Below, piece by piece: positions 1 through 64,000 of a DNA stretch of 64,000 nt (positions are counted from its first letter, which is position 1; each line of letters opens with the position of its first letter). The stretch is taken from the NCBI RefSeq assembly GCF_022201045.2, contig NC_068556.1, positions 1,528,001 to 1,592,000 on the forward strand, read 5' to 3'. The notes beneath the pieces were generated by a model, which saw only the letters and a list, made by a program, of their open reading frames with translations, had not been told where the DNA came from and did not search any database. Both the position numbers and the translations under genes were made by a program. The DNA is from Citrus sinensis. Taxonomy: Eukaryota > Streptophyta > Magnoliopsida > Sapindales > Rutaceae.

Positions 1-488
1 CAGAATTTTATGCGCGTAAGCTAGCAGCGGACGGGGATTTGTACGCAAAGCAAAAGGAAGCTGAGGGACAAGAGGCACTTGGGAAAGCCCAAGGAGAGTA
101 TCTCAAGTCCATATCAACAGCATTGGGAGGCGATAATAGAGCCGTCAAAGACTTCTTAATGATCGATAGAGGGGTGTATCAAGAAATGGGTAGGATTAAT
201 GCGGAAGCTGTCCGTGGATTGCAACCGAAACTCAACATTTGGAATACTACCAATGAAAGCGGCGGTGGGGCTGGCGGCGGCGATGCAAGTAGCTCCGCCG
301 TGAGGGAGGTTGCGGGGATTTACCGTGCATTGCCCCCGTTGTTTCAGACAATTTATGATCAGACTGGAATGACGCCACCTCCTTACATGGGCATGTTACC
401 TCAAACTCAAACTGCAGTGACACCGCCTCAGATCTTGGGCAGTTTGGCTCTTCCATGCACCAACGTCGTCCCCAACAACAACAGCTAA
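1..488 (+). CDS. Flotillin-like protein, 3' end (partial)
   Basis: The reading frame is open from base 3 and ends with TAA at 486-488. The 161 visible residues match the C-terminal half encoded by the second exon of the complete flotillin at 4010-6246 almost codon for codon ([66 protein letters not shown]). Flotillins are SPFH-domain proteins that scaffold sterol-rich plasma-membrane microdomains and take part in endocytosis; the SPFH part of this copy lies outside the window. The C-terminus is slightly different from its neighbour (a Gly-rich insert and a different last 25 residues) but shows no break. Both copies point the same way, so this is a tandem duplicate. Whether the missing 5' part is intact cannot be seen. 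Confidence 0.9.
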   Translation, partial: EFYARKLAADGDLYAKQKEAEGQEALGKAQGEYLKSISTALGGDNRAVKDFLMIDRGVYQEMGRINAEAVRGLQPKLNIWNTTNESGGGAGGGDASSSAVREVAGIYRALPPLFQTIYDQTGMTPPPYMGMLPQTQTAVTPPQILGSLALPCTNVVPNNNS

Positions 489-2489
489 CCAAGAGACACA
501 TGCATTTATATAAATATTTTTATTTACAATTTTTTTTTTCCCTTAGTGAAAAATGTTGAAGTTTGGACTCATAGTAATATTTTTTTTTTCCAATTTCTTT
601 TATAATATTCTAAGATTGGAACTTTGAACGTATGCTAGGTTAAATTTATTCCAATTAAATCCTTTAGCTGGTTGCATATCCATTTCGGGGTAGCGCCCCC
701 AACTATATAAATTTTGTTCCTTGTTCTATATGCTGCAACTATAGCCATTATTTGATGCTCATCGAATCCAATATATTAAGATAAAGAGGCTGCTTGACGG
801 CTTCTAGTTATTTGATTCTTTCAACACTGTTGAGAATAATATAATTATTTTTACTGCCAATTATCATACATGATATATAGTCAAATTAATGTTAACGATA
901 GTTTAGGAACCAATTCATATAAATTAGAACAGCAATAAGACATTATTGACCCCACAAATGAATTATTTGCGTATTGACGTAACATAATAATTTATTATTT
1001 ATCTTAGACTAGTATGATGAAATAGTGATATTTCACCCCTCAATTTTATCTCTGCAGCCATCATTTCTCAATAATTATTATTTATTTACGGAATTACCTT
1101 TATTATTATTTTTATGAGCTCTTATTCAATTTTAAAATCGGATATGTGACTTTTTTAGCTAATCTCTATTTTGAAAATAATCGAAAAAAGTATGAACTCG
1201 TATAATTAAGTCTACTTAAAGGAAATCGTCATTGTCTAATTAATTTGCTTGGAAACAAAAACTGGCACTTCAAAATATTGGAGCTGCAACGGCAGTAACA
1301 ATCACCACTGCCACCACTATCGGCAACGGCAGGAGTAGCTACTGTTACGGTGTACCACCAAATCCAACATTCTAGATCAGATAGCTTGGAGAACAAAGTC
1401 AACTAGTAAGAGTCAATATTCAAATTCAAATTTGCAACCTTGAATCCTTGACCAGAGTTGATATTCTCAAGATTGATGATGATTCCATCGTCGTGGAGAA
1501 TACAGAGCCAACTCCAGATCTGACATTCTCTTCCTAAAAAATACTTAATTAGATGCCACAAATGCGAGTAAAAGGTACGATGCTCCACACCTTAACCCAC
1601 ACCAGACTAAATAAAAATTAAATTTTTAATGGATACCCTTAAAGTTTGAATTAATGACAAAGTTGCCAAAATTTTTTGCATATATGTAGTGTGACACGTC
1701 TTGTCTGTGATCCTCAACCTGAATTATTTTGCAACAGTTAAATTCTCCATATGAGCTTTTTTTTTTTTTTTAAAAAAAAGAACTCGGTACAAAAGAAAAA
1801 CTCATCTAGTTAGGAGCAATCTATGTAAATTGCGATGGAGGTAGGTTTAGTCTTGAAAAAGAGATGATGGCAGAGGAAAAATGGCAAGACATAAGAACGG
1901 ATATAAACTCTTGGATGAGCTATAATTTCACCAAGCAAATGGACAGTTAGAAAGAAACTATCAGATCTTTTTGTACTCATTCGAAGTTTTTATTATTTGA
2001 ATTTATTAAATTCTCCATTCCAGACTGCCATTTTGGCCCCTCAAAGAGAGTCACTTACCCCTTTTATACTTTTTCATAATACCCTACTCTCTCCTTAATG
2101 TCAAAGGTTAACCCCCAAAAAAATGATTGTTTTGACTCTTTGTGGTTCGAAACTTGTGATGAGTTTTTCAGCAAATTACAAAGTACTTGAGAGTTGAGAC
2201 AAATAATGAAAATTTTGAAAAATGTGACACAGAAATTTGGTGCGGGTGAGAAGTAATATCACAATACTTGTATTATTAACGTGACACGCTATTAGTGAAT
2301 TAAGGTAGAACATATCATGTAATGTGTATGAATTTGTTTACGGTCAAATTCGATTAGAGTAGTGTTAGGTGTAGAGAAAGATGAGAGAAATTTACCTTCT
2401 CTCTCTACCTACCCACTCTCTCTATTCCCTTTCTTCTTTATTTCTCTTATCTTTTTCTACACCAACATTTCTATTCGATTAGCAGCAAC
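489..2489. other. Intergenic; first part is the duplicated flotillin 3' flank
   Basis: Bases 489 to about 905 are the 3' flank of the first flotillin copy and are recognisably repeated after the second copy at 6247-6995 (shared blocks around GGAACTTTGAA, TGTTCCTTGTTCTATATGC and GATTCTTTCAACA). From about 905 to 2489 I see AT-rich DNA with poly-A and poly-T runs and no convincing gene. Confidence 0.6.
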
Positions 2490-2492
2490 TAA

Positions 2493-3333
2493 TGTTGTGT
2501 TTACTTGCTGGAGTGGGAGTGAGGAGTGTGGATTCCTCCCACTCCAGCGTTTACTTCCTCTAAATGAGAAGGGAGTGGGAGTCCCACTCTCTGGGCCCCA
2601 CCCATTTTTGGAGTGGGGAGTGGGAGTGGGACTCCCATTGGGGGAGGTGGGAGTGGGAAACCACTCCCACCTCTCCCTTTTTTATCCTTTTATTTTTTTT
2701 AATTTAATTTAATTTAATATTTTATAATTAATAAAATAAAATAAATATTATTATATTTATTTGAATAATAATATTATATTTAACTAAATAATAATTTGCA
2801 TTGATTCTAAGTTAAAATTATTCTAAAATAATATTATTATATTAATAGAGAATTAATAAATATAATATTATTATATTTATTTTAAAAATAATAGTACTAT
2901 ATTTATTTAATATTAATAATAATAAATATTTTATTCTAAGAAAATATTAATTTTGTACTAAATAATATTATATTATTATTTTATATAATAATAAATTTAA
3001 TATAATTATATTAAATAAAATAAAATAAGGTTTCATTTTGTATTAAAATTAATAATTTATTAATATAATAAAATAAATATTATTCATTAAATATATTTTT
3101 TATTAGTTTTGTAATTAAAAACTATAATTCTTTAAATAAGGATAAAATTGTAATTTGAAACTATTTACTCCCAATCCAAGACAAAGTAAACACATAAATT
3201 GGATTCTGATCTCTAATCCATGCTTCCATTCCAGTGTAAGTAAACAACCTACTCCCACTCCCACTCCACACTCTCAATCCTAGGATTCCCACTCCTCAGG
3301 ATTCCCAATCCAATCCAAAAAGTAAACGCTACC
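2493..3333. mobile_element. Non-autonomous PIF/Harbinger-like (Tourist) element
   Basis: The 841-bp element starts TGTTGTGTTTACTT and ends in the complement of GGTAGCGTTTACTT, giving terminal inverted repeats with 11 of 14 matches. It is flanked by the 3-bp duplication TAA at 2490-2492 and 3334-3336, as expected of PIF/Harbinger elements. The ends are G- or C-rich (repeated GGGAGTGGG and CCCACTCC) and the middle 500 bp is almost pure A/T. There is no transposase coding. The open frame crossing 2362-2712 is low-complexity sequence from this element and was not called. Confidence 0.75.
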
Positions 3334-3336
3334 TAA

Positions 3337-4009
3337 ATGCGATGACCACCTATGTGTGGTAAGCAATAAAATAAAAATAGAAAAAGAAAGAGTCTTCGTT
3401 TTATAAATAATAATGATCACGCGGTTTGTCCATTTTAAGTTTTAACACACTAAGATATACAAGTCAACGTGATAAAAACATATTCTGTGATATATGTAAT
3501 TAACAAAGAAATAAATACCCGTTCTTCTTCACAACGCAACTGAATTTGTCAAGAAAAAAGAATAATAGGTTAGGGGAAATTTCCAAAAGTCAAACCGTAT
3601 CCGTATAGCCTTTTTTTTTTTTTTTTTCCCGTAAGGCATATAGCATTTTAAAATTGAATAATTGTTTTAATTTCCTACCTCGAAACTGCATCATGTCACT
3701 CTCTCTTTTTTATTTCTGGTCTTCAAAGTCGAATAATCTTGTTTATATTTATATATATAGTAAGTTTCTATCAGAAGTCCTTAACCATATTATTAAAGTA
3801 AAGATGAATTAAAAAATAAAAAATACAGATTTAAATACACTACGGGATATAATACATTATATTACAATAGTTTGTATTTTTTTATGTGTTATCTTATCTT
3901 GACTTTGATATTATATATTTCATCTTTAAGATCTCTCTCAAATTCTCAATCTCTCAACGGTATTCATTTTTTCTTTCATTTTGAAAGTCCAAAACCAAAA
4001 AACTGCATC
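3337..4009 (+). promoter_or_regulatory. Upstream region of the complete flotillin gene
   Basis: This is AT-rich DNA with two TATA-like stretches, TTATATATATAGTAAG near 3750 and ATTATATATTTC near 3911, and a CT-rich leader (CTCTCTCAAATTCTCAATC) before the start codon. The second TATA-like box lies about 95 bp before the ATG. An in-frame ATG at 3884 would add 42 residues, but it lies upstream of that TATA-like box. No transcription start can be fixed from sequence. Confidence 0.4.
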
Positions 4010-6246
4010 ATGTTTAGAGTAGCAAGTGCATCGCAGTACCTAGCGATCACCGGAACCGGCATCAACGACGTTAAATTAGCCAAAAAATCATGGGTTTTCC
4101 CGGGGCAATACTGCACCGTTTTCGACATAACCCCAGTTAATTATGACTTTGAAGTTCAAGCCATGAGTGCCGAGAAGCTCGAGTTCAAACTCCCGGCGGT
4201 CTTCACCATCGGCCCTCGCGAGGATGATCGCGACAGTCTTCTCAAATACGCTAAACTCATCGCCCCAAAGGACCAGAACTCCATACACGTCAGAGAAATC
4301 GTGAAGGGTATAATCGAAGGGGAGACCCGAGTCCTTGCCGCTTCCATGACGATGGAGGAAGTCTTCAAAGGGACCAAAGAGTTTAAACAAGAAGTGTTTG
4401 AGAAGGTTCAGTTAGAGCTCAACCAGTTCGGTCTTCTGATATACAATGCTAACATCAAACAACTCGTTGATGTGCCGGGGCACGAGTATTTTTCTTACTT
4501 GGGACAAAAGACTCAGATGGAGGCCGCCAATCAAGCCAAGGTCGACGTGGCGGAGGCGAGGATGAAGGGAGAGGTTGGAGCCAAGCTGAGGGAAGGGCAG
4601 ACGCTGCAGAACGCTGCCAAGATTGACGCGGAGACCAAGATCATTAAAGTTCAGAGGCAAGGGGATGGCCAGAAGGAGGAGATGAGGGTCAAGACTGAAG
4701 TCAAGGTTTTTGAGAACCAAAGGGAAGCTGAGGTGGCGGAGGCCAACGCTGAGTTGGCAAAGAAGAAGGCCGGGTGGGCTAGGGAAGCAAAAGTGGCGGA
4801 GGTTGAGTCGACGAAGGCGGTGGCGTTGAGAGATGCTGAGTTGCAAAGAGAGGTCGAGAAGATGAATGCTGCCACTAGTATGGAGAAACTTAGGGCTGAG
4901 TTTGTGAGCAAGGCCAATGTTGAATATGAAGCCCAGGTACTAATAATAATTCTCAATTTTCTTTTTTAATTTTACATGCACGCATGATATATTTGACAAT
5001 TCGTTTTTAGTTTTATTGGAACCAATAATTTCATTATTATTTTGAATGTATATATATTTTATATTTTTGATGTAGTTGTTAATTACATTAAGTTCAAATT
5101 AATTCAATTGGTTTTCATTAGATTTCTTTATATTGCATGTTTAGAAAAGCCTTTATATGGAGAAATTTTATAATACCTCTGATGTATTACAACCAATTGA
5201 TGTATGCATGCCATATATAGTTGAATTTAATATAATTATAAATTGCATGATAGTTTTTCAAACTAAATGCACACATGTCATAACATCATTTACTTATTGT
5301 ATAACTGATATGATACCTCTGATGTATTTTAGAATTTCTTCTTTATATGATACACAATTAAAGAGAGTTCGTGGGCTGCTAGTTTGTTAACAGTTTGAAC
5401 TCAACTCATCCGGTTACTGAAACTACTAATTAAATGATGAGGTCTCATGTGAAAAGATTTGAATTCCCTCACATATGATGGAGAGAAATACACTTACTCT
5501 CAAGAGTCATTTTGTTAAAAAAGAGATCTTTTAATTGCTACAGAAACGTGCAACAATAAGGAACAACGTTTTGTTGTACCGAACTAGAAAAAACAATTAA
5601 TTATTGTACCCATCTAAAATGTTTTATTTACCAGAATTATAATATTCTTTTTTTTATAAAAAAAAAAAAAAAGGTGCAAGAGGCAAATTGGGAGCTATAC
5701 AAGAAACAAAAAGAGGCCGAGGCGATTCTCTATCAAAAGGAAAAAGAGGCAGAAGCGCAGAAAGCAACAGCGGAGGCAGCATTTTATGCGCGCAAGCAAG
5801 CAGCGGATGGGCAATTGTACACAAAGCTAAAGGAAGCTGAGGGACTCGTGGCACTTGGAAAAGCCCAAGGAGAGTATCTCAAGTCCATATCAACATCACT
5901 GGGAGGCGATTACAGAGCCGTGAAAGACTTCTTAATGATCGATAGAGGCGTGTATCAAGAAATGGCCAGGATTAATGCCGAAGCCGTCCGTGGATTGCAA
6001 CCAAAACTCAGCATTTGGACTAATAATGAAAGCGGTGGTGAGGCTGGTGGGGATGCAAGTAGCTCCGCCATGAGAGAGGTTTCCGGCATTTATCGCGCGT
6101 TGCCACCTTTGTTTCAGACAATCTACGATCAAACTGGAATGACACCACCCCCTTTCATGGGCACTTTAGCTCAAACTGGAATGACACCACCTCAGATCCC
6201 GGGCACTTTAGCTCTTGAATCCAGCAACCCCTACAACAAGAACTAA
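4010..6246 (+). CDS. Flotillin-like protein (complete, two exons)
   Basis: Exons are 4010-4936 and 5674-6246, joined in phase 0 across a GT-AG intron, giving 499 residues (plant flotillins are about 470-500). The start [15 protein letters not shown] is the usual plant flotillin N-terminus, so I prefer ATG 4010 over the in-frame ATG at 3884. Residues 1 to about 200 form the SPFH/prohibitin-like domain. Residues about 200-350 are the flotillin coiled coil rich in EA, AE and KA pairs, and the exon junction reads [16 protein letters not shown]. The protein is expected at the inner face of the plasma membrane, organising microdomains and clathrin-independent endocytosis, with roles in symbiosis and defence in some species. 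It is the middle member of a tandem cluster: a partial copy lies upstream and a relic exon fragment downstream at 7231. Confidence 0.93.
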
Positions 6247-6995
6247 GACATGCATGCAGCATGCATATGAACATTCTTATTTACATTATTTCAATTGCGC
6301 TTTCCTATCCTCTGTAAAAAATGTTAAGTTTGAACTCTTTCAAGGTTTTGTTTTGGTATCAAGGTTGGGTTGCTGTATCTTTCAACACTAAAATATTTAG
6401 TAAACACTAGTTATTTTTCTTTTAAAGTCAAGTTAATTTGATCCTCTACTTGTATGATGACAAAACTATAGTATTTTTATTATTTTTATCAAAATTATTA
6501 TTTAAAAATTTTACGATGTATTATTAACTTTTATTTTATTGTTACGGTTTTTTCTCACAACATATTAGATAAAAAGTATTGTTTGTAGTTTAAAAGTTAT
6601 AACACCTTAATGTCAAAAAGTACATAAGTACTATTTCAGATTTTATTTGGCAATATATCAGACAAAGTAACATTTTCTCTTATAATTGATCCAAGATTGG
6701 AACTTTGAATGTATGCTGTTATTGGAACTTTGAATGTATGCTAGGTTAACTTTATTCCAATTAAACCTTTTGGCTAGTTGGCAGATGCATCCATTTGGAG
6801 TAGTGTCTACTTTATTTTGTTCCTTGTTCTATATGCTGCAACTATAGCAGCCATTGTTTGATGCTTAAATCTAATTCAGATAAAAAGGTAAGCTGCTTCT
6901 AGTTAATCTGATTCTTTCAACATTGTTTGGAATAATAATATTAGCTTTGCTGCCAATGCCAAATATCATGCATGATAGTCAAATATCTTATGCTT
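6247..6995 (+). repeat. Duplicated flotillin 3' flank
   Basis: Several blocks of this flank recur, in the same order, in the flank of the first flotillin copy (489-905), so the duplicated unit reached at least 400-700 bp past the stop codon. A further local duplication is present: the block ATTGGAACTTTGAATGTATG occurs twice within about 50 bp (near 6693 and 6720). Confidence 0.7.
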
Positions 6996-7230
6996 TTTGG
7001 TAATTGCTTGGTCAAATAACACAATTGTAAATTCTCACAGATTTTTTATTACTAACACAAAGAAAGGATCATTACTCTTAACTATTGATTCAATTGCAAG
7101 TGCTCAAATATATTTAACTAACACAAAGAAGAGATTTACTCTTTCACGAGACAATGTACTGATGAAATCTAAGATGTGAAAACGGTTAATTTAGCTTCAC
7201 AAACTATTGACAATTTACATTGATCAAAAT

Positions 7231-7270
7231 GTTAGGGCCGAGTTTGTAAGGTCAATGTAGCCAAGGTAAA
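7231..7270 (+). pseudogene. Relic of flotillin exon 1 end with its donor site
   Basis: The 40 bp reading TTAGGGCCGAGTTTGTAAG, then GTCAATGT and AGCCAAGGTAAAT, align with the last 50 bp of flotillin exon 1 at 4888-4942 (encoding [16 protein letters not shown] and the GT donor). The relic lacks about 3 bp and 9 bp relative to it. The rest of the exon is not recognisable around it. It suggests a third, almost erased flotillin copy. The match is short, so chance cannot be fully excluded. Confidence 0.6.
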
Positions 7271-7739
7271 TTCTCCGTATTTTCATATATTAGATTCTTG
7301 TTTTACTAAATCTTGTGATCAGCACTGCCTCTGCTTGGGGTCGGGCTAATTAAGAAAATAATATTAAGAACGTGTAAGTATTGATCCTCAAATTGTTATT
7401 GGACAATTATTTGTGGGAAGAAGCTAAAAAGACAATAAATTGTGTATTTTTTTAAATTTAAAGATAACAAAATACCAAAAAATTGGGATCGAGCATTTCA
7501 ACTACTAGAAGGCAATGAATACTAGTACAATTATGGACAGAAATGATAGGCAAAATCAGCTATGAATTAGATTGATCGTTTAGATTTTGTAAGATTTCAC
7601 CAAATAAAAAACCAATGAATCTCATTTTCACTACCAGTTTCCGTTTCCAACTCAAAATTGTTAATTTGTTAAATGGAAAAAGGATAAGTACACCCTCAAA
7701 ATTTAAGAAAATAGTCAGAATACTTTTAAGTTTTCAATA

Positions 7740-8900
7740 AAAAATATTAAGACCATTTTTTTATTATAATACCCTTTAACAGTAATATTTTATAAATGGG
7801 TTATTATCATTTGACTAATTTAAGAATGGTAAAATATCAAACGGTTACAAAAGTATCCATCATTTTACTATATATCTTTGGGAAACTTTTCATTTTATAA
7901 TATTTTTGTTGACATTGTTAGTCCAATACTGATGTCTGATGTTATGCTAACATTAAAGGGGTAAAAGTGCTTTTACATTCAAAACCAAGATAAGCACATT
8001 CAAAACCAAGATAAAATTGTATGTAATTTAAAATTATAGTATAATTATTATTGGTTAAGAGAAAGGAAGAAAAAATTGTGAATCCCAAATATCTAGCATC
8101 ATCACCTTTTTCTTCTTCTTCTTCATTTTTCACTCAGACAGTGATCCACCATCTTTGAAAAATTATTGGCACTTTTGAATGGGTACAAGCCATGCATTGC
8201 CATTGATCGGTCTCATCTGAAAGAAGAACTAGAGGAATTTGAATGGCAATTGTCGATGTGGATTTTTGTTTTTGTTTTTTTATATATAACTTATCTCTAG
8301 GAATATCTTATCAATTTGGATGAGGATTTTGCATAATATTTTTTTGAGATTTTCTTCTCAATTGATCAATTTGTTTGGGCTGTGGAATAATGGTTTTATT
8401 ATTATGAGTTTGAAAGATTATGACGAAATAGAAATTAAGATTGATAGAAGGCATATTGATCTTCAAGCTTTGATGGTAGTTTCAATTTACTATCTTGATG
8501 CTTTAATGGCGGTTTCAATTTGATATATTGATGAGAGCAAGATTAGCAGTTTAGCATAGAAGGAAGATATTTAACCATAAGCATAAGAAGTTTTGGCAGC
8601 GAATAGACGCATTCTTCAACTGGATTTGATTTTTTATTTTATTTTCTTAGTTTTTTTAATTAAAAATTAATTATTCTTCAAAGTAATGGCATATTGGTAT
8701 TTTACTAGTTAACTAATGGTCAACTAATAGTGGTAAACGAAAATATAGTAAAATGAAAAATTTTACAAAGATATACTAGTAAATTGATAGACACTAGTAC
8801 TTCTTATAGTTATTTGATATTTTATAATTTATCAAATTAGAAAAGTAATAATATATACCTTTTGAAATAATTTCAATAATTTTTTTTAATTTATACAATC
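7740..8900. mobile_element. Degenerate element with long inverted repeats
   Basis: A left arm around 7798-7925 (with TAAAATATCAAA, ACTATATATCTTTG, TTTTCATTTTA, CATTGTTAGT) is matched, in inverted orientation and imperfectly, by a right arm around 8710-8850. Outer limits are approximate, and no clean target duplication was found. The inner 8100-8600 part is less AT-rich but encodes nothing I recognise. It is probably an old Mutator-like or other terminal-inverted-repeat element. The stretches 6996-7740 and 8901-9566 show nothing else. Confidence 0.45.
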
Positions 8901-9566
8901 TATTAGACATTTTATTTTATTAAAGTTAATTTTAAAATAAACATCATAAAAATTTAATATAAAATAAGTTGAATTAAATAGAAGTAACACAATAATCTTG
9001 TTATTTATGTTCGGTTATTATGACTGTTGAGCACTGAATCCTTATTCTTTTAATAAATAATACATAATCTATCCCCATTTTACTGTACTTCTGAGTTCTT
9101 CTAAAAACTATCGTATACAACATGTATAGCCCCCCAAATGTTTTCTTTCTTAGTATGCCCTTTATCAATCAATTTACTTTAGGAATTAATGTGCTACCAA
9201 ATCAACACAAAAATACATTCATAACTTCTTATTATCCTCTGAGAAAAGTAGAATTTACTTATTAAGATTGTGCTTAGGCTTAATTACGAAATTAATAACA
9301 TTAAAAGATTTCCTAATGATCTCCCACCACTCTTAATAACATATGGTTGGATTCTTGGGTATTCCTAGTGTATGAATACGTTCTCATGATCCGTTAGATT
9401 CTTTGTCACATCCATAATATAAATATCGAAATTGTGGGCAATTGAACTAGTAACTTGGGCGGTCCGCAACATCTGGATAACTTATTTGCCTTACCAGCGA
9501 ATGAGAATAGAAAAGTTTATTAATTGCATGCTAAAAAACAATACATATCGTCAATACAGAGTCTTC

Positions 9567-10382
9567 CTAATTAGGAGGGCATATCGGTGCAGAGGAAAAA
9601 ACATAGAATGGAAACTCATCATCGAAAGCGTATTTAAAATGAACTCTCGAAAAGGGTATAATGTCTCTGCCTTGTAGCAATATACATTGGAAGCCGGATA
9701 TCGACATTTGAACGGGATCCGGCTTTTCAACCGTCTGAAATCCATCGCAATCCAACGTCACATTCCTTTGTGCACACTTGCACCAATTGAACACTTCCAC
9801 CGCGAACTCTTTCTTTCCTTGTACTATATTTCCTGTTTCCTTTTGACTTATGTCTAATGTCTCTGGAGGACAGGGCCCTTGCTCTGGCTGGCTCATCGCT
9901 GCCAGAAAAAATAAGATAAATAAAATTAGGAATATGTAATTAGGGCATCATCAGAACCAGGATTTTGGTTCAACAGAGGTGTTTAATCTTTACAGAGAAA
10001 TAACAAACCATAGTTAATTATAAGACAATTAATAAAATTTAAAAAAATTGGAAATCTAATGGACCAAACTGTAATTTTATGTAAAATATCAACAAAATTA
10101 ACCGCTACATAGTTCAGTCCTAAAAAAAAAATGTAACTATAAATAGTAAAAATAGTAGAGATATTACAGATTTTTTATTATACAATTGGTGAATCAAATT
10201 AACATAGTTTTCAAGTCACAGCAATTAGTGTTTACAGTATACGTAGTTTTTGAGTTATCGTTGTCTAATTTCAAAATCAAACGAGGCTTCAGAAGGAAAA
10301 GTAAGGTTTTAAATTACTTACTTTCGCTAATGAGAGCAAGAAACAAAGTTGCATAAAGGATCTTTTGAACGAGTACTGCCAT
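9567..10382 (-). CDS. TPD1-like small secreted cysteine-rich protein (copy 1)
   Basis: Exons on the minus strand are 10382-10322 (61 bp) and 9898-9567, GT-AG, giving 130 residues. Exon 1 encodes a signal peptide (MAVLVQKILYATLFLALISE). The mature part has six Cys and the signature of the TPD1/MAC1-like family: WCKCAQRNVTLDCDGFQTVE followed by DP and, near the end, a hydrophobic FKYAFDDEFPF block. TPD1 itself is the ligand of the EMS1 receptor kinase that sets anther tapetum fate. This subgroup, annotated in Arabidopsis under an old glycosyltransferase-like label (At4g32100-32110), has no firmly known role. It is expected to be secreted to the apoplast. The C-terminus ends PICPPN instead of the usual S-x-S-C ending. 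A homologous gene with the same two-exon layout lies 3.3 kb downstream on the same strand, so the pair is a tandem duplication. Confidence 0.82.
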
Positions 10383-10501
10383 TGCAATTTGCAAGCGAAA
10401 TATGTGAAAGCCTAATGATATTACCAATGTTTATGTGTCGCAAAAAAAGCTGAGAAATTTGGTCACTTATAGTTTGGTTGCTGAAATTTGCTGGGTAAGT
10501 A

Positions 10502-10694
10502 TGTTTTATTATGGAAGGAAAATAATATGTGCAATAATGATGCAATAATATGTGCAATAATGATGGAAAGAAATTAGTTAGCTGCTATTTATGAGATTGT
10601 TTTATTATGGAAGGCAAATAATATGTGCAGTAATGATGCAATAATATGTGCAATAATGATGGAAAGAAATTAATTAGCTGCTATTTATGAGATT
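10502..10694. repeat. Tandem duplication of a 96-bp unit upstream of TPD1-like copy 1
   Basis: Two near-identical units (10502-10597 and 10598-10694) each start TGTTTTATTATGGAAGG and contain GCTGCTATTTATGAGATTGT. Inside each unit the motif AATAATATGTGCA is itself doubled. The repeats lie about 120-310 bp upstream of the start codon at 10382, within the likely promoter. Confidence 0.85.
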
Positions 10695-10699
10695 GTATT

Positions 10700-11755
10700 A
10701 AGAATTAACCAAAATAAAAAACTTATGAATTAAAATATAACTATATATGTATATATGATAAAAAAAAAAATGCATTAAAAAAGCCGTTGCCACTTGCCAA
10801 AGTTAAAAACAAAATGCATTGGATTTGAACCGCGCTCATGCGAGAGGATTGAGTTACAGGCAAAAATAATAATAATAAAAAGATCGAAATTGACAAAATC
10901 ACAAAATAATCAATCTTACAAGACAATATTATTAACTTAGCTGAAGCTAAGAACTTGCTCCAATGGTAAGTAGTAGTCTTCTTAAAACTTAGGTCTTGGG
11001 TTTGAGCTTCAATGGGTGCATGAGTTGATAAAATAAATAAAAAAATTAATAGTGTGTTTTTTTTTTTTTGGACTTGAAATCTGAATAGGTTTAAATGTGT
11101 ATGAATGACATTTTTTTTTTAATTAAAACATCTAAAATATAATATTTTGACATATATGCTGTTATAAATATTATGAATTCTTATATTCATTTGTTAAACA
11201 CTTAAGTTATAAATAAATTACTTTATTAGTAAAATGACCTTGATAATGTGTATCTTAACAAAACATGAAAGATGAAAAATGTATCTATTATATGTTTTCT
11301 TTTCTTATTAATATATTGATACTTGCAATGTGTATGTGTATAATTTTTCAACCATTGAATTAGATTGAAATGAAGGGTCAAGATTAAATAACATAGGTTA
11401 TTAATTTCATTAATATCTTTCTCCCTCCTCTCTTTAATGTTTAATTCTCTTTCTTCTTCTTTTATTTAAGATTTTCTCTTTTCTCTCTCCTATAAATTTG
11501 TAAATGGAAAATTAAAACCATCAAAATTAATTTACTTACAAATAGTGAAATAAAGTAGCAATATATGGAACAAACTTGTACAATTTTCAATCTATAGTTT
11601 CAGAACCAACACTAAAAATAAGCCGTATATGCAGAACCTTCACCAATAAACTTCGTAAAAGGTTTTAATCAAAAATCACGATCATTTCCTATCAAACAAC
11701 ATGTTAACCTGTAATTAAAGAACTAATGAAACCAAGATCCTTCAATTGATCGGTA
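10700..11755. other. Intergenic with two tRNA-promoter-like (SINE-like) fragments
   Basis: Near 10815-10860, on the minus strand, CGGTTCAAATCC resembles a Pol III B box. Near 10945-11020, on the plus strand, CTTGCTCCAATGG followed by GGGTTTGAGCTTC resembles A and B boxes. Neither folds into a tRNA. The rest is AT-rich, with nothing I can name. Confidence 0.35.
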
Positions 11756-12073
11756 CTAGCGTCGTACAGCATCATCTGCCTGGTGCGCGAGAGTCTTTAC
11801 AAAGAAACCCACCATTCTTCCAAAATCCAAGCGGTTTACACAGAAAGGTCGCACACTTAATTGCTTGGTCCAATTTTTGTGTTTATAATTCGGGTTCCAT
11901 ATTTCAAAACAACACTCCATTTTATCTAAGACTAATCCAAGAGCCACTCGTAGCTCATCACCTACATCAGATGAAAGGACCACTATGGGTTTATTATCTC
12001 TCCTGGTGAAGTCAATAACCAATGACGAGCTCCATCCAGGGTGTTTCATCAAGGTACGTACAAACGAAACCAA
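11756..12073 (-). CDS. Unrecognised open frame, 105 residues
   Basis: The frame begins MVSFVRTLMKHPGW and ends ADDAVRR. Its composition is protein-like (mixed charged and hydrophobic residues, several W, C and F) and it stands out from its AT-rich surroundings. I do not recognise the family, see no signal peptide or membrane segment, and found no obvious neighbouring exons. It could be an exon remnant of a lost gene, a captured gene piece or a chance frame. Confidence 0.25.
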   Translation of the reverse strand: MVSFVRTLMKHPGWSSSLVIDFTRRDNKPIVVLSSDVGDELRVALGLVLDKMECCFEIWNPNYKHKNWTKQLSVRPFCVNRLDFGRMVGFFVKTLAHQADDAVRR

Positions 12074-12653
12074 TTTATTAGATATCCATATCTTGGGTCT
12101 CTATCTCATAATCTACTTCATCACGCAAAACATTTTCCACAAGTTTAATTGGAGATGAACTTTGGATCGTTCTTTGATGCATGCCAAGATTTGCATGTAC
12201 ATTTAAACGTTAGTAAAGATTTCACTGGTAACCTTAATAGAATTCCCAACGTCGATCGTATCTTCAATAAACTCTGCATAAGTACTACTTGTCACCGTTA
12301 TTTTAATTAGTCATTTAAATTATATCTTTAATTTACATTACCTGCATGCCACAACAATTAATTAAAAAAATACTGTTAATTAATTAAATAGTGAACAAAT
12401 TTGTTAAATCATATATAGTTATATACTACGTACGTGTATCTTGCATGCAGGAGGTTTAATAATATAATTTGGTAGCAGCAATATCAATAGTGTTAAATGT
12501 CTTGCTTTTAATGAGATGATACTCAACATGGTCAAAAATTATTTTTCAACAGTTAAATTTACCTCATAAACTTCCAAAAAATAAAAAATACAAAACTGAT
12601 CGAATATAGCTAGGGACAATTAATCTAGGTAATTAATTAAATTGCGACAGAGG

Positions 12654-13266
12654 TTTGGCATGGCAAAATCCTCCACGGGTTTGGTGTCCCATGGAACCCC
12701 TTCTCAAATGGAGAAAATTTTGAATAATTTTTAGGAAATGGAGTGGGGAATGGGAAAAAATAATCTCTAGATTCTTAACGGGGTGGGGTTTAGTTTTGTA
12801 CTCCCCACCCCACTCCACCTCACCCTCACCATAATCCCCATTATATATAAATTTTTTTTTTTAATTCTTATTTAATAATTTTGGTTTTATCAAATATAAT
12901 GTGAATTAATAAATTTTCTTTTTATTTTATGTAATATAAACAAATAACTAAAAGAAAAACCTTACAATATAATTCTTTTTCGACTTTAAAAAGTTGTTCT
13001 GTTTTTTTTTCTTTTTAAACTTTTAGATTTTTTTAAAATAATTTAAATACTTTATAATATGGTGATAAGTTTATTTTAAGTCTCTAATTTTTAATTTACT
13101 AAAGTTATATATCTATACCTACTATAAAATAGGTAAATAGAGACTGAGGTGGGAATGAGGAAATCATTTTCCATATAGGAATTTCTCATCCCTAGGGGAA
13201 TGAGGTGCGGGAATGGAGACGAAAATTTTCAGTGGGGTACCCCCACCTTACCCATTGCCATCCCTA
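12654..13266. mobile_element. Degenerate hAT-like element related to the one at 39320
   Basis: The right end reads CCCATTGCCATCCCTA, whose complement TAGGGATGGCAATGGG equals the first 16 bases of the element at 39320. The left end (TTTGGCATGGCAAAATCC) is a worn version of the same terminus. Both halves carry the GGGGAATGGG and CCCCACC-type blocks typical of this family, with an AT-rich middle. No clear 8-bp target duplication remains. The flanking stretches 12074-12653 and 13267-13701 hold nothing else that I recognise. Confidence 0.55.
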
Positions 13267-13701
13267 AATAAAATCGTGATGAGCTATGATTTCGAAAGCA
13301 AATTGATTGTTACGTTTTTGTGGTTGGGAATTTGTGATGTGTTTTAATGCAAATTACAAAACACTTAGAGACAAGTTATGAAAATTTTTGAAAAAATGTG
13401 ACTAGAAATTTGATGAGAATGAAATGTAATATCGCAAAAATTGTGCTGTAGCGTGACAAGTTATCAATTCAATAGCTCTGACATAAATTGTACCGCAGGC
13501 TAATACGTACGTTATTAATTCAATAGTTGCTGTATCTCTTGCGCCCTTTTTTATTCTCAACAACCAATTGAAATAGAAAAAAAGATAAAAGAAAAAGAAA
13601 ATCAGTCAATATTAAGAAGGAGACACTCTTATTATATTCTAACAAAACCCTACATAATTACAGACATGCTTTCACTAAAAAAGCACTTATTGTAGAGCCC
13701 T

Positions 13702-14331
13702 TCAAGAACATGAGATTTGGGAAGAAATTGGCTTGAACGGGAACGAAGTATCCCAAGCATAATTGAAGCTGAGTGTTGTGAATCCATAGAAAGGATTTCC
13801 ATTGTTGACGACGGTGCATTCATCGCCGGATATCGCGATGATCGAAGGATCAATTGGTTCCACAGTCTGGAAACCCTTGCAGGATAATTTCAGCCCCAAT
13901 TGTGTGCAAATGCAGGTATTGTTCAGAGTCAGACGCCATTCCTGCTTGTTCGGCACTGTCTTTCCAGTTTGGGACTGGCTTACTTTAATATCATCTAGTG
14001 TGCACTGGCAATTGCCTGCACGGACGTAGTCAGAAATTTAGTCCCGACGGTGCAAGCTCAAAACATATATAATGCAAATGAAAAATTTTAGATATCAAAA
14101 CCCTAGAAGATAGAGAGAGAGCTATAGAGAATAAGTTGAACATAAGTTTTAATTAGAGTTAGAAAAATTAAGTGAAAAAATAAAATAAATAAATAAATAA
14201 AAGATTGCGATTGGCGATGAAAAATTACAAGCAAATATACGCATAGACAAGATTCTCAAGTGATGCTTTTTACCTTTGGTGATGATGGTGAAGAGCATAA
14301 TTGCAGCAAGAAATTTGAGTATGGCTGCCAT
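13702..14331 (-). CDS. TPD1-like small secreted cysteine-rich protein (copy 2)
   Basis: Minus-strand exons 14331-14274 (58 bp) and 14015-13702 join in frame to give 123 residues. Exon 1 is a signal peptide (MAAILKFLAAIMLFTIITK). The mature protein starts near GNCQCTLDDIKVSQSQTG and carries the family core LNNTCICTQLGLKLSCKGF, then QTVEPIDP, DECTV and a final FNYAWDTSFPF with ISCS, for seven Cys in all. This is the standard ending of TPD1-like proteins, so this copy looks closer to the family consensus than copy 1. It is predicted to be secreted; the receptor or partner is unknown for this subgroup. It has the same intron position and phase as the gene at 9567-10382. Confidence 0.87.
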
Positions 14332-15185
14332 TGGAGACAGATCAAAGCACGGCTATATATCTTGTTCTGTAAATTGCTGAGAGTGATTAAAAAGGTCTGT
14401 TGTTTATCTATAAATATCCATGTCGATGATGTAACAACTTGGTAAATGAAATCACCTTCGGATTCGATTTAATGGCTTAAAGATTAATTAACAGAAAAAG
14501 AATTATGAGCCATGCACAATCTTTTCATGAACGGTAACTCTATATGATAGATATTAAATGTATATACATTTACCATTAATGAGGATATGGACGGTGGCGT
14601 GATATTGTTAATGTTTCGGATTTCTTGAAAATAATTCCCATTTATGATTTATGATTTAAAATTTATATTTGTTTTCATTTATAAAAAACAAATTAAAAAA
14701 AAATTCGTATAAAATAACAATTTTTTTATTTTCCTTTTAGTTTTGGAGATGAATATAATGACAATTTAAGATAGCAATTACAGTGTATGTAACGTGGAAT
14801 TTCCTTTTTTTTTTTTTGGGGTCAAATAATCATCTTTCTTCTTTCAATAATAACAGAAATAATGCCTGGGTTGACATTTAAGAGGGCTACCAGAGCAGAT
14901 TTGCTACTAAATATGAAAATTGTAATAAATTCTCAATTGCCAAACATGATATGGAGACAAATTAGCATTAAAGAGGGGTATCACAGTAGATTTTTTTTTC
15001 TTTTTTTATCCCAAAAAAAAAAAGATGGAACGGTAAACCTCACCTTCTCTCTGTCTTTGTTCCATGGATGCGTTGGACATTGCCTTGGTCCTTATGCTTG
15101 AATAAACCCAAAAAAAAAAATGGTGATATTTTAATCAATTGGATGGTTGTAAGGACTTTTAAGTAATTAATACAATATGAAATTA
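14332..15185. other. Intergenic, upstream of TPD1-like copy 2
   Basis: This is AT-rich DNA with homopolymer runs (poly-T near 14805, poly-A near 15005 and 15110). No gene or delimited repeat is seen up to the Mutator-like element. The 9-bp target-site copy ATGAAATTA is at 15177-15185. Confidence 0.5.
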
Positions 15186-16950
15186 GGGCTCCCCTATGTT
15201 TCCACTGTTGTACCTTACCACAGCCTTTGTCTTTTGTGAATTAGTTAATGTAAAATTTCATTGAACCCCTTACACTCTATTTTATTTATAATTTATTCAT
15301 AAGTACTGAAAATACAAAATTATCCTCAAATTTTGTCTTCAATATTTTTTTTTTCAGTTTCTTCTTATGCTCTCTCACTTTCTCTCTATGATGGGTTTAA
15401 TGATGGCTTCAATATTGATCAAGGTTGCTGATCGATTTGAGGATAATTAGTTGTAGGTCATTGATTGTTTGTGTGATGGTTCTCGTGGTGGAAATTATAG
15501 GCATCAAAACAAAATCCTCAATTTGATCTGAGAAGCCGAAGTGAGAGCTAGAGAAAGCGAAATGGCGATGGCAAGGCGAGCTCAGACCTTCCTTATCTAG
15601 AGCGATTATGCGCTGCAGCTTCATATTGTGGCTTCGATGGATCTCTGATTTCCTCTTTTTGTCATGGTGTGGCTGTGGTGGAGCTGACGTGATGCTATTT
15701 CGAGAGAGGAAAGATAAGGCTGACATGGGTCCAGGCTGTCAGTTGTGGTGCGACTGTACTATCTTGCCGACGTGGAGCAGCGTGGTGATAAGCGGTAGCA
15801 GGCAGCTTCACACTGTGAGTATTTAGGTCGAGAGCAAACTGGAGAGAGAAGCCATGATGGTTTCTTTTGAATTTGATTTTGGATTGATTTCGTTTGGATG
15901 TCGCGTGTGTGGGTATTTGGGTTATTTTTTTTTAGTGTTTTTTTTTAATTATAAATTATGAATAGATCGATTTTGTAATAAACTAGACTGGAATCCCCAC
16001 TCGTATTGTTGAAATTTTTGTTGATGATGAGTTTTTTTTTTAAAAAAAAAAACCAACAAATACTTCAATTTCCATTAAAGATGGAAACTCTACTCAGTAT
16101 CAGTAACTGGGCACAAAATGGAAAATCTCACAAAAAACGAAATATATTTTATATTCCACAAGCTAAAACAAAGGTACCAAAACCAGTTGCATATCTTCTT
16201 TCAAATCACTAATGATCCAATTCCCAGGTAATTCAGAGGTAGAATATCTACTTGCTGCGCTTGGCTGCACGCCTCCCTTGGCCTTTCTTGGGAGGTCCCT
16301 TTCCACGACGTTTCAATATTTCAAGCTTGGATAAGCGCTCTTGCTCTTGGCGGGCCATGACGAGAGGATCATCTTTCTTGATGTCATATGAGTACCATCC
16401 AGCAACCTTGTCATCGATTAGCTTCTTCCGCAAAATCTTGTGGGGTGATCTCTGGCCAGTGAGGTTAAGTACATGCCCAAATATCTTAGCCCTCGCCTCG
16501 GTCAGCCCTGTGGTCACTATTGTGGCAAAAAATGTTCTTAAGCCTCCCTCATGTAGCCATCGTCACTCGCCAACTCTACCTGATTAGCTCTGTTGATGAT
16601 GAGTTAACTTTGTTAATGATCAGTGATGGGAGATGAGTTAATTTCTACAAAAAATTTAATGCTAATATAAGGATATTTTTGTCTTTTCATTAATATTAAT
16701 GTGTTATGATTATTAATGCAGTGTGGTTTAAAATAAAAACTCTTTTAATACTTATACAAAATAATAAATAAAAAAAGTGTAAGGTGATAAATTAAATTTT
16801 GATAATGTAGGTAAGTATAAAGTATTAAAATATTTTTTGATAAATTATAAATAAAATAGAGTACAAGAGGTTCAATGAAAGTTCACATTAATTAATTCAC
16901 AAAAGACAAAGACTGTGATAAGGTACGACAATTTCAGCGTAGGCGAACCC
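15186..16950. mobile_element. Non-autonomous Mutator-like (MULE) element
   Basis: The 1,765-bp element has terminal inverted repeats of roughly 110 bp. The left end starts GGGCTCCCCTATG and the right end is the complement of GGGTTCGCCTACG. Inside the arms CTTTGTCTTTTGTGAATTA and CTCTATTTTATTTATAATTT are shared. Flanks are the 9-bp target duplication ATGAAATTA (15177-15185) and ATGAAATTG (16951-16959), one mismatch, the length typical of MULEs. There is no transposase. The arms have diverged noticeably, so the element is not recent. The interior 15370-16018 is less AT-rich than its surroundings and may hold captured host sequence that I cannot name. The right half contains an mS33 retrocopy. 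Confidence 0.8.
16034..16590 (-). pseudogene. Processed pseudogene of mitochondrial ribosomal protein mS33, inside the MULE
   Basis: The coding remnant spans 16560-16248 on the minus strand. From TTGLTEARAKIFGHVLNLTG through the C-terminus (KRRGKGPPKKGQGRRAAKRSK without its last residues broken) it matches plant mS33 of the small mitoribosomal subunit. It is broken at the 5' end: codon 4 is TGA, and one extra base in a T run near codon 11 shifts the frame. It has no introns and carries apparent 5' and 3' UTR sequence. On the plus strand a T10 run, the complement of a poly(A) tail, abuts the left copy of a perfect 15-bp direct repeat TGTTGATGATGAGTT (16019-16033 and 16591-16605). These are the marks of LINE-type retroposition of an mRNA. 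An intact parent gene should lie elsewhere. Confidence 0.85.
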
Positions 16951-16959
16951 ATGAAATTG

Positions 16960-17673
16960 ATACTTTTTTGGGAGACGGGGTTAGGGAGATGAAAAGTGGG
17001 ATTTGAATAACCTTTCATATTTGGGTCAATTTATTGGTCCAGTGGTTTCAGCTCAATTATCAACGTATACCCCATGAGAAGGTCAGTATAGATATATATA
17101 TATATATATAATTTTTTATTTTTGGGTCAACCCACATTAGCACAGTCCGGCCTCACCTCCACTTCCAGGTCTCGGCGGGCTTTGCATTTGATAATCATAA
17201 TTATAGTGCCTAGTGGTGGAGACTGAATTTGATTCACCAAGCAAACAAGAGCAACTAATAAATAAATAAAATAAACCAACGAGGAGTGAATCGGGGACAA
17301 GATAAACATGCATAGAGCATACAAGATATCCATGTGAGCATCTGGCCTAATAAGTGATCGTACAATTGGTTTATTAAAGGTTTTATCTTTCATTTGTATT
17401 TCTTTACCATTGGTTCAAGTGAAGACTTTGCTTATTATTCTTACCTACTTTTGGCCCCACTTCCTTTATTTTATGACATTGAGTTTCAAAACATTGCATA
17501 CTTCACAATTCGAGCTCAACTGAGGAAGTTGGAACTTAATGAAAATTTATCTAAATCTTCTAATACAATCACTATGTAGTAGTTCGATAAATCTATCTGA
17601 ATATTAATAATATATCCTCTCACTTCTTACTTCACACAAGTGATTATAAAGCATTAAACCCGTCTTCAGTTGC
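16960..17673. other. Intergenic, upstream of the GH79 gene
   Basis: A TA microsatellite lies at about 17091-17110. I see no gene. The 150 bp before ATG 17674 is AT-rich leader-like sequence, and no promoter element could be assigned with confidence. Confidence 0.4.
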
Positions 17674-20310
17674 ATGGCTATAGGAGACACACTTACTGCA
17701 AAAAACAACTTTCTAAGAAATATGTGTTGTGTTTTCCTTCTTTCATTTCTGTGCTTCTGGCTTTTCTGGGCAGGTCACATCTCATTCAGGACAGCGTCCG
17801 GAAATGTTATTGAAGGCACTGTTTTCATTAATGGAACAGTTGCAATTGCAAAAACTGATGATAATTTCATTTGTGCTACTTTGGATTGGTGGCCTCCTGA
17901 TAAATGTGACTATGGCACTTGTAGCTGGGGCAGAGCTTCATTACTTAACCTAGTAAACTCTTATAGCTGCTGAATATAAATATCAATCTTTAAGCACAAC
18001 ACAGAATCTTAGTTTTCCCCCTTTTTTTACAGGATCTTGGCAACCCAATACTGTTAAAAGCTGTCAAAGGTAAGGACCAATCTGCATAAGCCTCAAAACA
18101 TGTTCAGAGTTTGTCATGCAACTTAGCTTTGATTGTATTTATTGTAGCTTTCTCACCATTAAAAATCAGAATGGGCGGGACATTACAGGATAAAGCTGTA
18201 TATGAGAGCAAAGGCATCGACGAACCTTGTACACCATTTGTTAAGAATAATTCAGAATTGTTTGGTTTTTCCGAAGGTTGCTTAACGATGCGTCGATGGG
18301 ATGAACTCAACATTTTCTTTAGACGAGCTGGGTAAATATTTTTATTTAGTTTAGCACCATAACAACGTTGTATTGCTTAAAACAGTATTATATTATTTAA
18401 AATGCGAAGAACTAATTAATGTCATTGCGTTAAATGTCATTGTACTCGATTCTGAAAACAGGGCTGTTGTCACGTTTGGATTAAATGCTCTAAGAGGTAG
18501 GATAATTCAATCGGATGGTTCTGCAAGGGGAGCTTGGGATTCCAGCAATGCTGAATCTCTTATGCGGTACACTGTCAACAAGGGCTACAAAATTTATGGC
18601 TGGGAGCTAGGTAAGATGCAAGATTTTAATTAGGAATATGCAGATACTAAGCCATAGGAATGACCAAAAATCTCATCACTAAGTGCTAAACAGGAAATGA
18701 ATTGAGTGGAAATGGGGTTGGAGCAAGAATTGGAGCAGATCAATATGCATCTGACGTAGATCGTCTCCAGAGCATTGTGCAAAACATTTACAAAGGCTTC
18801 AAAATCAAGCCACTAATCATAGCTCCTGGAGGATTCTTTGATGCAAATTGGTTCAAAGAATTCATAGATAAAACACCTAATTCTCTCCAAGTGGTCACAC
18901 ATCACATTTACAATCTTGGTCCAGGTAAATAATTAACACAATATTTCATTTATTTTTAATCAGTTTAGTTCATATGTAAGACTTTTCGAGTGGGGATATC
19001 TACACAGTGTAAAATCTAAATTTGACCCCATGTTGCTTTGTTTAGCGCTAATACGCCATTTTATAAAGCCAGATAAAAATTTCATTAGGTGCAAACGTCA
19101 ACACTAGGAGTCTCAATTCATATAACACTTACATGGTAATTCACCTTCGGTTTTTCTTGTAAATAGGTGTTGATGATCGCCTTATTGACAAGATCCTAGA
19201 TCCGTCATTTCTCAACAGTGGGTCGGAACCTTTTAGTAGCCTTCAAAGTATTCTCAGGAGCTCTGCAACTTCAGCAGTTGCATGGGTTGGTGAAGCGGGA
19301 GGAGCATACAACAGTGGCCACAATCTTGTCACAAACGCATTCGTGTTTAGTTTCTGGTAAGCTGTTTGTTTCCATAAAATTGTTTGGTTTATTTAAAAAA
19401 GTAAAATTTTGAATCCCAATTTTCCAAGTTTAACAGGTACTTGGATCAGCTAGGGATGGCATCAATTTATGGTACCAAAACATACTGCAGACAGACACTA
19501 ATTGGTGGAAATTATGGACTACTCAACACGAATACTTTTGTCCCAAATCCTGATTACTATAGGTAATTTTGGAATATGATAGATAATAACTTTATAACTC
19601 CACAATTACAAACAAATTTTTTCAATCGGTTCCAGTTGACTCAACTAATGAAACCTCTTTTAAGTTGTATAAGAAGAGGTTCAAAATTGAAATCCAACTC
19701 CATGCCTTTACCTTGTTACTATTGATTATTGTCTCTGCAGCGCTCTTCTGTGGCACCGGTTGATGGGAAGTAATGTCCTGTCAACAAGTCTTTCTGGGAC
19801 AACAAAAATACGTGCGTATGCCCACTGTTCAAAGCAATCTGTAAGCTAAATATCAAACGTTAATTCAGAGAAATTATTAGACCCCAGATTATTTATTGGT
19901 TTTAATTTTTGGTCTTGCAGCAAGGGACAACACTGCTATTGATTAACCTAGATGGTAACACTGCAGCCCGAGTTCGAGTTACAATTTCTAGGGAAAATCT
20001 TGCTGGTAATGGAGCTCTGGTAGTCCAACAAGAACAGCAAAATCAGAGAAAAAGATTTGCTAAGATATCTCAAGATACAAAAACCAATGGAAAAATGAGA
20101 GAGGAATACCATTTAACAGCCAGAGATGGAGATTTGCACAGCCAAACAATGCTTCTAAATGGGGAAATACTTGCAGTAAATTCATCTGAGGACTTTCCTC
20201 CTTTGGAACCTATATATGTTAGTGAGACGGCTCCAATTATAGTTGCTCCATTTTCTATAGTATTTGCCGAGATTCCCAGCTCTGTTCTTCCAGCATGTGC
20301 ACAGGTGTAG
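17674..20310 (+). CDS. Heparanase-like protein, glycoside hydrolase family 79
   Basis: There are nine exons: 17674-17952, 18033-18069, 18148-18331, 18462-18610, 18694-18924, 19167-19356, 19437-19562, 19741-19840 and 19921-20310. All introns are GT-AG with closing phases, giving 561 residues. An N-terminal hydrophobic segment (about residues 19-35) serves as signal peptide or anchor. The family core follows: TLDWWPPDKCDYG, LKIRMGGTLQD, VTFGLNALRG, then the acid/base Glu219 in WELGNEL and the nucleophile Glu336 in WVGEAGG. Plant GH79 enzymes are secreted or vacuolar beta-glucuronidases acting on glucuronic acid of arabinogalactan proteins or flavonoid glucuronides. The start could instead be a later in-frame Met (MCCVFLL). 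The gene is convergent with the cysteinyl-tRNA synthetase; the stop codons are 276 bp apart, so 3' UTRs may overlap. Confidence 0.93.
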
Positions 20311-20586
20311 AATAACAAGAGCTGACACATTGGTGTAATTCACATCGCTTTATATATATAGACATAAAGAATGTACGACTACAATTTCAACAAAATTCTT
20401 CCCCATGCAATGTAAGTAATCATCATAGTCAAATCTCTACCCTCGGCTGAATTTGAATTACAACCCTCTAGATGGGACAAAAATACTCCCATCTTCAGAA
20501 CTCAAAACCCAGTTCCCAAATTTGTTTAGGAGAAAGAAATCAGTTCTCTGAATTAAAATGATAGAGCATAATTGATCCCAGAACCA

Positions 20587-21887
20587 TTAACTTGTAGCAA
20601 CTGCCTGCTCTTGAAGTGCAAGAGGAAGAGCCGGTCTCCAAGTTGTGCCCACTGGACTGTCCATAAGAGCAATACCCACAGCAGCTAAATCTTTCCTAAT
20701 TGCATCAGATTTTTCATATTCTTTGTTTTTTCTTGCCACAGTCCGATCTTCAATTCTTTGCAAAACTTGATCTTCGGTTAAATCAGCACGCTTTAATGCC
20801 TTTTCCCTGAGCTGCAGCAAAACCTGAAGCATGAAATATTTGATGATCAGTCTGGTAGCCTACAGGTAAAAAAACTGCATTCACTTTCAATAGTATTCAA
20901 AATTTGAAATTTACTAGGAAAATACAAGAACATACATCAAACAAGATAAAGCAAATGCATATAATAGTAGAGGCTACCATACTTCAAATCAAGTCATGCA
21001 TAATACTTCTCAAATATTTGGGCAGAGGAAAACAATTTACACCAAATATCTTGCTCCAGTGAAATAGAGAAGGCAGCATCAAATATCAAGTTTTACCTCA
21101 GAGTAACCTGTCGACATCAATCCTAAGACAGTTAGAACATTCCTGATTGTCTTTTCCAAAGCTGCAAGAGATTCTAGTCGCATTGCTTGCTTCTTCCCCT
21201 GCAGAAGTCATTCATTCAGTTATCAACAGCAGAAGAGAACAAAATAGAAAAATGTTAACCATTAGTTCCAGCCTTGGTGAGAAACAGGATGTAATTAGAG
21301 CTGAATGGTAAGAATTCCAAATTTGTACTAAATTGACTACAAGGACTAGCAACCCACTCACCCAGAGAATCTATGCAAGATCCTTTCATTTGTTCTTCCC
21401 AGATTGATTAAATGACTAATGTGAAAACAAATCCAAACATAACATCACACCAGATCTAGCCATTACAGTTTCTGACAACTCTTTTACCAAAATCTACCTA
21501 AGATAATTGATAAGCAGATCCATTTTGTACTGATTTATGTTGTGTATCTACCTTCCGAGTATGTAGCAGATCATTGATGGTTTTCAATGGGTCAGATAAT
21601 GCAGCCAAAACAACAGTAGTGTGAAGATCATCTGGCATTGAGGCCAGGAAATCATTATGGAATTTGTTGATGCTAGTGACAGTGTCAGGAGGGATCGAAT
21701 CCTTCAATGCAGCTGCATCAAGCAGGCTCAGAGCTTTTTCGCAATCATGTAATGTCTGTAACCATCGAATCACATGAAATTACACATTTCTTCAATTGAA
21801 TAAAACACAAGAGCAATATAATATATAAAGGTCATCTTAAGCAGACTGATGGCCATACAATTGTAATTGACAGTGTATAGATGGTGT

Positions 21888-21919
<32 letters not shown>

Positions 21920-24304
21920 TTGTAATACCTGATAGATGTAGAAAATACGTTCAGAAGCACTTTCAAGTTGTACAACAGAATAGTTAATGGGAGATCGATA
22001 GTGGGTCCCAATTAAGAAAAGTCTCAAAGCTAGTGGATGGTAAAGTTCCATAACCTGGGAAAGGGTTAAAAATATCACAACAAACTACTTGCTACATATT
22101 AAAACTTTCCATGGATACAAAAGTGAAGTACTCAAAGAAAAAAATTGTATCTCCTTTTCCCCTTTCTTTCTGTCACATACAGAAAGTACTCATAGTAGAG
22201 TTGTAACATCTGGTGCCAGTAGATTAAAAGACTAAAATTCATGACTGTGTACCAGCTGGAATACTTACCTGCCGGATTGTGAAGAAGTTTCCAAGGGATT
22301 TGGACATCTTCTCAGAGTCAATGGTTACGAACCCGTTATGTATCCAATAGCTTATATGACTATTGTTACATGCAGCACAACTCTGAGCAATTTCATTTTC
22401 ATGGTGGGGAAACACAAGGTCCATCCCTCCACCGTGTATGTCAAAAGAGTGACCTAGATAAGCAGCACTCATGGCACTGCACTCAATATGCCATCCAGGT
22501 CTTCCGGGACCCCATGGACTCTCCCAAAAGGGCTCCCCCTCCTTTGCAGACTGTAAAATAATGAGGACAAAGGAACTGTAGTAAGTATAAAATAAACTTG
22601 GACATGTGTGAAAAGGAAAAACAATCTTTGCCATATTGCAAATAACAAACTTGATACCCTTGCTTGAAGATGAAAAGACAAAGTCAATCTTAATTCACAA
22701 ACCCATGCAATCATGAAAAAATGAATGGCTAGAAACCATACAAATATGAGACCCTGACTGACAAACCATATCTTGCTTATGCTAGAACGAATTAAGACTA
22801 CTAACAAGCCAGCCATTTTACAACATAATTCGCAAGCACTCTGGTTGACGCTGTGATCTCCAGCAATTTTATGTTATGTGTACACAAAGCAATACCAAAT
22901 TCTTCCAGACTTACCTTCCACAAAGCAAAATCAGCAGGATTTTTCTTTCTCGAGTCCACGGCAACCCGCTCGCCAGCTCGATTATCTTCTAACTTTCTCC
23001 CAGACAATTGTCCATATTCTGGGAATTTGTCTACAGAGAAGTAAACATCTCCATCAACTCTATAAGCAAACCCATTATCCAGAATCTGCCATGCCACCAA
23101 ATTAATATTCAGAACATCACAGGCATCACAATGTAACTCATCCCAGGATTTCAAGAAATGGGCGTGGTGCATGCAACAAGAGAAGGAAGAGATTATGGAA
23201 TTTTAATAGACAAAAATGCCAGTTCCGAGGCAGCATTTGCAAATTGTAAAGTTGGAAAAATGTGAAAAATGCAAGATAAAATAATTCTCTATGAACTTTA
23301 ACAGCCAAAATTCCATCATCATCGGTAGGAGTACCTGTGTGATCATATCGATGATATGGGGCATGTGATCTGAAACACGAGGTTCTACAGATGGAGGCAA
23401 GCAATGAAGATCAACCATATCTTGGTGGAACTCCTCACAGTATCGTCTACTCAAACTTATCGGATCTTCCCCCAATTCATTCGCCCGAGCAATTATCTAC
23501 AGAATTTGAAAAGTGCAGACTAAGGTATCCTGTCATACCAATATGAAAAACAGTTGGCATCCAGCACTTGTACCTCGATAACACCAAAACCTACTGCCCT
23601 CTCAAACAGAATATACATTTTTGCCACTATGCATCTAACCTTGTATAGTTATTGTAGAATGATATATTAGCAACCAAGTTAGTTGAATTCAGTTTAATAT
23701 TAAACACTTACATGTCAATGCCCAAAAAAAAAAAAAAAAAAACCAACTGACCTTATCATCGACATCGGTGAAATTTCGAACATAACATACTTCATATCCC
23801 AAATGCCTAAGGTATCTGCCTAATTCCCAAACACAAGAATCCAATCAGCATAAAAAATTGGGCTTTAATCATAAAAATTCCATCTTTATTCATAACAACG
23901 TAAATAAAAACAGAGAAAAACAGAGACCTGTAAAGAACATCAAAGGTTACATAAACACGAGCATGACCAATATGGCTGAGATCGTAAGGAGTGACACCAC
24001 AAACGTACATTCCAACTTTACCCTCAACTTTGGGCTTAACGAGCTCCCTTTTTCTACTCATAGTGTTGTAGAGCCACAGCTGGGTTGAGGCACTGGCCGG
24101 CTTATCGTCACCGTCAGTTTTGCCGTTGCTTTTATCGTCTATTACATTGGGTGATGAGTTTAGAGTGCTGAAGCAACGGAACACGCGTCTATTGTTTGGT
24201 TTGGGGGGTCTGAGTTGGAGGGTATGAAATGAGTTTATGAATGGAGAGAATTTTATTGAGGCTAAGGGCTTATAGCACTTGAGGGTTAGAATGAGACTGC
24301 CCAT
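20587..24304 (-). CDS. SYCO: Cysteine--tRNA ligase, chloroplast/mitochondrial
   Basis: There are nine minus-strand exons: 24304-23928, 23815-23752, 23496-23335, 23085-22915, 22550-22269, 22054-21929, 21755-21552, 21198-21097 and 20823-20587, giving 574 residues. The class I synthetase signatures are intact: HIGH at residues 111-114 ([14 protein letters not shown], with the zinc Cys at 102) and KMSKS at 339-343. The middle carries [12 protein letters not shown] and [15 protein letters not shown]. Residues 1 to about 55 are rich in Ser, Lys and Arg with few acidic residues, as in a dual organellar transit peptide, and the length matches the organellar rather than the cytosolic enzyme. It charges tRNA-Cys in plastids and mitochondria. 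ATG 24304 is the first Met of the open frame. Intron 6 (21756-21928) contains a GA microsatellite. Confidence 0.95.
21889..21919. repeat. GA/CT microsatellite in an intron
   Basis: This is a near-perfect (GA)n run with one AA interruption. It lies inside the intron between exons 6 and 7 of the cysteinyl-tRNA synthetase, about 10 bp from the exon 6 donor. Confidence 0.9.
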
Positions 24305-25329
24305 TTGCAGCTTCGAGCTTTTGTGTGCCCTGCGCAAGCTTTCTGTTTTCTGTTTTATTTTGTTGAAATCTACAACGTGAGAACAAGAGAAGAGAGGATT
24401 TTGGTAGAGGTATTATATCATTTAAGTACTCCGATTTTTATAAATTTTTGTATGAGACACAATTTGCCTAAGTTTTTCAAACACATCCCTGCCAGTGCTG
24501 CCTAGAACCTAGTGCTGGTGCAATTATGCCGTCGCCATTGCCAAGAACACGATCCGAAAACGACAAAGATCCCATAAGTCCTCTATTCCAGGCCAAGACA
24601 GCGGAAAGAAGTTCAAGCTCCCTCGTAAACGGCTACGAGTGAGGTAGATCACGCATTGATTAAATTTTTCGAATGCTCAGCCGGCTCTCACTTCACTTAT
24701 AACCGTATTACTTTAGACGCGCGGTTAAAAAACCCTGCTTTACATTATAGTGTCATTACATTGAAATGTATTATAAATTATATAATTCTAGTAAAATAAC
24801 CAAAATTTAAAAAGAAAAAGGCATGATTTCGTGATTTTATTCATCAATGTCATGAAACCAAGATGGTGTTTACTAATTAGATGTCGAGATACCACCTGCA
24901 TCAATCTATTCAGTTCAACCGCTCCCCTCTTGATTTTAACTGCACCGATAAATGTAAGAACTAGTAGGAGCAACACTTTTGTCACCCACACACCGAACAC
25001 CGTAAAGGCACGTGTTAACATATCCAGAAGGCTTTCTGATTGGCAAGAGAAAAACATCAAAGCATCTGAACATATTATTGACAAAAATATCTCATTTTCT
25101 ATACGGAACAACCAAGGTTTACGGTTAGATTTGCCTTTGTTTTTCCTAAAAAATAATTTGCTATCAATCTCTACATCTGAAAAGAATGATCCAATGCTAC
25201 TTCACAAAAGCCGCACCATAATATGCAATAGATGAGTGCGTGACTGGCTGCAAAAATAATGTTGTTGTTCAATGGCATCAACAACCTGGAAAGGGGCCTG
25301 CATCCTGATTGGAGAAGTTGTTACTTTGA
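24305..25329. other. Between SYCO start and HPGT stop
   Basis: This stretch holds the SYCO promoter and leader near 24305-24500 and the HPGT 3' UTR near 25000-25329. At 24540-24660, on the plus strand, a short GC-richer stretch reads ...SGKKFKLPRKRLRVR followed by a stop in one frame. It could be the tail of a lost or unmodelled exon, but I cannot name it. Confidence 0.35.
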
Positions 25330-28300
25330 TCAAAACATGGAACAAACCTTATCTGAAAATAAAGAGGCAAAAGGCAGATTGTTAACAACTCAAGCTCTCT
25401 TCAAAATCTTCAGTCAATAGCAGATTGACCAAAGGTCACACTATTACCGAAATGTAACTGAAACTAAAAGTGGATCATTTTACTATATAGTCTGTCAAGT
25501 GTTTTATCTATCTTTCGGGCACGTATGTAACTTCCACTGATAATGATCAACAAGTAAAAGATAGAAATCAAAAGGTGATATCATGGAAGCAAATTCACCT
25601 CGGTTAATGCTGCTGCAGCAAAAACGATTATCATCTTTGTAGGTTGCTCGGACACCCATCATCCAGGACCCAACAGATGTATCATCGTGAGCATAAGTCT
25701 TCAGAGATGCACTGCATGCAAATAAGATATTCAACAAAATGGAACCAATATGCACTCTGTACATGTAATATGGGCATGATTCAAGGATATCACTAATCAG
25801 CCAAAAAGCAAAGAACCACTAATGCAAAAAACCACACTAAGCTTTGACATAAACTACAATTTCACTTCTGAATGGATGCTTCTTTCCCAGAAACTTATCA
25901 ACAACTGACCTGTTTATGTTGATATGCTGAGCCAAATTTCTGGAGAGAACAAAAATTGAACCAGCTGCATGTCGGAAATACCTGAATGGAGACAACTAGC
26001 AAAGTCAATTTCCAGCAGTAAAAACCAAATTCAACCAGTATAAATATCATACACTCATTTAATTGACAAGCTAGATCACTTACGATTTCCCATCCCCAAA
26101 CTTCCACCATTCAGGTTCATACCATTGCCTTCCCCTGAAATTCAACAAATGTGGATGAGGAAATTAGAGCTTTGTATGCTTTTCCTAATATTTCAAAGAA
26201 ATATGAAAAATTCAACATATTGTAAAAAGTGAATGTCTGAATGTGAATGTGCTAGTTGATATCTATCAGAAAAATAAGGAAGTAAAAAGCAATCAAGTCA
26301 AATAAGATAGGATAATATACTCTTCAGTTACAACATCTCCTGACTTCATGCATCCAATATAAGCACTCTCTTGACCACGACTACGATCAAGAAGTCCAAT
26401 CAGTCCCTCTGTTATGTCAGGAAACAATCAAATTATATACATACAGAACAAACGGAACAATATATAAAATTATGATATCCTAAACAAACAGAATAAAAGA
26501 AGCTCTACCCAAATCGAGGTCAATATTGTCATCAACTTTTACATAGAATTCTGCATCCCAAATTTGAACCGCAGTACTGAAGAAGAATTTTGCTTTCTTA
26601 GGACGTTCTTCTTGAGCCTCCTCATGACCTTCCTGATAGACATGATGCCACAAAGTCAGATTATTTACTAGTTTAATCCAGACAATCAAACATGTGGAAA
26701 TCTCCACAAATACATACTCAAAAGTTTCAAGGAAAAATAAATGTTAGGCTTTAGCATCAACTACTTTCTCTAACGAAAACCCAATTGTCACATCCAGACA
26801 AGATATCCAGTATTCCTCCATTCATTTTTCTCTAATAAGAAAAGGTGAAAGGTTCATAATTTTTATTTTGAAAAACTAAAATTATACCATAAATGCATGA
26901 TCTCTTCTTGGGTATTTAGTCCTAGCTCACAGGTAAATTTTTTAACTAGATAAATTGTTGTGACATGGAATTTTTGCACTTACAAGAATCAGGAAATCCT
27001 TTGTCTCACGATTTTCTGCATCGATTTTGCGATCTAAGCTATCGCCTCGATTGGCACTGCCAGTTGCAAAGCCAAAAAATTCTTATTAATGTTTGTCCGT
27101 TGGGACCACCATAATATTGTCACAGACAGTAGCTAAGGAAACGAAGCAACAGAGAATGAGTAAAAAAATCAAGTGTGTAAGAAAACTAAAGTAAGGATTT
27201 AAGTGTGAGGAACAACCTCCGACCAATCACAAAACGGATGACCACTCCTCTTTCCTCGAGTTTTTTTAAGGCATCACCTACAAGAGGCACAAGAATGTTA
27301 TGGCCTGTTTTCCGTGAAATGCATATATTACTGACTCCTACAGACAACATGAAACCTATAGTTTTAGACATGGTGCATGACATTATGAACAAAAATGCAG
27401 TAATCATGAATTTTATTTACAAGTGTATGACAAGAAGACTGAAAGAATGTAAATAAGTAAGTAAGAAAAGAATCTCCTTTCAAAAGGGGACAGAACTTCA
27501 CAGACTACATCCTGGAAATGGGTGAGAACAATGATAATAAAGACTTCTTTTTTTTTTTCTTTTTTTACTTTTCAAAAAATAATTTGAGATGAATATTTCA
27601 AGTTCAACACATATCCAAGGTAGAGGTAAGTGCTTGAAACTGACCTTTGGGCATCCACGATCCTCGATATACATTTCTATTCAAGTGACTACCAAACCCT
27701 GTGTAAACTCCAATAACAGCAAGAAGCTTTTTCCCCGAAGAAGACCCACTTTGCAGCAACTGATTCTTCAGGTACCCTTGACTCTTGGCTAATGTCAAGT
27801 CCATCTCAGCTTCCACAATCCTTCTCTCCAGATCTCTGAAAGTGAAAAATGCCATGTAAAAACTACAAAACCATCTACCATCAATGAAAATAATTTCATA
27901 GAAACCTCGTAAGAAAAATCAAGAAACATACTTGCATCCTAGAAGCATCAGCTTATCTTCAACTGTAAGAACCTTGGGTCTCTAACAACAAGAACAGAAA
28001 CACATCATAAGCACAAAATAAAGAAAACATCACAATCCAAACATATATCATCACAAGTGCCCATCTCTCAATTTGGTTGCTAAGATAATACAAGAAACTT
28101 AAAAATAGAATACAACTGAAAATTTTCAGTGTATCTCTCTCTCCAACAAATCCAAATAAATGAGTTCAATTTTTACAGCATTTTCTAGCAGTCAAACTGA
28201 GAAGAAACAAAATGAGTACAAAAGTAAAGAGACTGAAAGAAACCTGCTCCATGCTTTTCTTAAGAAAATTAGAAAGTAATGTTCTGTTCTCAGCATCTTG

Positions 28301-28735
28301 CCACAGCCTGATTGTGCCCAAAAAAAAAAAAAAAGATTGATCAATCAAATCGAGAATCTGAATCCAATTCCACCGCTGGAATAATCCAAATTATGAATTC
28401 AGGTCCAACTCAATTAGCCAAACGGTGTACAGATGAAAATGAAATAATTCACAAAGTCTAGTGATACTGCGGACTATTGGTTTAAAGCTTTAAAATATAG
28501 TGTAAATGAGTTTTTTTTTTTCCAGAATTAGAATTATTTTCCGACATTTTCTCGGGAAACGAACAGAAGAATAAAAATGGCTAAATGGAGATCGAATAAC
28601 AAACCTTCCGGCAACGTAAAGCCAAGCGAGGCAAGAGAAGAAAGCCAAGACAACTGAGGGTTTCGATGTGTGAATTTGCTTCGATCTCCCTCTCCTCTCC
28701 GATGATTTCGCCGTCGTCATCGGTAAGGTCTCCAT
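25330..28735 (-). CDS. HPGT2: Hydroxyproline O-galactosyltransferase (GT31)
   Basis: There are twelve minus-strand exons: 28735-28605, 28307-28244, 27981-27932, 27835-27645, 27277-27217, 27056-26984, 26632-26509, 26408-26321, 26134-26084, 25981-25910, 25711-25599 and a 23-bp last exon 25352-25330. All junctions are GT-AG and in frame, giving 346 residues. It is a type II Golgi protein: a basic tail, a membrane anchor at about residues 27-43, a stem, then a GT31 domain with the metal-binding DDN at 224-226 in [13 protein letters not shown]. Further motifs are [53 protein letters not shown] and the terminal DKVCSMF. HPGT enzymes add the first galactose to hydroxyproline of arabinogalactan proteins. 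The symbol rests on recalled similarity and on neighbouring EMC7 and EamA genes; HPGT1 or HPGT3 cannot be excluded. Confidence 0.92.
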
Positions 28736-30072
28736 TTCCAATTTCTCAATCTAATAATAGCCTAAAGAGATCGAGAAATTATAGAAATGAATGTGTTTAT
28801 GTACTTATGTTTATATATCTGAATGTAATTATTGATTAAATTGTATGGTATGTGAAGAGGGATTTGCAGTGTCTTTTATTTGTATTTACTGCTGAGTGAA
28901 TGAATTGAATGAACACAGTTTGTGAAACAGACGGCACGTCGACGGTTTCAACAAGGGCCATCCAGGTGATCCCAATGTCGGAGAGAGAACTGGCTCTTAT
29001 CAAATCTCCAAGTTTAAAAATCTTTGGGCCTAAGACTTCGCTTTTACAGGGCAAGCAACATCACAAATAACGCTTAGATCCTCAAGGTTTGTCGTAATAT
29101 ACTGTTAGATCTCAACCATTTAGAAACGAACATAATAATCCGAATTAAGTAAAGATTTACCAGGTAAAACTTCGAAGTTTTTGAGTTTCCTTCCTTCTCT
29201 TTGGAAAAAATAGGATGTTTTGTGATTGCGGAAATGTTTTAGTTTTAATGTGATTAAAACAAAATAATAACTTATCTAAGGATGCTACATCAAATAGTTT
29301 TCAAATAATTTTATTTAATTGGGAGTTAAAAATTAATTTAGTCTTTATCTACTACCCCATCTGAAAAAAACAAAATAACCCTATCCGAAAAAACAAAATA
29401 ATAACTTAATATGTGGCATAATAGTTAATGTTCTATCAAGGAAAAATCTGTCTAATTAGAGAAATAAAATCTGAGCCACGGTTGGCGGAAGAAGTTTTAG
29501 AAAGAAACATCATAAAGAAGAAAATAATGAACAACAAATCGTCCTGCTTAGTATGCATTGTTAATCAACAATATTGCATAATTATACATAGTTTGTATTC
29601 CGACTAATACGAATATATATTAATGTTACAACATCAATCACCAAATGACGTGTTCCATGTCACATCATTTGTTACACTGTACTAATCAGCATCCAAAAGT
29701 ATACTATCAATTGTAGAAAACTAAGCATGCCCAAAAAATAACACTATGTAGAGGTAACTAGGTACATTAAATAGATGCAAGCTTGCCAACTGACATATTG
29801 GGACAAGGATAAAGTCTATTCTTCAAGCAAGCAAAAATTATAATGACAAAATACAAAGTTGTTTGATTGTCAATATCACAACACAAAAAATAGCCAGTTT
29901 TTTTCACATTTAAAGAATTCCCTGCATGTAGTCATTCAGAGAGCAAGATATTAAATCATCTTGTACAGGACCATTTCGATTGACATAGCACCCTGTTGTG
30001 CGATCTATCTACGGGGTTCTGGAATAAAGGGCACACTAGCCAATTTTGGGAAAGCACTATCAAGTCAATTGC
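28736..30072. other. Between HPGT start and EMC7 stop
   Basis: Bases 28736-28800 are probably HPGT leader, and roughly 29900-30072 EMC7 3' UTR. The middle is AT-rich. I see no gene or delimited repeat in it. Confidence 0.4.
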
Positions 30073-32468
30073 CTAGCTTCTTCCGGCTCCTGGTATCAAA
30101 TTTGCTAGTGAGGGCACCCCTTGGCTCCTCATCTCCTCTTGAGCACGTCTCATCTCCTCAGGATCTATTTGTTAAGACACAACATATTGATATGATAAGT
30201 AGAAATACAGGAAACTGTTAATCATAATCCATAAAATAAGTAAATCGATATAAATCTAAATCAAGTCAGTATTTGTTGACCATGGTTGAGATGTAAAACC
30301 GAAAAAATAAAAATAAAAATTATGAACCCAAGGGAGTACTTACCCATATTTTCCATTAATTTAGGCATAAGGAACACAACCACTAGCATAAATCCCATCA
30401 TGAGACCCATTGGGCTTTTCACAAGAGACATTATGGAAAAAGGTTCTCTAATCTGTAAAGACAGAAGAAAACATGAGTCATGGTATACACATATTGAATA
30501 TATGATAACACTGAACTACACAGAAACCATTGAGTTAAAGAGGGAATGGAGGATCAACCTCGTAATATTGCTCCTCTCTCAATGGCTCTAAAACCAATTC
30601 ATTCAGACCCCTCCTGGTTTCCGTCAATGCTGCCTGAACCTTGCCTGGGTGTCTGGCACTAACATCAACCCGGACCTAAACAGATTCATAAAATTTCAAT
30701 CATGTTAAATCTAGTTCAACATGATTAAATGATCAAATGATGACAAAATTTATCAGAGGGAAAGAAACCCACCGGAGAAAAGAAATAACCAATTGCAGCC
30801 ACTTCAATTAAATGAGTCCCTGCTGACATATTCTGGCTTTATGCAGACAAATCAAGGAATTAAAAAATGAAAACTTCTTTTCCCATCTTCCATAAAATAA
30901 TTGGGAAATAAACAATCTACACGTAGGAATGTATTGAAAAAAAAAGAAGAAGAAGAAGAAATGGGTAAAATAAATAGAACAAATGAATTTTTGACTGAAT
31001 GAACAAGAAAAGAGCATGAGAAAATATAATTAGTAGGATACAATGAAAAATATCCATCAGGCCTCAGAAATGTCACATGTTCGCCACCATTGAGTACAAC
31101 TTTCACATTCGATGCTTTTCCTCCAGGAGAGCCAAATGCTTTCAAACTCATACCTACAAAATGAATTCTTGAATTAAAAGTCTGAATTAAAAAATCAACC
31201 CATGCTATAATAACAGAAGACACGATGAGGGAACAAACATGCAGGGAAATATAATTGAGAAACATAATAAATATATATATCCAAAACCGAGGCACAGTCC
31301 AACTAAAAGCAATCACCAGAATCACTGTATTAAGATATTATCTCCATTAAGTTGACATCCTCTATTTTTGAACCGTCTCTCCAAAAACCTAGCACTAGAG
31401 GTAGTTTCAGCTTATGTTCCCCAAATTAATCCATTTGAGTCTTTCAGAATTCCGCTGCGCATATCAAAAAACCCAGCTTCTTAGCTGCGTTTTCTCATCT
31501 TTTTATTTCCCAGTCATTTTTAGATATCAACACGTATCAAACAAAGCTGCAATATTCTAGAAAATTTACCAAAATGTGAATGACTTTGACAAGCCCATCA
31601 TAGCCATTCATAATTTAACTAAGCTCAAATTGAGCAACTGTAACGACTCTAATTGAGACCCACATAGCTAAGTTAAGGCTTATTGGCTTATAAGCAGTTA
31701 GGCTCCCTCTCCTTACAAGCCAGTTTCCAAGGATGAGTTCCCCAATGTGTGCGTAATAGCAACTGGTTTTATGGCATCTGGAACAACCTCAATCTTCCTC
31801 TAAACCCATTGACTCTCCCTCCCTCAGTCAATGTAGAAGGCAAATGCAACAGACCGCAAGCGATTCACCAAACAGTAAATTCCAAAAATTTTCAGAAAAA
31901 ACGTTAAGGACCGTAACAGTAATGAGTAATGATGCGACATTCATTCCATCCGGTGGTGGATGGTCAAATAAGTAATTTCCTAACTTCTGAAAAAAAATAT
32001 ATCATCCAATAGATGCAACATCATGGCTCAATCACAAAAATAAAAATCATAATTAAAGAAAGCCCTAAAGCAGTTCTTGTACCGTACAGTAAATTTCTTC
32101 AATAAAATTTTCAATTTCTAATATATTAGCCGTAGAATTCAATTTAAAGGTAATAGGATTTGCTCAAAACTAAATTTGAAAAGAAAAATAATAAAGCATA
32201 CCGGGAAGTTTGACACGGCCACTGATGCTGAAGCCATCACCAGACCTGCGAGGAAAAAAATTAATAATAATCAGCTAACTGAATGAAACTCGCAAGCTGA
32301 GTCTTTGATGATAAGTTTAAGTTCTTATAATAATTCTAATTTTTGTTCTCGTGTTTTGAAATCGTACTCGTACCCGCTCGAAACTGCAACGGCCGAAGAG
32401 ACGAGAGAGAGAAATAAATTTATGAAAAATACTGAGAGAACCGATTTGGATCTGATTATGGACGCCAT
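30073..32468 (-). CDS. EMC7: ER membrane protein complex subunit 7 homologue
   Basis: There are seven minus-strand exons: 32468-32374, 32245-32202, 31153-31042, 30836-30773, 30675-30559, 30452-30344 and 30164-30073, giving 210 residues. Residues 1 to about 29 form a signal peptide (IIRSKSVLSVFFINLFLSLV). They are followed by a beta-sandwich lumenal domain (SGRVKLPG, ASNVKVVLNGGEHVTFLRPDGYF, GTHLIEVAAIGYFFSPVRVD). One membrane segment lies at about 158-174 (MGLMMGFMLVVVFLMPKLM), with a short cytosolic tail ending LANLIPGAGRS. EMC7 belongs to the EMC insertase, which places tail-anchored and multipass proteins in the ER membrane. The start is ATG 32468, in front of the signal peptide, although the frame is open further upstream. 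Acceptor choice for exon 4 (AAAG|CCAGAAT) was decided by reading frame and family sequence. Confidence 0.92.
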
Positions 32469-33172
32469 GTGGACGGAGTTTTGTGTGGAATCGAGTTCAA
32501 TGGCGCTAGTGCAGTGGTGAAATTTACAAGGAAACAATTGTTCTCGGTTTCGAAGATTGTGTAATACGGAGCCTAGATTGGTTAATTCAATTGTGAAATC
32601 TGGACCGTTGATGGCTTCAGCACGTGTGATTCGTACGGTGGGCCAACTCGGATTTCTTTGAAACGTCGCCGTCCAATGTCCCTCCTTGATTTGCAGAAGA
32701 TGGAGCACATCGATGATGATGGATACATAGCGGCATAGACCCTCTGGTAGTTTGTTTATTTTATTATGTTATCGAGTTCTATTATTTTTTCAATTTTTTT
32801 TTATTTTTATATGACTAATTATTTTTTAAAATTTTTTATATGATTCTATTTTCGTTTTGACTAAACAAAGAGAAAAATAGGTACAAATAAAAAAATAAAA
32901 AAAATAAATGAATAATTTTCCTACCAAAACAGAATTATTACATTTATGGCACAACTTCAAAACGACTTGTGTTTGTTGAAGACGACAAAGCTCTAAATTT
33001 CATTTACACAATCAATTATAGTACGCATTACATTCACCCTTTATCCTCTCTCTCAAAGCCAACAACCCACTGCTGATGAAGTTTGTTTGTTAAATCAGAA
33101 ATTTGACGTCGACACAAATCCAAAGGGAGAATGGCTCCAAGAAAGAATTTGCATTGCCAATCTCACTATATG
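32469..33172. other. EMC7 promoter and transporter 3' region
   Basis: The 250 bp next to EMC7 is relatively GC-rich, as expected of a promoter and leader. The rest (about 32750-33172) is AT-rich, and part is probably the transporter 3' UTR. No further gene is visible. Confidence 0.4.
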
Positions 33173-36100
33173 CTATAATCCCAACTTCTTTGACAACCGA
33201 TCCGAAACATTTACTATTACAAATCCTGCAAAAACCTGTAGCAAAACACAAAAGTACATTACTCATACGTTTGAGATTGAGGTGTTGTGGCTTTTACTAT
33301 ATGACACCTATCTAATTACTAGATGTCATGTACAAATGAGCAAATGGATGCTAAATATTAGCCGTCAACTAAAAGTGTTTACAAAAATTTTAACTGTGCA
33401 CTTGTTCTTATAGACAAACACTGCCGGCTACCTATGCATATGTAAATTGCAGCTCGGTATAACAGGAGTTGGTAAGAGTAATAGAAACAGACCATCTTGT
33501 AGGTACCCCAAAAAAAAAAATGATGTGAATTCGGTGCTTGCAATAGATGCAACCTGATAAGATCACTACATATTCTGCCAATCATGACGTGGATGTGTTT
33601 TCATGAGTGTCTGTGTGCGATTGAGTGAGAGAATTTGTTAAGAAACATGAATATATTGACCAATAAATTTTCAGCAGATGTCAAAAATTCTGAAGTTAGA
33701 TGCTTCGTTACGGCAATATCATTACCTGAGCTGAGCCAAGAATGTATATTGCTGAATAATGACGGCCATGAATCACCATGTCTGCCACCATAGCTAGTGG
33801 AATGGTGAGTGACATTCCTAATGTGGCCACTAGCGGAGTGGTCCATACAACACATAATGCCCTGGTGAGAAAGAATATCAAAACTAAGAAAACATTGAAA
33901 TTGCTAATGCCTATATCACTCATCGAAACAATTGTTGCTTTGTTACCAAAAGTAGTCTGAAAGCACACTTCCAACAAATCCATTGGCGAGAACCACTTCC
34001 TCCATTTTAGCTGAATGAGGAATTGTAAATTTGGGCTCAATTCCCAAGGCTGTCAATGGCCAAACTGAAACAAAGATCAAATAACAAGTACTTAGCACTA
34101 GACTCGAAAGAAGAGAAAACGATCACATTCATGCAAGAACCTCCTAATCGGATTCAGTAGCTAAAATAAAAATGCATCAATAATCAAACAACTCTTACCC
34201 AGCCACCATAGAGCTACAAGTGTGAACAATCCTATATATCCAAACAACTTTTGCACATCAATTTTTTCTCCTTCCTCACCACAAAACTTTTTTAGAAGCA
34301 CTGCAGCATGGATTGCAAAGAGAAAAATGTCACGATGCTTAGTCAGACAAATAGTAAAAACAATGTCAATAATTGCAAAAGAACATGAGAGAGACTATTT
34401 CTAACCTGTGAATAGTCCATATGACATGGCAGAGAGAAGGCCAAAAAGATCGCCAACAAGTGAGCGCTTCCCATTGCTAAACACAAACATTAACTGTCAA
34501 TGCCCAAAGCATGCATTACAAAGAGCAAGCTGATAGAGAAACATGTGAACAGGAATATATCTAACAAATGTGAAGAGGCAGCTACTGTAATTTGTAACTT
34601 ATATATAATCATTAGGGTCTGCCCCCAATTTCTTAGAGTAGATTATTAATGCATCTGGCATAGCAAGAATACTCAACATCCTTTCAGAATAAAAAAAGAT
34701 TAACTTCTAGGACGAAACTTCACATATATCAGCAATGACTTTACATTTTATGAAACATTTACCAAGAAAAGCTGAACCGTAAAGGAAAAGTATTGCCCAT
34801 CCAGAAGTTTCATTTTCCCAAAGTCCAAAGAATATTACGGAACATCATCACAGGGGCAAATAAGATGACAGATAACAAATGAAAGTATAAATCACAGTTT
34901 GAACATGAGAACAGTAGATCTTAGAAAATTGCAAACCGCCTACCCCTCTCTTTCCTAACTATGTTGGGTACGGCAGCAGTATTTCATTGTTGAAATTAGA
35001 ATTATATTTATCCTGAACTAAAAGCCTTTCGAAAATGATACCACCTTATTCGAAATCCTTGTTGTTTATAAAAAGGTTAAACAGCAGCAATGCTATTTCA
35101 TTAGATCCCATTGAAACAAATATAGTCCTGACCAAACTGGAACTCGACATAAATGATGGCCAGATAATAGAAAAAGAAAACTTACGCCGCACTAAATTGT
35201 GATTCATCAGCAGCCCACGTTTTTCCAAGAGTGGTCATGGCAACACCAGCCATACTGACTAAGACTGCAACTACTTTGGCCACATTTAATGTATCTTGAC
35301 CCATAAAAGCTCCAATGAAGAGGGTAAAAAGTCCTGAGGTTGATGATAACACTGTTGTACTTGCAACGCTTGTACGTGCAAGTGCAGCATTTGAAAAATA
35401 CTGCAACAGAAAAAAGAAAATTTGTTGGCAAGGACTCTTTGTACTAAAGTTATAACATGACTATCATTGGCAACACCTTCAAAGATTTTGCAAAATACAA
35501 CTTTTTCTTTGGCAAAAGCATTGCTGAATGCATGTCAATTTGAAGATTGCCAAAAATTGACACTTAAAGTTTTACAAAAAAACAAATGGGAATTCAATCT
35601 TGAGAAAAGTAGTGCAAGTAGAGAATTACCTCTGTTACAAACCAGATTGGGGCAATATAAAAACCAATAGTAGCAATTTCCCTGGTAGTAGGCTCCTTGT
35701 GTGCATCATCTTTAAGTTTAGAAACCAATGGCATTCCCTCTTCAGAAGATGATAGATCCAGTTCACTGTCTTTTTTATTGAAAGTTCCTTGAAGCTCCAT
35801 TTCAAAAACTCTGTGCCTCATAGGAGAATTAAGTGCAGCAGAAGTCTCATTTAGGGTTTCTGCATCTTTAACACTTTTAGACGAGCGACGTTTTAGTAAA
35901 TTACAAAACCAATCCTTAAGGAATGCTACTGGGAGGTAAACTACCATGAGAGAAGCTCCCAGATATGTCACTGCAAATGGCTGCTTATAGTCTGAAAAAA
36001 TATCCTGTTGAACATATATCAGTTAGTTTACCTAAGGTTAAGAATACAGGTATGCACTGCATTATCATGCAACAGGCAAAAAGCTCAGCTGTTTGAGTGA

Positions 36101-37072
36101 GAATAAAGAAAACAAGAAAAAGATTTACTTTTTAATAATCTGCAAATAAATATCTAGGCATATCCATATGGGTAAATGGATGGTAGAAGGAACACAATCT
36201 TACAACAGACCTTCCATAGAATCACAACAAGAAACCCAAATCACATGACACTTTTGATGCAGTCTAGTAAAAGCCTTTCAGACACACTGCTTCTGCAGCA
36301 GCATATGACATGGCTGGCAGTAATCAATGGCTAGGAAGATTGGATTGCCAAAACTGTATGCCACATGACTCAAATTTGCAATCAGGAAACATCTAATTTT
36401 ACTTAAATTTAATCATTTTTCATCATAACCCTACTCACTCGGGCACTTTCCAGTGTAAGTTCAGGGCAGAAGCATGTCAACCACAAAAAGATGTTAGCAC
36501 AGAAAGAAGAGTGTGCATCCGACTTAGGGTATGCTTTTAATTGTTGCACTTCTGAAAGCAAACACCCACTTTCACTCAGTAGCTAATATTTACGGACCAC
36601 TCACCTGCCCACTTATACTTGGAAGTCAATGATTCCATACACAGCAGTCATGGACACCTCAATCCCAAACATATCCAGTCAAGATACATCGCCAAAAGTT
36701 AAAACCTGATTTCATTGGCCATTAAAACTAGTTTCTTCTTGTAATTGAAAAGCTAATCTTCTGGGATGATATAGCTTTTTCCTAAGTCAATGTTGAATAC
36801 AGCCTCATTCCTTATAGCAACCCACATACAGGTTTTCCATTTCTTTGTATGTGTTTGTGTGTGTGTGTGTATATATGTATAAGGCAATGCTAAATTCAAC
36901 AATTGGGTATTATAAATTCAATTCAGTTGCAAATAATTCAAATTATTTAAATTCCACCAAAAGAATGAAAAAAATAAGATTAAAGACAAACCTGAGTAAC
37001 TTCAGCAGAGGTGACCCAAATAATAACAACAGCTGATATCAGAAATAACCCAGCTCTATATCTCCAACCCAT
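33173..37072 (-). CDS. EamA/SLC35F5-type membrane transporter
   Basis: There are eight minus-strand exons: 37072-36992, 36004-35630, 35400-35186, 34476-34406, 34300-34199, 34064-33947, 33861-33726 and 33235-33173, giving 386 residues. It is a multipass protein (about ten hydrophobic segments) of the drug/metabolite transporter superfamily. Examples are the N-terminal [65 protein letters not shown], and near the end [22 protein letters not shown] and [10 protein letters not shown] long hydrophilic loop (residues about 60-130) with an acidic Ser-rich stretch lies between the first and second halves, as in SLC35F5 and the yeast THI74 group. The substrate is unknown. The last exon encodes only 20 residues and is 490 bp away from exon 7; it fits the family tail. 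Arabidopsis At4g32140 is the likely syntenic counterpart. Confidence 0.9.
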
Positions 37073-39311
37073 CACAAAAATCAAAAAATGCAAATCACAG
37101 GGATCTGATTCTTCTTCTTTCAGATCTTTCAACTTGCTATCTTGCTTTTCACTCACAGACGTGGATTATTAAATTTTTTATTTTCTTTTATTTTGGGATC
37201 TCAACTCGCTTCCCTAGCAAGCGTGGCGTGTGCTTCAATGCTAAAAAAAACTTAACAGGGGTGAGTTAGCAAAGACCAAAAAGAGAGATTCTTGCAAGAA
37301 GAAGAACAATCACAAAATATGAGCCTTAAATATAAGAGGAGAAGGAGAGAGAGGGAACAATTACAAATATAAGCTAACATTGCCGCCGTCAAATTGCTTC
37401 GACATTCGTCTTTGGTTAAGTTTAATTATTTAATGGGGCAATAACATACATTTAGGTACCTTATTTTTTTACATTTTCATTATTAATTATAGTTTTAAAA
37501 GTGTTATAAATAGGTCCCCAACTCCTCTTTAAGTACCAAATTAACCTTATAATATTCAATTTCTTCTTAGCATAATGCAATGCGGGTTACGACTAAAATT
37601 TTACACTTTTGGGTTAACAATAATTGATATGATTACCTTATTAATGTTATCTATATATATATATCTCATATTTGTGTCGTGTCAACTCATTTATGACTTA
37701 GTTAAAAATATTATTTATTAAATATGTGAGTTGGTATTTTAAAATACTAATATCTTATATTGTTAAGAAAATAGAGTATATAAAGTACTAACAAGCTTAC
37801 AAAAGAAGCATGTTCTGTGCACGAACTTGACCTAATTTTATATTTTTATCCTTTTTTTAAAGCGCTAGGTACTTGTATCTATAAAGAGAATGCTTGGATC
37901 ATACAATATTTATTCAACTATATATAAGAGCTCTCAACTTTTTTTATTTTTCTACACCTCTAAATTTCATTTGTTGTTCAAAATTATCATGTTTTGGGTG
38001 TACTTTGATAGTAGTTGATATTGAAACTTAGAGATCATATAATTTTACTTGCCTTACTGCATAAGAAAATCTTTCATTGAATTTCAAAATTTAATATTTT
38101 TTTTTGGCACGCCTTGTCCCTTGATGTTTGGTTAACTCGCTGCTATTGTTATTCGTTTTTTATTTATTTATTTTTTATACGCCTTATTTGTCTTACTACA
38201 TTACTCAAGATTTTCAACACTATTGATATATTTAGCATTATACAAATATGATAGTGTGACATGAATTGTCATACTTACACATGACTTAAAGGGTGTTTTA
38301 GGCATGTCAATTTTAATTTGTGACTCATTTGATCCAAATTGAAAAACTGTGTGGTAATTTGTGAAAATGTACAAATCTGTAAGGCACGTCTATTTATAAC
38401 GTCTACTAATTTTTGTTTCAACATGCCTTAAATTGTCGGATTTCACAACTTGGACTTTGTCTCCTTTTGCCAATATGTACTTAACAATAATGTACAATAA
38501 AAATACATGACAAAACATAATTGGAATTATTCTCAAAAACCGAGTCACCTAACGTTTATGGTGGTCTACAAATGGGTCCAATTTTTTAGATTCCATTCAC
38601 CTAAAGTTTTTTCATGGCGTGTTCATCGACTGTATTCAGTGCCATTACAATTAGTAATCCTACATGGAGAAAATTAGTTTATTTTACTTTATTACAATAG
38701 AAGATAATTTTTTTTAAAAAAAGATATATTATCCTTCATTAGAACGATCGATTCCAGTTGTAGATGGTAATTTGAAAGAACTAAGGTATTTTAACTTAAA
38801 TTTATCTCTGTCTTAATGAAAATTATGCTTTTTTATTTAATTTTTTAAAAAAGAAGATGATAAAGTTTTTACATAATTTTACTGTAGTAGATTTTTCTTT
38901 TATCAGAATAAGTTCCTTCAAGAAAACAAGGTGGAGAAAATGTAATAGGAAGATTGCTTAATCTTGGAAAAGAAACACGCTATTTAAAACAAGGAACTTA
39001 ATTCATGATTATGATTCAAGCAGCCGTTAAATAGTAAACAGAAAATTAGGCAGAAGATTGAATTGTTTGCAAAAAGAGTGCATCACCTTTTAAGATTTAT
39101 ACAGCTTATAAATGTTAACTATGAAGTCCAAGCATTTAAAATGACTATTTTATATATTACTCTCTCTCTCTCTTAGTGTTTGATTTGAGTTTGTGAGGCC
39201 AAAATATAATTAATTGGACAATGGATGGATCTTTAATCTATTTATCTTATAAAATGATAGACTAATAAAATAATTTTTTAAAAGAATAAATAAATAAATG
39301 GATTTTTGTGC
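37073..39311. other. Gene-poor intergenic stretch
   Basis: The first 300 bp are promoter and leader of the transporter gene, with GA-rich patches near 37330-37360. Beyond that the sequence is AT-rich with many poly-T and poly-A runs. I see no open frame of note and no delimited repeat until the hAT element. Confidence 0.45.
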
Positions 39312-39319
39312 CTGTTTAA

Positions 39320-40249
39320 TAGGGATGGCAATGGGGAGGGGAGGGAAGGGGACCAATCTCCCCGTACCCATCCCCGATATTTTGTGTATGTCTCCGTCCC
39401 CGTCAAAATTATTTAAGAGAATCATCATCCCCTCCCCGAATAATAACAGGGGATCTCCGAGGGTCCCCGATCCCTGAATAATTAATATATTTTTTTTTTG
39501 TTTTCGATTTTGAGTTAATCATATTACATTAATATCTATTACAAAAGTTACATATATTAAATTAGTAAGTAACGCAGCATGCAAGAGATACAAACTATCA
39601 TGAACAAATTAATAGCCTAATACAAAATTGTTACAAATAAAATCAAATTTATATTCAAAATTAACTTTTCAATGGTGGCGTGGGCACTTTATAAATGTGG
39701 ATTATTCCCTTTACAGCATAATAGTTAAGTCAAAGCAAATCAAAAGTAAATATTATATTAGATTAGATATTAAAATTGTGATTTGCTATGGACAATTATA
39801 ACATCTAAAAATAAATAAAAAATAGATTTAAGTTTAAAATATTTAATGAATATTTAAATTAAAACAAAAAGTTTTGGACTAATAGAATTTGTCCAGTCTT
39901 TTTAATGTCCTAAATAAAAATTTAGGACTTTAATTAGTTAATTAGGCCTAAAAGTTTAATAATATAAATATTTTGATATTTTTTATTTTTACCAATACTT
40001 ATAATTTTATAATTCAAAATTTATTATTTATTTACTAGTAATTTAAAAAAAATAAAAATTAAATAAAAAATTAAAATGGGGAAATGGGTAGGGGATGGGG
40101 ATTCCACATCATCCCCGTCCCCTCCCCGAATAAAAAATTGGGTAAAAAAATTTCTCCGTCCCTTCCCCAAATAACAAAATTAGGTATGAAATTATCCTCA
40201 TACCATCCCCGTATGAGGAAAATCCCCACGGGGATTTTTGTCATCCCTA
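39320..40249. mobile_element. Non-autonomous hAT element
   Basis: The 930-bp element begins TAGGGATGGCAATGGGGAG and ends ...TTTTTGTCATCCCTA, giving 12-bp terminal repeats with one mismatch. It is flanked by a perfect 8-bp target duplication CTGTTTAA (39312-39319 and 40250-40257), the hAT hallmark. Subterminal blocks are rich in CCCCGTCCCC and GGGGAT words, and the middle is AT-rich. There is no transposase. The perfect duplication suggests moderate youth. A worn relative lies at 12654-13266. Confidence 0.88.
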
Positions 40250-40257
40250 CTGTTTAA

Positions 40258-41026
40258 CTTAATTGAGTGATAAGTTATGGTCACCCAATTATCATTTTAT
40301 AATTGATTAAGCATAGCCTCCGGATATCTATTCAACCCTTACTTAAAAGGATAATATTAAAACAAGCAAGATTTTATTGATGTAACAATTTGTCATATTT
40401 CTTCTTCATATAGTCCTACTAAAAATCTATCATTATGTTAGCTGAACCAATCAAGCCGGTAATCAGAAAAGATTTTAATTGATCAGACTAGTTTCAGTTC
40501 AAATTTAATCATTTTAATTTTTTTTTTTTGAAAAAAAAATTGATTATTCAATTGTTATGCTAAGATTTATCCTTTTTCTTTTTAATAATTATCTGTCAAC
40601 TTAAGACTTTTGGATCAAATCGTTTATTTAACATAGAATGAGTTAAAGTCTGAAAGTTTAAACAATTTTTTTAACACTAATTTGTAAATAAGGTTCAATT
40701 ATTTTTCAATCTATCTATCTACGGGTTTCAAGTAATTTGTCTAACACGTTGCTTCCAAACTCAATGTTCAACCTCCCGAAACAAATAATTTCAATGGAAC
40801 ACACAAATTGTAATATAATATCCATGTCCATGTGAAGAAGTTGAAGCAAGTGAATGATATTATTACTTTTTCACATAGCCTGGAAAAAGCAGTACAGGCA
40901 TTATGCTTATGCCCGGTAGCCAGTTAAACAATATAATTGTAAACGAAAACCAGGCATGCTGATGGCAGTTCAAAAGCCTAAGCTTGTCATACTTGTGGAT
41001 ATGGATTCAAGTTCTTTCTGTAATTA
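40258..41026. other. Intergenic
   Basis: AT-rich, with a T9/A9 hairpin near 40518-40540. Nothing further recognised. Confidence 0.4.
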
Positions 41027-41835
41027 GGGAAATTATCGTTGCACCATTTCTGTTTTGTCTTATGTTCATCCAACCACCACAAAATTCTTACATGTTCTCT
41101 GCACCACATTTCTTTTTTAATTTATATCAACTAGCCACTTTTACACTAACACCGTTAAATAATTTCAACGAAATGATAATTTTATCCCTAAATAAATTAA
41201 AAGATTATTTTATTTTATAAAAACTTTGAAAAATAAAAAAATTATTATTATAAAAATACCCCTAAATTCAATATATATAAAAAAAAAGAAATCCCAAATA
41301 GAGGCGCTCAACTGATTTTTATTAAATTTAGATTTTGTAAAATTTTAATAATTATTTTTATTAAAATTATAATTTTGCAAAATTTTAATAAAAATAACTG
41401 AATTTATTTATTAAAAAATTATAATTTTACAAAATTTCATTAAAATAACTAAATTTATTTATTAAAAAATAAATCCCAAAATTTTAATAATTTAGGGGAT
41501 TTTTATTAAATCCAAAATTTTGAAATTATTTTTATAATTATAATTTTTATTAAAAATAAAAATTCTAATTTTAAGATTTATTTTTTATTGAACTTAGGAG
41601 TATTTTTATAATAATAATTTTCTTATTTTTTAAAGTTTTTATTAAATAAAATGGTCTTTTGATTTATTTAGGGATAAAATTGTCATTTTGTTTAAATTAT
41701 TTAATAGTGTTAGTGTAAAAATGACTAGTTAATACAAATTTAAAAAAAATATGGTACAGAAAACATGTTAAAATTTTATGTTGGTTGAATAAATATAAAA
41801 TAAATAAATAAAAATAGTGCAATGATAATTTTCTA
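41027..41835. mobile_element. Non-autonomous element with very long inverted repeats (foldback-type)
   Basis: Two arms of about 260 bp each (about 41027-41290 and 41570-41835) are inverted copies. They share AATTATCGTTGCAC / AATTATCATTGCAC, ACATGTTCTCTGCACCA / ACATGTTTTCTGTACCA, TTTTATCCCTAAATAAAT and AAATTATTATTATAAAAATAC. Both ends are bordered by GTAATTA (41020-41026 and 41836-41842), a probable remnant of a target duplication. The centre has an about 50-bp AT-rich tandem repeat twice (near 41362 and 41412). There is no coding. It is probably a MULE-type MITE, and the transcript could form a long hairpin. Confidence 0.75.
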
Positions 41836-41842
41836 GTAATTA

Positions 41843-42316
41843 TTTGGCAATAGGTTCGGTTTGTTCTGGCCCCAGATGTCCAGACTTCACCACGACAACC
41901 CGTTTAGACAAGAGCGGAATTCTGATTGTAGCTTCTGAGGGGTGGGGAAAAAAAAAGGGTCCAAAAGTTCGCATTTCAGATTCACTTAAGCTCAAACAAA
42001 CTCATTTTACAACTCAGTGTCGGTGCTCAAGATGCAATACTCTTGTCTTTGTCTAGTCACAAACAGAAAAGGGCGACCCATTATTTCACAATCAAGAACA
42101 TCACAGTTGTTAGCATAGATTCTAATATTCTATACAATAGCAAAGATCCCATGATCTCAAACCGATCATATTTGGGGGATCAAATATCCAAAATTTGTTT
42201 TCTTTTGTGTAAATACTAATCAATAACAATGATCAGGACTCTCCCAATCAATCTGGCCTCGTCAATATGCACAATGACCATGTCGAACACTAAATTATCG
42301 AGTATAAGCATAATTT
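41843..42316. other. 3' side of the ARM-repeat gene
   Basis: Slightly GC-richer than the preceding DNA and probably includes the 3' UTR of the ARM-repeat gene. The 70-residue plus-strand frame at 41844 has no recognisable features. Confidence 0.35.
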
Positions 42317-43465
42317 TCATGGCGAAGAACCCCACAATACCGCAGCAACGACGGTACCACTCTCTGCCTCAGAAACGGATGCCTCTCTCACTCTCCGTAG
42401 TATTTCCAATTTCACCTCTTCTTTCTCCGTTGAAGTCAGCCCTTCTCCCACTTCTACCTGCACTGCGAATCTTGCAACACAATTTGCAAATGGCCCATTT
42501 CCAGCTTCTTCACGATCACATATCACTTCACTATCACTATCACCATTAATGCGTTGATCTCTTTTAATCAAATTGTCTCCATGTTCTGATCTTTGCAACT
42601 CCATTAGCTTACCAATCAACCCTTCTTGTAACATCGCTTCAATCACTTCCGACCTCCCGATATATGCAATTTCACAAACACAATCCAATGCTGCAACTTG
42701 CACCGACAAATCTGCTGACCCCAAAAGCTCAATCAGTTTTGGGATTAATCCTCTCGAGTGAATTTCATCAACCAAAGGACTTCTAACTAAGTTGATAAGT
42801 GAAAACAGAACCCGAATTGAACTACTCGAACCCATTGATACTAAAGCTTGAATCGTTGGACCCATCAGCACAAGTCCCACAAACACGTTTCTATTGAAAC
42901 TAGCTAAAGCATCAATAGCAAGTGCTACGTGTTCCCTCACTCTTTTCGAACAATTACTATCACATAACAACTTTTCAAGAATGGAAAACACCTTGGCTTT
43001 CAAAACCAAATCTTGAAAATCAATATCGAAACCCTTCAGCATGCGCTTCGTAAACTCACTCAACACTTCCACCTTCTCCTCCTCCTCCGATTCTTCAAGT
43101 TCAAGCGTCTTTACAAGATTTACAACACTTACTCTATCAAAATAAGCCCGAATCTCAGCCTCAATTGATTTTACAACTTGGGAAATCTTGTGCCGGGTGA
43201 TTTGGCGGCGAACGAGTGATTTCAAGCCATGATCTTGGATCTTTTCTAGCTTTTCTATTAGGGTTTTCAGGTTGCAAAGAAGTTGTGAAAGCTTGGAGAG
43301 GCATGGGGTTTCGAACAAGACAGAGTATGGTTTTGTCTCAGGCTCTAAGAGAAATTTGATGGGTGCGTATGATGAAGCGTTCGATGTGAAAAAAGAGTTG
43401 CTTTGAATATCTTTCAAAGCTTTTCTGAGAGATTCCAGTAGTTTTAATACATGTTCTTGGTCCAT
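42317..43465 (-). CDS. Intronless ARM-repeat protein
   Basis: The single exon encodes 382 residues from ATG 43465 to TGA 42317-42319. The N-terminal 150 residues are helical (MDQEHVLKLLESLRKAL; LCNLKTLIEKLEKIQDHGLKSLVRRQ), like the N-terminal domain that precedes the repeats in plant U-box/ARM proteins, but no U-box is present. Residues about 170-300 carry armadillo repeats (LEKLLCDSNCSKRVREHVALAIDALASFNRN; SLINLVRSPLVDEIHSRGLIPKLIELLGSADLSVQVAALDCVCEIAYIGR would be the core, shown here in part). The C-terminus has a Glu-rich segment (GEGLTSTEKEEVKLE) and ends VLWGSSP. Its partner and pathway are unknown. Neither a signal peptide nor a membrane segment is seen. Confidence 0.85.
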   Translation of the reverse strand: MDQEHVLKLLESLRKALKDIQSNSFFTSNASSYAPIKFLLEPETKPYSVLFETPCLSKLSQLLCNLKTLIEKLEKIQDHGLKSLVRRQITRHKISQVVKSIEAEIRAYFDRVSVVNLVKTLELEESEEEEKVEVLSEFTKRMLKGFDIDFQDLVLKAKVFSILEKLLCDSNCSKRVREHVALAIDALASFNRNVFVGLVLMGPTIQALVSMGSSSSIRVLFSLINLVRSPLVDEIHSRGLIPKLIELLGSADLSVQVAALDCVCEIAYIGRSEVIEAMLQEGLIGKLMELQRSEHGDNLIKRDQRINGDSDSEVICDREEAGNGPFANCVARFAVQVEVGEGLTSTEKEEVKLEILRRVREASVSEAESGTVVAAVLWGSSP

Positions 43466-45862
43466 TTGATTCGATTCGATGATTGGTGAGCAATTCAGAC
43501 TGCCTATGACTCGAGGAACTGAGAAGAGAAGAGTACACGGACTGTGTAAAACCCAACTGCCGGTCCACAGTAGACATATTTTACTTTTCCATGCGGCTTC
43601 ACCCTCAAGTCACCGTGTTGTAGTTTTTATAAGCACATGTATGAATTACTAGAGCCAATAAATAATTTTGAAATAAGATGATGATAATAATGATAATAAT
43701 AATAATAATTTATTATTTTATGATTTTATGATGATTTTATATAATTAATTTCTTTATGTGCGGACTACTTATTCATATATTATCACTTAAAAATATATGG
43801 TATAAAATTTTTAAAAATTTTTCATTATATATATATATATATATATATATTATCCCATTACATATACACACACGAGTTGTATATCTCTTTAACTACATAA
43901 CATTAGTGACGACGATAAGCCTTAAAAAGGTAAATATCAATAGATTTTTTTATTAGGGGAATTATGGAAAAGCCAACTCTAAAATATTCAATGATCTCTG
44001 TGAAAAAAATAAATAAATAAAATTCAAAAGTCATTATCGAGTGTGAGTACCGAACATTCTTGTATGTTCATATTTTGTATCTTTTATTTATTCATTTTTA
44101 TTATTTTTCAAAAAGTATAGGGGTGGGCCCCGGGCACACCGAACATTCAGTACTCTCTAGATTTTGTAGTGCTGGCATGGCTGGGAGTGTTACAAAAGTT
44201 GGGCCTTCTACCGATTGAAGCATATGGGCTGTCAAATGGGCTCTGCTAAACCATGCCCAACGACCAAATCATTGTAAAGCAAGTCATTTATTTTAATTAT
44301 GGAAAGAGCGAGGCTATTGATATCTCTTATGAAGCCCCACTTATTTTGTATTTACAAATTTATCTTTTATATTTTAAATTATATTAAAAATAAAACTTGT
44401 CTAATTAAACACACCTACTTTATTTTCTTAGCCTTATTTTTTTTCCTTTATAAGCCATTTAAATCTACAAAATTTGAAAAAACAATGATTTTTCATAGAA
44501 TAAGAATTTGATCTAAATATAAAGTAAGTTTTTGTAGGTAAGATAATTTGATAAAGTTTGTTTAGTTAGGCTAAGTTTTTTTTTTTTTGGGGATATGCAT
44601 ATACTTGTCTTTATATATATACTCAGGTTATTACATACTAAGAAAAACTAAAAAAGATGGAGATTAAAATAAGAAATTCATGAATGTTATAGCCAGGAAG
44701 AAATTGAAAATTATTTGAAATGGGAGAGGAGAGAGAGAGTTCCTAACAAATATTTTTTTTTTAATATTTCCCAGAAGTACTATGCAAGGGCTTATTTAGA
44801 AAGTACATCAAATTAGGGTTATCTTAGGAATTAAAAAGCATATATATAGAAAAGAAGTTTGAAGGGAATGTTAGAGGTGTGGCAATAGTCCAACTCTTAT
44901 TGAAAATGTGTAGCTATTTATACTTTATAATATATTTTAAACACTCTAATTTTATATCTATTATATAAATTTCTGTTAAGTACAATTCATTAAATTGAAT
45001 ATTACATAATTACTTTGAACACACATGCAGTACTCATTACTTAATATATAATTCTCAGATGTTTAAACCCTAAAACTTTTATTTCCAAAATCTTAATTAG
45101 TATGTACATGAGTAATGAAAAATTAATACTCTGAAAAGCTTTTACGATAAAGAATTTGTGATACTTATTTTTCAAAAATAAGAATAAATACTTATTTTTA
45201 CAAGTTGCTTTGCTTCTCATCCTTTTATTTATTTATTTATTTATTGGCAATATATATAGAATACTTTTTACTACTACGTTCTCATTGCAAGTTGCTTTTG
45301 GGGGAAAATCCAATAAGAAAATAAATAAGTAAAAATTAATAACTAAAATTGCGTTAAATAATTTATTTACAACTTTGACTTGATTTTGTTGGTATACGTA
45401 TGTGTTAACTATCTTAAAATTGTGTGTTAATAAAATAGTTTTATTGATATTTTAAGTAAATAAAGTTAATTAATTTAAATATTTTAATTTCTTTTTAGAA
45501 TTTAAAAGAGCGTATAAAGTAAAACTTCATTTCTTAAAATTAGTTCACAAGCATACAAAATAATAAGTAATTTTTAGAGTGCAAATGACACTACCTTATT
45601 GAAAGACATACAAGGATTTTGCTTTAAATTACTTTTTAAGTTGTCTATTTGGGATAGCACAATTTGCTTTACCATTGCAGTAAAAGCAAAAGATCAACAG
45701 ATAAATTCCATCTAACAAAAACCTTGGAGGAGACATTAAAAAAAAAGTTTAAAAAATTACTAGTTTACGTATATTGACATTATAGTGTTAATAAGAGTGG
45801 AGTTCCCACATAAGGAGTCAAAAAGAATTCAAATAAATCCTCTTTACATGATTAAAACTTAA
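43466..45862. other. Gene-poor intergenic stretch
   Basis: The first 150 bp are ARM-gene leader. A TA microsatellite is at about 43827-43850, an ATA/ATT-rich stretch near 43680-43715, and an ATTT repeat near 45223-45245. No gene is recognised. Confidence 0.45.
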
Positions 45863-45865
45863 TAA

Positions 45866-46210
45866 GTGCATGTTTGGTATGGCTTATTTAAGAGCCATAA
45901 GTGCTTATTTAATCGTATAAGCACTTTTTAAAATTTTTTATGGTGTTTAATTATTTCTTTAGTAGAGTTTTTTTAGCTTAAATAAGCTAATTTACCTCTA
46001 CTAGTAAAAGCCCAAAATTTGAGCTTTTGGGAGTAGAGGTTATAGTGCTTTTCTAAAAATATATAATATAAAAAATATCACACAGTTTAATGGTTCAAAA
46101 GTGCTTTTTTTATTGACAACCAAACACCCAATGACTTTTTGTCCAAAAGCTCTATTAGTATAAGCTCTACTGTTATAAGCTCTATTTAATAAGCTGTACC
46201 AAACGGAGCC
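45866..46210. mobile_element. Tourist-like MITE
   Basis: The 345-bp element begins GTGCATGTTTGGTATGGCTT and its right end is the complement of GGCTCCGTTTGGTACAGCTT. Imperfect inverted repeats run for about 30 bp, extending to the AAGAGC / ATAGAGC motif. TAA flanks both ends (45863-45865 and 46211-46213). Subterminal GCTTATTTAA and TAAGCTCTA words recur. There is no coding. The TGTTTGG-type ends with a 3-bp TAA duplication fit PIF/Harbinger MITEs. Confidence 0.75.
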
Positions 46211-46213
46211 TAA

Positions 46214-47178
46214 ATCACTAGTATTGAGACTCAAAAAAATTATGAATTAAACAAATATTAATTAATCGAATTATAATTAAACAGGTTGACCCAAGAAAAG
46301 ATTATTACTTAATTGAAATTTTAATTTATTGGCGTTTTCTTGTAATTGGTTGAGATAAATAATAGAGTATTAGATTCATGTCTGTAAAAATAGAAATATA
46401 TTTATGAAAAATAGGAGTAGAAAAGATTCACCTACCTAAATTTGGTAGGAAAAGTATGGAAATAATATAAAATCAAGATTATTTTTCAAAAATAGGTCCC
46501 TTACCTTTTTTTCAATTTGTTTTATTTTTACTTTTAATAGTAAGATTACAAAAGGTAAAGATTCAAACATACACCAAATACTTTGTCGTGCTAGAAATAC
46601 AATCCAATCGATTGACAGGAATTCAACATTTCAAACACACAATTCATACGTGATTGATGGACTACATATCGATTGCATGTCTGGTGTGACAATTCATAAA
46701 AGTATATATATATATATATATATATGTTCAAAATAACTATTTTACATGAAAAAAATTAACATTTGGTAACCCAACTTTATAAACGTAAGAACATTCAATT
46801 GTATGACCCAAAAAGGAATAAAAAAAAAGAAAAAAGAAAACTCAGATGCTGTTGGCCACAAATAGAACCAAAAACTAAGATCATTAAAAATCCACAAAAG
46901 CAAATCAACGAACCAGGCCCCACCATCATACGCTTGCCAACGTCACTGTCTGCTAGCTTGCGCTTACCACTTCATATTTTAACCGTCAACGACCGATCTC
47001 CAACTTCCCACCAAGTTACCAAACCCCTCTCCGTCCTCCCTCTCAAGGTAAAAATCAAACCTTTCATTTCAGATTTCAATACGCATATGCTTCAATTATT
47101 TAATCAATTATTTTATTTTATTATTTACTTGCTTTTTTTTTACAGCGGTGAGACTAGAATAAAACAGCAGCAACAGCA
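46214..47178 (+). promoter_or_regulatory. Upstream region of PAP with probable 5' UTR intron
   Basis: A TA microsatellite is at about 46702-46725. A likely leader intron runs from 47048 (CTCAAG|GTAAAAATC) to 47145 (TTTTTTTTTACAG|CGGTGAG), followed by an about 33-bp leader exon containing CAGCAGCAACAGCA up to ATG 47179. Nothing else is seen in 46214-46700. Confidence 0.45.
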
Positions 47179-50100
47179 ATGGCAGTATCATTTGCGAAGC
47201 TGGTGCCATTGTTTCAAATCATGTTGTATTTGACATTACTATTAATCTTGAATAATGGAACTGCGAGGATCACAAGTAGATTCATTCGTACTGAATGGCC
47301 ATCTGCTGATATCCCTCTCCACAATAAAGTTTTTGACATCCCAAAAGGTCACAATGCGCCTCAACAAGTAAGCAAAACCCCTTTTCATTTTGATTCTTTG
47401 ACCCACTTGAGTTTAATTTGAGTCCTTTTTTGAGATTCTATGTAAAAGATGGGCCAAAACTTTTCATTTCCAATGGATATTAGAATAATAACTTAATTTA
47501 AAGACTCTTTTTGTATTACTGGAAGCTAAATTCCCTCCCTATCCATGTGAGCAGGATTTGAACCCCGCTTGTATCACTCAAGAAGTGTTACCATTTGAGC
47601 CAACTGGCGCCCACTAAATTTTTCATAATTTGATAATTTGTGGTATATAGTAGCTTTCTATATTCTTGCTATTAAATTTGCTTACTGTGATTTGTTGGTA
47701 TAGGTGCGAATCACTCAAGGGGATTATGATGGAAAGGCTGTGATAATCTCATGGGTTACACCCAATGAACTGGGGTCAAATAGAGTACAATATGGAAAAT
47801 TAGAGAAGAAATATGATTCTAGTGCTGAAGGCACGGTGACAAACTATACCTTTTACAAATATAAGTCTGGTTACATTCATCATTGCCTTGTCGATGACCT
47901 CGAGGTAAATGTTAGCTAACTATTCTAGTGTACACTTCATAATTTCTGGTCTTTTACAATGACACAAAGTACCATTACAAGATCTGAGATGGTGACTCTT
48001 CTCGTGAATTTTATTCGTATCCTCTCGTGCTAACACTTCATAATTTATGGTCTTTTAGTATGACACCAAGTACTATTACAAGATAGGAGATGGAGACTCT
48101 TCTCGTGAATTTTGGTTCCAAACACCCCCAAAGATTCATCCAGATGCTCCTTATACTTTTGGAATTATTGGTAACATGTCTTCACTCTTATAATCTCTTG
48201 AAATGCAGATAAGTTTCATTTTCATTTATTAACAAACAGGACATTTAGCTTCCTGAATAAGGAAGTAATTGTGTTTTTCTGAAAAAAGATATAATGTATG
48301 GTATAGATCATTTTCAGACTCCAAACAGACTAATTAGAGTTGCTGGAAATTACTTATTACATTTTCAGAATTTTCTCTATTATAATTGTTTTTGTAAAAT
48401 TTTAGGTGATTTGGGTCAAACGTATAATTCACTTTCCACTCTCAAGCACTACATGCAGAGCGGGGGACAGTCCGTATTATTTCTTGGTGATCTCTCTTAC
48501 GCGGATAGGTACGAGTACAACGATGTTGGTATTAGATGGGATTCATGGGGTCGTTTTATTGAGCAAAGTGCTGCATATCAGCCTTGGATTTGGTCAGCTG
48601 GGAATCATGAGATAGAGTTCATGCCAAACATGGTACCTTGAATTTCATTTCGATTATCCACATGAAATTTTAAACATTTAGTATACCAAGATTTTAATAT
48701 GAATGTAAGTTTCATCTTTTAGGCAAAAGGAAAAAATGACTTTTCCTGTTATGCTGTATAATGCATGTAATGGCTTATTTATTATTATTGAACTCATATG
48801 CCATAGCTTAATTTTCCAGGGGGAGGTTATTCCTTTTAAGTCATATCTACATAGAATAGCTACACCTTATACTGCCTCCAAAAGCACCAATCCACTATGG
48901 TATGCTATTCGACGGGCATCTGCTCATATCATTGTCCTATCCAGCTATTCTCCTTATGGTAACCTCTCTCATTTCCATAAGTAATATTTTACGACATTTA
49001 CTTTCACATTTTTTGTCTTGTATTTTAAATTGTTGTGGACGTGAATATTGACCATCGCTCGAATCACCAGTTCTCACAGAGTCAATATTGAATTACTTTT
49101 ATTATCACCCAAAAGGAAAGAAAGGATTCTTGTTTATTTTATTTTATTTTGGGATGATCAGTGAAATACACACCTCAATGGTGGTGGCTGAGGGAAGAGC
49201 TAAAAAAGGTGGACAGGGAGAAGACACCTTGGCTTATTGTTCTCATGCATGTTCCGCTCTACAGTAGTAATGTGGTGCACTACATGGAAGGTGAAAGTAT
49301 GCGAGCTGTATTTGAGAGCTGGTTTGTCCATTCCAGGGTCGACTTCATCTTTGCCGGCCATGTTCATGCCTATGAAAGATCAGTAAGGATGTCTTTTCCT
49401 TTTCATTTTTTTTATTAATAATCAGATCAAAGAGAATGAAGTGAGTACAAACCAGTGTAATAAGTAACAAAGATTGGTAATATGAATGCTACTTTCTTAT
49501 TCGGGTTAGGTCATCATCGAATTCTGAAAACTCTTAAACTTTTGTTTTTGACTCTGGGTAACAATAGGCATTATTCTGTTTTGTTCTGTTTTTGCTGTCA
49601 AATATAGTTTTGTCTCAGAAAGAGTAATTTTGTTGATTGCAGTACCGCATATCAAATATACACTACAATTTCACAAGTGGTGACCGTTATCCTGTACCTG
49701 ACAAATCAGCTCCGGTTTATTTAACAGTGGGAGATGGAGGAAATCAGGAAGGTCTTGCTGGAAGGTAAGGCAAATCTGCCGTGTGAATCTTCTGCAATGA
49801 AATTTGAGTTGGAGGTGGCATAGCATTTCTGAAGTATCAAGTTTTCCAATATATTTCTTGGCAATTTCTGGACAATTAATAGTTATCCTCATATTTTCAA
49901 TTCATTGTTAGGTTTTTAGACCCGCAACCAAATTATTCAGCATTCCGTGAAGCCAGTTATGGTCATTCTACATTGGAGATTAAGAATAGAACTCATGCAT
50001 TCTATCACTGGAACCGGAATGATGATGGGAATAAAGTAACTACAGATTCTGTAGTATTCCACAACCAGTACTGGTAAGTGTAGTCTTTTTGCACTTCTCG

Positions 50101-50488
50101 TTCTCATAGCGAGTGTGATCTTTTTTCATTTAGTTGGCCTTGATGCATTGTGTCTCAGCCTTCTAACGTTTCAAAAAGGGTTAAAAAAACCTGGAAGTCC
50201 AACAACGACCATTAACCAATTATTGTTCACATGTGTTTAAGAAAAGGTTTGCAACTGTTTTGGTACTGCAAAAACTGATTTCAAACAACTAAAAACGTTC
50301 TAACTTAAGCGCACAACATGCGGGAAAATGAGACTGAGTTGAACTGCCTGATCTAATTATTAGTTGTTTATTCATTATTCCCAATCATGAAATTTCCAAA
50401 CCAAACTGGGATGTTGTACAGGTCAAACAATCTGCGGAGGAGAAAACTCAAGAAGAATCATCTAAAGCCGAGAGTTGAAGTCCGTTGA
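47179..50488 (+). CDS. Purple acid phosphatase
   Basis: There are nine exons: 47179-47367, 47704-47904, 48059-48170, 48406-48632, 48820-48958, 49162-49382, 49643-49764, 49912-50073 and 50422-50488, giving 479 residues, the normal size of high-molecular-weight plant PAPs. An N-terminal signal peptide ([17 protein letters not shown]) is followed by a fibronectin-like domain ([20 protein letters not shown]). The binuclear-metal catalytic domain carries all five motifs: GDLG 168-171, GDLSYADRY 195-203, GNHE 233-236, VLMH 316-319 and GHVH 355-358. It is secreted or vacuolar, hydrolysing phosphomonoesters in phosphate recycling or scavenging. I place it in the PAP10/12-type clade without naming a member. 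A decayed partial copy of exon 3 lies in intron 2, and a young LTR element sits 252 bp after the stop codon. Confidence 0.95.
47541..47620 (-). repeat. tRNA-like (SINE-type) fragment in PAP intron 1
   Basis: On the minus strand CCAGTTGGCTCAAATGGTAA resembles a Pol III A box and CGGGGTTCAAATCCTGC a B box, about 30 bp apart. It lacks a tRNA cloverleaf, and no tail or target duplication was seen, so it is more likely a SINE head fragment than a tRNA gene. Confidence 0.4.
47934..48012 (+). repeat. Decayed duplicate of intron end plus exon 3 start, inside PAP intron 2
   Basis: This 79-bp block matches 48034-48112, the last bases of intron 2 and first 53 bp of exon 3. Shared words are CTTCATAATTT, TGGTCTTTTA, TTACAAGAT and GACTCTTCTCGTGAATTTT. 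In this upstream copy the acceptor AG is changed (CTTTTACAATGAC against CTTTTAGTATGAC), and small changes disturb the frame, so it should be spliced out with the intron. Confidence 0.85.
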
Positions 50489-50739
50489 AATTATCTTTCA
50501 TATTCATCCGACCCTTTCCCTTGCCTCCACAATCTCTTTGGGTATGCTGGGGTTATCAAATACTTTTACTTGTGGTATCATCACTTCAATTGCTGGGGAA
50601 TGAAGTATGAGCGTAGGATATACTGCTAAGCTGAAGAAGAAATTTAACTGTGATGTCCAAGGAAAGGACCATATGCATTTCTGGAAAATGCCTACACAGA
50701 GGAGTTATTACCATAGAAAATCCAATCCCTATATAGTTT

Positions 50740-50973
50740 TGTAAATTCACAGATTAGAATGAATAATTTCTGTATTTTATTGATGAGAATTACTCCTCTT
50801 TAAATAGATTACAGGAGAATAAATCAAATCCCACAAAATCAGAGCTATAACAGCTAGAAATCTAATTCTAAGGAAACAAATCAGTAAACCTATTTAAGGA
50901 AATAAATCTTGCCAAATAACATAGATCCTAATATATACAATTCTAATTATGTATAATTCTGATTTCATCCACA
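50740..50973 (-). repeat. 3' LTR of the copia element
   Basis: The 234-bp LTR appears identical to the copy at 55468-55701. Short LTRs of this size are common among copia families. Confidence 0.95.
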
Positions 50974-50980
50974 CTCCCCC

Positions 50981-53900
50981 TCAAGCTTGGCTATAGATGT
51001 TGATGAGACCAAGCTTGCCTTCAAGAAAGTCATGAGTCTGTTCTGAGAGTCCTTTTGTGAGGATATCAGCCAGTTGGTGAGATGTAGGCACATATTCAAG
51101 CTTGATAATGTTTCCATCAAGCTTTTCTTTAATAAAATGTCGATCAACCTCCACGTGTTTAGTCCTATCATGATGAACAGGATTGTGAGCTATACTAATT
51201 GCTGACTTATTATCACAATAGAGCAGCATAGGTTCTTCAAATCCAATCTTTAATTCCTTCAGCACCCTTCTTATCCAGATAAGCTCACACACTCCATGTG
51301 CCATAGCTGTAAACTCGGCTTCTGCACTACTTCTAGCAACCACTGACTGTTTTTTGCTACGCCAAGTCACCAGATTTCCCCATAGCAGCGTGCAATAACC
51401 AGATGTTGATTTACGATCATTAATTGATCCAGCCCAATCAGCATCTGTGAATGCTTTCACCTTTCGATCATTAGTCTTTGCAAAAAACAAGCCTTTTCCG
51501 GGTGTTTGCTTCAAGTATCTCAGGATTCTATATACTGCATTCAAATGACCTTGACATGGTGCGTGCATATGTTGACTTACTAAACTCACTGCAAAGGCAA
51601 TATCCGGTCGTGTATGTGAGAGATAGATAAGCTTTCCAACTAGGCGTTGATACTGTCCTTTATCGACCAGCCCTCTTTCAAGCATTTTTCCTTTGTTGCC
51701 AAGTTCAACTGGAGTCTTACTCGGCTTGCATCCCAGCATGCCAGTTTCTTCCAACAAATCTAAAGTATATTTTCTTTGAGAGACAGAGATCCCCTTCTTA
51801 CTCCTTGCAACTTCCATTCCAAGAAAGTATCTTAACGCTCCAAGGTCTTTAACTTCAAATTCCTTTGCCATCATTTGCTTGACTCTTTCTACTTCTTTGT
51901 TATCATTTCCAGTGACAATGATATCATCAACATACACTATAAGAATAGTAATTTTTTCATTTTCAGCATGCTTAACAAACAACGTGTGATCAGCTTGTCC
52001 CTGGACATAGCCAAATTCCTTGATAACTTTGGAGAATCTGTCGAACCAAGCCCGTGGAGACTGCTTCAGACCATAGAGGGACTTGTTGAGTTTACAAACA
52101 GTGTGACTCCCTAGGTTTTCTTCAAATCCTGGAGGTTGACACATAAAAACTTCCTCTGCAAGCTCACCATTTAGAAAGGCATTTTTTATATCAAGTTGAT
52201 GTAGAGGCCAATCAGAGTTTACAGCCAAAGATAGAAGAATTCTGATAGTGTTGAGTTTGGCAACAGGAGCAAAGGTCTCAGTGTAGTCAATCCCGTACGT
52301 TTGAGTAAAGCCCTTGGCCACTAGACGCGCTTTGTGTCTTTCAATTGAACCATCAGCCTTATACTTGACAGTGAATACCCATTTACAACCCACTGTATTT
52401 TTTTCTTGTGGCAACTCTACCAGGCTCCATGTATTGTTCTGTCTAAGGGCGTGCATTTCTTCAAGAACAGCAGCTTTCCACTCGGGAATAGATAGGGCCT
52501 CTTCAATGGATCTAGAAATCAAAACACTAGACAAACTCGAGGTGAAAGCATGGAGTGAAGGAGACAGATTTGAGTAAGATATGAATTTAGAAATGGGGTG
52601 ATGAGTGCAAGATCTAACACCTTTTCTTAATGCTATTGGCATATCTAGATCAGGAATAGGACTGAATTTACCTGACTCGTTTGGTGAATGAGACTCTACC
52701 ATCGGTTCATCCTCGTGACTGTGAGTAGGATTCATGATTTCTTTATTTGCTTGAGACTTTTTCTTTCTAGAGTAGACTTGCAATTCTGGTTGTTTAGATA
52801 TTGAAAGTGTTGAATCTCCTCTTGTTTCCAATACTGGTGAAATTGGATCAATTACAGGAGGACTGATTTTAGTTGACTCAGGAATAGAGACGGCTGTATC
52901 CAACTTAACATCAAGTAAGGGCAGGTCATGGATATCCCAAGAACAGCAAGCTTCATCCCATTTCTCCCCCTGAAGCGAAGTTGGAGAAAAATATGGTGTA
53001 TTTTCAAAGAATGTGACATCACAAGAAATATATGTTTTTTTAGTTTTTGGACAGTAACACCTATATCCTTTTTGGGTTGGAGAATAACCAATGAAAACAG
53101 TTTTGATGGCTCGAGGGTCAAGTTTACTTCTATTATGGTCATGAATATGGACAAATGTTGTGCAACCAAAAATTCTTAATGGAAGTGTATTAGACTTAGA
53201 GACATGTGGGTAGGTTTTTGAAAGAACAGATAAAGGGGTTTCAAAATTGATAGGACGACTTGGCATACGATTTATGAGGTAGGTAGCAGTGAGGATAGCA
53301 TCCCCCCACAAGTACTTTGGGATATGCATGGTAAACATGAGTGCCCGAGCTACCTCTAACAAATGACGATTTTTTCTTTCCGATACTCCATTTTGTTGTG
53401 GAGTATCAACACAAGAGCTTTGATGTTGAATTCCATTTTCTAACAAATAATCACCAAGAATGGAATTGAAATATTCTTTTCCATTGTCAGTTCTTAGAAC
53501 ACGAATTTGGCTTTGAAATTGAGTTTGAATCATTTTGTGAAAAACTTTGAATATGTGACTGGCTTCAGATTTGTTATGTAGGAGATAAACCCATGTAACC
53601 CGTGTGTGATCGTCTATAAATGTAAGAAACCATCTTTTCCCATGGCAAGTTGTAATTTTTGAAGGTCCCCATATGTCACTGTGGATCAAAGAGAATGGAG
53701 TGGAAGGAATGTAAACCTTTGGAGAAAAGGACATGCGAGTATGTTTAGCTAATTGGCAAATTTCACACTCAAAAGAAACAGTATTTTTATTAGCAAACAA
53801 AGACGGAAATAGACGTTTTAGATATAAAAAACTAGGATGGCCAAACCTATGATGCCATAACATTATTTCATTAGTACTAGAAATAGATGTAGAAGCAACA

Positions 53901-55444
53901 CCAAACAAAAAAATTTGTTGACTCTTTGGGTGATCATCATTAAAGTAATAAAGACCATCATGAATCCTAGCACTGCCAATCGTCTTCCCCGATGATAGGT
54001 CCTGAAATTGACAAGAAGAAGACAAGAAATTAGCAACGCAATGATTGTCACGTGTGATTTTGCTAACAGAGATTAGGTTGCATTTTAGGGCAGGGACATG
54101 GAAGACAGATTTGAGGATTAAATTTGGAGATAGTTTTATGTCACCAATTCCAACTACTAGTGTAAAAGATCCATCAGCAATTTTAACCGTGATATGTTTA
54201 GAACAAGGGACATAAGAGTGAAAACAATTAGAGCTACCTGTCATATGATCAGAGGCCCCGGAATCAATTATCCAAGGGTCTGTAGATTGAATCATTGATT
54301 GGGAATTTAGGACAGAGTAGAGTTTACCAGATTTGGCAACAGAACATGATCCACTGGTGGAGTTTGCATAGTTGGGTGGATGGGTCTGAGAGGCATTGAC
54401 AGAAGATAAATTGAGAAGTTTGCATAGTTGGTCAATTTGTTCCTTGCTGAACGGAATAGATGCACCAGAGTGGTCTTGATTGGATTGGGTATGGTGTGCA
54501 CGTCCGTCATTTTTTTTTCGAGGCTGCCAATTTGCTGGTTTCCCATGAATCTCCCAACACTTGTCCCGAGTATGTCCAGGTCGATTACAATGATCACACC
54601 ATGGTCGCTTGTTCGAACGATGATCAGGATGCTGCTGTCCATTTGAGTGAGTTTTAGTAGTCATTAAGGCTGATACTTCTGGTGCGGATGGAGGTACAGA
54701 TTTGTCATCCGAGAGCATCACCTTTCGCCTAGCTTCCTCACGTCGTACTTCTGCGAAGGCTTCGTCAGTAGAAGGGAAAGGCTTTTGAGCCATCACTCGG
54801 CCCCGTACCTCATCTAGATTTCTATTAAGACCAGCAAGGAAATCAAATACTCTTTCTTTTTCAAGGTTATGCTTTTGCTTGACACTGCACTCAGCACAAA
54901 ATGAGTCATCTTCAAAAAACAGATCTAATTCTTGCCAAAGATCTTGGAGGTCAGAAAAATATTGGGTGACAGAGTTGGAACCCTGTTTCATCTCCTTCAA
55001 TTTTGAACGAATCTCAAAAATCTGAGAAGCATTCCCAAGATCAGAGTACATCCGTCGAGCTGCATCCCACACATCTTTGGCTGTCTTGAACCAGAGATAA
55101 CGACGACTAATTTGTGGTTCCATTGAATTGATGAGCCATGCAAGAACAATAGAATTTTCAGACAGCCATGTCTTGTACAATGGGTCAGTTGTCTTGGGAG
55201 CAGGGAGTTCACCAGTGATGTAGCCCAGTTTACCACGCCCACAAATCACAATCTTGACTGACTGTGCCCATTGTAGGTAGTTTCTACCATTTAATTTGTG
55301 GGCTGTAATATGAAGAGATGCATCGCTTCCGGAAAGAGAAGCAATTGGGATGGAACTAGGCTCAGCCATAGATTGGCTAGATGTTGAAGATCCGGTATTG
55401 TCACCAGATGAGATGTCGACTTCTTTTCCAGCCATAAGAGACAA
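50981..55444 (-). CDS. Copia gag-pol polyprotein
   Basis: One open frame of 1,487 residues lies between the LTRs. Visible parts in order are a gag region of the retrotransposon copia-type/UBN2 kind, a CCHC zinc knuckle (CDHCNRPGHTRDKC), an aspartic protease (DSGASDHM), an integrase with its zinc-binding head and catalytic core, a reverse transcriptase (YVDDI) and a terminal RNase H. It belongs to the mobile element and is not a host gene. Confidence 0.93.
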   Translation of the reverse strand: MSLMAGKEVDISSGDNTGSSTSSQSMAEPSSIPIASLSGSDASLHITAHKLNGRNYLQWAQSVKIVICGRGKLGYITGELPAPKTTDPLYKTWLSENSIVLAWLINSMEPQISRRYLWFKTAKDVWDAARRMYSDLGNASQIFEIRSKLKEMKQGSNSVTQYFSDLQDLWQELDLFFEDDSFCAECSVKQKHNLEKERVFDFLAGLNRNLDEVRGRVMAQKPFPSTDEAFAEVRREEARRKVMLSDDKSVPPSAPEVSALMTTKTHSNGQQHPDHRSNKRPWCDHCNRPGHTRDKCWEIHGKPANWQPRKKNDGRAHHTQSNQDHSGASIPFSKEQIDQLCKLLNLSSVNASQTHPPNYANSTSGSCSVAKSGKLYSVLNSQSMIQSTDPWIIDSGASDHMTGSSNCFHSYVPCSKHITVKIADGSFTLVVGIGDIKLSPNLILKSVFHVPALKCNLISVSKITRDNHCVANFLSSSCQFQDLSSGKTIGSARIHDGLYYFNDDHPKSQQIFLFGVASTSISSTNEIMLWHHRFGHPSFLYLKRLFPSLFANKNTVSFECEICQLAKHTRMSFSPKVYIPSTPFSLIHSDIWGPSKITTCHGKRWFLTFIDDHTRVTWVYLLHNKSEASHIFKVFHKMIQTQFQSQIRVLRTDNGKEYFNSILGDYLLENGIQHQSSCVDTPQQNGVSERKNRHLLEVARALMFTMHIPKYLWGDAILTATYLINRMPSRPINFETPLSVLSKTYPHVSKSNTLPLRIFGCTTFVHIHDHNRSKLDPRAIKTVFIGYSPTQKGYRCYCPKTKKTYISCDVTFFENTPYFSPTSLQGEKWDEACCSWDIHDLPLLDVKLDTAVSIPESTKISPPVIDPISPVLETRGDSTLSISKQPELQVYSRKKKSQANKEIMNPTHSHEDEPMVESHSPNESGKFSPIPDLDMPIALRKGVRSCTHHPISKFISYSNLSPSLHAFTSSLSSVLISRSIEEALSIPEWKAAVLEEMHALRQNNTWSLVELPQEKNTVGCKWVFTVKYKADGSIERHKARLVAKGFTQTYGIDYTETFAPVAKLNTIRILLSLAVNSDWPLHQLDIKNAFLNGELAEEVFMCQPPGFEENLGSHTVCKLNKSLYGLKQSPRAWFDRFSKVIKEFGYVQGQADHTLFVKHAENEKITILIVYVDDIIVTGNDNKEVERVKQMMAKEFEVKDLGALRYFLGMEVARSKKGISVSQRKYTLDLLEETGMLGCKPSKTPVELGNKGKMLERGLVDKGQYQRLVGKLIYLSHTRPDIAFAVSLVSQHMHAPCQGHLNAVYRILRYLKQTPGKGLFFAKTNDRKVKAFTDADWAGSINDRKSTSGYCTLLWGNLVTWRSKKQSVVARSSAEAEFTAMAHGVCELIWIRRVLKELKIGFEEPMLLYCDNKSAISIAHNPVHHDRTKHVEVDRHFIKEKLDGNIIKLEYVPTSHQLADILTKGLSEQTHDFLEGKLGLINIYSQA

Positions 55445-55467
55445 TTAGTCCTTAGTCTCTGATACCA

Positions 55468-55701
55468 TGTAAATTCACAGATTAGAATGAATAATTTCTG
55501 TATTTTATTGATGAGAATTACTCCTCTTTAAATAGATTACAGGAGAATAAATCAAATCCCACAAAATCAGAGCTATAACAGCTAGAAATCTAATTCTAAG
55601 GAAACAAATCAGTAAACCTATTTAAGGAAATAAATCTTGCCAAATAACATAGATCCTAATATATACAATTCTAATTATGTATAATTCTGATTTCATCCAC
55701 A
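55468..55701 (-). repeat. 5' LTR of the copia element
   Basis: The 234-bp LTR is followed, on the minus strand, directly by the primer-binding site. The target duplication copy AGTTT follows at 55702-55706. Confidence 0.95.
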
Positions 55702-55706
55702 AGTTT

Positions 55707-56254
55707 ATTTGTTAAGTTCATATAAGTTATCATTTTTGGATGATAAAAACATATTCCTGAATCAAGAACGAAATAGTTTCGTTTTTGTGAAATATCCTGT
55801 CTTGTTTGTTGTGCTCAATCCTTTGACGATTACTAACTTTTCAAATGTGGAAGTAGACCAAAATTTGATTACTCTCTTGCTTGAGCTTGAACATGATTTA
55901 AATTTTTTATATTCCGATTTCGATCCATCACAACTGTCATACATTTCCAAAAATAAACAAAAGAATATATGGTCAAATATGTTTGACATCCACATCAGCA
56001 GAATTCTGTTTTCTGCAGTGCCTTGTAGAACAGTTCCATCTCTACATTTGTTTCCTCAAAAATTGCTACTGAATTTAATAGGAAAAGAATCAGATTTCTA
56101 TCCAAAATAAGACTGGCCTGAGATTTTGTATAAAAAATCCTGAAATGAGGACATTACCACTCTATAAACTGCAATTTTTTTCATCTCTGTTAGCAGCAGG
56201 AAGGACGTGCAAAGGATATTAACATCAAAAAGCATTTGATGTCACCTCTGATAA
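55707..56254. other. Between the copia element and SYT4 stop
   Basis: Before the insertion this stretch and 50489-50739 would have formed an about 0.8-kb gap between the convergent PAP and synaptotagmin genes. The plus-strand frame at 55709-56110 (133 residues) has no recognisable domain and is not called. The part next to 56254 is probably SYT4 3' UTR. Confidence 0.4.
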
Positions 56255-59200
56255 TCAAGAGGAGTCACGGAGAACCAGCTGAGGAGTCCACTTGAGATTC
56301 AAAAAAAGTTTCCCTGATTTAGTGCCATCTATATGGAAACTGTCTTGAATTTCGCCTTCCATCATGACCCTAGTGAGTGTCATGATGCATTTCCCCATTT
56401 TGTCCTGAATGATTCATATAGTGAAACAATTTAATCCAGGACTTCAGCAAGAAGTAGGAAATTTCTGAAAGCTTTTTTTGAAGTCTAATTCATCAATGAA
56501 GTGACAATGATGAATGGAGTGTTACCTTCCCAAAGGTGTCATGGTCATAAACATCCAAAATTAACATTTCATGCTGTCCATCCTCCACAACAAAGTCAAA
56601 TGTCTGATTCCAAACTGGATTCAGGGTGTCGTGTGCAACCTGAGAAAGTTGAATGGTTAAAAAACGAAGAGATTTCAAAACCTCTGAACATCAACCATCT
56701 TTTGCGCCAGTTAATATTTTGCTACAAAGATGAATATGGAAGCATAGGTGACTTATAAAGATGTGTTCGACATTCTATAATGAACTAGGTTTTTACCACT
56801 ACAACTGGAAATCTGATACTCACCCTAGTCTTCGCTCTGTTTCCAGCTTTCTTCAGTTGAAGGACAACAAAGGGATCAGCCTTTCCTATCAAATCTACTT
56901 TCGGCAAGTTTTCAGCAGCTATCACTGTAATGGATAATACTCCTCTCACAATAACGTCACTTTTCTTTTGAGTTGCAATCTTTCCAAGCTCAGCAGCTTC
57001 CGCTCTACTTGTTTCACTCTTAAGGCTCTTCTCCAATGTGGTCAATGAGTAGTCGGAGTTGAAAGGATTCTTAAGGCTGCTCTCTGTGCCAAAAGGACAG
57101 TATAACAGCTCAAGATGCACCTAATGCCAAGAAAAATTGCACAAGTTAGAGATAATTACCGCCATCTTATGCACAGCCAGTATAAATGCTGCAATCAATC
57201 AGTTGGCATCCTCACCTGACCCCTGTTTTTGGTATCTCTCTGGACCTTAACATCCTTGACCAGTTTCAACCATACATCCTTCACTTTACCAGGCTCAAGT
57301 TCTTTTAGTGCTATTTGAGCAATACCAATAATTTCAGGGGCCAGCATTGGTCCTTCATCATCAAAGACTCTTACTGTCAAGTGTTGAGTTGAAGCATCTT
57401 CAACTGTGAATTCAAAGTGCTCATTCCAGATTGGGTTCAGTTCATTGTTCTGCACATACAGTGAGAAGTATTCAAGCTGAGATTGAAAATTGCTAAATGC
57501 AAGCATAAAAGGCAAGTTTACACACAATTGTTTTGCTGGTTTTCATTCTGTCACGCAGTGGACGCACAAATATCACAACAAAAGGATCAGATTTCCCGAT
57601 AAGGTCTTTATTTGTTAACTCCTTGGCTTGCACAAGCTTCACATCTAATGTGCCACAAGGCTTCAACTCCAAGTCACTAAAACATTAAGAAAATTATCAA
57701 TGACGGCAACATGAATCATGAAGTTGAGAGCCAAGGAACTTCATGGAAAATGAAATACCTGTAATCCCCGGGTAATATAGGTATAATTTGTCGAACAGGC
57801 CATGTTATTGAGTCTTCAATAGCATCTATAATTGTTTCCTGTGCAAAGTTTTATAAATAAAATAAAATCGAGTTGCTTGTTAAAGAAGTAACAGAAGAAC
57901 TAAGACAAAGTTTGCTCAAACCTCAATAGCATCAGAGATCCCAGGGATTGATGATATATCGCCACCAACAACTTTAAGTGTGAAATCCAGATCTTTCTGT
58001 ACGTACAAGCAAATTAACAATTAAGTTCGGGTTCATCTATGAGCAGGCAGAAAAGTTTCTTTTCTGTCATAGAAAAAATGAAGATTATTGTAACTGACCT
58101 TTTCTCTCAATGAATAAGCAACAGCTCCAAAACAAGGAAACTCATCTACCAGTGGTTTGAAGATCAACCTGAAAACCCCAGTGAATCCAATATTCTTCAC
58201 CTGGATGAAGAAATTGAAAACCATAAAGAATGAAAAGAAAATAGAAAGTTAAAACTAACTCTACATCTGATGCTGCAAACAAAAACACAAACTATCTTCA
58301 CAAACATTTACACAAAGAACAATATCAGTTGTTACTTTTGAGCGTGGACAGAAATCAGAAGTTACCTGCACAGGAAGTCCTACACCAACTCTTGTTCGAA
58401 TATCAAGTACAATATTTGGGTTACCATCCCACTGCATCTCCAATTCCATTGTAATTCCCTCTTCTCCGCTTTCACTCTCTACTATGGCAACTCCTAAACC
58501 ACGGATCCACCATTGAATAAAAAAATAAAATTAGGCTCTACTTTGTTTTTGCTCTTAGGAAACTATACTGCCGATGTGTCTGGTAAATACTTGCACACAG
58601 TTATGCCTTTGTCACTTATTGGAACAATCATTAGACTTTACTTAACAGCTAGAAATTTCGTTCCATAACAACGGTGGCTTCAAAGCCACAAAATTACAAT
58701 ACCAATAGAATGAGTCACTAAAAATTTCAATCTCTCTTACTATTACTATATGTTTTGCTCTGTTTTCTTACCAACTCATAGTACCCGTTTCTTAAAACAC
58801 AAAATCAAAGTTGAAAAAAAAATATATAAAAAACTAACCTGTAAACTGTGGAGCCACAGTACCAAGGGTCAATTTTGAAAAGCTGAGAGAGGCTAAGATA
58901 CTTGGTCTGTATTGTTCAAGAATAGGCTCAACATTGCTTCTTATCAGCTCTGATGCTGCCTACAACATTGTAACAGCTATTTAACAACATTACCACATAA
59001 TTAAAAGAACTAATCACCACGGGTTACCTCATTAATGAATGGCCAAAGTTTGTCAAGTTGATAATTAAGCCAATTTAACTGCCATTGATTGAAAAAAGAA
59101 AAAAAAATCAGTACTAAGATTATAAGTAAATAATGTGTCAATGTAGCATATTATTATGATTGTTACTAATTTTACCTTCTGTCTCTGTTGAAAAACAACC

Positions 59201-59494
59201 CATGGAGGATAAAATTCAGGAGGAATGAGTTTTCTTGAATCTTGGACTGTCATCCGGGAAAATGCAGCCACTATGTTTGCCTATAAAAATGTTAACACAG
59301 ATCAAAAACAAAAACAAACGACAAGTCGTCACATACAGAGATAATCAGGAATGACAGATCCTGCAATGCTGAAGATCCAAGAATAGTACGAGTTCAGCGC
59401 GACGGCGGGATCGAACGTTCTCATAACGAGCATACGCGACCATCAATCCAATCCCGAAGGAGATCCCAAAAAACATGCCATATAAGAAAGACAT
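56255..59494 (-). CDS. SYT4: Synaptotagmin SYT4/SYT5 type (SMP-C2A-C2B)
   Basis: There are thirteen minus-strand exons: 59494-59390, 59280-59176, 59078-59028, 58959-58839, 58493-58366, 58200-58099, 57996-57922, 57838-57759, 57676-57526, 57449-57216, 57120-56824, 56639-56526 and 56404-56255, giving 570 residues. An N-terminal membrane hairpin or anchor (MSFLYGMFFGISFGIGLMV) is followed by an SMP lipid-transfer domain (about 65-250). C2A (about 257-380) carries DLIGKSDPF and VFDDEG; C2B (about 430-545) carries DLIGKADPF and DVYDHDTFGKD, keeping the acidic calcium-binding residues. The family tethers ER to plasma membrane and moves lipids. SYT4 is preferred over SYT5 because the next gene is a family-A sucrose-phosphate synthase, as at At5g11100-At5g11110 (from memory). 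Confidence 0.92.
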
Positions 59495-62258
59495 TTTTCC
59501 CGGAAAATTTAATCATGAAAAGGAAAGTTGGCAATGGGGCTGGTCTGGTGGGAAAGTTACGAACGTCGTTGTTGGGTGTGCATGGAAGAGAATATGAAGA
59601 TTGCGTGCTTATAGCAAGCACTCTAGCTAATAAAAATATAATGAGATCATATTAACGTGGAATAATTCAATGAATCAATTTAACTTTGATTTGCAAAGCA
59701 AAGAAGGAAAGAAAAGTAATTTGTTTGTTCCTTTCGCTTGGGTTTAAACCACCACCTGCCTTTGTTGCTCTCTCTTTTCTTTTCTCTTTCTTCTCTTTTA
59801 TTAAAATCTTTGTTTATTTAGTTTTGGAAAATGCCCCTAATTTTTCTCTCATCTGCTACATTATTTTTATTAAAAGAACTTCAATTTATCTCAAAATTCA
59901 TTAGAAATCTCTACATCATTATTATGCTATACATGGAAAAAGATCTTAATAAATTAATAATATCATTAAAAAAAATAAAATAGTGCTAAACATGTGTAAA
60001 TTATATTTAAAAAAATTATTCTAAACGATTTGTTATTTATTAAGCAAATGATAAAATATGTAATAAGTGTACATTAAAAATTTGTGAACAATATTTCATG
60101 CACTCAATGAGACAATGAAATAATAATGATTGTAGACAGTAGTCAATGTTCCTTAATTAGTTGATTATGTTATTATTGTACTGTTGTGCTTTGTTATGTT
60201 TTAGGGACACAAAAGCAGAAGGCTTGATAGGAAAGGGGTGCGGGAACAAAATGATATAATTTTTGGGCACTTATGTTGAAAACAGTATTCATCGAGGGCC
60301 AAGAGAGCAAATATGAAATTTAGTCTGCATCCAATTGGTGGCTCGCGTTAGTCCAGGAGGGTGGATTGGCAAATCGTAAATAGCTCCCAGCCTGATACGT
60401 GTAACGTGACCTGGACGTACTCCCATCAATGCTATTTGCATGCGTGCCACATGGCGCCCTATCGCATCATCTGTGATTGGTTAACTTTGTAAATAAAATA
60501 TGGAACAAAGATAATTTAGGAGCCAGTCCCGTGTGCGAAGCAAAGACATTGACAACATTATTTACATATAACGTATGGTTCCTATGCAAAGAAAGTTTTG
60601 ACTTCACTCAGTGTATTTCGTCCAACTAACGAGTGCAAGTGCATGTTGATTTGTAGCCATTAGCCTAAAGTATAATGGTTAGAATTTAAATATTACAATT
60701 GTGAGGTCATGGATTTAAACTCCCACAATGTATTATGGGGTTTAATTTTTTTTCTCAATTTAAGTAAAAATAATTTTCTCCATTTCGAAATGTGAGTTGA
60801 CTAAACGTTTTTCGAATATTAAAGAGGATAAAAATTTGAACTAATCTTAGTAATAGTCTGATTTGTAAATATTAGTTGTAATATCATTTAATATGAGTTG
60901 TACTATCAAAAGAAAATATGCCTCAAGAGGTAGGCGAATTTTGAGCTCAATTTTCCCGAGGTAAATTTCTTCTAAAACTTGAAGAGTAGACAATTCTCCA
61001 TTCAAGGTTGAGAAATTTTCCTTTCATATATGAGTAGACTCGAACTATATAAAAGTATATAACCTTGATAGTAGGGCAAAATTAATCGGACCAAAGATTC
61101 GTTAATAGTGAAAAATGGGTTTACAAACAGTACTGGGAGCAACTTTAAGCTCTCGGCATTTGGAAAAGAAGAAAATATGGAATAAAACCTTTACATTTGG
61201 AATATAAATCTTATCTTTGTACGTAATATATGCTCTTGAACAGTGAATGAGGATACTTGGCATGAACTCCTCTCTAGCAATCCACCATCTTTATTTTTGA
61301 TGAAATATTTTTAATTACTATAATGACTAACTTGGTGGGATTTGATTGGTTGATTAAGTCTGGAAATATTATAAACCATAAATCAATCCAATCAATTTTG
61401 AGCATACAAAAGACATCCCCATCTTCTTTTGAACGTTCAATTCGCGGGTAAACACATTAGAGACGCGACCAATCTTGGAATTAAGGTGCGGGCTTTGCCT
61501 TCAAATTTATTCGTTTCTTATCTTGACTCTTGTAGATTCCTTTTTTTAATTGAATTGATGCCCGGCACAAATCCTGCTGAGTCATGCTAATCTGCTAGTG
61601 ATGCTTTTTATTAATTTCACGTAACTCTTGACGCCTGTTAATGCAAATGTGAATTGACCCAATTCCAATTATTTTATTTGGGTTTTAACTTTTACGTGTT
61701 TGATGGTGATCCTAGTATTTGATCAGCTTGATAACAATTATCAGTAAAAAAAAAAATGTGTACCCCGAAAGTAGTTTACGATGCTTCATCCACAGTTTTC
61801 CTTACAAAATTTTAAATTTTAAAAATTTTTCATCGTCGATCCCTTAAATTTTCGTCCATGTATTCCTGATCATATATCATATTACGTTATTGCATAAATA
61901 TATAATAAAGAAATTTACAGATGTAGCAAAAAAATTAGAGATTTAATAAAGAGTAAAAGTATTATACCAAACGCGTCGTTGTATCAAATTATTTCTCAAT
62001 ATACACGATTGCATTGAAAAATGACTTATCTACTGTGTATTTATTCCCGTTTACTATAACTATATCATTATTAGGATTTTGAAGAGGGTAAATTATATGT
62101 AGATATTTTAAGTGAATAAGAAGCAAGAGATGATTAATCATCTCAAGGAGAAAATGAGCACAAAACATACTTGACAGTTGTCATAATTCACACATTCTAA
62201 TTTGGTTTAAATTATATTACAATAAATTTCTAATTTTGTTACTTTTTTTAAAAAAAAT
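59495..62258. other. Divergent intergenic region between SYT4 and SPS
   Basis: SYT4 leader and promoter occupy the first few hundred bases, with a CT-rich patch near 59765-59800. At about 60655-60745 a SINE-like fragment shows TAGCCTAAAGTATAATGG (A-box-like) and GGATTTAAACTCC (B-box-like). The remainder is AT-rich with no gene recognised. Confidence 0.4.
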
Positions 62259-62496
62259 TTATTGTAAGGTTTTTTTTTTATTTTAACCACGAGGTATATG
62301 ACCCCAACTGTGGGAGGCATCTCTAAGCTTGTACTACAACTCAGATTAAAAGTCCTCGCTTGAACCGAGAGACACATATTCTCTCAACAAAGACGACTTC
62401 CATACAATTCGAACTGAAAAACAAATACAGTTAAGGCACTTAAGGAGACTCCACCGACAATCGAGCCAACACTCTTTTGGTTATTGTGAGGTTTTT
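62259..62496 (-). mobile_element. Short retroposon (SINE-like) with target duplications
   Basis: A direct repeat TTATTGTAAGGTTTTT (62259-62274) and TTATTGTGAGGTTTTT (62481-62496), one mismatch, brackets about 206 bp. Read on the minus strand, the insert starts with TTGGCTCGATTGTCGG (A-box-like), holds CTCGGTTCAAGCGAGG (B-box-like) and ends in an A-rich tail next to the far repeat. These are marks of LINE-driven retroposition. The A-to-B distance is longer than in simple tRNA SINEs, so the exact family is uncertain. Confidence 0.65.
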
Positions 62497-62897
62497 AACG
62501 TGAGTGGGGGCGGCATGTACGTGATGTGTCACGATTTTAGAGAATCAACACGGGCACTCCCAAATAAAAATAAAAGGAAAGAATAATTAATACAAAGTTG
62601 CAAAGTCATTTCCAGAGAAATCGCAAAGTCGAAAGTTCAAATTATATAACGAAAGCAACGCGAAGCGCGAGCCAAGCAGCCTCTCTCTCTCTCTCTCTCT
62701 CTCTCCCCGTCTCGCTCTCTCCAAATAATCTTCCCACTCACTCTACTTGACTCTTCTTCCACAACATTCTCAAAGAAACTGCTACACAGTGTACATAACG
62801 TAACATAATAATAACTGCCATCCTCACTCGTTAAGCATGCACAAACAGTAATCTCTTATTAATTTTTTTGTTTGTTTGTTTGCTTGTGGAGTTGGAA
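62497..62897 (+). promoter_or_regulatory. SPS promoter and leader with CT tract and short uORF
   Basis: A TATA-like box ATTATATAAC lies at 62641-62650, a (CT)12 tract at 62681-62705, and a five-codon upstream frame (ATG CAC AAA CAG TAA, 62836-62850) ends 47 bp before the SPS start codon. CT tracts in plant 5' leaders often mark transcription start regions. No other ATG was seen in the leader after the TATA-like box. Confidence 0.55.
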
Positions 62898-64000
62898 ATG
62901 GCGGGAAACGACTGGGTTAACAGTTACTTAGAAGCGATCCTGGACGTCGGTCCGGGAATCGACGACGCAAAATCGTCGCTGTTGCTTAGAGAGAGAGGGC
63001 GTTTCAGTCCTACTCGTTACTTCGTCGAGCAAGTCATCACCGGCTTCGATGAAACCGATCTCCACCGCTCTTGGATTCGAGTACCTTTTTCTTTCTTAAA
63101 TTGTCTTTCTTTCTTAATTTTATTATTCCTATTATTATGATCGTCTATTTCTAATGTCTAGGCTGCGGCTACGAGGAGTCCGCAAGAGAGAAACACTAGA
63201 TTGGAGAACATGTGTTGGCGGATTTGGAATCTGGCTCGCAAGAAGAAACAGGTTTTTGTTTTGATTTTGCTAGTCTTTTCAATTCTTCTTCTTGCTTTTT
63301 TTCCGCTTAGTTTTAGCTATTCACATTGTAGTCTTAAACGTTGAAATTTAATTTTGAGAATTTGTTCTGTTCTGTTGCTGTGCTTCGTATCGTACGGATT
63401 TTCACATCCGTTATAGGATCACGTAAGAATCCTCAGGTGCAGGTGCAGATGTTCGTATTCTTACGGATCACATGCAATTTTATGCAATTTCTAACGAAGT
63501 TAAATAATAAATCGGAGATGACGGCCAATTGCATACTAGTTCGCTTTATTTCGCTTAGTTTATGCTCTGTTTTCACTATTATTATTTTTTTAATAATCTC
63601 ATTTTAGCATGACAGTGTGAATGTGGCACATAGTTTCAATTTTTTTTTTTCCCTACAGATATATGTGTTTTTCAAATACTCAATTGTTTTTCAATTATTT
63701 ATAGATTTGTTAACTTGATTCTACTTCTCTTTCAACTCAAATATAGATTGAAGGAGAGGAAGCTCAGCGTAAAGCTAAACGCCGTCTTGAGCGTGAAAGA
63801 GGCCGCAAAGAGGCATCCGCTGATATGTCGGAAGACTTATCGGAAGGAGACAAAGGAGACGTGTCTGGTGAACTTTCTGCCCATGGTGGTAGCACCAGAG
63901 GAAGAATGCCTAGAATCAGTTCAGTTGATACAATGGAGAATTGGGCCATTCAGTACAAGGAAAAGAAACTCTACATTGTGTTGATAAGGCATGCGATGCA
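62898..64000 (+). CDS. Sucrose-phosphate synthase, family A (5' part)
   Basis: The first three exons are 62898-63080, 63162-63251 and 63747 to about 63988, and the gene runs off the window. The visible N-terminus is [20 protein letters not shown], followed by [72 protein letters not shown] and KKLYIVLI. These are the N-terminal landmarks of plant SPS, including the regulatory serine near RISSVD, the site phosphorylated in light/dark control. The enzyme makes sucrose-6-phosphate from UDP-glucose and fructose-6-phosphate in the cytosol. Family sequence demands LIS after YIV, which fits exon 3 ending at ATAAG|GC (63988), a GC donor. The glucosyltransferase domain lies beyond the window. The SYT4 neighbour suggests the counterpart of Arabidopsis SPS2F (At5g11110). 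Confidence 0.92.

Follow-up and report, generated by a model that had tools for sequence, protein, structure and literature searches.

How a Mutator-like element (MULE) comes to carry the sequence of a host gene without its introns is the question raised by a locus of Citrus sinensis at which an antisense copy of the gene for the mitoribosomal protein mS33 lies between transposon ends. The window, i.e. the whole stretch of 64,000 nucleotides that was analysed, corresponds to C1:1528001-1592000, and the genome searched comprises 299.7 Mb in 11 contigs. An mS33 mRNA has very probably been retroposed into a non-autonomous MULE which contained a fragment of an acyl-CoA-binding-protein (ACBP) gene, the enlarged MULE then being mobilised to three loci.

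The Mutator-like element and its ACBP fragment

The enclosing element spans 15186-16950 (1,765 bp) and is Mutator-like, i.e. it has 120-bp terminal inverted repeats (TIRs) and a 9-bp target-site duplication (TSD). The left TIR (15186-15305) is 83% complementary to the right one (16831-16950) over 120 nt, and the two TSD copies, ATGAAATTA at 15177-15185 and ATGAAATTG at 16951-16959, are identical in eight of nine positions. The same agreement of 8/9 is found in a related element at C4:0.98 Mb, provided that its TIR begins with four Gs. Two further MULEs carry the mS33 insert: the one at C2:24.66 Mb is bordered by TTAAAAAGA and TTAAAAAAGA, which differ by one additional A, and the one at C1:16.20 Mb is without a clean 9-bp MULE TSD and displays only the shifted AAGATAAA. 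Domains of MULE transposases abound in the genome (150 matches scored out of 899 first-look candidates). In the C2:24.66 Mb copy the left TIR is interrupted by a 684-bp insert with the 8-bp repeat TGTTGTAC as its TSD, which from its ends we take to be hAT-like.

On either side of the element in the window lie a TPD1-like (tapetum determinant) frame at 13702-14037 on the minus strand and a glycosyl hydrolase 79 (heparanase-like) gene at 17650-20310 on the plus strand. Three of four pieces tried of the latter match PF03662, while piece 19906-20307 gave no match.

Between its TIRs the element contains 163 bp from exon 1 of an ACBP gene, consisting of 5'UTR and the first codons (15493-15655, plus strand), with 87% identity over 164 columns to C5:28866253-28866416. 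The joined exons of this gene on C5 match PF00887 with 9.2e-21. The fragment is found in all four elements (83-87%), including the insert-less one on C4, and its capture therefore predates the mS33 insertion. As it lies inside one exon, a genomic and a cDNA origin are indistinguishable. The initial annotation of this locus had taken it as a case of a host gene carried without transduplication; this applies to the mS33 part, which is spliced and tailed, and in view of the ACBP fragment it is established for mS33 only. A third captured fragment was considered at about 15663-15742, but its match to C2:28.555 Mb (80% over 80 columns) is too weak to name.

The mS33 copy and its parent gene

The genome search returned a single intron-bearing mS33 locus at C2:26356189-26356956 (C2:26.356 Mb), the structure of which was deduced, without annotation, from the 4,001-bp sequence of the parent locus. 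The 5'UTR exon ends with GAGCTAATCAG (397-407 of the locus sequence) and is followed by GTACAT. The first intron, of about 1.29 kb, is located in the 5'UTR and ends with TGTCAG, with GTAGAG next, and the second occupies 1934-2168 of the locus sequence. The spliced product of 103 amino acids matches Pfam MRP-S33 (3.6e-16) as well as mS33 in solved mitoribosomes (best match 8.5e-49), the best chains being those of 9evs and 6xyw, presumably both plant structures.

Positions 16034-16590 of the window are an antisense, spliced and polyadenylated copy of the mS33 mRNA. Its cDNA part (16042-16590, minus strand) reaches from the 3'UTR into the 5'UTR exon, of which the last 11 nt are retained and joined exactly to exons 2 and 3 (539 nt), and both parent introns are excised precisely at their GT/AG borders. 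Homology between parent and retrocopy ends at the splice sites and does not run into the introns. The match to the spliced parent, together with the TIRs and the 9-bp TSD described above, bears out the initial reading of an intronless antisense mS33 copy with UTR-like sequence inside a MULE.

The copy is bordered on both sides by the same 15-mer, TGTTGATGATGAGTT, which is exact at 16019-16033 and at 16591-16605 (15/15 bp), as had been noticed before. With up to two mismatches, TGTTGATGATGAGTT has three matches in the whole window, the third at 9613-9627, a number reached by none of 100 shuffles; under an assumed local base composition, this very 15-mer would be expected at a given position with a probability of about 1e-8. 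In the 4,001-bp parent locus no match to the 15-mer is found with up to three mismatches. Flanking 15-mers at the parent and homology extending into its introns would both have spoken against the retroposition into the MULE proposed at the outset; neither was found.

The T run is located at the proper end for the complement of a tail, again in agreement with the initial annotation. On the plus strand T10 occupies 16032-16041 and takes in the last two bases of the left 15-mer, so that the poly(A) remnant proper is T8 (16034-16041, tail on the minus strand). The corresponding runs, target bases included, are T13 in the C1:16.20 Mb copy and T12 in the C2:24.66 Mb copy, with AAACC next in both, and T10 followed by A11 is observed in the window copy only. 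In two of the three copies the A-run starts directly after ...GGTTT, at the point where the parent sequence goes on as TATGTTATGG, and in all three the A-tail reaches the target repeat. The window copy has an extra T8 between GGTTT and the tail; this block, A8 on the plus strand at 16042-16049, stands beside the T8 remnant, is unique to this copy and is unexplained.

A spliced and polyadenylated mS33 mRNA would thus have been reverse-transcribed, and its cDNA inserted probably by target-primed reverse transcription of the LINE type, the LINE machinery being putative. The consensus for such target-primed reverse transcription is TTTT/AA. The first nick may be placed at GAGTT/AACT on the plus strand, which conforms to TT/AA and is deduced from the right junction of this one site, and the T-ending 3' end of the nicked strand would have primed on the poly(A) tail. 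The receiving element would have been a non-autonomous MULE already in possession of the ACBP exon fragment, and 15 bp of MULE sequence would have been duplicated at the insertion. Reverse-transcribed mRNA is also able to enter breaks by end joining, and the mS33 cDNA could in that way have been filler or template in the repair of an excision gap or another break in the MULE. Such an origin is very improbable, since a perfect 15-bp TSD abutting the tail is not expected from end joining and, together with the GAGTT/AA junction, fits target-primed reverse transcription.

Carriers, insert-less relatives and divergence

A 587-bp query yields five matches in the genome, namely the window, two other copies and two exon pieces of the parent. 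C1:16203819-16204398 (93%) and C2:24661855-24662393 (83%) match the query from end to end, and the MULE arms also have matches at these loci. No retrocopy outside a MULE was returned by the genome search, which gave the parent and the three in-MULE copies only (four candidates scored). This bears on transduplication, by which a MULE would have taken up mS33 from genomic DNA through gap repair or aberrant excision, as in Pack-MULEs and Pack-TIR elements. The element is indeed a MULE with host-gene sequence and had a second host fragment already aboard. However, transduplication would require an intronless, tailed mS33 copy elsewhere, and the loss of both introns at the splice sites, the poly(A) at the mRNA end, the 15-bp TSD and the relatives without the insert described below render it extremely unlikely for mS33.

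Alignment of the three carriers shows that the insertion point, the 5' end and the MULE/mS33 junctions are identical in all of them. Both target repeats are exact in the window copy and one of the two is exact in each other carrier; likewise, the first 14 nt of the target are found unaltered in two places in the former and in one place in each of the latter, where the second copy is mutated. Eight stretches of outer flanking sequence, 585-700 bp long and taken from four loci, were compared with the low-complexity filter switched on and yield no match other than to themselves at E<=0.01. That one retrocopy occupies an identical site in elements whose outer flanks at the three loci are unrelated implies that the element moved after the insertion. 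The enlarged MULE would have been mobilised via its TIRs, presumably by a transposase acting in trans, to arrive at the three present loci. Segmental duplication of one locus, or independent retropositions into three MULEs, could be suspected because two of the three loci are on one contig (C1) and because the C1:16.20 Mb copy is without a clean 9-bp TSD. The dissimilar outer flanks and the shared junctions nevertheless speak against both forms of this explanation, as do the element-specific TSDs in two of the three carriers and the common insertion point and 5' end, so that its probability is next to nil.

The joined, insert-free element was compared with 27 loci, consisting of the three carriers, the parent and 23 others. 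Among these 23, only the element at C4:0.98 Mb aligns unbroken across the junction (74% over 1,273 columns), and the insert is absent from it. The 15-mer finds no match in this element even when three mismatches are allowed, and the target, AACAATGATGAGTC, is therefore placed by alignment alone. For the majority of the remaining loci the match is confined to the right side of the junction and is thus uninformative. Six loci with sequence near the junction were chosen by eye (C4:0.98, C3:40.49, C3:39.42, C7:5.24, C5:14.66 and C9:3.94); in the aligned stretches of 280-300 bp each of the six shows a single target region and no insert. TGTTGATGATGAGT is exact in C3:40.49, C7:5.24 and C5:14.66, and a further locus, C9:3.88, has it once, adjoining its MULE match. 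The five relatives other than C4 are without the AACTTTGTTAATGATCAG segment right of the target and have a short common stretch left of it, so that they display a single target, exact or nearly so, but not the exact empty junction. The initial annotation had named the empty site as a check, and this is answered in part: insert-less relatives with a single target exist, whereas no close copy retains a perfect empty site and the C4 target has diverged. The segment AACTTTGTTAATGATCAG itself (16606-16623) is an imperfect local repeat of the target region, which is present in the carriers, diverged in C4 and absent from the five distant relatives aligned. Junctions, splicing, insert-less relatives and flanks, taken together, lead to the rejection of transduplication as the source of mS33 and of both segmental duplication and independent insertions as the source of the three carriers.

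Pairwise K80 distances of the MULE backbone are 0.104, 0.097 and 0.095 between carriers, and 0.271, 0.257 and 0.256 between the carriers and C4. The inserts differ from the parent by 0.044 in the window (23/539), 0.040 at C1 (21/539) and 0.079 at C2 (37/497), and from each other by 0.064, 0.102 and 0.091. The insert-to-parent distances of the window and C1 copies are therefore about half of the carrier-to-carrier backbone distance; the C2 insert has diverged further than these two, and its faster rate is unexplained. Judged from these values, the mS33 insertion probably took place after the split from C4 and shortly before the spread. All three retrocopies differ from the parent at four common sites, which in the absence of an outgroup may be changes in the parent. 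On the order of the carriers the backbone sites conflict, 13 of them supporting window with C2, 12 window with C1 and seven C1 with C2; the corresponding numbers for the insert are one, zero and three.

The window copy is a pseudogene, its frame being interrupted by TGA at codon 4 and by an insertion of 1 nt, both of which precede its stop-free frame. The frame of the C2 copy is likewise disabled, by a stop and a 40-nt deletion, whereas that of the C1:16.20 Mb copy is intact and open for 103 codons with 11 amino-acid changes. Selection on this open frame was considered and is unsupported, dN (0.052) exceeding dS (0.029) with these 11 changes. In comparison with the parent, 13 of its 14 coding differences are located within the first 145 of 309 nt. 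The clustering has a P value of 0.0004 for a cut chosen post hoc, but the length of the longest stretch without differences is within expectation (P 0.08); the pattern may be due either to gene conversion by the parental locus or to chance. Since their spread the carrier copies would have drifted, apparently neutrally.

Comparison with other gene-carrying elements

Retroposition and subsequent hitchhiking on a transposon have thus made a mobile, Pack-MULE-like element by a combination of known mechanisms. A second way for such transposons to acquire host genes is thereby suggested. One and the same family has made two acquisitions, a gene fragment and then, by retroposition, a near-complete mRNA, and both have spread afterwards. 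Splice junctions, a tail, an inner TSD and insert-less relatives provide a practical test that separates the routes, and a filter against intronless captures can drop genuine mobile cases. It appears rather doubtful that DNA transposons in general serve as landing pads for retroposed sequence, in an overlooked process that supplies Pack-type elements and multiplies whole spliced genes as mobile retrogenes. If it were so, surveys that discard intronless captures would miss this supply, and the intact C1:16.20 Mb copy would be one of these mobile retrogenes. A possible precedent is offered by retrocopies in bat Helitrons. Among the literature matches listed, as far as titles and the first lines of abstracts go, there is no plain description of a retrocopy amplified inside a MULE.

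In a review, capture by DNA elements is equated with transduplication, with the addition that undiscovered mechanisms may remain and that the acquisition of host genes by DNA transposons is not fully settled (PMC13317346). An animal Pack-TIR survey dropped intronless captures of multi-exon parents (PMC8277862).

With the Pack-MULEs of rice and other plants the present element shares the non-autonomous TIR structure, the 9-bp TSD, the host-gene sequence between the TIRs (here mS33 and, as a second host fragment, the ACBP exon piece) and its multicopy state. Pack-MULE content, as characterised in PMC13317346 and PMC7565063, consists of transduplicated, unspliced gene fragments, whereas mS33 is present here as a spliced, tailed cDNA with a TSD of its own. 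The initial annotation regarded the locus as a Pack-MULE at first sight only; this is correct in so far as mS33 was retroposed, but the element occurs with its retrocopy at three loci and behaves like a Pack-MULE. The mS33 copy resembles a processed pseudogene, as portrayed in PMC7565063, in the missing introns, the poly(A), the TSD, the start in the 5'UTR and the frame decayed in two of three copies. Here, however, a DNA transposon was the site of insertion, and its transposition later multiplied the retrocopy.

Rice MULEs with the MITE Os0548 nested at one site, of which PMC3903597 gives 107 similar copies, are comparable in that an insertion at one site is common to many copies and a passenger is amplified with its host; there the passenger is a MITE, here it is the copy of a host mRNA. 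The human ARF6 retrogene in a MER20 DNA transposon likewise lies between transposon ends, and the authors leave open whether it arose by capture or by recurrent retroposition (PMC8277862). For the mS33 element, by contrast, the order of events is given by the splice junctions, the inner TSD, the insert-less relatives and the several carriers.
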